Positions 1 to 64,000 of a DNA stretch of 64,000 bases are shown in pieces. Below the pieces are notes generated by a model that was not told where the DNA came from, did no database searches, and saw nothing but the letters and a program-made list of their open reading frames with translations. Made by a program: the position numbers and the translations under genes. Source of the stretch: Apostichopus japonicus (Eukaryota; Echinodermata; Holothuroidea; Aspidochirotida; Stichopodidae); assembly GCF_037975245.1 (NCBI RefSeq), contig NC_092569.1, forward strand, positions 15,869,501 through 15,933,500, written 5' to 3'. Numbering within the stretch: the first letter of the stretch is position 1; every line of letters starts with the position of its first letter.

Positions 1-1
1 G

Positions 2-2699
2 TGTCCTCCGAACATGATCTATGGAAACTGCACTTGTGAAGCAACATGTGAAGATCCCAAAGGAGAGTCTGCTTGTAACAGTACCTGTTTAGGTAGCACG
101 GGCTGTATCTGCAAAGCTGGATTAATGCTGAATGGAAGTGACTGTATCAGTGCGAGTAAATGCAGCTGTTTCGTTACAGAGGCCGAGTTGGTTATATCGG
201 TGAGTGCTGTGACATCTATTTAAATGTAAGATGACATTTCTTATGGATATTTGAGCACAGAATTAAATTTTATCTGACAACTATTTTTTTCTTCCAACCT
301 AAAATTTTACATATGATCTGTTTTAGAATGGAAAAACATACGTTAACGATAACTGCACCCAGAAGTGTTCCTGTAGCAATAACCGACTGATCTGTGAAGG
401 CTACAGATGTGATACCAATGCTGTGTGTGATGTCGAGAATGAAGTACGAAAGTGTTATTGTTAATGATGGATACGAAGGTGACGGTGAAACTCGCGAGTT
501 ATTGTATACAGACTGTCAGGAAGTTTATGACGCTGGACAAAGACAAGATGGGGTTTATACAATCATGCCTACTGGATGGCCTGGTTTACCATTCAACGTA
601 TCTTGCAAAATGGAAAACAACGGAGGATGGACTGTAAGTCTTGAATGAAGCAATATCAATATTTCAAGTATGCTTTTGTGAGTTTTTGTTGATTAAGTAT
701 ATTGTAGACGGTAATGCACAAGTCAAAGTCCAAGATTCTGTTTTCGGTTTGGTTGCACTTTAATAATACCTCACCAGGTATTCAGTGTATCGAAATTGCT
801 TTAGCGGAAGCAATGTGTGACAATCCTAAAATTGCCCACCCCCTAAAGTAAACAAAAACAAAGAAAAGTCTTACATATGTCTACTGAAATAGTATTCTAT
901 CAATATATATTCGTGCGTTGTGTCTTAAATTAAGTTTGTCTGCTAGCATGCTTCACGACTCTCATCATTATCTTTCTTTTATTATATTTACTTGCTATCT
1001 TTTCAGGTGTTTCAACGTCGTACTGATGGCTCTACGAGTTTTGATCAAAACTGGGCTGCGTACAAGGACGGGTTTGGTGACAGCAGGAACTTATGGCTAG
1101 GAAATGAAAAGCTTCATTACTTGACGAACCAAAGAAACTACAAGCTTCGCTTTGACATCACTACTTCTAGTGGATCGGCTAAATATGCTGAGTATACAGA
1201 ATTTCAAATCGAGTCTGAAAGTACCAACTACACAATGAATAAACTGGGCAATCACAGTGGAAATACAGGTTTGTTACATGTTTGATATTAGAGCCTTGCC
1301 TTGGATATTAGGTCAAGTTAAAGTTCCTAGTATGTTCACAATAAACTTCATGCGAAAATGGTCGCCGAGGTTTCAACACATCTTGATATTAAATATTACC
1401 TACAAAATCTGTAAAAAGTACAGAAACCCTTACAAAGAAGGTTTGATGAAACACCCCCCTCCCCATCCTCACCCTCTTTTCAAAATTCACGCACAAAATT
1501 TCTACGGTTGTATATACGAGATAATAATCAAGTTTATAACTAATGTGAAGAACCATTTTTACATTCACCAGTTTTGGTGTTGTAATATTTGATGCGCAAA
1601 GAAGGTTTTGTCGCGGACAGGATTTGAGTAAGTGATCTTCACAATGACAAAAAAATATCGTCCCATCTGGACCCGTTACTTTAAAGAAACAGTACAGTGT
1701 TAGATATTATTGTATCATCTTATCAATTGGATACCGGTGGTATCATTTACAAAATATTAAAGTAGTCTGACAAGCCGATGAAAAAGAATATGTGCGGAAT
1801 GAGCAAGCACCAGTCTAAGGACATGACATATCATGGAAGAAAAATACGACCACATATCTTCACAGAACCATTAACAGAGAACGAAGGTTTCCAGTAAACG
1901 CATACTACTAACAGAATAATGTTTCTTACAAGATCTGTGAAACAATTATACGAAGAAGTGCCACACACCTTGTTTGAAGACAAATACAACCTAAGAAATA
2001 GATACAATTACAATGTGAAAATAATAACTAAAAACTAGTTAGAGGAAAGCCTAAGATTTAGTTCTCATTTACAACCAAACACATATTGACTAATTTAATC
2101 ATAATATTTAATATAATTAGACAATACTAGTTCCTGCAGACAAGCCTAGTTTTCTTAGTAAACATCATCCATTTAAATTCAATTCAATGGTCACCTATAT
2201 TGAGAAGAAAACCTGATTAAAAGAAAGGACAATAAAGAAAAAATCAACTCATGAAGTATTTAACTCAAAGTGTACTGTAAAACTTATTTTATGTCCCAAG
2301 AAAAGGTTTGCAAAATATAAAACAGGATACTATGTCTATTGTTTAACTACCAAGTATTAACCACGGATGTTTCTTGCTGTTTTCCATCACAGGTAATAAC
2401 CTCTATCGTAACAAAGGAAAACAATTCAGCACGCATGAACGAGACAATGACGAATGCGAAACCTTCAACTGCGCAGAGAAGCACAAAAGCGGCTGGTGGC
2501 ACTCGAACACTTGGTGCACTATTTGTGATAGTTATAGCTATTGCTATTATTTCCAATACAGCAGTAGCTGCAAGTCATTTTGTACGCTTGGCAACCTCAA
2601 TGGTGTCTACAATGGAGGCAACGGAGATATGATCTCCATTTATAATAGTTTATACTACACCCCCAGTTCGTTGTAATGAAAATTCGACCATCCTCTTGA
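2..2699 (+). CDS. Fibrinogen-related protein with TIL/TILa Cys-rich region (3' part, 5' end outside window, two frame disruptions)
   Basis: Four exons are visible: <2-199, 327-633, 1007-1268 and 2393-2676/2699, each with GT..AG borders (GTGAGT at 200, GTAAGT at 634, GTTTGT at 1269). The first exon encodes a trypsin-inhibitor-like (TIL) cysteine pattern beginning CPPNMIYGNCTCEATC. The second opens with a TILa-type module (NGKTYVNDNC ... VRKCYC), then an EGF-like NDGYEGDG stretch and the start of a fibrinogen C-terminal domain (DGVYTIMP ... GGWT). The third holds VFQRRTDGS, GFGD and WLGNEKLHYLT. The fourth has the calcium-site motif FSTHERDND, GWWHS and NLNGVY. TIL and TILa modules are typical of extracellular VWD-type proteins, and FReDs bind glycans or form clots, so the product should be secreted. 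Two single-base problems exist: an extra T at 461/462 gives TAA at 462-464, and a missing C in the C run 2660-2664 gives a stop at 2674. Adding that base restores a normal VVMKIRPSS ending at 2699. These may be assembly errors or real decay. Confidence 0.85.
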
Positions 2700-3619
2700 G
2701 TTGATGACGGATAGCCTGTCATGTGATTTCCTCGAAACCATTGTGGAAAAATGAGTAGTAAAATGAATAGATAACTTTTTTTTATGAGAAACTCAAATCA
2801 ACTGGATGAAACGAGCACTTGGTAGTATCTGAAAAAAAATATATGAAATTATGTACCATCCTCGAGGATTTTAACCTCTCAAGAAAACTTTAATGGGTTA
2901 TAATAATTGGTCAAATGTGAGTCACAGATTGAGAAACAATAAATCTTCATAAATCTTCAGATACATTGTTGAAAATTCCTTTATTTGCAATAAGTATCTA
3001 AACTAATTAACCTTTCAAATGCAATGAATATGAATAAACAACTGGAACAGGATCATATATGTGTCTTTAATAGGTTCATTGTGTTTATATCCCTAAAGTA
3101 TAGTAACCAGCGGGGCGAGTTTTGGAAGCTCGCCCCCCCCCCCTTCAGTCAAATGTCTCGCCCCCCCCCCCCCTCCAATGACATTGGTGGCCAAAGAAAA
3201 TATTGGTCGAAAGTTACAAAGTGCATTTAAGACTCAGTTAAAACAGTTCGCGGTTGACGTTCATCCGTAATTGACCGGAATTCTCAAATTTATACAAGCC
3301 AATTGCGTCTAAAGTATTATCCTATCATTTTGCTTTCTGTTATCGCTACGGGGCCCTCGTCCCCTCCCTTCGTCACACACGTTTCCTCACAAGATAACCT
3401 GCAACCATGTTCGTTATACCATGTGTATGTTTATAACTTACTACCATCGTTAGTTATATCGACCGTACGCAGGTATTCCAATATTGTTACTTGGAAGCTG
3501 CAGCATGATATATTACGTAATTTCAACATCGCCCGTGTGAACTCACACAGACCGATCAGTCGTTAGAATACGCTCAATCAGATTTAATATATTAAAAAGG
3601 ATGGACTATGGCGCTGAAA
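2700..3619. other. Intergenic stretch with C-rich runs
   Basis: No coding exon recognised. Two long C runs near 3131-3143 and 3162-3174 sit in a short GC-rich patch flanked by AT-rich sequence. The patch resembles the homopolymer-containing ends of the small repeats seen elsewhere in the window. Confidence 0.5.
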
Positions 3620-4355
3620 AACATGGGTTGGTTGCGCTTGCGTGACTATTGACGCCATAGGGCCAAAGTTCACAGATCTAATAACCTTCAACACATTACT
3701 GTGGCCATTACACTTATACCGAAATAACAAGCGTTTTGCAAACAACTCATGGACCATAAGAACGATAGACTTCAAACTTGGTGAGTGTGTGCCTTGAGAT
3801 GGGTTGTAGTACATGTGGAACTAACGGAGTCGTCATGTAGTAAGTGGTCAGAGGTCAAATAATACACAACGCATATTCAATTAAAGTTAAATGCCAAATA
3901 TCACGTGATCAAAGGAGGTAAAGGTTACCAACGGTCAAATTTTGCACGTAGCAAAATGACCTAGACTGTGTATTTCAAGTTTGAAGTCTAGGATATTTCG
4001 GTAGCTAAAGTTCATTGCTTAACACACTTGCTACAAATTCAGTAATAACAACCTGTTCCCTTTGGTTGCATGTACATTCCAAGCGTTAAGTAGCTCAAAG
4101 TGCTTTCCCAGTGAGGAAGGAATATATAAAAGAGTGCATTGTTTGAATGAACGTTTACATGTGTCTATATACCCAAATATGAGGATGAGATTTGCAACTC
4201 CACGAATTGCTTTCTTGCGTTGTCTGTACGATGGCGCTCTTGTAGATTTGAAACAACACTACTTTGGAAAGCGTACGGAGAAAATCATGAGGTCTTTGCG
4301 TTTCCAGATCAACCTTTCGTGCACTGTAGGGGCAAATGTTTTCAGCACACCTGAC
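3620..4355 (+). repeat. Segmental duplication, copy A (inverted partner at 34.93-37.53 kb)
   Basis: This block matches the reverse complement of 36903-37530 and continues in the reverse complement of about 34930-35022. Shared landmarks include AAACTTGGTGAGTGTGTG, ATCACGTGATCAAAGGAGGT, CAAATATGAGGATGAGATTT and GATGGCGCTCTTGTAGATTT, all in matching order. It lies about 0.9 kb downstream of one FReD gene, and the partner lies about 0.7 kb downstream of another FReD copy in the opposite orientation, so the duplicated unit probably included a FReD gene. Copy A lacks the foldback insertion found in copy B and preserves the empty target AAACAACAC at 4251-4259. Confidence 0.85.
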
Positions 4356-4590
4356 CGAGATAATGACACATTTGGTAATTTCCATCATAAGCATGAGACT
4401 GTCGGACTGGATTATTATTGTTCGCAGTGTGATGATCCTGGTGGTGTATGTGATCAGTTTAATATCAACACTTGGCTTTCACTTTGTACAAGCAATCGGA
4501 AACTACAATAGAGGCACTGCGGAGAAAATGTTCGCGGACTATGCAGCCAACATTCAATACATTGATATCAAAAATCACCCATCCACGTGA
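4330..4590 (+). pseudogene. Orphan FReD 3' exon (decayed)
   Basis: After an acceptor-like CACTGTAG at 4322-4329 the frame reads GANVFSTPDRDNDTFGNF, the calcium-site region of a fibrinogen C-terminal domain, then a Cys-rich stretch with CSQCDDPGGVC. The expected NLNGNYN motif is broken. At about 4495-4500, AGCAAT runs directly into CGGAAACTACAAT, as if roughly 5 nt were lost, so the ending (GNYNRG ... YIDIKNHPST, stop at 4588-4590) is in another frame. No matching upstream FReD exons are seen just 5' of it. It is best read as the last exon of a duplicated FReD gene whose other exons are gone. Identity of the exon is fairly sure; loss of function is very likely. Confidence 0.75.
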
Positions 4591-4965
4591 AAGATAAATA
4601 TATCTTATTTGCTTATCGTCATTAGGATTACACTTATATTTAGAATGGAGTTCAATTAACCTACTGAGCAGACCTGAGCAGCAATGATGAACTTGATGAT
4701 TTCTCTTTCACGTCAAACGTCTTCAAGTCGATCGATATGGACTGGTAACTTATACGACGGATTCTTAATTTTTTAATTCTTAATTTGGTTGAACCAACAA
4801 TTTACAAAGGGTTACAATATTTTATTCATTTAATTTTAAACTTGTTAATTTTTTTGTATGATTCAGCATTGTTACGGACCTACCGCTTCTTATAAGTCAC
4901 TCTAACCAAAGTTCTCCAGTCCACGTGAGAGTCTGTACAGGTTTAGTGCGCTTAAGTATTCCGTA

Positions 4966-5268
4966 CCGGCGCGTAGCCAAGGGGGGGGGGGCGAAGGGGC
5001 GACCGCCCCCCTTGAGCATATTTTTTGTGGATGTTTTTATGATATCGCTAGTAATTTCAAAATAGAAAATCCTTAAATGTAACTTACAAGGCCTAGGAAG
5101 TGCCATTTCCAGCGATCTGGGAGGCATTTTCGGCCAAAATGTTCTTGTGCGCTTCGCGCCAACACATGGTGGCGCTACGCTTAGATAGTTTGCAGAGCCA
5201 TATACACGGCTCTGATAGTTTGCCTACAGGTGCGCCCCTCCCTTGCCAAATTAATGGCTACGCGCCTG
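4966..5268. mobile_element. Small TIR element (MITE) with 8-bp target duplication
   Basis: The ends are inverted repeats: CCGGCGCGTAGCCA at the left, and the right end reads CAGGCGCGTAGCCA on the other strand. Flanks are ATTCCGTA (4958-4965) and ATTCCGCA (5269-5276), an 8-bp near-perfect target duplication as made by hAT-type transposases. A G run follows the left end. The interior (TTTCCAGCGATCTGGGAGG, GGTGGCGCTACGCTTAGATA) is shared with the element at 15239-15638. No transposase is encoded, so it is non-autonomous. The hAT assignment rests only on the 8-bp duplication. Confidence 0.75.
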
Positions 5269-5276
5269 ATTCCGCA

Positions 5277-7193
5277 ATCGGGCAAACGGCCACGTGACTA
5301 CTTTGGAAGTATCCGGTGCTTTCGTTGTTGTTCGTTGCGCACGTAGGCAGACATTATTTTGCTAGGGATGTAGGGACGGCTCAGTGCTCAGATGTATACT
5401 ACACCCACTCATGGGAATTGCCATCATTTAGCAAAGCGTTAACTAAAACTGGCACGGTCACTCAAGTACCTTGTTGATTACATATCTCTCGTATAGAGTA
5501 ATCTGCAAATTCTTCTTAATTATCTCAGCACGGCAAGGACTGTTCCTAAAGAAGCAAGGTAGGCGTAAATAAGTTATATTCATGCATGTACGAATTATGT
5601 GTACTGTGATGAGGAAATTCTGAATTGTTCATGTAAGGTAAAGCCATTCATATTCCAAAGTGATTGTCTCTGTAAGGTTGAGTAGGGGATAATAACGGCA
5701 TATACATATGCAATCTCCTGTTCCGCTATACGGAAACTGGTTAGGCCTATGTGACCTCATGTTTTCTTTTGTTGCTTCCATTGTCTATTAATAAATGGCA
5801 TATTTGATAGATATACCCATGATGTTGTAAAAATATAGTACTGTGTTGCTGCCGTAATGCGACAGTTTGATTTACGCAAACTAACGATTTACTGAACAGC
5901 TTATAAACCATATGATTGCTGTAACATGCAGGAATGTCTGTACTAAACCGACTGGCCGTGTACGTACTTGATAGGCTACATATACACATGTATGTTGATG
6001 TACTAAAGCTATGTGATGCACCAAACTGAGCCTCGTCCTTGTGGCACCGCAATGTCTACTCTCCTGGGATAGGCATACGTCATTCCCAAGTGTAAATTTA
6101 TACAATAACTATTATGCATCCATGTATAATGTAATTATGATATGTAGGTTAAATTTTGGATCGTAAGAACTAAGTATGTAATGTTTGATTCGGTGCTAAA
6201 AGAACACAATCGTTTTTGTTGTTTTACAGTCTATAGATTCGAGGAAGCCAGTTTTAGAAAATATGTTAAACCAACTGAATACCTGATAATCTATAGGCTA
6301 CGCCATGATGAATTTTTCGTAGAGTATCGATTCTTTGTCTACCAGTCTAAGTTCTATCAAGCCGCTTCATGTATCGGTCATGTCGAGTCGAGTCATTATC
6401 AGTGAAAGTCCTGACTCGAGTTTATTTCATGACTAAAGCCAACGTTGGCATACTATCTCTAGCTGCCAATGCTGAAGAAATGTATACTTCCAGTGCGCAC
6501 TTCACCCTTGAAAATAGAAACATATCGAGTTCACCTAATTCTTACAGCGACCCGTATAGGCTACCTTACTCTCGACCCCCCCCTCCCTTACACCTCGCGC
6601 TAACAATGATACAAACAGTCTGACGGCAATGTTCTTCCAGGTGTACAATCAGAGGGAGGCTCAATTACTCTTTATTGTATAACATTAAGCTTCATTGTTA
6701 ATATCTATTAATATAGCAAAATGAATTCCGAGACTTGCTTATTATCTACTTTTTTCTAAAGAAACATGATAGAGGTGTAATCCACACCTAATCTGTATTT
6801 TTTATGTGATGTTTTTCAACAATCATTTCTTCGTTTAAGTATTGGAATTGACAAGCATTAGTTGATTAACATTGATAATCAGGTGTGGACTGAGAAACTA
6901 CCGTTATTAACTTAAGTCTGACAACAAAGGAACATTCTCAACAATTTCTGTAAGCTGAATATCTTTAACATTATAGAAATATGACAAGCATCGACATCTT
7001 TCATTTGTGATGATGCGCTATGACATATCGAAAATAACATAATGCTTGACAAAAGCCATTTTCTTTTTGCCGAATGTGTGCATCCTTCTTCCATAGAGCA
7101 AAGGAAATCAGCTTTACTTATTTCCATGTTTGTGTGAAACAAACTAAGAAGTTGCTAAATTTCAAATTCCTTTGTGATCTTTTCCACAGACTG
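5277..7193. other. Intergenic stretch, nothing recognised
   Basis: Upstream flank of the intact FReD gene. Open frames here are short, lack domain patterns and have no convincing splice context. Any promoter for the gene starting at 7194 should lie at its right end, but no TATA or initiator can be assigned with confidence. Confidence 0.4.
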
Positions 7194-9937
7194 ATGAGAT
7201 ATATAAAGAAGTCCATAATTATGAACATTTTAGTGGTAATTTTGGTTATCTCAACACTCTCTGGCCACGCTACTGGTAAGTAAAACAAGTTCATGCACTC
7301 AGTGAGTTATTATGAAAACGTTAGGCCCCACGAGGATCGAAGGAATAAGTTGGAAAAGAGAAGGTCTAATTAATACTAAAATGCCTCATGGGCTCAAAAT
7401 TCAGGAAGAACATGATTAAACTTTCATCTGCTCCCCCCCCCCCCCTTCATATACTTGTTCCCCTTCTGTCATCCCTCTTCTCCTAACGCGCTCACACCTC
7501 TTTACTAAACAGTTTCCTGTTTTTGTCCTTCTGCAGTTAATTCCCTACCCTTAAACCTCTTTTGTACCTCTAACATCAATCTCTTCTGTGTTCACCCTGC
7601 TATGTAACCTTTCTGTATTCTGTGCTTGTACTTTGTCCCTTGTTGTTTCTGTTGAAGATCCTGCTAGGATCGAAAAGTCAGACATTTACACATTCTCTTA
7701 CACAGTCTCTTGAGTGGATAAGCAGTTTGCTAACAGTTTTCGTTTTATGTATATTTTATACTAAACATAACCTTCATTATTATTATAATTTGCAGTCAGA
7801 TTTGATATTACAATCACACATTACACACATTAGATAATATATAGTCTTTTTTGGATTATATGCTGAGTATTAATATTTTTCTTTCAGGGGAACTTTTACT
7901 CACCGACTGTCTCGATGTTTACAATACCGGTTTCACCGAAAGCGGTGTCTTCTCGATTCAACCGCCTTGGTCCGATTCTTCGTTCAATGTTTTCTGTAAT
8001 ATGTCAGATGGAGGTGGCTGGACGGTAAATGCTTTCTCTTAAGTTGATAATAAGTTGTGATTAATGAATATTGACCTACGTATTGCAAAGGTTAATACAC
8101 ACCAATATGAATCTTAGAAAGGGAGGGTTAATATTAATAATGAAATTTTTTGATCATCGCTATTATTTGCTATACAAGCCCGTATCCTATATTCTATATA
8201 TCCATGTTTAGACATAATTCTGTATTCTGTACTGCAGGAGAACTGTATCATATGACGAAAATTCTTCTACTATTTTTACCCCGAACTCTACAGTTTTTCG
8301 GATTTTCTTTGTCTCAGTTCATTTTCCTTCATTTTATGCTTAGTATATAAGGCTTTAATATTTTTTTTTTTTTTTGCACAAAGTCGTTTGCTAGCTATGA
8401 ATCCTAAACACACCAGTGTGAAATCTACTAACTGCCACGCCCACCTCACATGATTTCTTTACCGCTTTGTTGCGCCTACCTGAACGTGATATTCGAACAG
8501 TCGACTTCCAAACTCAATACTACTTGCGCTTGCACCAATACCAAATTGTAGCCTACGTTCTTTCGACCATGGAGGCAAAAACTGTTTTTACCTCCATGGT
8601 TCGACGAGCTTCGAGTGGTAACAAGTGGTAAGTTGGTGAACGCACTCTTGAACGGAAATTCGCTTAGTGTGTCATAAGTCCTGATATCGACATATGTCAG
8701 TCAAATTAAATGATGATAGTCATGAACAACGTTTAGTATCAGATATATTTCAGTTCTTATGGTATACTATAAAAACTTAAGTTCAAAGTTAACGTGATTT
8801 GCTTTTCCAAATTATAACATCAGGTGTTTCAACGACGGATAGATGGATCAGTAAATTTCACTGTCAACTGGGAGGGTTACAAGGAAGGATTCGGCCAACT
8901 TGAACACGAGTTCTGGCTGGGTAATGAGAAACTGTACCGTTTGACTAACCATGGCGAGTATCAACTCCGCATCGATCTGGTGAGCAGTGAAGGGAAGCCT
9001 TACTACGCCAAGTACGACTTCTTCCGCATCAACAATGAAAGCGATTACTATCGGTTATCCGGTCTCGGTGAATACAACGGAAATGCAGGTTTGTCAAATT
9101 GCTAACGCTTGAGTAGATACTTGTTAAAGAAAAGCCACGAAAAAGATCACAGATTTGACAAAATGTTGATTTGGTAATTAAGCTCTGTAAAGATATAAAC
9201 TGATTTTATTGTTCTTTATTGAATTTGTTTTGAGGTTAATGTACCTTGATATTGAAGCAACCTCACATAGGTTTCTGAAATTAAAATCAAAGAAAAGCTT
9301 GTGTCAATTCTCTATAATTGCCCAATTGTGTTTATTTGTTTTCTGTGTGCAAGGCGTAGGAAATATTTTGTTATCGACTTGGTACAATTTATAGTTGCAC
9401 ACATTCTTATGACGTCATGTGAATCAACACAGTTTTTCCAACTTTTGTCAGATATTGACATTTCTACAACTTCGATATAACAGATGATGCTTTAATATTG
9501 CGCGTAGGCTGTACAACTTTGTAAACATTGTAACAAGTTCAAATAGTTTTGAAAAGAAGCAGAAGACATAACTTTCTTTTTCAATAAGAAGTGTCATTTT
9601 TTTTACTCCAGCTTTTTATTTGTTTATTATTCCCATATTTTCAATACTTATAGTGAGTGGAATAGACCCTGATCAAGCGGGTTTGCGACCTCATCTGAAC
9701 CAAACTTTTAAAGCTTATGATTTGGATGACAACAGCTTCCCTGTTCGTTATTGTGCGAAGATCTTCGAAGGTGCATGGTGGTTCAATGCGTACTGTGGCA
9801 ACACAAACCTGAACAGTCTTTATCCTGAGTACATCTTCTGGAATCATCTCCCGGGAGAAGTGTTTACGACTAATAATATCTCATTCACACAGATGAGTAT
9901 TAAACCTAGGGTACACCCATCTAATAATAAAACATAG
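7194..9937 (+). CDS. Secreted fibrinogen-related protein (FReD), intact, four exons, 255 aa
   Basis: Exons 7194-7275, 7888-8024, 8824-9088 and 9654-9937 join in frame (82+137+265+284 nt = 255 codons plus stop) with GT..AG borders (GTAAGT at 7276, CTTTCAG before 7888, CAG before 8824, TATAG before 9654). Exon 1 is a signal peptide: basic MRYIKKS, hydrophobic ILVVILVIS, then small residues. The rest is a fibrinogen C-terminal domain: ELLLTDC, GVFSIQPPW, GGGWT, VFQRRIDGS, WLGNEKLYRLT, YDLDDNS at the calcium site, GAWWFNAYCGNTNLNSLY and FTQMSIKPR at the end. Four cysteines sit at positions typical of the two conserved disulfides. There is no TIL module or collagen stalk. Proteins of this type act as secreted glycan- or microbe-binding lectins; the ligand here is unknown. 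The start was chosen because the signal peptide follows directly. Confidence 0.9.
7650..7745 (+). repeat. Dispersed repeat, copy 1 (related to 10346-10450)
   Basis: GAAGATCCTGCTAGGATCGA followed by ACACATTCTCTTACACAGTC and GTGGATAAGCAGTTTGCTAA recurs at 10351-10450. It lies in intron 1 of the FReD gene. The hairpin GATCCT-GCT-AGGATC followed by GAAA resembles helix II and the core of hammerhead motifs found in Penelope-like elements, but this copy is incomplete. Confidence 0.6.
8564..8604. repeat. Short perfect-looking palindrome in FReD intron 2
   Basis: CGACCATGGAGG and CCTCCATGGTTCG flank an A-rich/T-rich centre. The roughly 17-bp arms and small loop would form a strong hairpin within the intron between 8024 and 8824. 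It could be the relic of a tiny foldback element. No function is apparent. Confidence 0.6.
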
Positions 9938-10271
9938 TGATAAGAACAATATTCCGAATGTGATTGTCAAAGCAAACCAATTTTTTTGTCTTCTAGGTTT
10001 TGCTATGACTCAATGATTTTATATATTTGATTATTTTTCTATCTCGTGTTTCATAGAATATATTCTGATAAAGTCGTCAATGCTTAGGACCCAACCAGCT
10101 TTGTGCACTGAGCAACAAAGATATCATTGAGCTGTATGAAACACGCTTAAAGTCATTTTGTAAAAACATGGCAGTAACATAATCAAACCAATGTATCATT
10201 TTACTTTTGTTATTTTAAGATTTATGTTTATATTTTAATGATAAGCGAAAGAGATTACCATATAAATATTA
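9938..10271. other. FReD 3' flank
   Basis: AT-rich sequence after the FReD stop. Possible polyadenylation context is present (AT-rich, several AATAAA-like words), but no site can be fixed. No gene seen. Confidence 0.4.
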
Positions 10272-10400
10272 TGTGTAAAAGTAGGTTGGCCTGACGTTTC
10301 GATCCTAGCAGGATCTTCTTCAGAGTCTTCTTCAGAGGCCTTTAGCCTCTGAAGAAGATCCTGGTAGGATGGAAACGTCAGGCCAACTTACTTTTACACA
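10272..10400. repeat. Long inverted repeat built from two head-to-head copies of a hammerhead-like motif
   Basis: The left arm (about 10272-10325) is the near-perfect reverse complement of the right arm (about 10346-10400): both carry AGTTGGCCTGACGTTTC- and AGGATCTTCTTCAGAG-type sequence. A nested hairpin has arms 10327-10339 and 10345-10357. On the minus strand the left arm reads CTGAAGA, then a GATCCT/AGGATC hairpin, then GAAACGTCAG. That is the order of hammerhead core elements (CUGANGA, helix II, GAAA), though with one extra A before helix II. The sequence that follows matches the copy at 7650-7745. Confidence 0.75.
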
Positions 10401-10449
10401 TTCTATTACACATGCAGGCTCTCTAGTGGATAAGCAGTTTGCTAACAGT

Positions 10450-11150
10450 TTTATTTTATTTTTACTAATAATGGGAAAATGACATTTATGATGTCTTACC
10501 CACACCTGCGTATAGTTATTGTTTATGAGGACATGTAGAAAAGAAACTAATTTTTTTTTTTTTTTTTTTTTTAAACTAGCAATGCCAGCAGACGTAAACA
10601 GGAACGGTGGCAATGTGAGAAAACATTTTCACGGATTACTAATAGAACTGTAACCTCAAAACGTGGAGATAAAAAATTCGGCCATCTTCTTGAGAATATT
10701 TCAACCTGTTATAGGGTAATAGTCACAGTATATATACCAATCTTCCCTCTGCACATCTGACCAGCAGTTATGAAACTATTTTGATTTTCCACGTTAGGTG
10801 CGGCGAACATTTTCAAGTTGCAGAAAAGTGACCGAAAAAGATGATTACACTAAATAAGTTGTTAAGTTACCAATATTTACCAAGTATAGGCCATTTGGTA
10901 GTCAACCCTTGGCAATATATGAATCATAAAACCTTCATTTTTTTTTTAAATGATACCCAACAACAGCCGTTTTGAATCTTTTTTTTAAATTCATGTGGGA
11001 ACACCATTCAACTTCAGTGTGCATAATGGTAATTTCATCACAGTGGTGAAACATAACTAATAATGCGCTATATTTTAATATCTTCAATGTAAAATACGAA
11101 CAGAAAACACAACAGCCCAGAGTTTGTGATTTCATGTCACGTGTTTTGCC
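10450..11150. other. Intergenic, nothing recognised
   Basis: AT-rich spacer with a T run at 10551-10572. No coding or RNA gene pattern was seen. Confidence 0.4.
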
Positions 11151-12690
11151 AAGTTTTGATTGCATATGACCTTTGACTTTCTAATACAATTCTGATGCTC
11201 ACTAAGGTGAATCCTATACGATATAGTTGCGTACTTTTGGAGTCAACATGTTCACTAAGGTTTTCAGAACTTGACCTCTGGTGACCTGAAATGACCTTTT
11301 AGCCCTATAAACACTAACATGTCCTTGTACTCAGTTTGGTGAATACACATCAAAATATGAACGTTACTCAAGCTCTTTTCTTCAATATTTATCTGATTTA
11401 CAAGTTTTTTTCCCCTTCGGGTTGCCTCTTATGACCTCGAATTACTGTTGACCTGTACGAAAATCGCAAAGCTTCTCGTGCGAACCAAGGTAGATCCACA
11501 TGTACATTACAGTGTAAACTGAACGATCACGTTTGGTGTTGGCCATGGGTTTTACCAATAATATTCTTGTATACTCACTAAGTATGGCAGGTCTTGCCAA
11601 GTTGGGGGGGGGGGGAAGGGAGGGGGAGGTGTTGCTGATCAGCTGACAACCCTCAAAAGGTTGAAAGATACATTTCAGCTCAATTGATAAATATTTTGTA
11701 CAAACACAAGAGCACATCTATCGGAGCTTATATTTAGTCTTTTCAAGAAGCTAATACACGAAAATGATTTTTTTTTTATTATAATTTTCACATTTGCCAA
11801 ATTATCAACACGAAATATTGAAATTGTATAACAGGTTTTTACGACATCAAATTCCTCGTGTTTTAAATTCAACTTAGTTAACATATAAACTGATTAAAGA
11901 AACCGCACTGCTTAAAACTTGTCTTAGCGTTTCGGTGATTGCTTTTAATTATAGAGATGGGAATTTACCAGGGGTAGCGTGGCCGGGTGGCGTCGGAGGT
12001 TTCATAACCAACCCTTTTCACGGATTAGAAATAAATCTTCCCATCGTTAACTCAAATTAAAACGTGTTTGTTATTAATCACGTGACATTTTGCTGAAAAT
12101 TAAGGCATAAAAAGCCCCAGTTTTGTAGAAATGTACTTCAAAAGACAATCACCAGAGGCTAAATGATTCCTTGCCAAATTTATATGAAAACATTTAATGG
12201 AAATTGCATTACAAGATACGACCTCTACTGACCTCCAATGAAATGTGATCTCCACAGAAAGCTATCGCTCCTTGTATTATTTTACGGTGGATCCACCTAC
12301 CTTCTTAGAAGTACAACCAGGCTTTATTATTTGAGTTGGTGTGTTTACAATGTATTTAGAATTTGACCTCGGTTGAACCCAAATGACATTTGTCCAATAT
12401 GGTTCTTGTACTCACTACTGTGGTCCAACGTACCAACTAATTTATCCAAGCTTTAATTTTACAGTTATCGTGTTTACAAAGATCGTTGAACCTTGACCTA
12501 TGTTGACCTCCAATTTCTATAAAGATCTTGTATTAACTTCAGTGGTCCCAAATAACACGTTTGTTGTTTCACTCAAGCTTCGCTTTGCAGTTATCATCTT
12601 TACGAGGCATTTCGGTTTTGATCTCAGATGACCTTTGACCTCCAGCAATTGCAATAGGGTTCTTGTATCTACCAAGCGAAATTTAAATAC
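11150..12690 (+). repeat. Degenerate ~130-bp tandem repeat
   Basis: The words TTGACCTC, TGACCTCCAA, ATGACCTTTGACC and TTCTTGTACTCAC recur. From about 12211 to 12660 the spacing of equivalent positions is roughly 127-138 bp (near 12211, 12349, 12481 and 12608). Looser copies appear near 11160, 11264 and 11440. Each clearer unit also carries a CAAGCTT..GCAGTTATC..TTTACA segment. Divergence is high, so the array is old. No coding potential. Confidence 0.65.
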
Positions 12691-12766
12691 CAAGTATATC
12701 CAAACTATATCCAAACTTTTTTTTTTTGAGAGTTATAGGATTCTTGCACACAAGAAACGTGCATCT

Positions 12767-12769
<3 letters not shown>

Positions 12770-12813
<44 letters not shown>

Positions 12814-12832
12814 CTATATATATATATATATA
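12770..12832. repeat. (TA)n microsatellite
   Basis: About 60 bp of alternating TA with GTATA and CTATA interruptions. Confidence 0.95.
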
Positions 12833-15238
12833 TGGGTATGTGGTATGGGTATGGTCCAAAACTTCATAAAAGACAGCACGTATGACGTCACAGTCTTACA
12901 GTCTTCCCCAGTTTAAATTTTCCATCAAATACTATGTTGCACCGTAAAGAGCAGAAACGTAGAGAGAAACCACCGACATTTAGATATATTAACGTGTTTA
13001 ACCGGAACGCGCGTGAACAAACATACATATTATATTCTAGAATGGCGCCATAGAAAACGTCTCGCTTTCTTATGCTGCCAGGAGAAATGTCTCTCTTTGC
13101 TCTGCTTTTCGCCACGAGTCGGAAAATGTAACTTCGAATTTCATATCTCACCAGCTCTAAACACATCTTTTTCCATAGTCATTTCAAGTAACGGAAACAA
13201 GTTGTATCAGGTATAGACACCTTCCATACGTAACAGCTGTCCTCGACGTCAGCACTATTCAGTTCTTGCAAAATAGTCAACATAAATAGCGCCATCATTT
13301 TGGTGAGACGGCTTGTCGTAAAGACGTCTCACATATCCAAGCCGAATGGTCTTTGTTGCACTCCGTTGTTTCTAAATAACATTATTTCGCATTGATTTTC
13401 AGGCCATTTGTCACATTGTGGAACATTTATGACAATGTGCTGCCATCAGATGGCGATGACGTAGAACCAGAATGACGTAATCCAGCTGCAAACGGCCATG
13501 TCTGTAACGAATGAGCATAAAGGGCATTGTTAATTGTTTATAAATAACAAGCAAACATGTATCGTATAATACTGTGTAAGTGACAATAATATACTAGGCT
13601 CAATGAAGGTTACTGTATGAGAAAAGTAATGTCTTGTGAGACGAATGTGGATCTACTGTGATGCATGTTATCTTTGTAAATAGCCTACTGTTCAATCTAC
13701 GTGGATTTATTTCTTCTTAATCCTTTCCTATGTTCAATTTCAATCCCCAGACATCACCGCAATGGTCGTGAAAATTCTGATTGGTCGTTTTAATTTAAGT
13801 TTCTTAATAATTTAAATCAAATATTTTACGTGGGTAAATGCTTCTCTCTCATATTCCATAGGACATTCGATTAATATTTATCGTTGTTTTAATTTTATGA
13901 TTACAGTGGAGAAACATACAAAGGATCCGTTTTTACTCTCATGGTCCCTATTCCCTTACTTACCGGAATACTACTTTATGCCTCCTACTCCCCCCTCACC
14001 TCTACCCCAGTCACTCAAGATATGTCATTACTCCATTCAAAACGTAGTAAGTGTGACAATTATATCCGATATGCCTACATGAATTGACTTGCTACTTGGA
14101 TATTATCAACAGCGCAATAGCATCACATATTTAACTCATGTATCGTACGCGTACACAAGTCCCGGTTTCCCGGTAGTAGGCTACTCTGTACAGTGTGTGA
14201 ATATACTACGTTCGACTCAAGGTTGGCAATGCTTTGAGCGCGTGGTGGCTGGTTCCCTTGAATTGTACGAGACGCCAAGACCAGAACTCATGAGCCCGTA
14301 TATTGTAAAACAAAAACAAGGTCAATCACCGACCATTACCACTCATCGACGATTTCCGACACAAGTTCAATACAATGAATGATAAGCCTATGTACGTAAT
14401 AGACGTCACAAGTTAAACGAAGGTCGCATCCTGTTTGATGATTGGTCGTAGAGATTCCAACGCTAGTTTAATTTATTTATTTATTCTCTTCTTATTTATT
14501 AGATGTGGGGGGTGGGGGTTAAATTTATGGCGGATACATTATCAGTCTGTGACAATCAATAGAAGCCACCCATGCATGACTACTGCAGACCCAGCCTAAA
14601 CGAAACTTTTCTTATCTCCGATTCAGTATAATTAATATAGTTTTCATAACACAATGTGACAGGTTACGGTGAAAATCTGGCGAAATGTAAACAAAAATGA
14701 AACGAATTTCCTGCAACACTTGAGCGTCATTTTCCAAACATTCTGAACTAAATCAGCTGGCTGGCTATCATAGCATGCTTGATTACGACACCCTCAAATA
14801 TTCACCTTCCGTCTTTAAACTGGTTTTATCAAGAGTATCAAATTGTAACGTTTTGGAGTTACGTAAACTTTCTCGTATTGTAAAGAAGAAAAAAAAAAGA
14901 CTTGGTATGCAAAAGAAATCGAATTATTTATCGAAATAAATTATCGAAAGAATTGTGTTAGCAAAAAGCTATAAAATCTAAATTGTTATAGTTGATGTTT
15001 CATTTAGCCAGTAACACTGCAGAGACTTACTATCTTACCGAACGGTGACAAACAGTTTGGTTTCGATACACTGCAAATATTCCTCCCTCTTTAAATTGTT
15101 AACGCCCACCCGCTCCCTCCCCCACACACCCAACTATTAGAACTCATTGTTATGGGCCTCGTTTTTTTTTATCTTTTTTATCTATAGTCGATTTTATTAT
15201 TGTCGACATTAACCCTTTGCGAAGTACTACCCATATTA
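12833..15238. other. Intergenic, nothing recognised
   Basis: Open frames up to about 97 codons exist (for example 14089-14382), but none shows domain motifs, codon regularity or splice context. Short C-rich patches occur at about 13985 and 15110. Confidence 0.4.
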
Positions 15239-15638
15239 CAGTGGCGGAGCGTCCATACAGTCAGGGGGGCGGATGCCCCCACCCCCCCCCCCCCCCCTGA
15301 CGGACTCAAATGGACTGCTGGCGCCCTTTTCAGCTGTTTACTTATTCGCGATTATTGACTTTTTTATTGCGCTCTCATCTACCTATTGACATTTGTCACA
15401 TTTTGTTGGTGTAATTTTCTGACAAAATGCTCTAACATCTATTTATTCTTCGTTTATCTGTAAATTAGAAAGGCCCGGAAAGGGTCATTTCCGGCGATCT
15501 AGGGAGTATCTTTACTCAAAAAATTTCTGTACGCTCCGCGCCAACTTGTGGTGGCGCTCCGCTTAGATAGTGTTGAAAGCGCCCCTACAGAACATTCTCG
15601 CCCCCCCCCCCCGAACAATACCCCTAGCTCCGCCACTG
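15239..15638. mobile_element. TIR element (MITE) related to 4966-5268
   Basis: It begins CAGTGGCGGAGC and ends GCTCCGCCACTG, with C-rich runs just inside both ends. The interior word GGTGGCGCTCCGCTTAGATA and the TTTCCGGCGATCTAGGGAG stretch are shared with 4966-5268. The flanks CATATTA (left) and CATATTT (right) are a plausible, slightly diverged target duplication. It is non-autonomous. Confidence 0.75.
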
Positions 15639-17604
15639 CATATTTACATTTCAAATGATCAAACAAAGAAAATATACCATCATGTGATATTCTTTTTTCC
15701 CCTAAAATAATGTCTATACACTGAACTGTCGCATAATTGGGTGATTCCATTTGATGTGCAAAATGTTGTCGCATAGACATTTGTCATGATACTAAGTATT
15801 ACTTACATACGAGAACCAGAACAGATTTGTTTGAAAGTTCGAGTGTTTTAGCCTTTTTCATTTACTTTTGTTTTCACTGTGTTAATTTACAATACCATAA
15901 CATGTGATACGACAATAATTAGCCAAAACTAAAAATAATATCGAACAGAGAAAAACCTAATTTTACATGAAAAAATTATAACAATCCTTGATGTTGCATA
16001 ATGTGGTGCTTTTCCTTGATTATAAATGATGAACATCCAAATTGAGAGCGAAAATTAAAATAAAATTCGTGAGAATTTTGGATTTTTTTTTTTAAATCTA
16101 CAGGTATAAATATATTTTTTTGTCATGCACTTTTTTTTTTAAATCACAGGATTACCTTTCCTTTTTTCCATGTTTAATTAACTTGTGCTGCATTGTTATG
16201 GGGAATTTACTAAATAACCGTTCGGTTATTTACCAATAGTAACGCCAGAGTCCCAACATAAGGAAACGTTATGAAAACATTGATTACGACATAATTATTT
16301 TTACGTTTTGACTGAGATGTGTTTATCATTTATTTCAGTTATGCTGAAAATCGAAGGTCTCGAAATCATCTTTCCGAACAAAATCAATGAAAATACCAAA
16401 CTTTATTTAATTAAAATTCATTGAATTTATCTATTGAATTTGTTCTGTATTTTCTCGCTAAAAGTACTCCGATGAATTACAATCTGACTTTGAGATGTAC
16501 ACAGTCAAACATTGAAAGTTAATGAATTAATTCTTAATTGTAGGGAAAATTATATAATATGGTAACACTCCCTTCTTAAATCACTTTTGAAACAAGCTGC
16601 GATTTTTCTGTTTAAAACGTGACACTGAAAGTTGTTAGTGTGAACCTGGGTGAATTACAACACAGCAATATTAATTGTGACACAATGAAAATATTATTAA
16701 ACGATATCTGTAACGTAAATTGCATATTATGAAGACCATTCAGTATCACAGAAAATAAATATTGTTTCCACACGAAGTCTTTTCTGGACCGTCCAGTGAT
16801 ATAGTCGTAACTTCTATGTGTCAATTGACTGAATTATTTATGTAATTACAACTTATTATTTACGTATTATTTAATGTAATTGTATATGTTTATGACGGTC
16901 GCATGCTTCCATACTGCAGCAAAATTATGACGCAAAGTACATTTCTTTTGAAATGGTTTACTCGTGTACATTAGTGAGTCATGTCTTCGTTGAGCACAAC
17001 ACAACATGGGTAACGATTGTATGGTATGAACGTAACGCAATATTACTAAATGCCTGAAATGCGATCGTAAATCATGAAAGGCTGGAACCCCTTTCCCTCC
17101 GACTTCCCCATCCTCAAATGTATTATTTTCATTGGATAAAGTATTACAACTCTCTGTTATGGCGCTCTATTTGCGTTATCCTCTCATCTGTTTTGGTGTA
17201 ATAATTGTTTCGCTAATATTTTCGACTACAGTCACGTGACAATGCTAAAAATGTTTCTTTGAGCAGTCAAGATTTTGTTGTCTGTTTCAAATATTAAATA
17301 GAAATATTGAACAGCATTAATGACAAATTTTGCAGATTGATAAAGCCTGCGATTTATGAATTGTGTTTGCGACGAAATAGTTAGGCTTTATTGAAATGAA
17401 GTATATTATCGTATCATATTATCGGTATTCCAATATAGGCAAATTTTAACATTTAATATCAGCAAAATCAACGCCATACGCTGTTATAAAAGGGGATTAA
17501 TTGTTGTCTACCTTCTTGGCTGAAATCTACTAGCATTATACGTTCAATACAATAATTAATTTATTCATTCATAATTGTTTAGCTATCACGTTGGTAAGAG
17601 AAGT

Positions 17605-17606
<2 letters not shown>
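15639..17606. other. Intergenic, nothing recognised
   Basis: Strongly AT-rich sequence with A and T homopolymers. No exon, RNA gene or repeat family member was recognised. Confidence 0.4.
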
Positions 17607-18476
<870 letters not shown>

Positions 18477-18947
18477 AGTTGTAGTAAGCTATAAGTCCAT
18501 ACTATTAGTACTTATTTTTATTTTCAAGTATATATATATAGTTACGTGTTGTACTCGTTTTCACTTTTCTCGTGCAGTTATTTCGCATAGTACTAGTAGT
18601 ATCAATTCTGTTACGAGATTGAATACCCGTCCCCTCGTATTTTCAAATTATTATACTCTAGCCTGTCTGCTTAAAAGAGTCTGCAACATTTCCCCCTGCA
18701 TAAATTATAACATAGGAGTGCAACCGGAATTTACGTCATTTACAATATTTAAAGAATATCAACATTGCCCCCAAAAATAGCAAAATATGTCAAATATTGG
18801 TCACCTCTGCTTAAACTCTTTACTAATATTTTAATAACACTCTATAACGTATAGTTATTCTGAGTGAGCCATTTAACTGTCTATTTAATAAAGTAATAAC
18901 CATTTATCATCACTACATGGCGTAACTTATGCCTCTGCATAGGAATT

Positions 18948-19183
18948 GCTTAGATGACTATAGACGAACGGGATTTACATCATTTGCAATATTTAATGTT
19001 CATCATTATTACCCCCCCCCCCCCCAAGAAAAAAACAATCTACAGGAAAGCACTTTGGAATATTTCTCGTAATATTTTAGCATTTTCAAATTTGGGACCA
19101 ATGCTGATGACCTTTGAAAGGCACAGTCGTAATTGGTTAGAGAAGCGACGGTCTGACCATTTATCAGATAGGATTCGATATAC
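18948..19183 (+). repeat. Direct duplication, copy 2
   Basis: Partner of 18050-18283. The only obvious differences are the length of the C run and the border sequences. A third, very diverged relative may lie near 18720-18780 (TTTACGTCATTTACAATATT, then a short C run). Confidence 0.9.
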
Positions 19184-22100
19184 AGAGCAATACAGGTAGT
19201 CATTAAGATATTAAAGACGTAACAAACCGCAACAAGCCTACACCGAAGTTAGAATTTATCGAATTACAAAGGATCTCGTGCAGTATCTCAGCCAATCGTT
19301 GCATTTTAGATTTTTTTTTTTCGTTTTTCTTTTACCTTCGCTCTTTCTCACTAACATGGTTGACGAGAGGTTATTATGTCCTGATAGTTAATTAGTTGAC
19401 GTTTGCCTATAATCATACCTTGAGCTCAACCCTCCCCCGCAGACTCCCCGGGTGAAATGCTTGTAGCACGAGATATGTAAACTTGTAAGGGGCATTGTAC
19501 TACAAAGAAAACTTAACGGAGACACAAACCAGTAATTATTAGTCTCTTTGTGATAAAGATAACTTCAAAATACAGTTATGAAAAATCTGATTCAACTTAG
19601 GAGACAACAAATTCTAAAATATGACATCATGTGCTTAAACTATCTTTGTTTTCTAAGTCCATTGTTTGGTGTTTTTAGTTTCTATATTTGCAGATGGGTT
19701 TAGTAAACGCTGAACCTAAAATATGGAACCTCTTTATATAATATCTCATGATTAGAATGGTGCCAGGATCTACACTGTTTACATTCTATCTTAAAAATAT
19801 GTAAAGAAAATATATAGATAAAATTAAAGGTTTCCGACTCTAGCGGTCGTATGACATCACATATTCACGAAACGACACTGTTCTCAGACGCGGCCTGTAA
19901 ACCTAGATATCTTCTTAGCCGTTTGGGAGGGGCGGGAGCGAGGTGGGAGGGGGGCTTTCTCTTCACAAAGATCTCCGTCTTATACGCCAAAGTTGATGGT
20001 TGGGGCTGTGATCTCCTTTAAGATCCTTTTAGAGGGTTTGTATAAATGATACAGGCATTTGGCATTTGCGCCGGAATCCTTTTACTGTTGTTAGATTTTA
20101 AATGTTGTTACGTCACCCTGAGGTTCACGTTCCTTACCAACTAAATTCGAATCCGCAATATATACAAATTATCGCCATCCACCACGAATTAATAGTACTA
20201 TTCAACACTGGTTATGAACACTGGGTATCAACATTTTGAGACTATACAGTATTTAAACTATTCAAAAAACATTTGTGTAAGGCACACCGATTCATGGCTT
20301 AAAGGTCTACGGACACTTGGCCAATTTGTTCCATAATCAGTATATTTGTTGTGTGTGATAAACTCATTCAAAACTTCTTTGAAAATATTCGAAAAGCTCT
20401 TTTCGTTTCAAGATATACACATTTGAAGTTTTGATTAATCTGGTAAAACTCATAAAATATGTGCAAAGTGGTACGCTCATTAGCATTTCTCTTATTTTAA
20501 CCCCTTATTACAAGGCCACATATTTCATTTGAATAATGCGATGTTCCTCTTTTCAAAGAAGACAATAAAATATTTCAAAATATCGCCAAAAGGGTTCAAA
20601 CTTGTGTTTCAGTGTTCCTTGTTGTAAAGTTGTAAATACATTACAGAAAATTAAGCAGTCATACCCTATAGTACATCATCAATGTGCATAATTAGCTATT
20701 TGTTTATTCATACATGAAACAAGAATTATGGTAAGACTAGTAAATGGTCATATCTTGATGGATTTTGATGGGAACTGCAGCTATTTCATGATTTCTAATG
20801 CCTTAATACAGTGATTAGGACAATGCTGTTCCTATACGTGTCCGTAGACTCTTAACAGCGAGTAAAAGAAGAGTGGGCAAAATTCGTCATTTCGGTTGTA
20901 TCATTGTAAGACTGAAATACAGTCAATAAAATGTGCCACATACAATTCAGATTCAAACAAGATTTATATTATTTGAATATATAATTTGCAATGAATAATG
21001 TTGGCGTTTCTGTAATGTTTCATATTGTTTATTTTCGTTTTGTTTAATTGCAAATAATAACAACACAAACCTTCAATCACGGGAGACATAAAAAAAATAT
21101 AATTTTTATATGGATTTATCGTCATTTTAAAGATGATGTGGGAGTTTAATTTCTTCCGAAAATTAGACAAATAAGAAATAAAGAATTTAAGTAAAGACCA
21201 ATTACAATTAAAAAAATATTAACAATACTCAGAAAGCGGCCTGTGTTGATTTTTTAATTAGTAAATTGCCATATAAAAATTGAAAGCAACGAAAAGTATT
21301 TGGGATAACGTTATATTTGATTTGCAAAGGCGGCAAGAGAGTTTATTTGACGGATATGGGGGAGGGAAGGAGGCACAAAGTTGCCGGGACAAGTGACTTT
21401 CCTTTGCTGCATTTACAAAATCGAATCAAAGCTTTCCGACAAAATGGATCCGCTTTGTATATTAGGCCTATACTGCAAGTTTTAGTGATTAACTAATTTG
21501 AATTTAATTTTTCAACAAAAGGTCACTTTTTTTTAAGTAACAAAAGACACTGTTTATTTACAAGTAAAAAGAAGGGGGAGTACTTCTCATGAACAGAAAG
21601 GGACACTTGCGGAACATGAAAAATTGCATTTGTTATGTTCTTCGAAGAACTTTGGGAGTACATGCTTCATGTGGCGGTTCCCCACCCCACCTCCCCCCTC
21701 CTCCCGACCCGGTTCCGACGACCGACCCTGAAAGTTGTAGCTTTATAAAGAATGAGTTTTATATGGGCAGTTGACTTTATATACGCTCTCTACATGCAGT
21801 AGTACAGTTAATTCACAGATTTTTCTTCCTGTTTCCAATCACGATAGGCACAAATTCTGTGGTGTTTGTGTAGGCGACTATATATAGCTGCATCATACGT
21901 CCTAGATATTAGCAGACTTTTTCAAATTAATTGAGGTAGCTTAAGACACTTTACCCTTTCTTCCCACAAAACCCACAAATTCTCTGTTCGTAACCATACC
22001 ATGCCGACGGTAAACATATTTAGTGAAGTGCCGTTTAAGTAACATCTGGTTTAACTCTGTTCTATAGTCTTGGCCGCGACACCAATATACAATTTATATT

Positions 22101-22667
22101 TTTGCCCAGACAGTTTAACATTTTCCCTCTTCCATCAAAATCTCAACAATCCGCGCCATTTATATAAAGATTCAACACAGGCGCGCTTGCTAACATGTTA
22201 AATCAGTAAACTTTACTTTTACGTTTATTCGTTTTCGGTATGTTCATTTTTGAAAACAAGATCACAGATGAATACAAAAAAAAAAAAAACATCACCTTAA
22301 CTTTCATGTTTTCTAGAAAAGTAGAGAGACAAAAAAGAAAAAGAAGAAAAGCCCATTGTGTTACTGTTTTGGGATGTATTTTTTTTACTGCATTGAATTT
22401 CAATGATTTTTTTATCAACTACTCCGGCACTACATATAGGAGCAACACAATAGTAATCAACCTATTAAATCAATCTTCAATGAATATTTCCAAATGTGTT
22501 ACGAAGTTATACCCTACTAACAATTGTCATGAGTGTAAGTCATTTGTTTTCTAGCTACTCATTGAAGTTATTTCATTAATACCCTACTGATGTATAGCCA
22601 CAGAAATATCCTATCGTCATTATAACGACAGACATTAAGAACTATAAAATAATCCAATCAAACTTAC
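19184..22667. other. Probable intron and 3' region of the minus-strand bHLH gene; no exon found
   Basis: The bHLH exon ends at a donor at 22667, so its last coding exon should lie to the left on the minus strand. In vertebrate TCF21 that exon begins TWPFMVAGK. I looked for the corresponding minus-strand pattern and did not find it here; it may be farther away or diverged. The words TCTACGGACACTTGG (near 20308) and GTGTCCGTAGACTC (near 20840) form a widely spaced inverted pair around about 520 bp, possibly an old repeat. Confidence 0.4.
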
Positions 22668-23249
22668 CAGCTTTACTGGATGAACAGATTCCTGTTCGTT
22701 TTCATTCTGTAGTATTCGCTGAAGATGGGCAATGTAACAAGCAGCTAACCTTAAAGTATCCAATTTAGACAATTTGGTATCATCGGGTACCCACGGCAGA
22801 CTTGTTTTCAGTTTTGTAAAAGCTTTGCTCAAAACTCTCATTCTACTACGCTCTCGTGCGTTAGCTGCGTTCCTCTGCGACGGCTTAATCGGCGCACGAG
22901 TTCGCGAACTCTTCTTCGAAACTCTGCCGCCGGTCAGTTTCTGTTTCCGCCTCCGTCGACGGGTCGTTTCTGTTTGCTCCCCTGTCTTCACTCCCTTCGG
23001 ATGAACCTGATCCTTCTCCGTCCCACTTGTCTCCTCCGACGAACTTGTTGCAAAGTCTCCATCTTGTCTCTGAAAGTAATCGAGATCTATCTCGAACGCT
23101 ACATCAATCGTATCATGGTCAACCGATAGCGAAGTTTTGAAACCATTGTAACCGAACTGTTCCGCTGTGAATGTGTGAGAATGTTGCGATAGAGGCTCGC
23201 CGAGCCCGTTCATGGGCATGGCGTAACAAGCTGCTAGCTCCGATGCCAT
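22668..23249 (-). CDS. TCF21: TCF21/musculin-type bHLH transcription factor, first coding exon (194 codons; 3' exon not found)
   Basis: Encodes a nuclear class II bHLH factor that would bind E-boxes as a heterodimer with an E-protein; vertebrate relatives control mesodermal and muscle progenitors. From ATG at 23249 there is an acidic Ser/Glu region (residues ~60-80), basic stretches (RRRRRKQK and KKSSRTR, ~97-118), then the bHLH at ~125-180: [39 protein letters not shown] and YIAHLQRIL. The residues and the following VHPVKL are diagnostic of TCF21/MSC. The frame stops being TCF21-like exactly at a GTAAGT donor after that Leu, in phase 0. In vertebrate TCF21 the coding intron falls at the same VNL/TWPF point. 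The frame is open upstream of this ATG, but that part is low-complexity Ile/Phe/Cys and likely intron or 5' UTR (acceptor-like GAAAACAG before 23276). TCF21 versus MSC cannot be separated from one exon. Confidence 0.9.
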
Positions 23250-23396
23250 TTCGGAGTGTAACTGCCTTCCTTCGCCTGTTTTCAATAATATAATAATAAT
23301 AAAATAGAAACAACAACAACTAGGGTCTAGGCCAATAGGAAAACAGAATATTGTTTGATCAGTATTTCTATGCGTACATTTCGTGACTACTACCAC

Positions 23397-25590
23397 AAGA
23401 TAAAAACACAGTCAAACACAGACAAATTCCATGCGTCATATTTATAAAAATAAAAATAAAAAAATTGCACGATGATCCAGCAATCCGCAATACTTGTATC
23501 TTTCTCATAGATGAAGTGATATGTAAAGCAATCGTATTATTCCAGTGACAGTTCCCGGGTTGAACTAGGCGTAGTCATTTCAGCTACTGCCAGAAAACAC
23601 TCCGTATATTATCTGTACGTAAATTGTTTCGATCTGTTTTCGTTTCAGATTCAAAAAAGTTAAAGTCAGAGACCGCTAAATAAACGACAAAATATGCAAA
23701 AGTCTCTAAATCGGTGAAGTGCCAGATTTTAAAGGAAGAAATTCATGCTCGTGTGTAATTGTTTGTGAACTGATCAATTGTTTTAAGTCGTTATCTTTAT
23801 AACGATTAACCACGGCCCTATTGCGTACGGTCAAACACGTGACAAACACGAACAAATTCGTGTACAAGGTCAAATGCTAATTTCTCCTCTGTAGTTCGTA
23901 AAGGGCAAAAAATGTTGCATCAAAACAGTTCCTTTAACATTTTAGTATAAATTTTAACACCTTTCAATTCCATTTGCTCACTGAAATAATATTTGATGTT
24001 TTCTCCAACTCTAATCATTTAAATGTTACAGTTGACGAAGCGTTTAAACTGGCACTACTGTATTCAACATTCTTTAGTTAACACTTCCCAGTTGTATTGT
24101 TGCTGGTCCGTTTATTGCTAAGAAGGTAATTGTTACGCTTTGATGAAAAATACTGCATATTTGTCTCTCTACTTGCATTTAATACAATGAAGCTCGTAAC
24201 TTGGATATCTGGATTTTTTTTATTTTAAACTATATTTTAATATCATTGTTTAAAAATTTGACAAACAATAAAAGATATTTGCTTGGAGATCGTCGTTTTG
24301 TAATTTAATAGCGGCGTTGGCCGTTTCGTAAAGAAACTTCATTGTTTCTCGATATGCAAAGGCTGCAGCTGTTACACATAATTAAATAGGAAAACAAATT
24401 TTCAAGAAAACTTGAGACAAAACAAAATTTCAAAGGAAAAACAATATAATGCACTTCAAGTCAGTCAATATGTTTGAGCAAGCCGTATTCCAGAAATTCA
24501 TGGGCAGAAGTCGCTTGGCTAATTTATTTGTTTCGCTGCTGTAAGATAGAAATGACCTCTGAAATGTTTTCGGTCTGCGCTGATCAGCAAATAAACACGT
24601 GAAGGAAATTGTTTTAGGTAGTTTCTACTTGCCTTTAAAAACTATCTCTCTAACGTTTCCTTGTAACTTCCCTGTGTTTGCTCTTACGTAAAACGCTATT
24701 TCCTGTATTGTTCTATGACATAATCTTCTTGGTGTCATTGAGAAACATGGAGAATGGTTTCATTTCCAATACGAAAACAGAAAAAAAAACGAAGATTTAA
24801 AAAAAAAGAAGATTGGCATCCATTTAATAAATATCAAACCGCGGGATATCCAACATTGGGGAACAAGAATATAAAAGTTAAGTGTTTCGGTGACATTAAA
24901 AATAAGGATAATCCGTTCATATTTCGAAGAAATTGAAGAAAATTCGAAGAAATCGAAGAAAGTTCGAAGAAATCCACAAAAGGTCCAACTATTGACAAAA
25001 CCATGGAATAGAAAACATAAGACTTTGTTAAGCTATAAGCTGAGGCATTTGATAAGGTAATGTTAACTGGTCGCCATAAAAGCGCAAATAAAACTGGGCG
25101 GTGCGGAATTTGAGAGTTTGCAACCGAGGGAGAAATGTATTTCCTCGTGCACCTTATAAAAAACCAGACATAAAAGAAGCAGTAAGAATTAGTATTTCAA
25201 AAATTTCTTGAGCAAAATCCTGAACTGAAGAATCACTGCCCGGCATTGAAAACAGGGCACAAATAGTTTTGATGAGCGAACGAGGTAGCTTATTTCGAGG
25301 TTATCCCGACTGGTCTAGTCTAACCTGGTCTAATCATTGCAATTCCGCATTACGCGTCGGAGAGCAAACGAGACCGGTTAAAGTTTTAAAAGAAAAGTTT
25401 GAACGCTTCAGCACTCAAAGTACGTGGTGATGGTGACCTTAAAGAAATAAAACCAGGGCAACGGGTGACATGCCCTGTCAGAATCTAGCCAATTGAACGT
25501 GAGTAATTTGGTAGATTTTAGGCGTTGGGGCGGGCATTCACCCGAGTGAAATGAGAGATTGACATACGGAAGTCTCTGAAGGAGCGAATG
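23397..25590. other. 5' flank of the bHLH gene
   Basis: AT-rich sequence with no recognised coding exon. An E-box CAGCTG lies near 24367, and a run of GAAGAAATTCGAAGAAA-type short repeats occurs at about 24925-24975. A promoter or 5' UTR exon is expected here but cannot be pinpointed. Confidence 0.4.
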
Positions 25591-25594
25591 ATAA

Positions 25595-25671
<77 letters not shown>
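25591..25671. repeat. (TA)n microsatellite
   Basis: About 80 bp of alternating TA with one AATATA break near the left end. Confidence 0.95.
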
Positions 25672-25674
<3 letters not shown>

Positions 25675-26329
25675 CTAAATGTTGTCGTTGTGTGCAAAGT
25701 GCCGTTGCTATGGGGTTTTACTATTCTTCTACTACTTTATATGTGTCACCATATTTTGGTGGAGAAAAAAAGAACTATAAGAAACCAGATTCTCTAAACA
25801 GAAATGTTGTCTTCTGATATCAGAGATAAGGAACGTAAAGCCCGTTATAGGTACATTTAGAAGCGGATCCAGAGGGGCGGAAGTACACTCTACCCCTCCC
25901 CCACCTTTCAACACCACACATACAATAATAGTAAGTAGCATGTACTGTTTATTTAACTTTATAGTCATTTATAGCCTAAATATTCTTAGAATGCACGGTC
26001 CATCTTAAGCATCAAATTATATTTTTCCGTAATGTTGAATCCCGCCCCCAGTATCCTCTACCTTAAAGTCGGTCCAGCTTGTGGGAACTATTGCTCCCGA
26101 GCCGACCATGAAGCGACAGTCGGTCCACATCGTGACCAAATCGGGTCAAGTTTAATATTCATCGTGGCGACGGGGGCTGTCGCAGTTGATTCGGGTCGTG
26201 ATTGTACTAGTGCGGCTGTCAACAACTCGACTCCGATCCGACTCTTATGTATAACCAACGAGGAAGCGTTGTCAAATCAGGTAATGGTTGCAGAAAGTCG
26301 AAATGGGCGGCCCCAAGTATGTGTGTATC
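25672..26329. other. Intergenic flank of a SINE, nothing recognised
   Basis: Contains a GC-richer patch (26032-26300) rich in TCGGGTCGTGA-like words that recur past the SINE at about 26580-26730. The SINE may have inserted into an older repeat. The 122-codon frame at 26032-26400 has no domain and runs into the SINE. Confidence 0.4.
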
Positions 26330-26565
26330 TATTTTTAGATCCTCCTGTAAGCAGGAAATCGCGAAGAAGACACCATTGGCTTATCAAAGCCGCAAGCTGA
26401 CCGAAGTCAGTCTCTTACATTCATATTTAACGTCCATGATTATGAATTGTCAATTGTCAACAACTCTGTAACTGGACGACATACTTTTAATCTTGAAGTG
26501 ACTCGAACTCGGGACCTTATGATTGAAGGGCACCGGCGTTAACCACTGAGCTAACACTCGGGCCC
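26330..26565 (-). mobile_element. tRNA-derived SINE, copy 1
   Basis: Read on the minus strand, it begins with a tRNA-like head: A-box-like TTAGCTCAGTGGTTAACG, then B-box-like CCGAGTTCGAGTCACTTC. The body follows (GTATGTCGTCCAGTTACAGA, GGACGTTAAATATGAATGTA, GAGACTGACTTCGGTCAGCT) and it ends near GGAGGATCTAAAAA. The same order is seen at 41541-41732 on the plus strand. The acceptor-stem positions do not pair, so it is not a functional tRNA gene. It would have been transcribed by RNA polymerase III and moved by a LINE. Confidence 0.85.
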
Positions 26566-26772
26566 TGTTGGACTAGTGTGCAGGAGATTAAACTGTTGCG
26601 TCGAGCTAGTGTGCGGCTAACCTACGATTCAACTGCGACCCGGCAACGACGACCCGACTTGGTGGCAACGAGTGTCTCCAACTCATCCCCGAACAGTGAG
26701 TTGCGTCGGGTCGCAGTTAGTGGGAATCCGGATCGCAATGACTCAGTATGTAAAGCTATATCCGGAGGTTAA

Positions 26773-27110
26773 TTTCTACCAAACGTATGTAATTCGCCAT
26801 ATACCGAGGTGTATGTCTGCAATGTGTGTGAATGTGTGTATGTTTGTGTGCGTGTACATATGTATGTATATATGTAGGCTATGTGTCAATGCTGAAAGCA
26901 TGGTTGATTTACCTCTGTATTCCGGTTTGCACTAAGTATATTATTACAGATTAAGTACTTACACATATTTAGTACTGTATATACTTTCCATATTGCATTT
27001 ATTAACATATGAAAACAGACTTGACATTGACTGAGCTCTGACCATAACGATACGCCGATATGTACATAAACAAATATAACAGGCACATATTATGTTTTTA
27101 TCTTTACCTT
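26773..27110. other. Intergenic, TG-rich patch
   Basis: Contains a GTGTG/ATGTATG-rich patch near 26815-26880. No gene was recognised. Confidence 0.4.
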
Positions 27111-27158
27111 TATATATATATATATATAGACATATATATATATATATATATATATATA
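27111..27158. repeat. (TA)n microsatellite
   Basis: Two short TA tracts separated by a GACA break. Confidence 0.9.
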
Positions 27159-28096
27159 GAAGCGTTTGTTTAGTTAATTTAATATTGTGTCAAAGGTTGT
27201 GTTTTGGAGGAATATATATGAAAGGCACCAAATTTTGTAACATTTATTCATTTACATGTTACATATAATAGAATAAACGTTTTGCTATGTAATTCTTAAT
27301 TGGAAACTAAACAATCACGCCTGAATTTCGGGTACCCGTAAACCCATACCTATAGATCAAGTCCATCGAGTTCATAATGTTTGCAGGTCGACTTTTGCAA
27401 AGATGAAGCTGCAAGCTTGACCGAAACATTTAACTCAGAGCAATAATGAAAGTAATGTGTTTATAAAAATCACAGAACATTCAGGTCGTTTGGAAGGGTG
27501 GAATACATGGCCGTCACCGGAAATGAACATTCACTTCTAAAGACGGATCACATTTTGTCCATCAGTATGGAGCAGGGCTATACCATTACTTGCGGTTCGT
27601 AAGGTGCTTTTATTTCCCCCCCCCCCCCCCCCCTTGTCTTGTCAATCACCATCAGTTACAAGATACCAGTGTTGTCCCTATCAGAACAATCAAAACACAC
27701 AGTATCAACTTTATTTCCGCAAAGCAGACTTAATTGACAGACTTAATCAGCCGTAAAGTCGTTGCTTTGTAACTCAAAGCTTGTGTACATTCGGCCTAAT
27801 CAGGTGAAAAAGTGCTGAACTGTTAGAGATGGGATGTGATGACAGCCAACTACACCATTTTGGATTAAGAATTGTGAAATTGAGAAATGTTGTTGTAATC
27901 CGCAACGACTTCAAAACTGAGCAAGGCCTCTTCGAAAGAAACTCAATGCCTTATCACTTGTTAGGGAAGAAAGCCTATATAGTTACATATACGTACGACC
28001 TTAAGTGTTTCCCACCCGATAATTCCTTAACAGGTGACAAACAATATTATGCTCAACGTCTTTTGATTATTAAAATGTTTAACATTTAGTTCTATG
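27159..28096. other. Intergenic with a C run
   Basis: An uninterrupted C run of about 18 lies at 27617-27634. The frame 27829-28089 shows no domain. No gene was recognised. Confidence 0.4.

Positions 28097-28194
<98 letters not shown>
28097..28194. repeat. (TA)n microsatellite
   Basis: About 98 bp of TA with a few interruptions, directly abutting the tRNA-like fragment that begins at 28195. Confidence 0.95.
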
Positions 28195-28195
<1 letters not shown>

Positions 28196-28225
28196 CCGTA
28201 CCACTCGAGCGAAGTGATTCCGTTT
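28195..28225 (-). mobile_element. Fragment of the tRNA-like head found at 34.9 kb
   Basis: On the minus strand GAATCACTTCGCTCGAGTGG then TAC parallels GAATCACTGTGGTCGAGTGG then TAC at 34904-34882. Here the similarity stops at the (TA)n tract and the hammerhead part is missing. It is a truncated relative. Confidence 0.65.
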
Positions 28226-31200
28226 TGGCTACAGGTGTGTCAACGCCTATTAACTGGCAACTGGTGCTTTCGAATCATAAACGAAAAGCACTTCGACTTC
28301 ACGGAACTGATCACTCTTAACGGACTTTTCACTATTTTCGCAAAGATATCAAGGAATTTATCAGTGTCAACGCACAAAATAGTGCCAAGCCTTGAGGTAG
28401 GCTAGCTGAACCCACGTGTATGGGAGGAGCCTAATTTGATGTTTAATCCCCGTGAATAGCCTATTCGTTATCGTGATAAGAGGTCATATTACCGTATAAA
28501 AAACAAAAACACACAAAAACATACCACTTTGACACAAACTTGACTCTGTTATTCATAACACTGTATGGGTTTCTAATGAACAATTCGAATGGCTTAAATT
28601 GGATGAAACGTTTTACAAAAAAAAGATAAGAAAAACACGGTTATTGAACAATTTCCAACACACCCTTGACGTGCGTTATATGATTCGCTTTTGTAAAATT
28701 CAATGGGCTATTTTAAATTTTAACCGATTGAGTTCTGAGTGCAAACATCTTGTACATTGATCATACGAAATATCCCCCGCCGCCCTTCACCTCTACCCCG
28801 TCATTCCAAAAAATGAGGTCTTTGATTTACCGAACCCTAGTGACTGAAGGAGATCACTTTTCAAGTGGTTTTATGACGATTCGATATTAACTGTCATTAG
28901 CCTCTTTATTTCACCTCGTTCACCTAGTTTTAAGTAATAGTTTATGCTCTTAAAACCGAGATTTTACTCTTCAACTGAAGTCAACAAGAATGATCTGGTA
29001 TCTTTCAAAGTAGTTAAGGGTAAATCAAAGACAGCATTAGGTCTACTCAAGTGGCAGATACGTCAACAATCCGAATCGAGACTACAGATTTGACTTGACA
29101 ATAGTCATTTAATCCATGGGAGTTGCTAACAACTTCCTGTTATTACTAGACTATAGCTAACAATAGTTATCGATCGTTATTATTAATATGTTGATTTTGT
29201 ATGTTCTTCTCTGGTTATTGTCACAGTCGCAAATATAAAAAAAAAAGTATAAATCCGGTTAGTTCCAACGATTATCATCAAGACATGCGTTCTCCATATG
29301 CGGCACCCGAAAGCGTAATCGCCATACAATATTGCACTAGTCGGCTATTCCGATGAATTAAGGTGTATCTATTTATATATGATCTCTAGAGTAAGACAAA
29401 AATATGTCACCAAACAGGAATAACTTGGGCTATTTTTCGAAAATTATTCGCGTATAAATTCAACGTGGTTGTTGACCATTCCACATCATTACATTCCACA
29501 CCCATTTAATGCACGCAATGCCACTTTTATACAAATTATAACATCTTTCTCCGATGTTCTCGTACGTTGTATAGACGGGTGCTTGTTGAGCTGGCCCTGT
29601 CTCTGCCCGGTTCCCTCCTGTCTGGTGTCACTCTGCTACATTCTGGGTTGATAAACGACGTTTCTTGTTTGTGTGAACCGATAAATAAAGTTTCAACTTT
29701 GACGAGGAAATCCCCGGTTTGTTGGGGTGAAAATTCTTACGGTGCATGGCCGAGCGATGTGAGTCACAGGCTGAGCACGGATATCGGAAAGGCTTTGTGG
29801 CATGTGGAATATGAGTGGATATTAACAACGACTGTCGCTAAAAATGAGATAATGCCAATGACTGAGTCTCTTAAAGAGATTGCATTTCATGGTGGTGACG
29901 AAAACAAAATAGGTTAAGAAAAGAAAAGTAAATGCATGACCGCGTGAACTATCATGCAAAGTGTGAAAATGTGAGTATTTGTTTTATAGATATGCATAAC
30001 ATAATCTGATTTACCCGGCTAAGCTATATACACAGGAAAATACTTTTTTTGGAGGTTTGTTTCTAGTTTCTCATGGTTAAATGTCTCCGTTTATTTATAC
30101 TTATTATATTTGAATTATTATTATTATTTTTTTCAATTTATGTATTATTCCTTTGGCCATGCATCCGAAATTACTGGTGCGATTTGCTAAACTGTCATTT
30201 ACAGACTACATTTCAATGTACCGTGTGTGTCATCTAAGGGTTATATGGTATCCATGCATTGTGACGCATGCACTGCAAACTACAGTTACGGTACACAGGG
30301 AGGGAAGTTGCACTGACAAGAACCTGAAAGTTCGTGACCTCCTTCTTACTAAACGGGGTCACTGGTCCATTCATTCTCAGATCAGTGACACTCGACCGTA
30401 ATCACACAAAGCTAAATGGTCCCTTGAGCAACAGCTGGGGAGGGGGGGGTGGTGGAAATACTCCTGTATTCTAGGTATACGATCATAAATATACTCATAA
30501 TCGGTAGAAACGAATCCATCAATTTGTAACTTGTCTGGAGTAATTTCTTGAATGAACAATCGATACAGGGAAATTAATGACTGAGCAAATACATGTGTAG
30601 GCTGGCTCCGATCGCCATCTCGCTGAACAATAACGCTTGGGCGCTTTGAGAACTAACTTATCTCTGTGTAGAGGTTCTTCTGCGAAGAAGTTACAACTAC
30701 TAAGTCTGTCCTATAGGCATATCTGTGTTTTGCCGAGATCAAACGTTATGTTACTGCTGGCATTTACTGCAGGCCCGCGCTAATGCTAACAACATTTCTG
30801 TTATCCTACTCGTATAGCAATATAATTGATCCGAAGATATGACTGGTTGCTACATTTGGTTACAAAACAATTAATGATGTCATAATGTCCAATTCAGTTG
30901 CAAATGTTATGTTCTTCTTTCTCACATATTTACATCACATATATATCCGAAAATGCGGAGATATGGAATTTTCAAACTTTTGAGATTCTAAATACAGAAA
31001 CATTCTACTGTTACATAGAATAGTAGTTAAGCAAACTTTCAAATGTTATGATATTTTTAAGAAACACAAGAGGTTTATTATAGTGAAGGAATGCTTTCTT
31101 AATAACATTTGTCATTATGAGATATCGCAGAACAAGTGTATTATGCATTTCCTGGAGGAGGGAGGGTCTAAGCCACATAATAGGTTATATTCAACGAAAT

Positions 31201-31324
31201 ATATATCTTCGAGTTAGGGACAAGTTATATTTTATGATTAGGTTTTCGAATAACAGGTTTGAATATGTTTTTCAACCTCCTTAACATTAGTGTAAGATAA
31301 GAATATGTTATGCACTGGTATACA
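28226..31324. other. Long intergenic stretch, nothing recognised
   Basis: The longest frame (29567-29917, 116 codons) has no recognisable domain or splice context. No RNA gene was seen. A G run lies at about 30441-30449. Confidence 0.4.
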
Positions 31325-31382
31325 GGGGCGGATCTGGGGGGGGGAGGTTGGGGCTTTAACCCCATCCTAGATCCGCCCCTGG
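31325..31382. mobile_element. Very short TIR element
   Basis: CAGGGGCGGATCT at the left pairs with AGATCCGCCCCTG at the right around a G-rich centre: a 58-bp element that is almost all terminal repeat. GCGGATCCAGAGGGGCGG near 25864 looks like a relative. It is non-autonomous, and its class is uncertain. Confidence 0.65.
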
Positions 31383-33379
31383 GTATATATCCCTTTAGTT
31401 AACGGTATTAGTTTGAGTTTCCTTGCGTGTTGTTACAATCCCTAACATTTGTAAGGGTGTTGAAATCCCTATTAGCATTCAATCTCGATGGTGTAAACAA
31501 TTCTTTAGTCAGTATTGTTGTACTCTATATAGTTACACAATCACACCATGACGATGACTGTGTAGAGATCGAGAGAATGAACAAATGAAACCCGACAAAG
31601 GTTTCCCATTCTTTGTTCTTTGTTATTGTTTTGGTCGAGATGAAAACGTTAATCCGACTCGCCCAAAACAATAACAGAGAACGGGATACTTTTTTTGGGG
31701 GGGGGGGGGGGGTGGGGGGGCTTAAATTTATCATATCTGGGAATAAGCCAACATTTTCTTGAATAAGAACAGATTGTGTGAATATTTACTATACAATTAG
31801 TACTGAATGCGATTTTTGACATTATCAGATTATCTTTTCTTTCAAAACTGGTTCGGAAACTCTCTATTTAAAGAAGAATTAAATATCAGTTAAAATTTTG
31901 AATTGTTGCTTGTCCATCGACACTGCAATTCGCAGAAAGCTGTAGAGGTTTCCAAGATAATTGGGAACGCGTTCCTTTGGGTACGATAAACTAAAACTTC
32001 CACGTAACGCTGTCGCCAAACTAGACAAGATTTGAATTCTGTGAGAAACGTGTCATCGTTCAGTAAAAGCAGGTCATATATAGTAAGGTCATTGACCAAG
32101 TAACGGCACCATCTTGCTCCTCTAACCTAGAAAGTAGTTTCGAAGTCAAATAGATATTCATAATTGATGGGGGTTTTTTTTTTCTTTTACAACTTTTCAA
32201 CTTTTAACTAATCTGGTTGAACAAGACAAAGAGCAACAGAATGAAAATGTAACCAAAGTGACATTAAACCAACCCAGGAGTAGAAGAAGAACAATAAAAA
32301 ATAGGAAGAAATAAATGTACTTGATTAAAGGAAAATATCTTGCAAACTTCGTATGATGCAATCACTATGAGTTGGCGACCTACACTGGTATATTCTTCTT
32401 TGGCAGAAGTTATTTGTATTTCATGTTTAATAGTTTTTAGTTTTTCTTTGTTCTTTTAAGGTTCTTTTCAAACACGCGCACTTACCCTGATGTTCTTCTA
32501 GTCAGTGGCGTGCGCAAAGAAGAAGAAGGGGGGGGGGAGGGGTGGAGGACACCACATCCCATCGTCTGTCGGAGGGAAAGTTTTCAGTCGATCGGGGGAT
32601 TTTTTGCATTCACCGTAGGTTGAATAAGACTACATACTACGTGTGTGCACCCCCTCCTTTTTCAAACCCACCAACACAAATTACTTGATTAGCGCATCAA
32701 ATAATTATTATCTATTCATACCTCATAATGCACCATTTAACGTCTATATAATTATGTACTTTCTTTCTGGGTGAGCCCCCCCCCCCCCCCCAGACACCTC
32801 TACATTTAAAAATCGACTTCATTGTAACCATAAGTATGTAGCGACTAGTTTATTTAACCAATCACTATTTGTCAATGAAGCTTATTGCGACGCCAGAATT
32901 TGAAGTATATTATACATTCCCCATTTTTTATAACTTGTTTATCTTGTTTCGATCCATACATCAATGACAAGTTTGTCTTTTACGAATGGATTGGATCCTT
33001 CTTCGTGTAAGACGACGTCCCAGTCTAACCTGTACTAACCTTTTGAGGTAATTTTTGCACTTATCAAGAAGTTGCTTATTTTAGAAACCTGTGTGGGCTT
33101 GAGTTCCATTTGAGAAGTTAGGAGGGGCCTCAGCATAAGAGTATCTCCTATATACGCGAATGAACTGAGCGAGCTATTTGTTTAACACGTACGTTATCTA
33201 AAGTCTCAAAGAACAAACTTTACGAACTTCCCAAACAAGAAGCTCTCCCGCTACGCAAATGTGGTACAAACGTAATCATATATGATGCATGCTTTATTAG
33301 TTTGGTAAGCAGCAGAAATATTTTTTTCTTGGACTCAATTTATATCAAGTCAGAGGAATATTTTGTACATGAACCTTTA
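31383..33379. other. Intergenic, nothing recognised
   Basis: G and C homopolymer runs occur near 31695-31720, 32530 and 32777-32791. A small repeat border, CAGTGGCGTGCGCAAAG, lies near 32505. No exon was recognised. Confidence 0.4.
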
Positions 33380-33985
33380 TATCAATGGAAAGGGTTTTTA
33401 TTTCAAATCTGATAAGTTTCACTAATTTTGGTCTAATTATGTATGTAAATATGCATATTAGGCCCCGAAACTGCTTCATTTGGAATACATACTACCAATA
33501 GTAATAAACCTTTTGTTTTTGGTATATTTTATGGTACACTAGTAATAGCTAACATATTTCCTATCATTTGAGGCTAAAGTTGTGTAAATTCGTTGGCAAA
33601 TGACCGAGATATAAGGATTTTCATAAGAACATGTATGTAAATTAGGCTCCTAAATAGCTTATTATGGAATACCAATAGTAATGAACTTTTTGTTTTGATG
33701 TATTTTATGTTGAAATATTATTATCTAAAATATTTCCTATCATTTGAGGGTACGATTATGGAAATTAGTTGGCAAATGACCGAGATATAAGGATTTTCAT
33801 GAGAACATGTATGCAAATTAGGTTTCCAAATAGCTTATTTTGGAAAATATACTACCAGTAATAATAAACATTTTGCTTTTAGTGTATTTTATGTGAAATA
33901 TATTATCTAAACTATTTCCTATCATTTGAGGCTAATATTGTGGAAATTGGTTGAAAATGACCGAAATATAAGGATTGTCATAAAA
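33380..33985 (+). repeat. Satellite-like tandem repeat, unit about 178 bp
   Basis: The word GACCGAGATATAAGGATTTT occurs at about 33602 and 33779, and a variant occurs at about 33959. TTTCCTATCATTTGAGG precedes each by about 45 bp. The unit also contains CATGTATGTAAATTAGG and AATAGCTTATT. About three and a half copies are present. It is non-coding. Confidence 0.85.
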
Positions 33986-34704
33986 ACTGGGGGACACCGC
34001 CTCCTCCAGGAGGGGGGTGTCCCCAAGTTCCCCCCAGGGGGTGTATACAATACATAAACAATACACGTATAAACAATACACGTATATACACGCACACGTT
34101 CACCGTACTGATTTCTGCAAATTGTTCTTACAATGATTGAGGGCGCTGTGCCGATATTCATTGCTTTACCTTTGTAAGGAAGCCTGTTAAGAACATAATA
34201 TTTAATATAATTTTTTTTTTAAAGTCAATGGTTTGCGAGATATTATTTGTTTGTGAAAATGAAGATTCCGATGATGATTCAATTGTCCAATTCTCTATAG
34301 CCAGTGGCAACATCTTAAACACAAGTTACTACAAGAATTGCAAAATATTATTCATTTCATCATATAGAGAAATTTGACAAAGAGTAGGGGATTACCTCTT
34401 CCCGTGGGTAAACTTAATGAAGAGAGTTATCCGTTCTAAACGCTAGTAGAACAAAGGATGCAGAGTCCACTAACCCCCTTCCATCAAGTTATTTGGCCTA
34501 CTCCTTACCACTGAATATGTCAACTTTCAGATTCAAATAATGAATCGAAGCAATACGAGTTTTTATCAGAATGTAGAATTTGGAGAGGCAATGATATTCT
34601 TTAGTGTTTTACAGTCTCCTTTCAACAGCTTTAGGTTTAGCATATACCGCACAGTGATCTATGATATCTATACATAGGTTTAGCATGTACCGTACAGTGT
34701 TCTA

Positions 34705-34708
<4 letters not shown>
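33986..34708. other. Intergenic, short local duplication near right end
   Basis: TTTAGCATATACCGCACAGT at about 34632 is repeated as TTTAGCATGTACCGTACAGT at about 34679, a ~48-bp tandem duplication next to the (TA)n tract. A G/C inverted pair lies at about 34000-34045. No gene was seen. Confidence 0.45.

Positions 34709-34771
<63 letters not shown>
34709..34771. repeat. (TA)n microsatellite adjoining the hammerhead element
   Basis: About 62 bp of pure TA, immediately 3' (on the minus strand) of the hammerhead-bearing repeat. Confidence 0.95.
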
Positions 34772-34773
<2 letters not shown>

Positions 34774-34789
34774 AAGAATAACACACCAG

Positions 34790-34848
34790 AAAAATTCCAC
34801 TTCACGACCGGTTTCGTCCTTTGGGACTCATCAGGCGAAGGTGGGAAT
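34790..34848 (-). ncRNA. Type I hammerhead self-cleaving ribozyme
   Basis: All core parts are present on the minus strand in order. CTGATGA lies at 34834-34828. Helix II is GTCC-CAAA-GGAC (34827-34816). GAAA lies at 34815-34812. Then comes CCGGTC (34811-34806), with predicted cleavage after the C at 34806. Helix I pairs GTGAAG (34805-34800) with CTTCGC just 5' of CTGATGA (six pairs including one G-U), then continues past single bulges (TG/CA, GGAAT/ATTCC). Helix III would be only ACCGGT, a palindrome with no loop. Such minimal helix III is known from hammerheads of Penelope-like elements and animal retrozymes, which cleave best as dimers. Expected role: self-cleavage of a repetitive transcript. 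No activity is shown here. Confidence 0.88.
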
Positions 34849-34933
34849 CTAACCCCCGAATATTGTGTCACGATCCGAAGTCTGTACCACTCGACCACAG
34901 TGATTCTACTGGAACACAGTATAATCACAGTAG
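34849..34933 (-). mobile_element. tRNA-like (Ser/Leu-type) head joined to the hammerhead
   Basis: Minus strand: CTGTGGTCGAGTGGTACAGA resembles an A-box/D-arm of tRNA-Ser or -Leu, and GGGGGTTAGATTCCCACC resembles a B-box/T-arm. The latter overlaps the 5' strand of hammerhead helix I. Together with 34771-34848 this looks like one small retroelement with an internal Pol III-type promoter and a ribozyme. Its left edge cuts the relic FReD exon of duplication copy B near 34934. Confidence 0.7.
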
Positions 34934-35031
34934 AATGCGCTGAAAACATTTCCCCTACAATGAATGAAAGGTTGATTCTGTAACCGCAAAGACGTAATGA
35001 TTTTCTCCGTTCGCTTTCTAGAGTGGTGTTT
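34934..35031 (-). repeat. Segmental duplication, copy B, distal part (including start of a FReD 3' exon)
   Basis: The minus strand continues copy A past the foldback insertion: AAAGCGAACGGAGAAAATCA and TTTGCGGTTACAGAATCAAC, then the acceptor-like CATTGTAG and GGAAATGTTTTCAGC. That is the start of the same FReD exon as at 4330, cut off by the tRNA-like/hammerhead element. Confidence 0.8.
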
Positions 35032-36893
35032 ACGGAATGCCAAATGTATCAAAAATGTCCAAAACTATATAAGCATGTCCAAAAAAATATAAGCATGTCC
35101 AAAAAAATATAAGCATGTCCAAAAAAATATAAGCATGTCCAAATTTATATAAACATATCGAAACTAATATAAGTATGTCCAAAAATAATATGATCATGCC
35201 CAAAATAATATGAGAGTGTCGAAAAATTATATGAACATGTCGAATGTAACTGCTAACTTCAACTTTTTAGTGAACATTTTGGCATCTGAATTCACGCCAT
35301 CTGTTGCAAAATATCCAAAAAAATATAAGCATGTCCAAATTTATATAAACATGTCGAAACCAATATGAGTATGTCCAAAAATAATGAGAGCATGTCCAAA
35401 ATAATATAAGAGTGTCGAAAGACTATATGAGCATGTCCAAAATATAAAAAAGTGTCGAAAAATAATACAAAAGTCTCGAGCGTAACTGCTCGATTCAACT
35501 TATAATGAACAGTCAGGCGTTTGAATTTTACGCCATATGTTCCAAATATCAAACTTTTTATTTTGGTATGCTGAAAACAAAAACACCATATCCAGCGTAA
35601 CTTAAGACGATATACAGTTCATCCATTACCGTATTAGTGTGTGTGTTAATATTTTAATGATATTTCGATCAAGAACGATTTTATTTTCGAGGAAATATTA
35701 GTTGAGTTGTTTCGTAGCGCGAGTGATCAACCTGTCCCCAAGGTGCTGTAACTATCAGTGAGTTTAATACGAAGAACCACTGTGTCCAACATTCCACGCG
35801 GTTTAATCAATAATATGTAGTTGGCGAGTTCTTCCCACGTTTCCATCTTGAAATTTAGTTAAAAGGTGAGAGTGAAGATTAAACGTTGAATACCCCTAAC
35901 CTAGGCTTATTTTTTTTTTAATTCTGGGCTAGTGTCCGACTTCGCCTGGTAACCGTAATTAAGTGTCACAATTTTCCGTTAAAAAAGTAACACATATAGT
36001 AGTTCATTTTCACTGTCAACGTACGCATGTGTGATAACTACTGTACGTTGTTAGCGCTTGTGCATGTTGTACGTACTTTCGCACGTGAACTTCTTTGCCT
36101 TCGCAACAATATATGAATAATCTCAGCACCTCTAGGCAGGGCGAAACCACTCACATTACGTAGGGATGTAAAAAGGAAAAATGTTAGGTGATGGTCTTGT
36201 TTTTACATATTTTGAATTATTTGCGTCACAAAAACAGAAGAATGTTTCAATAATATATTGTCATAATGATAACTATTGTGTCAGTTGATACAAATTACCT
36301 CCAAAGAAGGTATTGTAAGCTAATTTTTTTCGACATACCAATATAAAAGTTCGATATTTGAAACATTTGGCGTGACTTCAAACGCCAAAATGTTCATAAC
36401 AAAGTTGAAGTTAGCAGTTACACACGAGACTTTTATATTATTATTCGACACTCTCATATAATTTTGGGCGTGCTCATATTATATTTTGACATACTTATAT
36501 GTGTTTGGACATGCGCGTATTATTTTGGACATGCTCATATAGTTTTGACATGTCTATATAAATTTGGACATTCTCATATAAGTTTGGACATGCTTATATT
36601 TTTTTGGATATTTTGCAACATATGGCGTAACTTAAAACGCCAAAATGTTCAAAACAAAATTGAATTAGGCAGTTACATTTGTCCCTCTTGTATTATTTTT
36701 CGACATTCTTTTAATATGTTGGACATGCTCATATAGTCTTTCGACACTCTCATATTATTTTGGACATGCTCTTATTATTTTTGGACATACTCATATTAGT
36801 TTCGACATGTTTATATAAATTTGGACATGCTTATATTATTTTGGACATGCTTATATTGTTTTGGACATTTTTGAAACGTATGGCATGCCGTAG
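35032..36893. mobile_element. Foldback-type transposon with minisatellite-like inverted terminal repeats
   Basis: The left arm (about 35032-35560) consists of ~20-bp repeats such as ATAAGCATGTCCAAAAAAAT with GTGTCGAAAAATTATATGA variants and two spacer blocks (AACTGCTAACTTCAAC ... ACGCCATCTGTT). The right arm (about 36340-36893) is its reverse complement in the same order. The tips match: ACGGAATGCCAAATGTATC versus, on the other strand, ACGGCATGCCATACGTTTC. The centre (about 35570-36330) is unique, with no transposase seen. Flanks GTGGTGTTT (35023-35031) and GTGTTGTTT (36894-36902) form a 9-bp duplication with one mismatch. Copy A of the host duplication keeps the uninterrupted site. This is the structure of Drosophila FB and sea urchin TU elements. 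Confidence 0.88.
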
Positions 36894-36902
36894 GTGTTGT
36901 TT

Positions 36903-37530
36903 TAAATCTACAAGAGCGCCATCGTAAATACAACACAAGAAAGCAATTCATGGAGTTGCAAATCTCATCCTCATATTTGGGTACGAACGTTCATTCAAAC
37001 AATGTACTCTTAATAAAGTACTTCCTCGTTGGTAAAGCACTTTGAGCACTTTTAAGGTTTGGAATGTACATTGAACCAAAGGGACAAGTTTGTTATTATT
37101 GAATATGAATTTGTAGCAAGTTTGTTAAGCAATGAACTTAAGCCACCGAAGAAATATCATTAACTTGAAACTTGAAATAAGTTAACCACGCAGTCTACGT
37201 GATTTTGCTACGTGCAAAATTTGGCCAATGGTAACCTTTACCTCCTTTGATCACGTGATATTTGGCATTTAAACTTTAATTGAATATGTGTTGTTTGTTA
37301 TTTGACCTCTGACCTCTTACTACATGACGACTCCATTAGTCACACATGTACTACAACCCATCTCAAAGCACACACTCACCAAGTTTGAAGTCCATCGGTC
37401 TAATGGTCCGTTTATGCAAAACGCTTATTTTGGTACACGTATAATGGCCGCAGTTCTATATGGGTAAGTAGACCTGTGACCTTTGTCCTTATTGCGTCAA
37501 TATTCACGCAGGCGAAACAACCAATGCCTT
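36903..37530 (-). repeat. Segmental duplication, copy B, proximal part
   Basis: Reverse complement of about 3620-4260, with moderate divergence and small indels. Together with 34934-35031 it forms one copy split by the foldback element. A partial internal repeat of its right end (TTTTGGTGTACGTGTAATCG at about 37591) suggests an earlier tandem copy. Confidence 0.85.
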
Positions 37531-38251
37531 AGCACGTACCCACTAATGTGTTATTACCTACTTGTGTATGAAGTATTGGTTCATATTGTTATTTTGGTGT
37601 ACGTGTAATCGCCACAATGCTTTTGTGTGTGATTTGACCTTTGTCTTTCACTACCGGGCTCACGACCCGCACTTGTTTCGCTTCGCGACCCATGGTGAGA
37701 AAGCGTTGCTTCATCAAAATATGTGTATGATTGCATGTATGCTCGCCAGTAATAATCTTGACCAGAGTAACATTGGTGTAAGTTCCTTTCTTTTAGTTTA
37801 AGTTTTCGTTGATTGTATTACTATTTCTGCTGGGAATATTAAAGAAACGAGAGGTCAAAGCTATTTGGTCTTAAATCCACTCCGTGTTTAATATCCTATT
37901 GCTTTCTGACAGCATATTTGTTTATAAACACCAAGAAACTACGAGTAAAGAAATGACGCGAGTGTTGAAATGAATTTACGACATTAGTTATCTACGTGGA
38001 TTCGTTTGAGCAGTCTCTGTCCACAATTATTCAGGTTGGAGAATCTTACTAGTAAATAATGCATAACTGAGTTCCTATTTGTTTTTAGTTTAGTGTCACA
38101 GTGATATATGATGTATCGATCATTCTCAAGAGCAAAAAAGCAGGTAAGTAGTCATAAATTCATAGCTTGTCAACTCAAAACACAAATACATTCAGAACAT
38201 TAGATAAAAACAACATTGTTAAGTTATTCATTTAACATAGTTGATTAACAA
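37531..38251. other. Intergenic, between duplication copy B and the FReD pseudogene
   Basis: No exon recognised. It corresponds in position to 2700-3619 beside copy A, but no convincing similarity was seen. Confidence 0.4.
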
Positions 38252-40600
38252 TCATGTATCTGCTCCATTGTAGTTTCCATTTAAGTTATCGTCGGTGCAG
38301 AGGGAGTGGCAGTTACTGCTATATCAATCGATTGCAGTGATAATGAGTATTTTTGCAAGTAGGACACCGATAATCCGAGTGCCACCAACCGCTACGGTGT
38401 CTCTCAGCACAGTTGAAATTACTGCAAGCGTCATTGTCACGGTCATGCGTGCTAAAGCGTTTGCCTCTAAACCCTGTGAAAGTATTCCCTGTGTTAAAAA
38501 AGGAGAAGAAAGGAATTGTATGCTTGAATATGCAACAATAAGAACATATGGTTTCCGACCCTTATGTTTACATAATGAATCCAGTGCTTAGAATTAGAGA
38601 TACATGTTTGAGTTGAATAGCATATCCGTCATAATGTTATAGTAATTGCAAACTAACATCCCAACGTAATCTTATGGCGGAATTGAATAATAGAAGTTTA
38701 ACTAAACTTATGCAAAGAACTTAAATATAGGAATTTCGTCATAACCCCTGGCTCATATATACACTTAACCATTCTTAACTATAGTTAAGAAAATGCTTTG
38801 GCTATGAACAGGCATATTTTGGTAGTGTGTCATTAGTCTAATGAGATGTGGATGTTAGCACCTGGCTTAAATCCTGACGAAGGATGTCCAAAAATATAAA
38901 CCTCTTTAACTTCAGACTCACATGAAGGGCATCATTGTTTTAAAACCGCACTTTGAGCAGCAGTGCATTTTGTACTTCTTTTACCGTTCTGGATTTTGCA
39001 AAACTCTTACATTTCTAGTTCTGCTCATCTTGTGTCAGTACAGTTCATTACCTAGGTGATTTCAGGTTAGTATGTATTTATCGAATGAGGCAAGTAACAT
39101 AAAAAAAACAATTGACACTAGATTTTATCGACAATGGAAGCACGATCTTACGTCGTTCTATTCCTTGTTTATACAACTGACTGGACCAATGCGCTTCCAC
39201 CTCCCTGACTGCGCATACCATTTCATTGCTGCGGTAGCTTTCAAGTTTTCATAGCTGCCGGAAGGTTATCTATTTGATATCGTATATTGTTGAAACCGAG
39301 ATGTTATTGACAACTTCACATTCCACATTACACAATAACTGTTAGTCGTATTTAGAAGTAGTGTAACTAGCATAGAATACGTTGCATGTGCCAAAATTAT
39401 GGTATATTTGTTTTCATTTCATTAACTGGTCAGAATTGAGAAAAGTTACAAATATCTTATTTCGAGGAAATTGTAATACACTTGTGATTAGACGAGATTG
39501 GAGATACAAAAGTCAACTGTATATATCGCCAAGAATTCGATAAAATAGGCAAAAATAAATATAGTTTAGATAAATTCATCCTAAACTGTCACAGTTATAA
39601 TGATGAAGAGAAGTAAACTTTTAAAGCTACAAGGGAGAAAATATTCCAAAATTTTGGTACGAAAATGGTTAGAAAAGTCGCCACTGTTCCGTCATTCATC
39701 AGAGTGCGAACATCGCTCTCTCTGCCTAAGGAGAATTCTCCATTAAAATATGATCATAAAAAAATTAATGGGCACACGCTTACTGTGGGAGAAAAATACA
39801 CAATGAAGTAAGAAACAAACCTATATTTCCACTACGGGTGCCAAGTTTAGTTATCATGTAGTTGTTGGTCTGAGACTCTATTTCAAACTCTGTAAATTGA
39901 GCATACTTATGCGACCCATCAGCAAGAGAAATGTTGAAGCGAATGGTGTAGTCTCTCTGATTTGTCAAGTAATGAAGTTTGTCATTTTCAAGCCAGAAAT
40001 TACTTTATAGATCGCCAAATCCTTGTTTATACGTAGTCCATGTTTGGACGAAGGGAATCGATCCATCATTACGACGTTGAAACACCTAAGGGTGCACAAA
40101 AAATTGAAGAAATCTGAACTAAAGATTACACAGTATCGGATAAGTGTGTGAAAAAGAAAAAAAAGGTTATTATCAATCAAAATAGAGACAGACTCTTTTC
40201 TGAGAAAAATTGTAGTAGAAAATATAGACTTACAAGTTGTTTTAATATTTCTAGCTTATAAATTTCTCTCCACCAAAAAAATGCATTCATATTTTCTCTA
40301 TAGTTAAATATATTGCCAACGTTATAGTTAAATGTTGATTAAGATGTACGCATATTTGTTGATCGGTATTTAAAAAATGTCAACGTTTCTTTGTATATCT
40401 TAGTCCTGAAACAATTCCTAGTCCTAAAACCAAATACTTACAGTCCATCCTTCACCATGGTTCATCTTACATGTTACATTGAACGCAAAACCAAGCCATC
40501 CGGATTGCTGGATGATGTAAACACCGCCTTGTGTATAATGCAAGACGTCTAGCATACGTATCCGAGGATAGTCAAGTAAACGATGTGAGGAAGTCATTAC
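38252..40600 (-). pseudogene. Fibrinogen-related protein pseudogene
   Basis: Three FReD exons lie in order on the minus strand: about 40600-40442, 40085-39821 and 38488-38252, at the same intron positions as the other copies (GTAAGT after 40442, CTTAG before 40085, GTTTGT after 39821, CACAG before 38488). Recognisable parts are GGVYIIQQSGW, FNVTCKM and GEGWT; then VFQRRNDGS, LHYLTNQRDYTIRF; then FSTHDRDND, CAERHRSGWWHS and DNLNGNYNGA. Disabling changes: TAA at 40007-40005 in the middle exon where relatives have a coding residue, the first disulfide cysteine region rewritten (DYPRIRMLDV), and a 2-nt frame change in the Cys-rich insertion of the last exon, after which the NLNG frame ends at TGA 38254-38252, well short of the normal C-terminus. 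The left edge of the first exon is uncertain. Confidence 0.88.
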
Positions 40601-41540
40601 GACTATATTAATGACGTGAAAGCCCTGCATAGAACATTTATGAACAAACTGGTATATTGTGTGTTAAACACTTTCAGTTTTTTTCAGCGGAAACTGTTTT
40701 TTTTGTGTATATATCTGGCTGAAATATGGACTTATTTGTAGGGTTAGTAAACGTTTGACACAATGGTCACTGAGATGAAAGTCTTTGTTACCATCTCACT
40801 GTTCAAAATTACTGGAGTTTGTAAAATTCAAGTTCAAAATGCACTGATCGGTGTAATTGCCTTAAATAGATTTCGAGACAATTTCAGTCTTTCTTTGCAC
40901 ACATGCATGTCAATCCAAAGAGGTGCAATTGGTTATAGTGTGGTTCAAAGTTTGGCCTAGTAATAAAAGCGTAATATGTTAAAAGCATCTTTCGTATGTA
41001 GTCTAATATCTCTTCGTAGAGGAAGGATATGTTGGTTTAAAGGTAGGGGTATACTGGTTATCAATCATTCAGCAAGTACCATAGCCGGCTTCAGACCGAA
41101 TATTCAAATTGCCAGAACATACAGTGTTTTGGATTGTATTGTAGTTCGATATAAAGAACATGCGGGTTAGGGCTGGATGGGAATACAACCAATGTCTGCA
41201 TGACGGAAGTATTCCAAGCACATAAAGACGTAATGTTCAAATACATCGTTGAAAAAGTTGGTTTGTTTACTTTTTATTACAATTTAGAGTTCTGAACAGT
41301 CTGTAGGATATATGTGTGGTTAGCACATCATTTGCACCTTCATAACTGACGACAGCGGACTGTCAAATTAACTGACTACGTTATACTTTACATGGTAAAG
41401 ATTTCATCACTATGGTAGGCCCCAATGCTGTCTCGTGCTGTATAGCATACTGCAAAATGCTCTTAAAATATGCTCAAGATTTTTCTCTTTTGCTTTGGCG
41501 ATATTTGCAAACTGTTAATACAACTCTAGATAGTAAATTT
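40601..41540. other. Intergenic, nothing recognised
   Basis: If the FReD pseudogene once had TIL or signal-peptide exons they should lie here on the minus strand. None was identified. Confidence 0.4.
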
Positions 41541-41732
41541 GTGGAGTGTTAGCTCAGTGGTTAACGACAGATTCTTTCAATCATGAGGTCGTGAGTTCGA
41601 GTAACTCTAAGATTAATGTATGTCGTCCAGTTACAGAGTTTTGACAAAGTGATAACTCATATACATGGACGTTAAATATGAATGTAAGAGACTGACTTCG
41701 GTCAGCTGGAGGGCTTTGAGGAGGATCTAAAA
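41541..41732 (+). mobile_element. tRNA-derived SINE, copy 2
   Basis: The head GTTAGCTCAGTGGTTAACGA and B-box-like GTGAGTTCGAGTAACTC are followed by ATGTATGTCGTCCAGTTACA, GGACGTTAAATATGAATGTA, GAGACTGACTTCGGTCAGCT and the end GAGGATCTAAAA. It matches the reverse complement of 26330-26565, with the segment after GTCAGCT shortened. The head does not fold as a tRNA (no acceptor stem). Confidence 0.85.
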
Positions 41733-42334
41733 TACATATATACATAAGTATCATTGACAATGCGCAGCAGAATACTATGCATAAGTTGCACGTTATTCTA
41801 TTATGTACAGTGCATACACAAGCATTTTGACGTAATCGTTGTTTGCATCTGGAATATCAAACTTTGACCTCCTTAAAAGAATATCAAACAATACTGACGA
41901 ACGGGTAATTCCATTAGCTTCGTTTTTAGATGTTTGTTGTATTTGTTTACTGTATTCATGTACGTGTATTACGTGTATTTGCAGCCCTACAGTCAGTGGA
42001 GTAACAGGTAATTTTAAGCTTAAAATTTATGTACAGGTTATAACAGGTTGAATCGTATGAGTTAGCTGATATTGTTTATTTGTAATATTCTTGCTTGTTC
42101 GTTATTTGGTGTAGCAGAATTGTACTGTGTACGCATTAACTCATATGAGACTACATCTGTTTGGCTCAGATACAATTCGAATGCGATTTGAAATATATGG
42201 GTTGTATTTCGGTAATTGTTGTTGCTAAAGTTGACGACGTTTACCATATTTCAACCAGGTGAAGACAGTTATTGTATGTATTTTCTATTATGGGTAATCT
42301 GTAAACAAAATAATGAAGTTGCAATGTATTTGAG
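41733..42334. other. 5' flank of the IFIT-like gene
   Basis: No coding exon was recognised. A 5' UTR exon is expected, because the first coding exon begins just after an acceptor-like ATCATAG. It could not be located. No interferon-stimulated-type element was confidently seen. Confidence 0.4.
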
Positions 42335-42379
42335 TTGAGTTATAAATACGCTCTGATATCACTTTTATTAATCATAGAC

Positions 42380-45300
42380 ATGGCAACGACAGAAAACTGG
42401 TGGCAAAACTTACCTTGCCATTTTCATCCATCATGGCGTCTGGACGAGATAACGAATCTTGATCTCCTACAACTGAAACGCAAAGCTCAAAATAATGCAG
42501 AAGACTCGATGGTAGTGGAACACAAGATATATCAAGCCTTTCTCGAGTATCCGTGTGGGAAATTCTGCAACAATAAGAAACCTAGTCTTACTAAAGCCCT
42601 GAAATTTCTCGAGCAGGCGGACGAATATATAACAAATACTTTAAGGGAAAACAACGAAGCTAGGATTGGCTACGGAATCGTGATTAATTGTTTTCGCATG
42701 TGGAAAGATCCACATCGAGTTAAATATGAAGATACATTGAGAACTCTGAACGAAGAGAAGGAGAATTTCCCAAAACACGAACATTACATATTTGCTACAC
42801 GTGCATACAGTCTTTCCCGTTTGGGGCCAAAATGGATCGAAGAATCACAAGTATTTTTTGATAAGGCATTGAAAGGATATCCCGATAACTGCCAGTGGCT
42901 GTTCGGAAAGGCCTTGATGTTCGGAAGAAGATCACGACTATCAATTGGTAGAGATGGTTGGACCAAAGATGCCATTAAGAAAAAGCAAGAAAACTTGAAA
43001 TCGGAAAAGGATATATTGCAAACCATATTACAAAAAGAACCCGATAATAGTCTTGTCAAAGTTTATATCGGTGAAGTGTTATTACTCTTAGGTGAGTCCG
43101 AGGATGCAGAGTTATATATTGCAGAAGCTTTAGCATGTAGCCAAAATGATGCCAAAGTTGCTGAAAAGGCAGGTTCAGTTTATAGAAAACTTGGCAAAAT
43201 TGATGTTGCGGAAGATATTTTTGAGGACCAACTTACATGGAAGGAAACATCTGAGGCGCATTTTCAGCTGGGCAAACTTAAGAAAGACCGCGTTAACACT
43301 AAAGACACAACTAAAAGTGAGGAATATCTTAGACAAGCCTTAGTTCATTTCACCAAAGGACATGAAATAGATCCTGCCCATAACCCTTGCTTGATAGGAA
43401 AAGCTGAGATGACAGCAAAAGTTGGATATTATGAAAAAGCTAAACATGTATTCACAGATATATTTGAACAAGAAATGAATGGTATGCTATCTGCTGGAGA
43501 TAGTCTATATGTTTACACGGTTGCTGCAAACTTAGGCCAAAGGTTACTTGAGAAAGTCTTCGACATGGACGAAATTGTCAATATCTACTACAGATTCCTT
43601 ACCCTTTGCACCATTCCTAAAAGAAGAAAACAAATCATTAAAAAATTAAAAAAAATAAGCGAAAACGTAAGCTCTGTACAATTTCAACTGTATGCAGTAT
43701 TCAAAATGGCGGAACTGAAAAGACGTTTCGGTTCCTACTGCGAAGCAATACAACTTTACGAGCAGTTACTCGACCTCAAGAATGGTGACGGAGAGCTCGT
43801 TAAAGTAAGGGAGATCAGAACCGGATTGTCTCTTGCACAGGCGAAGAAAAGACTCAACGAAGGAATTGCAGACAATAAGGAAGACGTACTGGAAATATAC
43901 TCATTGGTTTCCTCAACGATCGAGCAAGGAAGTCTCGAGGGTAGCTATCTATTTGCAAAGGCAGCTGAAAACCTACGTTCGATTTTTTTTCACATAAACT
44001 TAGGTATCCCTTGTACACTTGCACGGATAAAGTTAATCCTAGACGAGAAAGTCGACATATTGCATGCTGATTTTGAAGTAAAAGGTGACGACGATATCGC
44101 CGAAATGATTCATATAGACATGAAAAGGGATTTAATTAGAAATCTGGTGGAACAATTTTGCACTTACGATACTGGTCTTGCAGATAAAATGCAAACGAAA
44201 AACGACGGTTTCCTACTGAAGGTTTACGGCTCACTAGAGGGACTTCGAAGAAAACGCTTGGATTTTGAGTTGGAACTCTTCAAGGCCCACATCGATGGCA
44301 AATCATGGAATGATAATTGCGCGCATACGGCAACCGCAGTACTTCTACAATCAAGGGTAATACTGGACCATGCTATTCATTTATATCAGGTAAAAATGTC
44401 ATGTTTTTTTTTTCTAAATGAAACAACTCGAAGAGAACTACATTTGTTGAAACAAATCTGCTTTATATTGGACCAAAAACCAAGATAAGCATATGAACGT
44501 AATGTACTTTAACCTCTAAATGTTAAGCCTCTACAACTCAATTTGTCAACACTTGTGCATGACAGCTAAATTAAATATTAAACGAGGTCCTACCAAACTG
44601 CTAAAAAGGCTGTTTCGTCATTTCAATATTGACGAGATATGACTGCACATACAAAAGAGGGTACGTGTTGTTTTTCGATTGAATATGGTTGTCCTAACAA
44701 TATAAACTCCTACCTGAATGTAATCACATAATAAACAGTATATTTTTAATTCAAATCATATAATGTTCATTCACAAGAGGGAAGTATATTTATACTCCTA
44801 AATTAGATAGAAGTACTTCGAAAGGAACCAGGGCGTTCCATCTTTCCCATACATTTCGATTGGAAACAAGCATCTGTGGACAAGGAAACTACGAAGAAAA
44901 AGCTACGTGGATGGTGTGCGAGTGCATTTCCAGAATATAGTATGCCGCCAGACGTTTTTGAACATCTGCTCCAGGTAAACACTAATGTATAAAGAGAAAA
45001 GTTCACTGTATAAGAATTATCGCATATACTACAAAATGCTTAATGCTTGGAACGCTCCTTATCGCTAAATTGTCGACGAGGCCATTTTTCTCCTCAGTAT
45101 ACAGGCCTGAATGTTAATGTTACCACTGGACTAGCCTGAATGTTAATGTTACCATTGTACAGGCTTGAATGTTAATATTTACCATTATACAGGCCTGAAT
45201 GTTAATGTTACCATTGGACAGGCCTGAATGTTCATGTTTACCATTATACAGGCCTGAATGTTAATGTTACCATTGCACAGGCATGAATTTTAAATGTTTA

Positions 45301-46567
45301 CCATTGCACAAGCCTGTATGTTAATGTTACCATTGTAGAGGCCTGAATGTTCATGTTACCATTGTACAGGCCTTAATGATACTGTTACCATTGTTCATGC
45401 CTTAATGCTAATGTTACCATTGTACAGGTCCGAATGTTAATGTTACCATTGTACAGGCCTTAATGTAAATGTTACCATTGTACAGGCCTGAATGTTAATG
45501 TTACCATTGTACAGGCCTGAATGTTAATGTTACCATTGTTCATGCCTTAATGCTAATTTTGCCATTGTACAGGTCCGAATGTTAATGTTACCATTGTACA
45601 GGTCCGAATGTTCATGTTTACCATTGCACAGGCCTGAATGTTCATGTTTACCATTGTACAGGCCTGAATGTTAATGTTACCATTGTACAGGTCCGAATGT
45701 TAATGTTACCATTGTACAGGCCTTAATGTTAATGTTACTATTGTACAGGCCTGAATGTTAATGTTACCATTGTACAGGCCTGAAGTTAATGTTACCATTG
45801 TATAGGCCTTAATATTAACGTTACTATTGTTCAATACCATTGCACGACACTTATTATTGAAAGAAGAAAGGCTTCACCAACTTACTGAAAATAAAAGTTA
45901 CTTTGAATGATTAACTATGTCGCATTTAAGCACAGTAAATTATACAATAATACGGTCCTACAGTCCATAACATCGATAACTCGCTAAAATAAGCTCGATC
46001 GAGTATGTAATTTCACTTTGAATTGCTAAAATGTTATTTCAGTATATAACAGTATGAAGTTTTGCTGTTGAGTATCATATCAATTTGTTTTGTCGCATTT
46101 CACGTACAACTGTGCCCGTCCCCCGCAAACGCAAATCCCGTTCGAACGAAAAATGTACAAATATGAACTTTGGAGCGCTCATTTGATGTCGTACATGACT
46201 GATATTATTTGATACATGGATTTTCATATACACCCAAGTGAACACTACTGATAGGGGTGGGGAAAATTAACCATGAAAGTTGTACATAGGGACCTGGATG
46301 GATTTCCAGGTCATGTTTTTTTCTGCAGTGAACAATATGGTTGGACTTTAGACCACGCGGTGTTTAATAGAAAATGTCTGGATTGAGATAATACATAGCT
46401 GACTGAGTACGTCATAGTGTAAACTAGCCAATGATGTCATTTTCTTTTACATTTCTGACACTCCCATATAGGGACTTAACCCAATGACAAACCCTTGCAA
46501 TAAAAACGCCCAAAAATGAATATTCATAGTCACGCTCGTCTCGCCTTGAATACCCGTGCACAGTGCA

Positions 46568-46641
<74 letters not shown>

Positions 46642-48305
46642 CAGCATTACAAGCCCCGCCCATTCAACCAATCGGGATATACAATGAGGCAATATATACA
46701 TTATTCATTGCGTTGGCTGGACAATTGACAGCTGTGAAATTGACAGTGGAAATGCGACTCTTTCATTGAAGCAAATTTATATGTCAAGTTCCTGATTAAG
46801 ATTTGACTTAATGATCTGTGTGTTAGACAAAGTATAGTCCTGGCAGCCAATTTATTTTGTGCACCTCAGTTGTTAAGAGGGCCGACTCCCAAAGCATTAA
46901 AGAGATGTAGATGTACAACCTTCCAATGGCCTATTGCATATAAAAATTATGTTGATATGTTGTACCTACAGATATCTTATAACTAGATTAGAATGATATA
47001 GAAGTGAAGCTGTAATTTGTGTTCAAAACGGATTCAACGTACGTTTGGTTTTCATTGTAGACTATCAATTTAATAAATAGTTGTTAATTCATTTGTTCAG
47101 GTTCAGCCGATGTACGATAGCAATAACATCTGGCTTGCTGCTCTTGGAAGTTTTTCATCGGCCGAGAAGCATAAATCTTATCAAACAAGCGAAACCTTCC
47201 TATTAAAACTAAAAGATGAAACCAAACCACCCATTTATATTGCGATTTCAGAAATAATTGAAAAAAGCAATCATGAAGTGGAAAGGCTGTCGCTTTTCTT
47301 TATGGAAAAGTGCAAAGGTATGTGAAATCCAACTTCCGATGAATATTCGTGATAGATTCATTCTTGGTAATGAAGCCATGATTGTGGCGTACAAGCTTAC
47401 ACGAATCATTTAGAGTACTGATTAGTTTTCTTGTCCGTTTATACCCAATGTATAATCTAGGCATCACTCACAAAGCACCATTTGGTATCTAAATATATAT
47501 TTTGCTTATGGTGAACACTCTACGATGCACCTCCATCAAACATGTGAATCAGTTGTAACTACCCAAGGCCCTAAAAACCTCCTTGACGTCTTCATTCTCT
47601 CCTGACCGTAAGGTTCATACCCGCACCTAAGTCAGTATGGGGAAGGGGGGGGGGCTTGTTTAATTCCCCTGATGAAATATTGTACGTTACATACCTCACT
47701 AATTCTTATTGGGTTTTGAGTTGTTCACTACAAAACGGAAATCTTAACTGAGCTGTTGATTTTTTTGCTATCACTATATACTATAGATCTCTACCATCGC
47801 CGTCTTTCAATATTGGTTAAGACACGTCATGCAGATAGCTTTCCTTGATATGTTACATACCTTTTCTACTTGAGTCATTAACATACATCAAATTGATTTT
47901 GGACCTTGACATTTCATTTCTGGCACCTTATACGTTTGTCTGTGTGATCCCGTAGTACAGCCTCTGAAGTATAGGTAAAAATATCTTAACTTTGGCGATA
48001 TTTCCAGTATGATGACTCCCGTAATAATCAAAATTCCACAATTCTTTAAACGAGTTTTATTTTTTGGGGGTGGGTGTTTGAACCGTAAAGCAAACTCCTA
48101 GATGACAGTATGTTTACGCCTAGACAGTCCCTTTGTCTTCCCTCCGCATTCATACCATACAATTTCTCTCTTTTCTTTATTTTTAGAAATCGAAAACTAC
48201 ACGGGAGAAACTACATGTTCATTACTGGAACCGGTTACCAATTTAACTCTCAACGAAAATGATTCTCCTGAATTACCACAAGGCACCCCTGCGAGCTTTC
48301 GTTGA
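42380..48305 (+). CDS. IFIT-like tetratricopeptide repeat protein, four exons, 837 aa
   Basis: Exons 42380-44389, 44807-44974, 47101-47317 and 48187-48305 join in frame (2010+168+217+119 nt). The start MATTENWW follows an acceptor-like ATCATAG; a longer in-frame start at 42335 is less likely. Residues 11-15 (LPCHF) match the IFIT N-terminus. TPR-like blocks align in order with vertebrate IFITs: [16 protein letters not shown] (~149-164), [19 protein letters not shown] then [10 protein letters not shown] (~220-252), [19 protein letters not shown] (~267-285), [13 protein letters not shown] (~320-332), [14 protein letters not shown] (~349-362). Vertebrate IFITs are cytosolic, bind non-self RNA ends and block translation; that activity is not shown here. 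The protein is much longer than vertebrate IFITs (~470-490 aa), with about 300 extra C-terminal residues of no recognised domain. Exon 2 could also start at 44811 in another frame, but only the 44807 start continues into exon 3. Confidence 0.85.
45096..45830 (+). repeat. 29-bp minisatellite in intron 2 of the IFIT-like gene
   Basis: About 25 units of ACAGGCCTGAATGTTAATGT followed by TACCATTGT, with variants (GTCCGAATG, CATGCCTTAATG). Unit length varies by a base or so. Non-coding. Confidence 0.95.
46573..46636. repeat. (TA)n microsatellite in intron 2 of the IFIT-like gene
   Basis: About 60 bp of TA. Translated frames over it are meaningless Ile/Tyr runs. Confidence 0.95.
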
Positions 48306-51300
48306 CTTATGGATGAGTTATACTAAAGCTCAACTACGCACTGTCTACCAATTGACTGTGTATTCATTTACCGTATCGATTAAGTGTTTGTTTACCTTCT
48401 TATATCTAGATTTCGATTTAGATCAACGGCCTTTGGATGCACAAGAACTATTGCGACCATTGTTGCTTAACACTATTTGATGTTTTTTTACAAATTCAAT
48501 GCAAACTTTACACGCTTTGCACATTCATCATACTGAAATGTCATGTCGTGTTGTTTTGAAGTAGTTTATCAAGTGTAAAATAGACTTTGTCCTTTTAGAG
48601 TACCTGAACAACATTAATTACGTCTCATGTACAGAATATAGTAAAGGATATTATACAACGGAATTATTTTATCCGGTAGCATGTTTTAAATTAAACTATA
48701 ATATCCCTCGGATAAAATAGTCAGAGGGAGATTATGCAAAGTCACACCTGTATTTTACTGAAAATACGATATATTTTGACAGTGTTAACCCTTATCAAAA
48801 CTGTATTAATTAATAGTTTATATTTATTTATCTTATATTTGATACCCCTGACAAAAAAATAAAACAAATGAAAAAAATCTATTGATTTGAGTCGGTAGTG
48901 AGCACCTTTCCTTCCAATTGGATATTCTTCTGACATTACATGAATATATAGAGCAATGAGCTATCAATAACATACAAAGAAAGTACGAACGTTAATTAAA
49001 TGAATTCAATATGTATTTCCTCCTTTTAATTTGTCTCTATAACGGATTATCAACAAAGTCTAACATTTGTCAATTTTACCAGTGATAAGTAATATTACTT
49101 ACTAGTTTTTTGTTCTAGTGAAATTCTTTTTTGCTTCCCCTTATTGATGAAGGATGCATTTGGATAGGTGGTTAGTTGTGTTTTTATGATTTTGAATTAT
49201 ATTTATATTACTTTTAGTATAGCGCCATCTTTATCTTTGCGACCACTCAGATCAGTTAAATTGTTTTTGTTACAGTTTGTTTTTTCAATGCAGCAGCATC
49301 GCTTGGTTTAGTTGCGAAAATTTAGCCTTAATCTTGCTCATTTTCTAACCTTTGAGTGTGATTGTCTGTGAGTATTAGTATTTTTCCACTGCTTAGTTAG
49401 GATTACAAAATTGCCAATCACAGTTATTATTGGCCAGTTTGCGCTGTGATTTTGAGAGGTGCCCTTATGTTTTTATCCCCCATTTTATGTATTACTGTAT
49501 ACCAGTTCCGCTACGTTCCAGTATTACATTGTTGCTACGGTTTGTGGGAATTATGCAAACTTGGGCTTACACGTTACCTGGTTGTTAGGGGTTTGCTTCA
49601 GTCGTACAAGGTTGTTTATTGTGGTATTTCTTGGTATCTTTATTATTGCAAGTACTTCACATCTATGCTTGGGAATTCTATTTACCATCACAACTCATTC
49701 AGTATGTGTCTTTACCTTGGGCTTCCAATTGCGTGATATTTAAACATCGTTATACGTAACATTCCCTACTTTGGTTCGTTATTCTCGAATTGAACAAGAC
49801 AGGTAACATTTGAACGCAATCGAGTTAACAACATCCTGCAAAAAGTTGCAAGCAAGAAATGTTAATCGTATTTATCCGCAACAAAGGCACTTATAACGTT
49901 ATTATTGGGGCATGGAATTAGTATATGCTATGGCCGTGTATGGCATATATTAGGTGTTTTAGATTATGATAAACCAGGGCCAGGAAATCGACTAAGCAGG
50001 TTTTAATAGACCGGATGGAGTTACATTTTCTATGATAGACTATAGGCCTATATATATTCATTATATTAATCGTTCACGAGGCCTTCGGTGCAAATCACTG
50101 TATGTTCGTATAATTTCGCTAACCAGGCGAGGATACCGTAACGTTAACATGTAGTTCAATTGACCCATCACTGTCCATGACTCTGTGAATTCTCTGTCAC
50201 GTCCGAAACAGGCGTGGCTCGTGATTGACAGCTTAGTTGTGATGGTTTTAGTCATCATTTAATATTTGATATTGCAGACACATATGCGTGTTAGAGTTTT
50301 CTTTATTAACATTACACAATGTAGCCTAGCCTTGGTCTACGTTAAGGGACCAAACGCCGAACTGGCTTCTTCGTGAAAGATAAAGGGGGTTCCAGCAACA
50401 AAGACCCCTCCATTGAATATGAACAACTAAATAACGTTGACCTTCACCACGAACTATAATTACATGTGTTTGTATACAAATACAGCTTTGTTTTGGGGTT
50501 GGAGGAAAAATCGGTTACATGGCTGTATAGCGCCCTCAGTTTTTAGCGTGAGGAGAGCACAGGTGGTGTTTACATAATTTCGTTATTGACCAGTAAGTAA
50601 GTGATAAACATTATTATTATATTTCTTCGGAGCATTAGCTACCAACAACATTGTTAGGCTATCCACTGTACATTAGTTGATGAATAATCATGTAAATTAT
50701 GGAATCGATCATGAAATTAAAAAAACACTATTTGATGTCTAAGCTTTAACTGGCGGTTGGCCCTCTTGTTTTTCACTAACACTATTCAAGATAATGATGA
50801 ACGAATCTTCACCTCATTGAATCTGAGATTACACCACATACTAGACTAGTCATAGCTGAACATGCTCTCTAGAGGCTTCTCCATTGTAAGTTTCCATTTA
50901 GACTGTCAGTGTTACATAAAGACTAACAGGTCCTGCTGTACTGGAACCGATTGTACTAGCAATCAAAATCACAATTAAAACATAGTTCATGTGCCACCAG
51001 CCGATGCTCATAGCTAGTAAAGTAACTACTGTTGCCACCTGTTACACAAGTTACCGTGTTACGAACATAAAGCAGTAATTACTGATGCACGGTTGTGGGA
51101 CAGGAACAGTAGTAACATGTGTTACAGGTGGCACCGGTAGTTACTGTACTAACTATGTGTTTGATGTAAAGGAGGTACGGTACCGCTTCATTCCAGTTCA
51201 CACTTCTCTTTAAATCACGCCAATTATTCATGTCGAGAACGAAGAAAGGCCATGTTCGGGTTTATCCATATGTCTACCTATGACATAAAACGACTTGATA

Positions 51301-51372
51301 CGACTTCATTTTAGAATAGCGTATTAAAGAACTCGCATTCAATGAAAACGATATCTTTGGGGGAAAAATTGC
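48306..51372. other. 3' flank of the IFIT-like gene and intergenic stretch
   Basis: Overlapping open frames at 49446-49743 (94-96 codons, rich in Cys, Tyr and Leu) show no domain. Nothing else was recognised. Near 51015-51150 the words GTTACACAAGTTACC and ATGTGTTACAGGTGGCACC form a loose inverted pair. Confidence 0.4.
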
Positions 51373-53300
51373 TTATTTAAAAAACGCATATCGACACCAA
51401 GGATAACATTTGCAGTTACGTAGCAGTCCCAATAAAAGGTGCTCGATTGACTCTTCGTCAATGTTGCAAAAGGAACACAGTAGAGATTCTGACTTCCCCT
51501 TTGGAAACAAAAGTCTATTGGTACCTAAAATCCTGTGATGGAATCTGAACTGAGAAAAATGGAAGCTTGGATTCAGAAAGGGTGCTCCAAGGAATATTAA
51601 AGATGCGACGCCAGTCGTGCTCGGTAATGTCAAACAAAACTATGTTGCCACTTGTGAATGGCGGTAGGCGGCCTATAGTTTCTTTTATGCAGGCGTCACA
51701 CTGTCGCGAAGTTGACACCAGATGGCCATACGAATATGGAATTTGAACTTCGCACGAAGATGGCCCCGAACTTGGTCAACAGCCAATCAACAGCCGAAGC
51801 AAGTACGATGCCTACAGAAGGTCACACGATGGCACCCGAACCACACACGAAGGCAACACGAAGATGTGCATTTCTATTTAAGTAGTTTACCCGCAGGACA
51901 CACGAATGCCACACGAAGGCCACACGATGGCTACAAGACGACGTATTGATAAGTACATTGTCGAATGCTAGAAAGGCAAATAGCAAGAAATGACAAAGTG
52001 AAATAAAATAATGCTTTCTTATTGTAAGAGGAGGTGCTGGGCCTGTAAGAAGTGCTCATCATGTTCTCTGAGGTACATCAAAAGAAGCAATGCTGCTGCT
52101 TTCTTTTTCCTGGTTGTCTCATCACCAAAGTATGCCATTCTGCAGGAACTGAATTGTGGTTAGTTGTAATTGTGATTGTAGCTTTGGGAGTTACACACGC
52201 CTCTACTGTAGAGTTGCTTAGGACTGTCTGTGGAAGATTCTTTGAGGCTGGCCTTTATATGTCCACGTTACCATGACACCTGGGAAACGCTTGAGGTTCA
52301 CAAATTCGGCTGTCTTCGCCGACACCGTGGTCCCATCTCGATGTCATCGTAATATAATACGATGGTTACTCGACGGCATTGCGAGGGCTTCACGTATTCG
52401 TGTTACCTTCATAAGACAACCGGGCAGCTTCTTGTTTCCTTCGTATTGTCTTCGTGAGGCGAAAATGCCCGATGGCACCGATGATCACACGAATTAAAAA
52501 CGAAGATGACACGATTTGATAAGATGCCCTCACGATGGCCTTACGAAGGGCAAAATGGTCACACGAATTCAACACGAAAACGAACCTTCGCAAGGTCTTC
52601 GGGCAATTTTTTGGCATGCCAAAGATTTGGCCACCACTCACGAAGTTGCTGCCGGAGCCTGAAAAACTCCACCGGCGGTCATACGATGGCTTAAGATGCC
52701 CTCACGAATGGCCCGATGTTTTTACGATCAGAGCCGAATTTGAACATTTTCTTTATCGTGTGTCCATCTGATGTCAACTTCGGGACAGTGTGACGCCAGC
52801 ATTAAGATAGAGTGGGTAGCAGAATTGAGAGGCTGATTAAGAACGAATACACCTTTCAAACAATTCAGAAGATGGATTTGAAAAGTTAACATTACTACAA
52901 CCAGACCTCCTCCATTCAATTGGAATGACATTAATTAAGCCCCAATAAGTTGTAACCGGGAAAGCACTTTATTTGCAAAAGCTTTACAAAACAGAGGAGC
53001 TCCGTTCACGTCGAAGAGATCGCCCACAAATAAAATCCCTTCTCTATACAAAATACTGTTAAAACCTACATTTACATTCATGCGTAAGTGAGAGTTATTC
53101 CACATATATTCATATCCGAAAGAGTCCGTGGGTGGCATATACGTGATGTCACACCACGCCACATATATTTGTTTAATAAAACCTTTCGAATGTTTTTGAC
53201 ATCGGATTTCTGACAATTGCATTAGAAAAAAAAAAACAGTGTTTAACCAAAAGGTAGTAGGTATAGATCGAAGAAAACTTTCCACGGTCCATCCATATCA
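51373..53300 (-). mobile_element. L1/Tx1-like LINE 3' relic (interrupted by a TIR element)
   Basis: Minus-strand frames give the typical C-terminal part of APE-type LINE reverse transcriptase proteins. 53285-52935 has NVNVGFNSILYREGILFVGD and LFDVNGAPLF. 52930-52802 has LLNCLKGVFVLNQPLN. Beyond the inserted element, 51687-51373 has IKETIGRLPP, HRILGTNRLLF and a CSFCNIDEESIEHL zinc-type motif. The frame breaks several times. No RT catalytic core is present, so only the 3' end remains. Confidence 0.8.
51688..52801. mobile_element. PIF/Harbinger-type TIR element nested in the LINE
   Basis: The ends are inverted repeats of about 36 bp: TGCAGGCGTCACACTGTCGC at the left, TGCTGGCGTCACACTGTCCC on the other strand at the right, continuing with GAAGTTGACA and CAGATGG in both. 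TTA flanks both sides (51685-51687, 52802-52804), the 3-bp target typical of PIF/Harbinger. The subterminal parts are rich in CACACGAAGG and CACGATGGC words. A 39-codon minus-strand frame (52138-52019, MAYFGDETTRKKKAAALLLL) might be the start of a lost transposase, but this is weak. The element is probably non-autonomous. Confidence 0.82.
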
Positions 53301-53809
53301 TTTGTTTAACGGCGGACCCAGGTGCAATTCAGACTTTTAACAAAACATTCAATGTGAGGGGAACTTTTAATCCCCCCTCACCTAAACAATCTATTATCGA
53401 TCGATTAATCGATCGTGTCTAGATTGCCATATGACTACACTCCCAAAGTGTTTGATTTCTGAAATGACTCCATACCAGAAGGACCAGAAGGACCCATGAA
53501 CGATTCTGAATGATTTAAGAGAGGGTATGAACGGTAATTTCACGATTTTGGTGGTTCTTCATAGTGAGCTAGTGTGATTTCTATGGAAAAAATGACAGAT
53601 TGAGTTTCGTAATTGTTTGTCTTGTGGCGCAACTAATAAAAACACAATTTTGTCATACAAAGGTGATAGTAGAGTACTGCATGAGAGCCCGTATCGTTTT
53701 ACGTAGTGCAATTGGTACTATTAGTATTACGTATGCTACGTATTAATAACAATCCTAGGGCGATACAGACAGTGTTGAATATGCTTGTGTGGCGGGTTTT
53801 ACATCCAAT
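53301..53809. other. Spacer between LINEs with short palindromes
   Basis: GTGAGGGGAACTTTTAATCC followed by CCCCTCAC makes a hairpin near 53355-53382, and CGATCGATTAATCGATCG near 53399-53416 is a perfect palindrome. No gene was seen. Confidence 0.5.
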
Positions 53810-56800
53810 TCAAAGGAGGTATACCTGGCGGCGAAACAAATCCAGTTAAACAGAGCCGCTTAGATTTTGTCTTGGTTTCATCCGGATTACTTAATACTGT
53901 CAGTGTCAAATTCATTATTAACAGCAAGCCATAGGACTGATCATTCATTAATTAGCACATTTTTTAATTTAAATAAGGTCACAACAGGAAGAGGATTGTG
54001 GAAATTTAATAACTCTTTACTGAAAGATGACTACTATTTTACGATTGTTAAAGACACAATTGCCACAACTAATGATGAATATGCATGTTTTCCGTATGTT
54101 CGAGAGAATATTAATATAATTCCCAGAAAGGATATTCAGTGCGTTAATAATGATCAGCTGTTCTTCGAGATGCTTCTTTTAAATATTAGAGGGAAAACAA
54201 TTTCATACTCTTCATACAAGAAAAAGGTACAAGATTGCATGGAAAAAAAATAACTCAAACATGAAATTGACCGAATACATTCGTATTGTAATGAAAGTGA
54301 GGATACAAGAAACTATATTGATGAGTTAAATCGTAAGCTTCAGTCTATTCGTGAGAAAAGACTCCAAGGATGTATGGTAAGGGCCCGTGTGGAATGTTCT
54401 GAAGAAGGAGAGAAACCTTCAAAATTATTTCTCAATTTAGAAAAAGAAACCATGTTAGTAAACTCATTAGTCACTTGAAAATATTAATAATCAAGATATT
54501 TATGACCATGATCATATACAGAGAGTAATTTTTAATTTTTATCAACATTTATATAGTTCTCAGGATGCTTATTTAAGAAATGAAGATCTACAAGAGAAGT
54601 TTGGTCAAAGTGTTATAAAATTATCAGTCAATGAGTCTAGTAACCTTGAAGGTCTTTTGACTTATGAGGAAGTTACTTGTGTTTTATATGAAGAACAACA
54701 AATCTCTTGGCTCTGATGGTTTTACTGTTAAGTTTTTAACAAATTTCTGGAATGATCTTGGTCATATTTTGTTACGGTCATTGAATTTCAGCTATGAAAA
54801 TTTGTTATCGGTTACACAAAGGCACGGTGTCATCACCCTAATTCCTGAAGGTGATAAACCTCGTTTTTGTTTGAAGAATTGGAGACCAATTTCACTGCTT
54901 AATGTGTCTTATAAAATTGCATCTTCCTGCATTGCAAATCGTATGAAGGCAGTTCTTCCTAATATTATTATTCTTTCAACCAAAGTGGCTTCCTCAAGGG
55001 TCGGTATATTGGTGATAGAATTCGTACAGTGTATGACAATATTAATAGCCTTGAAGAAGACCAAACGCCAGGGATTTTATTTGGGATTGATTTTGAAAAG
55101 GCTTTTGATAGTACTCCGCCTTTTTATGTTCGGTCTTTCCATTATCCAGTGGTTTGATACTTTTTATAGTGATATGTATTCCTCTGTTCTTGTAAATGGC
55201 TTTTCATTTCTATTGATAGTGGTTGCAGACAAGGAGACTCTTTGTCTCCATATCTCTTTATTTTAAGTGTAGAATTATTGAGCATTCTTATTAATAATGA
55301 TAATTCTATCCAGGGTATTGATATTGGAGGAAGCTGTTATAAATTTGTTCAGTATGCTGATTATACAACCTTTTTCATGCACGGGGATGAAATATCTTTT
55401 AAAATGTATTATGAAACAGCTCGATGATTTTGGTTCTTTGTCTGGGCTAAAAATAAAGCCTAGCAAGTCTCTTCTTGTTAGGTTGAGGAGTTTGAAAGGG
55501 TCTTCGTTTCCTTTTAATGAAAAATATAATATATGTTGGAATAAAGGTGATGAATTTACACTATTGGGGATTGTTTTTAATACTAATCTAAGTAGTATGA
55601 TTGATAAGAACTATGATAATGCACTGACTAAAGTGTTAATATTTTAAAGATGTGGGAGAAACGTAATTTTACAGTGCTGGGTCGCATTACCATTGTTAAA
55701 TCTTTATTATTGCCTTGTTTTAATTACTATATTATGACGCTCCCATTACCCAGTCCAGAGTATATTGAAAGATTACACTCCATGTTTTTTGTTTTCCATT
55801 TTGTGTGAAAAAATAAACCAGACCGTATAAGTCGGTAACAATTAATACAAAGATACCCCGATGGGGGATTGGAAATGATAGATGTTTGTAAACATTGTAT
55901 TGCTCTTACGATATTTACGTTTGAACATTTGTTGAAGAGCAAGAGCTCTAGTTTTGTCTTCTGTATTTTACGTAGGTGCAATAAAAGTATTAAATCTTTC
56001 TTTGATCATAGGGATTTTTATTTGAAGTTAGTGAGTTCAAAAATCTGTAATCCTTTTTGGAAGAACCTTTTTGAAACTACCCATAATTTAATTCATGATG
56101 TTTTCTCTACTATTGACCATGATATTCACTATATTAAGATTGATAATTTGGAATAGCAGTTTATTTAAAGTTGGAAATAGCCCAGTATATATTACAAGCG
56201 TTGCTATGACAAGGCGATTTGATTAGTTATGGTACTTTTTATACTTTTGATAATTTAACTCAAGATTTCATAACATATCAACCAATTTTTTGGAGTATTA
56301 TGATATTATCAGCTATATTTAAAAAAATGGAAAGGTTTATCCAATGATACAATTTTAAGGGTTATTTTTCCTAATAATAGTTATATAAATATAATATAAA
56401 TACTCTGCATGCAAGTGCTTCTTTATTTCTCTAAACAGTTTACAATAGATTGCTGGAGTTCTCAGGTTATGAGCACAAATCCTATATTAAGTGGTGCCAG
56501 ACTATTGATATCAGTTAAAAGGATTGGTCTCTTTATTGTTTCGTCCCTTTTCGGTGTTCGAGTGACGTTAAAATTAGATGGTTTCAACATAGTCTGTTGC
56601 ATAGGATTATTCCAACTAACAAGTATTTGCATCTAATAAAAGTTATCACTTCTGATAATTGTGATTTTTGTCAATCGAAATAGATCGTCGCCGTTATTAG
56701 TAAAGACAATGCCTAAGAAATGTTATGGACCTTGAGTAAGTTTAATACCGAAATCATTAATGAACATTGGACTACGGTGAATAAGAGGACCCAACGGAAA

Positions 56801-57050
56801 CATATATATAAGACTTGCTCAAATTCACGTCACGATCAGACGAACGAGAGCTTAACGTTATTAAGAACACAAAGAATTTCCTTAAGAAAATGTCTGTTAT
56901 GATCAATTAAAAAGACCGAATGTAATCCGCGTATTGAAGCAATCCTGTTTCATCTCCAGCAATATAAATGTTATCAAAATGACAATTAAACAGTTGTATA
57001 CTTGTTGTGTTGTTTTGTTGTATTGTTTTTTTGTTTTTTTTTTATTTACT
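53810..57050 (+). mobile_element. L1/Tx1-like LINE, 5'-truncated and inactive
   Basis: Broken frames follow the order of a LINE ORF2 protein. First comes the end of an APE endonuclease (SRLDFVLVSS, then HRTDHSLI in another frame), then GRGLWKFNNSLL. RT motifs follow: NWRPISLLNVSYKIA, GRYIGDRIRTVYDNI, GIDFEKAFDS, CRQGDSLSPYLFILS and QYADYTTFF. Next are GRITIVKSLLLPCFNYY and a C-terminal RWFQHSLLHRIIPTNKYLHL with DNCDFCQ. The RT active-site YADD reads YADY, and there are many stops and frame changes. The 3' end is ill-defined, near a T-rich tract at 57025-57045. No target duplication was found. Confidence 0.85.
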
Positions 57051-57169
57051 GGCTATTATACCCAGTGAAACTGCCTGATCCAGAGGGAGATTATATTTTA
57101 CGGTGGAGATTTTCATAAAAATTGTTTTAGTTTTATTTTTATTTGCGTTCTTGTGTTCGTGTCCCCAGC

Positions 57170-58490
57170 GGCACTACAGACGGATATGGTCAAGACTTTT
57201 ATTGGAGGCTGGGTAAGGGCTTGGCTACCATTATGTTATTTCAGGTTAATATATACAATTAACTTGATTTTCTGTTAATCAGATCAGATAATATCACTTG
57301 AACACCGGCTTTATAATCACCCCATGCATTACCACACAAACACACACTACACGTTTCAATTCCTGTGTCGTGACATAAAACACATGCAGTACTTCTTGCC
57401 CTCATAGGAGTGTATATGGTTGATGGATACCTTTTTGAACCAATATCGATTTAGAAAAGGACAGAATGGTAAATAAAAACTATAACAAAGTAGAACAAAG
57501 TGAGGTGGCCGACGTCGACAGTGTTTTCCACAACTTTGAAACGCCAACATAGAGATAACATGGCTTGATTCTGATTTGTAAGGTCAGCACCATCGATATC
57601 GTTACGGTACTGTACCTGTACCATCATTACCAATACAAGGTTTACTGAAACATGAGTATGTTGGAAGTTCTGGCCATTGTTTGGGAGCCCTGGGTCAATC
57701 TACAAGTGGTAACACCTCCTTAGCGAGAGCCTGTAGGGCAAAACCAACCGTAGCAGCAAAACGTATGATCGTGTGCATTTGTTTATTACAGTTAACCTTC
57801 CGTCCTTTTTTAACCTCAGTTTAAGTACATATCCGCTTCTCCGCGTGTACCTTGAAGCTGATTTACTGGAGCCAAGACATGATATTGCTCTTCTATATAA
57901 GTGTTTGTTCTCATCAAAGTACAGTTTCTCTTGAACAAATAAATAAAGCCTAGCTGTGAGTAAAACAATTAGTCAGTTCTCACAGCCATTAATGAATAAA
58001 CTAACTGGTGTATTGAACACAATTGAAGCTTTATTAAAGACAATATGTTTCCTTCGATTTTTGGTTACCATGGAGAGGCATGACTATCGTGAGATTAAGA
58101 ATGGTTTTGTTAATATATCTTTGTTGCAGTTGCCAATGAATTAATTTTAAATGGGTTCAGATGAGAATCACACCTTATTAAAGACTTTGATTTTCTTCAA
58201 TTTTATTGAAAGTGAATAACCGAAAATATCATTTCATTTATTACGTTGTTGAAATCTGATTGGATGATATATTTCAATCTTTACTGCTGTCTGTTCACAA
58301 GAGTTTGAGCAATAATTAATCAACGCCATTCATGAATATTCTGAATGGTATATTGAACACAAAAGAAGATGTATCTCAATACAATATTTTCCCTTCGATT
58401 TTAGCTATCATGGAAGGGAAGGCTTCTGAAAATATGATTTAAGATCAGCATACTCCAGAAAAGTTTTTAACACTAAGCTACGGTGGTATG

Positions 58491-58492
<2 letters not shown>
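57170..58492 (+). repeat. Upstream part of a duplicated Penelope-associated block (copy 1)
   Basis: Segments recur in order at 59897-60295: ACGGATATGGTC, CTTTGAAACGCCAACATAGA, ACATGGCTTGATTCTG, GGTCAGCACCATCGA, CAAGAGTTTGAGCAATAATT, AATATTCTGAATGGTA and GCTACGGTGGTATGTA. A partly diverged extra copy of the middle part lies at 57955-58110. No protein-coding signal of its own. Confidence 0.75.
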
Positions 58493-58568
<76 letters not shown>

Positions 58569-58580
58569 AATATATATATT
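58493..58580. repeat. (TA)n microsatellite before Penelope-like fragment 1
   Basis: About 85 bp of TA with GTATA and AAATA breaks, placed exactly between GCTACGGTGGTATGTA and the coding fragment. The copy at 60295-60333 has the same placement. Confidence 0.95.
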
Positions 58581-58599
58581 TGTTGTACACAATAAACCC

Positions 58600-59060
58600 T
58601 AACAAAGAGGAAATTTCGACCTGCACAAAAGCACTCAAAGCGAAACGTGCCGAAAACCACGCTAAGGAAAAATTGGCTGAATTGATGCAGCTAAGCTTGA
58701 CCAGCAGTTATCTGCTGGTTGGCAGCAAACACTACCTCCAAATTCATGGCACTGCAATGGTTCCAAGATGACACCGTCTTTTGCCAACATCTTTATGGGA
58801 ATCCTCGAAAAAGAATTTCGATCTCGACAAAACTTGAAACCACACACGTGGTTACGTTTCATTGACGATATCTTCATAATATGGACCCATGGCGAGGCAA
58901 ATCTAAAACTCTAAAGATTTCTCTGGACACGACGTTCACTTCCTGGACACAACTGTGGCCCTACAAAATGGTTCACTCAAAACAGGCATGTTCAATAAAG
59001 TCACGAACAAGCTTGAACATAAAGTTACTTCAAGTTGCAAAATATTGCACCAGATTGCAC
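58600..59060 (+). mobile_element. Penelope-like element reverse transcriptase fragment 1
   Basis: Frames contain EKLAELMQLS, YLQIHGTAMV, then (frame-shifted) ANIFMGILEKEF and FIDDIFIIWTHGEANLKL. DVHFLDTTVA-like and FNKVTNKLEH-like sequence follows. The GTAMG ... F.DDIF order and the spacing to the FLDTTV motif are those of Penelope-like RTs. Several frame changes make it dead. No GIY-YIG endonuclease was seen. Confidence 0.75.
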
Positions 59061-59896
59061 CTAAGGACCCTTAATTAATCTAAAATTTCTTAGGAGGAAC
59101 CATATTCCTCATAGACCCCTCCCCATTGATGGCATTCATTCAAATAAACATCGTGCCTTCAAATTAAGTGTTGTTTCTTCCTGTGCCCCCAAGTTTGAAA
59201 TGTCTGGCGACGCCACTGCCTCACTCCCTCCTTCCCACAGTATGTCTTTCTTGAATGTAACTGTTCTTTGTAAATTGTAAATGATCACACAATTTTTAAA
59301 TTTCAGCATCCTTACTTTTTAGTGGAGTGGATCAAAATGGGGAGGAGACATCCCTTCACGTGAAACCCTGATCACTTGGTGCCTGGTTTTCAGACAGTGA
59401 TATGAAATAAATATTTTCAAGAAATCGCAACCAATAAAATTGACTAAGGCAAGAATATTACTGAACCACACTAGTTTAGTAGAGTGAGATAACACGTTAT
59501 TTATACTGATTGACCGTGATAACCGAAATGATTGGTATTGCTTGAATCTGTGCAGAACACATCTTACTTTTTATTGTAAATATTAATATTGAAGCAAATT
59601 AAAAATATAACAGTAGAATGAAACGAGGAGTTACCAGGACGTCGATGCTGTTGAGGGGCGAATTCAGCACTTAACAATCATCCTTATATATGAGAGATAT
59701 AAAACTAAAATTTTCAAGTAACTTTCAACATATAGTGTATAGATCCGACATGCTTTCTCCACGTCCTTTAAACACGTAATGGAGTGTGCCATGAAGCTTC
59801 CTTAACATCACATCCGATCTTTGCAAATCGCTCACACACGATGCCATTAAGCGTAAATGTATCAATTTCATAAATGTTTAAATTTATTTTTTTAAA
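59061..59896. other. Spacer between the two Penelope-associated blocks
   Basis: No gene recognised. It includes a repeat-like segment ending GGCGACGCCACTGCCTCACT near 59208-59227. Confidence 0.4.
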
Positions 59897-60290
59897 CGGA
59901 TATGGTCGGGACTTTTTATTGGAGAATTAAGTGAGGTGGCTGTACGTCAACACTATTTCTAAACTTTGAAACGCCAACATAGAGACAACATGGCTTGATT
60001 CTGGTGTGTATGGTCAGCACCATCGACATTTCATTTATTACGTTGTTGATATCTGATTGGATGATATGTATATCAACCTTTACTGCTGTCTCTTCACAAG
60101 AGTTTAAGCGATAATTAATCAACGCCATTTAATGAATATTCTGAATGGTACATTGAACACAAAAAAAGCTGTATATCAATACAATATTTTCCATTCGATT
60201 TTAGTTATCATGGACAGGCACTGTGGCTTCAGAATAAATTATTAAAGATCAACACACTCCAGAAAAGTTTGTACCACTTAGCTACGGTGG

Positions 60291-60294
<4 letters not shown>
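59897..60294 (+). repeat. Duplicated Penelope-associated block, upstream part (copy 2)
   Basis: Shorter relative of 57170-58492 with the same landmarks in order, ending GCTACGGTGGTATGTA at the (TA)n tract. Confidence 0.75.

Positions 60295-60333
<39 letters not shown>
60295..60333. repeat. (TA)n microsatellite before Penelope-like fragment 2
   Basis: About 38 bp of pure TA after GGTGGTATGTA. Confidence 0.9.
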
Positions 60334-60338
<5 letters not shown>

Positions 60339-60416
60339 AATTGTTCGATACAGGTGATAAACGCCGACAGTGGAATTACGACCTTCCTTACCGGTTTAGA
60401 ACCTCTGGACATACAA

Positions 60417-60456
60417 TCAGCGTCCATGGCCTAGTTGGTTAGGGTGTCCGCGTGAG
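60417..60456 (+). mobile_element. tRNA-like 5' half
   Basis: CATGGCCTAGTTGGTTAGGG then TGTCCGCGTGAGGG resembles the D-arm/A-box and anticodon arm of a tRNA. There is no T-arm, as the sequence runs straight into the Penelope-like fragment. Probably the head of a SINE-like repeat, not a tRNA gene. Confidence 0.5.
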
Positions 60457-60462
60457 GGAATT

Positions 60463-60880
60463 TTGGCCTGCACAAAGGCATTCAAACCGAAACGTGGCAA
60501 ATCACCCACGAAGGAAGAATTGGCTGAATTGATGCAACTAATCTGGTATTTGGCAACAAACCGACTAGCTCCAAATTCATGGCACCGCAATGGGTACCAA
60601 AATCACACCGTCTTGTGCAATTTTTTTGATGGAAACCCTCTTGAAGGAATTTCTATCCCGACAAAACTTCAAACCACACACGTGGTTTCGTTTCATTGAC
60701 GATATCTCCATGATATGGACCCATGGCTAGGCAAATCTTAAACTCTTCATTGATTACATAAACTCGTTTCATCACACAATCAAATTTACTGCAGATTTTT
60801 CTGAATGTGACGTTCACTTCCTGGACACCACTGTGACCCTCAAAAATGGTTCACTAAAAACACATGCATATAAATGCAAT
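60463..60880 (+). mobile_element. Penelope-like element reverse transcriptase fragment 2
   Basis: Better preserved than the first. Frames give KEELAELMQL, HGTAMGTKITPSC, LLKEFLSRQNFKPHTWFRFI, DDISMIWTHG, an in-frame TAG, then ANLKLFIDYINSFHHTIKFT and ADFSECDVHFLDTTVTLKNG. The motif order is that of Penelope-like RTs. The interrupted frame and missing ends show it is inactive. Confidence 0.8.
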
Positions 60881-63583
60881 TATTATATAGTAAACATTTT
60901 ACTGATTTAACTTTGGACACTCCCTCACCTCTTCTACTCCTCGTGCACCACCCCACCCCCTTCTTCCCCTCTTACATCCCTTCACCTCCTTCTCACCCTA
61001 TTACATCACCCTCTTCCTTGAACTCGATAATCTTGTTCATTTAGTTACTTTAATTTTGAAGCCGTGGTTGCTTCTATCAAGATTGATTATTTGAACACAA
61101 TGATCAGTTTAAAGACACACTTGACGATAAGCAACCCTTTGTCGTTCATTTTAATTGTCATTCATGGTGTTTTGAGATAATCGGTTTCAAACTCGTGTGG
61201 GCGGCCATTGTACTCTCAGTAGGATATATCTATTGAGACAGAAAGGTTCCTTTAAATTGGCCATTGAAGTGATTCAACAAGCAATATATAAACTCAACAT
61301 AATACGGTATAAACTAGGAAGGTTTCTGTATCTCTTTAGATTATTACATTTTTTTTTAAATTATTATTATTACCACAAGCATGGTAAATCTACTTTGAGG
61401 TAAATATATCTAATCTTAAAATTTTCTTATAAAGTTTCCATATTGATATTGTTGTGGTTATATGGCCTTATTACTGCTTTGCATATAATGAGCAAGGTTC
61501 GGTCGTGTTAATTAGCCAGATGTGCAGTGGCCTTAAAACAAATATCGTTATCGCAGTGAATTGGCAGTTTAATAATTAATCATAGGAAGCGCGTGTCACG
61601 TACGATTGCCAGCTTAGCTTCATAATATGTTGTTCGTGCAACAACAAATGACGAATCATAGAAAGGATGAGAACGCAGGTTGTCGTCGTCGTTGTGCATA
61701 CGTTTCGTGACACTCCATCGAGTGCGGTTAATTAGGCTATATATATTTTTTATTACGCAGTGGCCAACTATAGGCTTGTAATAGGCTATAGGCTAAAACT
61801 AGCTAATTGTATCTGCCAAACTAAGTAGCTGAATTAGTAGGCCTGAATGTTACAACAATTATAATCGAGTTAACGGAGCTGACGAGTATTCAAGATCAAA
61901 AGAGCACTGACAAAATACCATAAAAAATACAACATTTTTAAACTTTTTCTATTTACACTGAAAGGGAAGGAGCAGTTGCTCCCTCCCCCACCACCGGCTA
62001 CGACCCTGAGTTGAAAACTTTTATCTATGCTTTTGCGGTCTTGGAAAGTGGCGAATTTAGGGTGCACGTTATACAAGGGTAATTAATTGTGGTACGAGAC
62101 CTGCAGAATTTGATAATGTACGCGATTTTGCGGTTACTGGCTATATTTGTCATTTTGATGAGTGCTGACCTCAGACGTCTGACGTTTTACCTTATTACGT
62201 AATTGGTAAGGAATAGTTTGCGAAACGCATCTACGCACACATATGACCATGTTTGACGTTTACCAGTATATGAAATACACATCACGGGATAATTTGGTGG
62301 GCTAGGTAATGCGTCCTACCTAACCGCATACACGCCATCACCATCTTATATATTCCCTTTGCCTTCGGAAAGGGATAAGTAAAAACGACTCATGTTAATA
62401 GATTGTTCCTAACTATATATAGATACTAGATACCAAGAGCTTAAAAGAAAAGGTTGTGCTTACAAAAGAAAAAACATAATCTAACAGTTTTTGTAGTTTC
62501 ATATCTCCAAAGTTTCGAAGGGTCTGCCTAAGTTTATTGTTCCTGTTGCGATTACAATGAAATCATGTACGACATGAGTTTTGATGATCATCATAATTTC
62601 TTCGTTGATGGCATGCACAACTAGTCAACCACCATATTCAAACATTCACCACGTCTTCGTGTTCTTTTTGTTTATTTATTGTATTCTATATGCAGCTTGT
62701 ATTGATATGTAAATTAAATTTCCAATCAAAATGGGTCTTTACATCTTTTATCACGTCGGTTGATTGAGAAAGAGTCGACAATGCCGGTGAAGTTTGCATT
62801 AATTTCCATGTATAACTAGAACACAGTAGGAAAACGTTTTTATGGGCATATTTTATCGATCTTATAATCGATATTTGACAATATTGCTAGGAAATGTATA
62901 CAAACGACACTTCTTTCTTTGTAAAAAAAAATGGATGATATTATATGAAACCAAGTACAAAATGATGTTCAAATGAATCCGGTAGAGTAACTTTTTATTA
63001 ATACGAAAGCGTATATTGAGCTTAAAAGACAAAGCATATTACCATTAACAATGGAATATGAAAGTAAAAGATGGAGATATAGAATTAATCATAATGATCG
63101 GTACACGCTAATATGATATGTAGGAGTTGATTGCTAAATACAAATGCTGGAGTTTTTGCATCTTGAGGTCAAAACAAAATCCTGATAGAATTTTGTTTGG
63201 TACACATTTTAAGTTTTCAAATTCGGTTGTATTTGTTAATGTACAGTAAAGTGAATGATGTCATCACGGCAATTGAACTGAACAATCTTCTTGTTTTTAC
63301 ATATAATATTAAACTTGCATATGCACAGAGAAAAATAACATTTCCACAAAATGGAAACTTGCATTTTGATGAAAGTTTAAATGCTGACAACGTCGACAGC
63401 CAAGCAAATGTTTAGACTGTGGCCTATCGGGTTTATGGATAAATCGAACAGGATATTTTAATAGATACAGCAAAGGTCTCGATTTGTTTTCCATTATGTG
63501 ATTACTGCAGACCACGTATTGTAGACCACCCTGGAAAAAATGAAGGGTTTAGCAAGTCAAAACAGGCATATTCATTCAATCAG

Positions 63584-63587
<4 letters not shown>
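60881..63587. other. Intergenic, nothing recognised
   Basis: A pyrimidine-rich patch lies at 60905-61020 (repeated CTCACCTCTTCTACTCC-like words). The frames at 61197-61403 and 61870-62076 have no domain. No RNA gene was recognised. Confidence 0.4.

Positions 63588-63655
<68 letters not shown>
63588..63655. repeat. (TA)n microsatellite
   Basis: About 66 bp of pure TA. Confidence 0.95.
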
Positions 63656-63657
<2 letters not shown>

Positions 63658-64000
63658 TATCAACCATGTTTGCTGTCTTTGCATTTAAAAACTGTTTGCT
63701 AAATAAAACCGGTCGAAAGGAACTAAGCACTCATTGCTTTAGGATGTTCACTAAATTCCAATAATGAAGAGATGGTATTTTCTTCCCGACATTTAGTTGA
63801 AAATATGTTACACCTGTAAGAGTGGTAAATATTCTATATTCCCTTTAATTAGGAAAAATCATGCATACATTGGCTATGAGATTTATATCAATTTACCTAC
63901 TCTATTGGGTTAAGACAATTCTACGACGTTTGTTAAAAATGAGATACAAATCCATGTGTGCTATGAACGAAGCGCCATTATATCAAAAAGTTAATTGTTA
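63656..64000. other. Right edge, nothing recognised
   Basis: AT-rich sequence with no coding exon pattern on either strand. Confidence 0.4.

What the first reader, a model, noticed from the sequence alone, without database searches (positions are those of the whole stretch)
34709..34935. tRNA-like head fused to an apparently complete hammerhead ribozyme, beside a (TA)n tract
Minus strand: tRNA-Ser/Leu-like A- and B-boxes are followed directly by a hammerhead with CTGATGA, a GTCC/GGAC helix II, GAAA, a palindromic ACCGGT helix III, cleavage context GGTC and a helix I of at least six pairs. Every core base is intact, although the surrounding duplication is old. The B-box-like segment overlaps the 5' strand of helix I, so the Pol III-type promoter and the ribozyme share sequence. 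Hammerheads are established in Penelope-like elements and animal retrozymes; a compact tRNA-like/hammerhead/(TA)n unit may be a non-autonomous element family (a ribozyme-bearing SINE). A truncated relative lies at 28195-28225.
Basis: partly seen in the sequence, partly recalled or inferred. Interest (0 to 1): 0.82.

Follow-up and report, generated by a model that had tools for sequence, protein, structure and literature searches.

The report
Hammerhead-ribozyme mobile element riding Penelope machinery
This stretch is one worn copy of a small repeated mobile element, in what is probably an echinoderm genome, that joins an RNA polymerase III-type promoter to a self-cutting hammerhead ribozyme, and the way its copies end and pair up suggests that it is moved by Penelope-type retrotransposons, which would answer an open question about animal ribozyme elements.

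Summary
The hammerhead passes Rfam's cut-off (38.6 bits, cut-off 34), and 182 genomic places match a strict pattern with A-box and hammerhead together (reversed control 0). The kind is known: Sm-alpha/Sj-alpha SINE-like elements of schistosomes, and animal retrozymes. The new part is the anatomy. The window copy is a piece of a 341-nt monomer that also occurs in tandem. Copies end at two discrete points after the cleavage site: (TA)n starts at about +43 (native TATATAT runs to +50) or about +81. Twenty-one inverted pairs are all head-to-head; 13 of 15 classifiable pairs carry the longer end on one side only. A GIY-YIG Penelope-like element (PLE) family of the same genome shows the same layout: (TA)n near +50 (23 places) or +81 (23), and 7 of 7 nearby pairs head-to-head and discordant. 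This matches the PLE 'tail' made by internal RT initiation (PMC11167929). I read it as a Pol III-promoter retrozyme mobilised as a non-autonomous PLE. Host code: echinoderm/flatworm. Not shown: cleavage, transcription, circular RNA, homology to a specific PLE.

The parts
34757..34912 (-). Copy of the hammerhead element: monomer positions 234-341 (34912-34806) joined to 1-50 (34805-34757); clear family sequence ends near 34771 and runs into (TA)n
   Evidence: Most other copies match from query base 24 = 34912; alignment to the monomer of L083, 90.7% and 88% identity
34887..34897 (-). A-box-like TGGTCGAGTGG of a type 2 Pol III promoter
   Evidence: Sequence; nine of its bases (GTCGAGTGG) are kept by construction in the 182 pattern matches; box consensus recalled
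34844..34854 (-). B-box-like GGTTAGATTCC (family form GGTTCGATTCC); its 3' half forms the 5' strand of outer stem I
   Evidence: Sequence; 76-copy alignment; HH9 model alignment on L083
34800..34840 (-). Type I hammerhead ribozyme core; predicted cleavage after 34806
   Evidence: Rfam RF00163 38.6 bits; 96.1% of 1367 pair cells standard over 76 copies, a figure that shuffles equal
34793..34798 (-). GGAATT, 3' strand of outer stem I; overlaps a TTTTT run (34794-34790) that could act as a leaky Pol III terminator
   Evidence: Sequence; structure counted (helix 1, 94.1% paired); terminator role inferred
34707..34771 (.). (TA)n tract at the 3' junction
   Evidence: Tandem Repeats Finder, 32.5 copies
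28195..28258 (-). Truncated, degenerate relative (monomer 211-265), no hammerhead, running into (TA)n
   Evidence: BLAST of the monomer against the window, two weak matches, E 0.003 and 0.023; sequence

Best explanation
The window copy belongs to a family of short non-coding retroelements (an animal retrozyme) with a 341-nt monomer that holds a tRNA-type Pol III promoter directly upstream of, and overlapping, a type I hammerhead. RNA that still spans the hammerhead junction (uncut, multimeric or re-circularised) is taken in trans by the reverse transcriptase/GIY-YIG endonuclease of Penelope-like elements. That enzyme cuts (TA)n tracts and starts reverse transcription inside the RNA at one of two sites, about 43-50 and about 81 nt downstream of the ribozyme cut. 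Extension from both sides of the break gives head-to-head pairs with the longer 'tail' on one side. Shown: ribozyme and promoter motifs, copy number, tandem spacing, the two ends, head-to-head pairing with discordant tails, (TA)n junctions, and the same layout in a resident PLE family. Inferred: Pol III transcription, self-cleavage, circular RNA, use of the PLE protein in trans.
For: 182 strict places with A-box and hammerhead, control 0. Tandem units at exactly 341-nt spacing at three loci, one a trimer; others at 337 and 322. 3' ends of 105 pieces (137 chained matches, 114 after removing duplicates, 105 of at least 60 nt) fall at positions 41-50 (57) and 81-90 (19) by BLAST. Measured to the first (TA)>=5, of 95 junction copies 23 lie at +42 to +44 and 21 at +75 to +85; 15 have no such tract. 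22 strict genome-wide long-end places, 14 with (TA)n exactly at +81 by coordinates (the pattern's own anchor favours this). Inverted pairs: 21 head-to-head, 0 tail-to-tail; 13 of 15 classifiable pairs discordant against 38% expected from single copies, p 1.5e-4 (classes set after seeing the ends; 12 or 13 of 14 if only one of L014's two pairs is kept). Resident PLE (RT + GIY-YIG) has a direct repeat, an inverted piece and a (TA)n end; all six PLE 3' ends that I read, of 37 GIY-YIG places, meet (TA)n. One PLE family genome-wide: 23 short ends (18 at exactly +50) and 23 long (17 at exactly +81) after GAAACGTC; 7 of 7 nearby pairs head-to-head and discordant. Published PLE: cut 26 nt into the ORF, RT starts 111-118 nt into it (so +85 to +92, my arithmetic), tail of 30-40 nt = stretch between two RT start sites, both target strands cut and extended, AT-rich target (PMC11167929, main text section). 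Tail on one of the inverted pLTRs in rotifer PLEs (PMC3846280, passages). 5' ends of single copies: 9 of 66 at 228-240, 9-21 nt before the A-box at 249, against 2.5 if uniform.
Against: The stretch after the cut is not detectably homologous between element and PLE: 658 of 2000 shuffles align as well; only TGCTAC(A/G)CA at +64/+63 is shared, noticed after the fact. The short ends differ (+43 to +50 against +50), and the native TATATAT blurs the element's. The PLE loci read have no Rfam hammerhead hit (L101 E up to 5; L102-L106 E up to 10); the main family keeps only a GAAACGTC half by eye. I did not manage to search for an autonomous PLE with this element's own tail (one search did not complete). 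The covariation count gives no support for the fold beyond shuffles. The 5'-end enrichment is mild and post hoc; two of the nine are probably one duplicated locus (L061/L062), and the first loci were ranked by likeness to the window copy, whose own end is at 234 (pattern-chosen set: 6 of 38, 1.4 expected). No RNA data.
Confidence: 0.73

Rival explanations
1. An ordinary tRNA-type SINE with a microsatellite (TA)n tail, moved by a LINE; the hammerhead is incidental.
For: A and B boxes in normal order, starts 43 nt apart; short 5'-truncated copies followed by (TA)n; other (TA)n-linked repeats with tRNA-like heads occur in the window.
Against: Two discrete 3' ends inside the monomer, 341-nt tandem copies, 21 head-to-head against 0 tail-to-tail pairs, discordant tails; same pattern in a resident PLE family. 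No search for a LINE with a matching 3' end was made.
Confidence: 0.13
2. A retrozyme whose genomic copies come from self-cleaved, circularised RNA copied around the circle by some other enzyme; the promoter boxes are chance.
For: Type I hammerhead, 341-nt tandem monomers, up to three units; animal retrozymes give abundant 170-400 nt circRNAs (PMC7229834, abstract, results section on mussels and discussion).
Against: It does not explain the one-sided tails or the resemblance to PLE ends; an 11-base B-box match beside an A-box is unlikely by chance (estimate, not computed). As to the template it is compatible with the main explanation.
Confidence: 0.1
3. Satellite-like or segmental duplication of a dead repeat, without retrotransposition.
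For: Some copies are local duplications (C1:12.105-12.120 Mb, L036-L039; C9:34.9-35.6 Mb with identical listed stretches).
Against: Copies lie on many contigs, with varied 5' ends and, by eye, unrelated flanks.
Confidence: 0.04

Closest known systems
Sm-alpha and Sj-alpha SINE-like elements of Schistosoma (Ferbeyre 1998, Laha 2000; as described in passages of PMC2770079 and PMC8490949)
   Same: Short, high-copy SINE-like element carrying a type I hammerhead, tRNA-related
   Different: Probably a different phylum. Sequence homology not tested (no schistosome sequence was available to the tools). PMC2770079 ties Sm-alpha-like SINEs to tRNA-Gln; here no tRNA fold is recognised. The passages read report no Penelope-type ends for Sm-alpha; the original papers were not held or not looked up.
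Metazoan non-LTR retrozymes (Cervera and de la Pena 2020, PMC7229834)
   Same: Non-coding repeat of about 170-400 nt bounded by type I hammerheads, in tandem
   Different: A review says that retrozymes seem to lack promoters and that metazoan ones show no motif that identifies their helper (PMC7761336, passages); here Pol III-type boxes are present and the ends point to PLEs. PMC7229834 already proposed PLEs as strong candidates.
Penelope-like elements (PAc of Anolis, PMC11167929; Adineta Penelope, PMC3846280)
   Same: Tandem units, head-to-head inverted partners, optional 30-40 nt tail, AT-rich target; in PAc also RT starts at a similar distance after the hammerhead cut
   Different: No RT/endonuclease frame; Pol III-type promoter boxes; a much shorter unit

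Membership tests
Hammerhead type I (Rfam RF00163) | Covariance score above gathering threshold with intact core | tested here: met
   38.6 bits vs 34
Hammerhead type I (Rfam RF00163) | Self-cleavage at GGTC | not testable with these tools
   Needs in vitro transcription
tRNA-derived SINE | A and B boxes of a type 2 Pol III promoter | tested here: met
   TGGTCGAGTGG and family GGTTCGATTCC, starts 43 nt apart; B-box one base off in the window copy; box consensus recalled
tRNA-derived SINE | tRNA-like secondary structure | tested here: not met
   ARAGORN 0 in window and six relatives; no Rfam tRNA hit
tRNA-derived SINE | Pol III transcription | not testable with these tools
   Only indirect: 5' ends mildly enriched before the A-box
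Sm-alpha/Sj-alpha family | Sequence homology to the schistosome element | not tested
   No schistosome sequence available
Metazoan non-LTR retrozyme | Non-coding 170-400 nt unit with type I hammerhead, in tandem | tested here: met
   341-nt monomer, dimers and a trimer; many copies, the window's included, are single pieces
Metazoan non-LTR retrozyme | Linear and circular RNAs in vivo | not testable with these tools
   No RNA data
Penelope-like element (non-autonomous) | Tandem or partial-tandem units with head-to-head inverted copy | tested here: met
   21 head-to-head, 0 tail-to-tail pairs, at 20 of 84 loci
Penelope-like element (non-autonomous) | Optional 30-40 nt tail, on one of the two inverted ends | tested here: met
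   Ends about 37-38 nt apart; 13 of 15 classifiable pairs discordant
Penelope-like element (non-autonomous) | AT-rich insertion target shared with resident PLEs | tested here: met
   81 of 105 pieces with (TA)>=5 within 60 nt, 21 of 25 long-end pieces at the junction, against 3.3% of random 60-bp stretches of the window; 6 of 6 PLE ends read
Penelope-like element (non-autonomous) | Sequence homology to an autonomous PLE | tested here: inconclusive
   Alignment to one PLE family not above shuffles; other PLE families not compared
Penelope-like element (autonomous) | RT and GIY-YIG open reading frame | tested here: not met
   Monomer is 341 nt, too short for one

The most novel reading that the evidence does not exclude
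A Penelope-mobilised SINE: a Pol III-promoted retrozyme that carries the RNA module (hammerhead plus two fixed RT start sites) read in trans by a GIY-YIG PLE protein, with the B-box doubling as the outer arm of the ribozyme's stem I. This would identify the long-sought helper of animal retrozymes and a class of SINE that uses PLEs instead of LINEs.
Probability: 0.62. Interest if true: 0.78.

Novelty: new variant of a known kind. Interest (0 to 1): 0.64.

Why it matters
Animal retrozymes make abundant circular RNAs (PMC7229834), yet the enzyme that spreads them is not established; PLEs were proposed on co-occurrence and shared hammerheads. Here the copies themselves carry the mark of PLE reverse transcription (two fixed starts, head-to-head pairs with one tail), beside a resident PLE family with the same geometry, so the question becomes a direct biochemical test. 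It also gives an animal retrozyme a candidate Pol III promoter that shares bases with the ribozyme, tying transcription and self-cleavage to one sequence.

Tried and rejected
Chance hammerhead: rejected (E-value; 182 strict places). Schistosome host: considered at first because of Sm-alpha; set aside because COX1 reads AAA as Asn at sites that I recall as conserved, and the protein looks echinoderm rather than flatworm to me (table 9 serves both groups, so the code alone does not decide; sea cucumber is a guess from recalled genome and mitochondrial sizes). Selection on the intact core: unnecessary. Covariation as proof of fold: no signal beyond shuffles. Autonomous PLE with the same hammerhead and tail: not found, but hardly searched: by eye no listed GIY-YIG place (37 places) lies near a listed hammerhead place (59 places, the first listed part of 182), and the pattern meant for the tail did not complete. 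One retrozyme and one PLE end lie at the two sides of a TA-rich stretch (L108); there the retrozyme runs into TA at about +16, so it is no clean example. Literature: the search lists 25 of 5,437 papers, none with the hammerhead term, so it says nothing on absence; the listings show no title or abstract start that I recognised as reporting Penelope-type ends in retrozymes or a hammerhead element in echinoderms; most subscription papers are not held.

Full report
Observation. On the minus strand, 34840-34800 matches the Rfam type I hammerhead model at 38.6 bits (gathering 34), the only gathering-level RNA family hit in the 64-kb window. An A-box-like TGGTCGAGTGG lies at 34897-34887 and a B-box-like segment at 34854-34844, followed by the ribozyme, a T run, and a 65-bp (TA)n tract at 34707-34771. 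ARAGORN finds no tRNA in the window or in six relatives and Rfam shows no tRNA match here or in relative L083, so the head is promoter boxes rather than a recognisable tRNA.

Family. The window is G000:C9:15869501-15933500 of a 671.6-Mb assembly. A search with the reported stretch gave 984 first-look candidates, of which 40 were scored; most matches to other copies start at query base 24, i.e. 34912, which sets the 5' limit of this copy. The hammerhead model gave 59 matches among 74 scored candidates (66,307 first-look), 50 over the cut-off, and none in 14 control genomes. Of the 30 loci fetched with it, 28 also match the region upstream of the hammerhead, 2 do not (L024, L048); some are local duplicates, and in L022 the match starts after the A-box. 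A strict pattern requiring A-box and hammerhead gave 97 + 85 = 182 matches, reversed control 0. Tandem copies sit at exactly 341-nt spacing at three loci and at 337 and 322 nt at two others; one of the three is a trimer with an inverted piece at its head. Numbered from the first base after the ribozyme cut, the A-box starts at 249, the B-box at 292 and CTGATGAG at 312. The window copy is positions 234-341 plus 1 to about 34, 90.7% and 88% identical to one relative (TA tract from +34).

Ends. BLAST of one monomer against 100 loci gave 137 chained matches, 114 after removing duplicates, 105 of at least 60 nt. Their 3' ends fall at 41-50 (57) and 81-90 (19); the other 29 are scattered, with small groups at 21-40 (8) and 71-80 (6). 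Because the monomer itself reads TATATAT at 44-50, I also measured to the first (TA)>=5: of 95 junction copies, 23 start at +42 to +44, 21 at +75 to +85 (three of these, L015, L061 and L062, reach +81 by other routes), and 15 have no such tract within 140 nt. A strict genome-wide pattern finds 22 long-end places, 14 with (TA)n exactly at +81 by coordinates, a figure its own anchor favours. A pattern for cut plus (TA)n gave 63 forward matches; the reverse count of 528 repeats the same places and is not used. Inverted neighbours (gap within 60 nt) form 21 pairs at 20 of 84 loci, all head-to-head. Six pairs cannot be classed; of the other 15, 13 have one long and one short end, L057 has two long and one L014 pair two short. 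Single copies are 41 short, 14 long and 11 other, predicting 38% discordant pairs (p 1.5e-4). If only one of L014's two pairs is kept it is 12 or 13 of 14. The classes were set after seeing the ends. 5' ends are broad; among single copies 9 of 66 fall at 228-240 (6 of 38 in the pattern-chosen set), against 2.5 and 1.4 if uniform (my arithmetic), just upstream of the A-box where Pol III would start (start distance recalled). Two of these are probably one duplicated locus, and the first loci were ranked by likeness to the window copy.

Resident Penelope-like elements. GIY-YIG search: 37 matches of 150 scored, 626 first-look. One locus (L101) has a 910-aa frame with RVT_1 and GIY-YIG, a 971-bp direct repeat, an inverted piece of at least 428 bp (cut by the end of the stretch), and ends in (TA)n. 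All six PLE 3' ends that I read (L101-L106, of 37 places) meet (TA)n; five are one family, L102 another. That family has GAAACGTC^GTG near its 3' end; (TA)n follows near +50 at 23 places (18 exactly) and near +81 at 23 places (17 exactly), reversed controls 0. The seven pairs of such ends within 8 kb are all head-to-head and all discordant (two on C16, with equal spacing, may be one duplication). Rfam reports no hammerhead in L101 (E up to 5) or L102-L106 (E up to 10); L102 has a CTGACGA...CGAAA core-like string.

Literature. Frangieh et al. 2024 (PMC11167929; abstract and main text section read) report that a purified PLE starts reverse transcription at two internal sites, that the stretch between them is the 30-40 nt tail known from genomic copies, that both target strands are cut and extended, that AT-rich DNA is preferred, and that ribozyme cleavage is not needed for insertion in vitro. 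Its cut lies 26 nt and its start 111-118 nt into the frame, i.e. +85 to +92 by my arithmetic, close to the long end here. Rotifer PLEs carry the tail optionally on one of the inverted repeats, and the inverted repeats are mostly head-to-head (PMC3846280, passages). Hammerheads in tRNA-related SINE-like elements are known from schistosomes (PMC2770079, PMC8490949, passages). Animal retrozymes and their circRNAs are known (PMC7229834, abstract, two sections, passages), PLEs were proposed there as helpers, and a review says that retrozymes seem to lack promoters and that metazoan ones show no motif naming the helper (PMC7761336, passages).

Interpretation. I read the element as a retrozyme with a Pol III-type promoter, mobilised as a non-autonomous PLE. 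Seventy-nine distinct pieces run from upstream of position 285 across the ribozyme junction, partly by selection, since the searches required the ribozyme; their templates were therefore uncut or re-joined RNA. Against: no overall sequence similarity to the one PLE family compared, a short end at +43-50 rather than clearly +50, no RNA evidence, no covariation signal, and no search for a LINE with the same tail. Host: mitochondrial COX1 reads AAA as Asn, the echinoderm/flatworm code; the protein looks echinoderm to me (recall).

Verdict. Observation confirmed; interpretation right in kind; new variant of a known kind. The added value is evidence on the helper machinery. On re-check I lowered the main confidence from 0.74 to 0.73 and raised the LINE rival from 0.12 to 0.13, because neither a LINE with a matching tail nor an autonomous PLE with this tail was effectively searched for.

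Noticed in passing
17607-18371: Another tRNA-like head (CTCAGCTGGTAGCAC) in tandem 95-bp copies between (TA)n tracts, with inverted copies close by; may be a further (TA)n-targeted short element.
   Followed up: partly
58494-58579 and 60291-60337: Two (TA)n-linked repeats similar to each other; the second has short, weak matches to the element's head and 3' part.
   Followed up: partly
about 60340-60470; also flanks of L003, L009, L014: A separate repeat with a tRNA-like segment (GTCCATGGCCTAGTTGGTTAGGGTGTCCGCG, in related forms) next to (TA)n.
   Followed up: no
35031-35580 and 36324-36892: Arrays of a 20-bp GGACATGCTTATAT-type repeat facing each other in inverted orientation (77.7% over 573 columns).
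   Followed up: no
45100-45830: 29-bp tandem repeat, 25 copies.
   Followed up: no
42317-44488 (+) and 22635-23411 (-): A 723-aa TPR-repeat frame that looks IFIT-like to me, and a bHLH frame (Pfam) that looks TCF21/musculin-like (both recalled).
   Followed up: partly
L017/L074 (C5:1.759 Mb): Tandem units of about 157 bp carrying the hammerhead and the following 50 nt but no promoter part.
   Followed up: partly
L102 (C20:1889900-1890650): A second PLE family ending in (TA)n, with a hammerhead-like CTGACGA...GTTCGAAAGCTT string that Rfam does not report.
   Followed up: partly
G000 C29:14745-31219: Several COX1 pieces on a contig other than the 16.1-kb contig C35: nuclear mitochondrial insertions or a second mitochondrial contig.
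   Followed up: no
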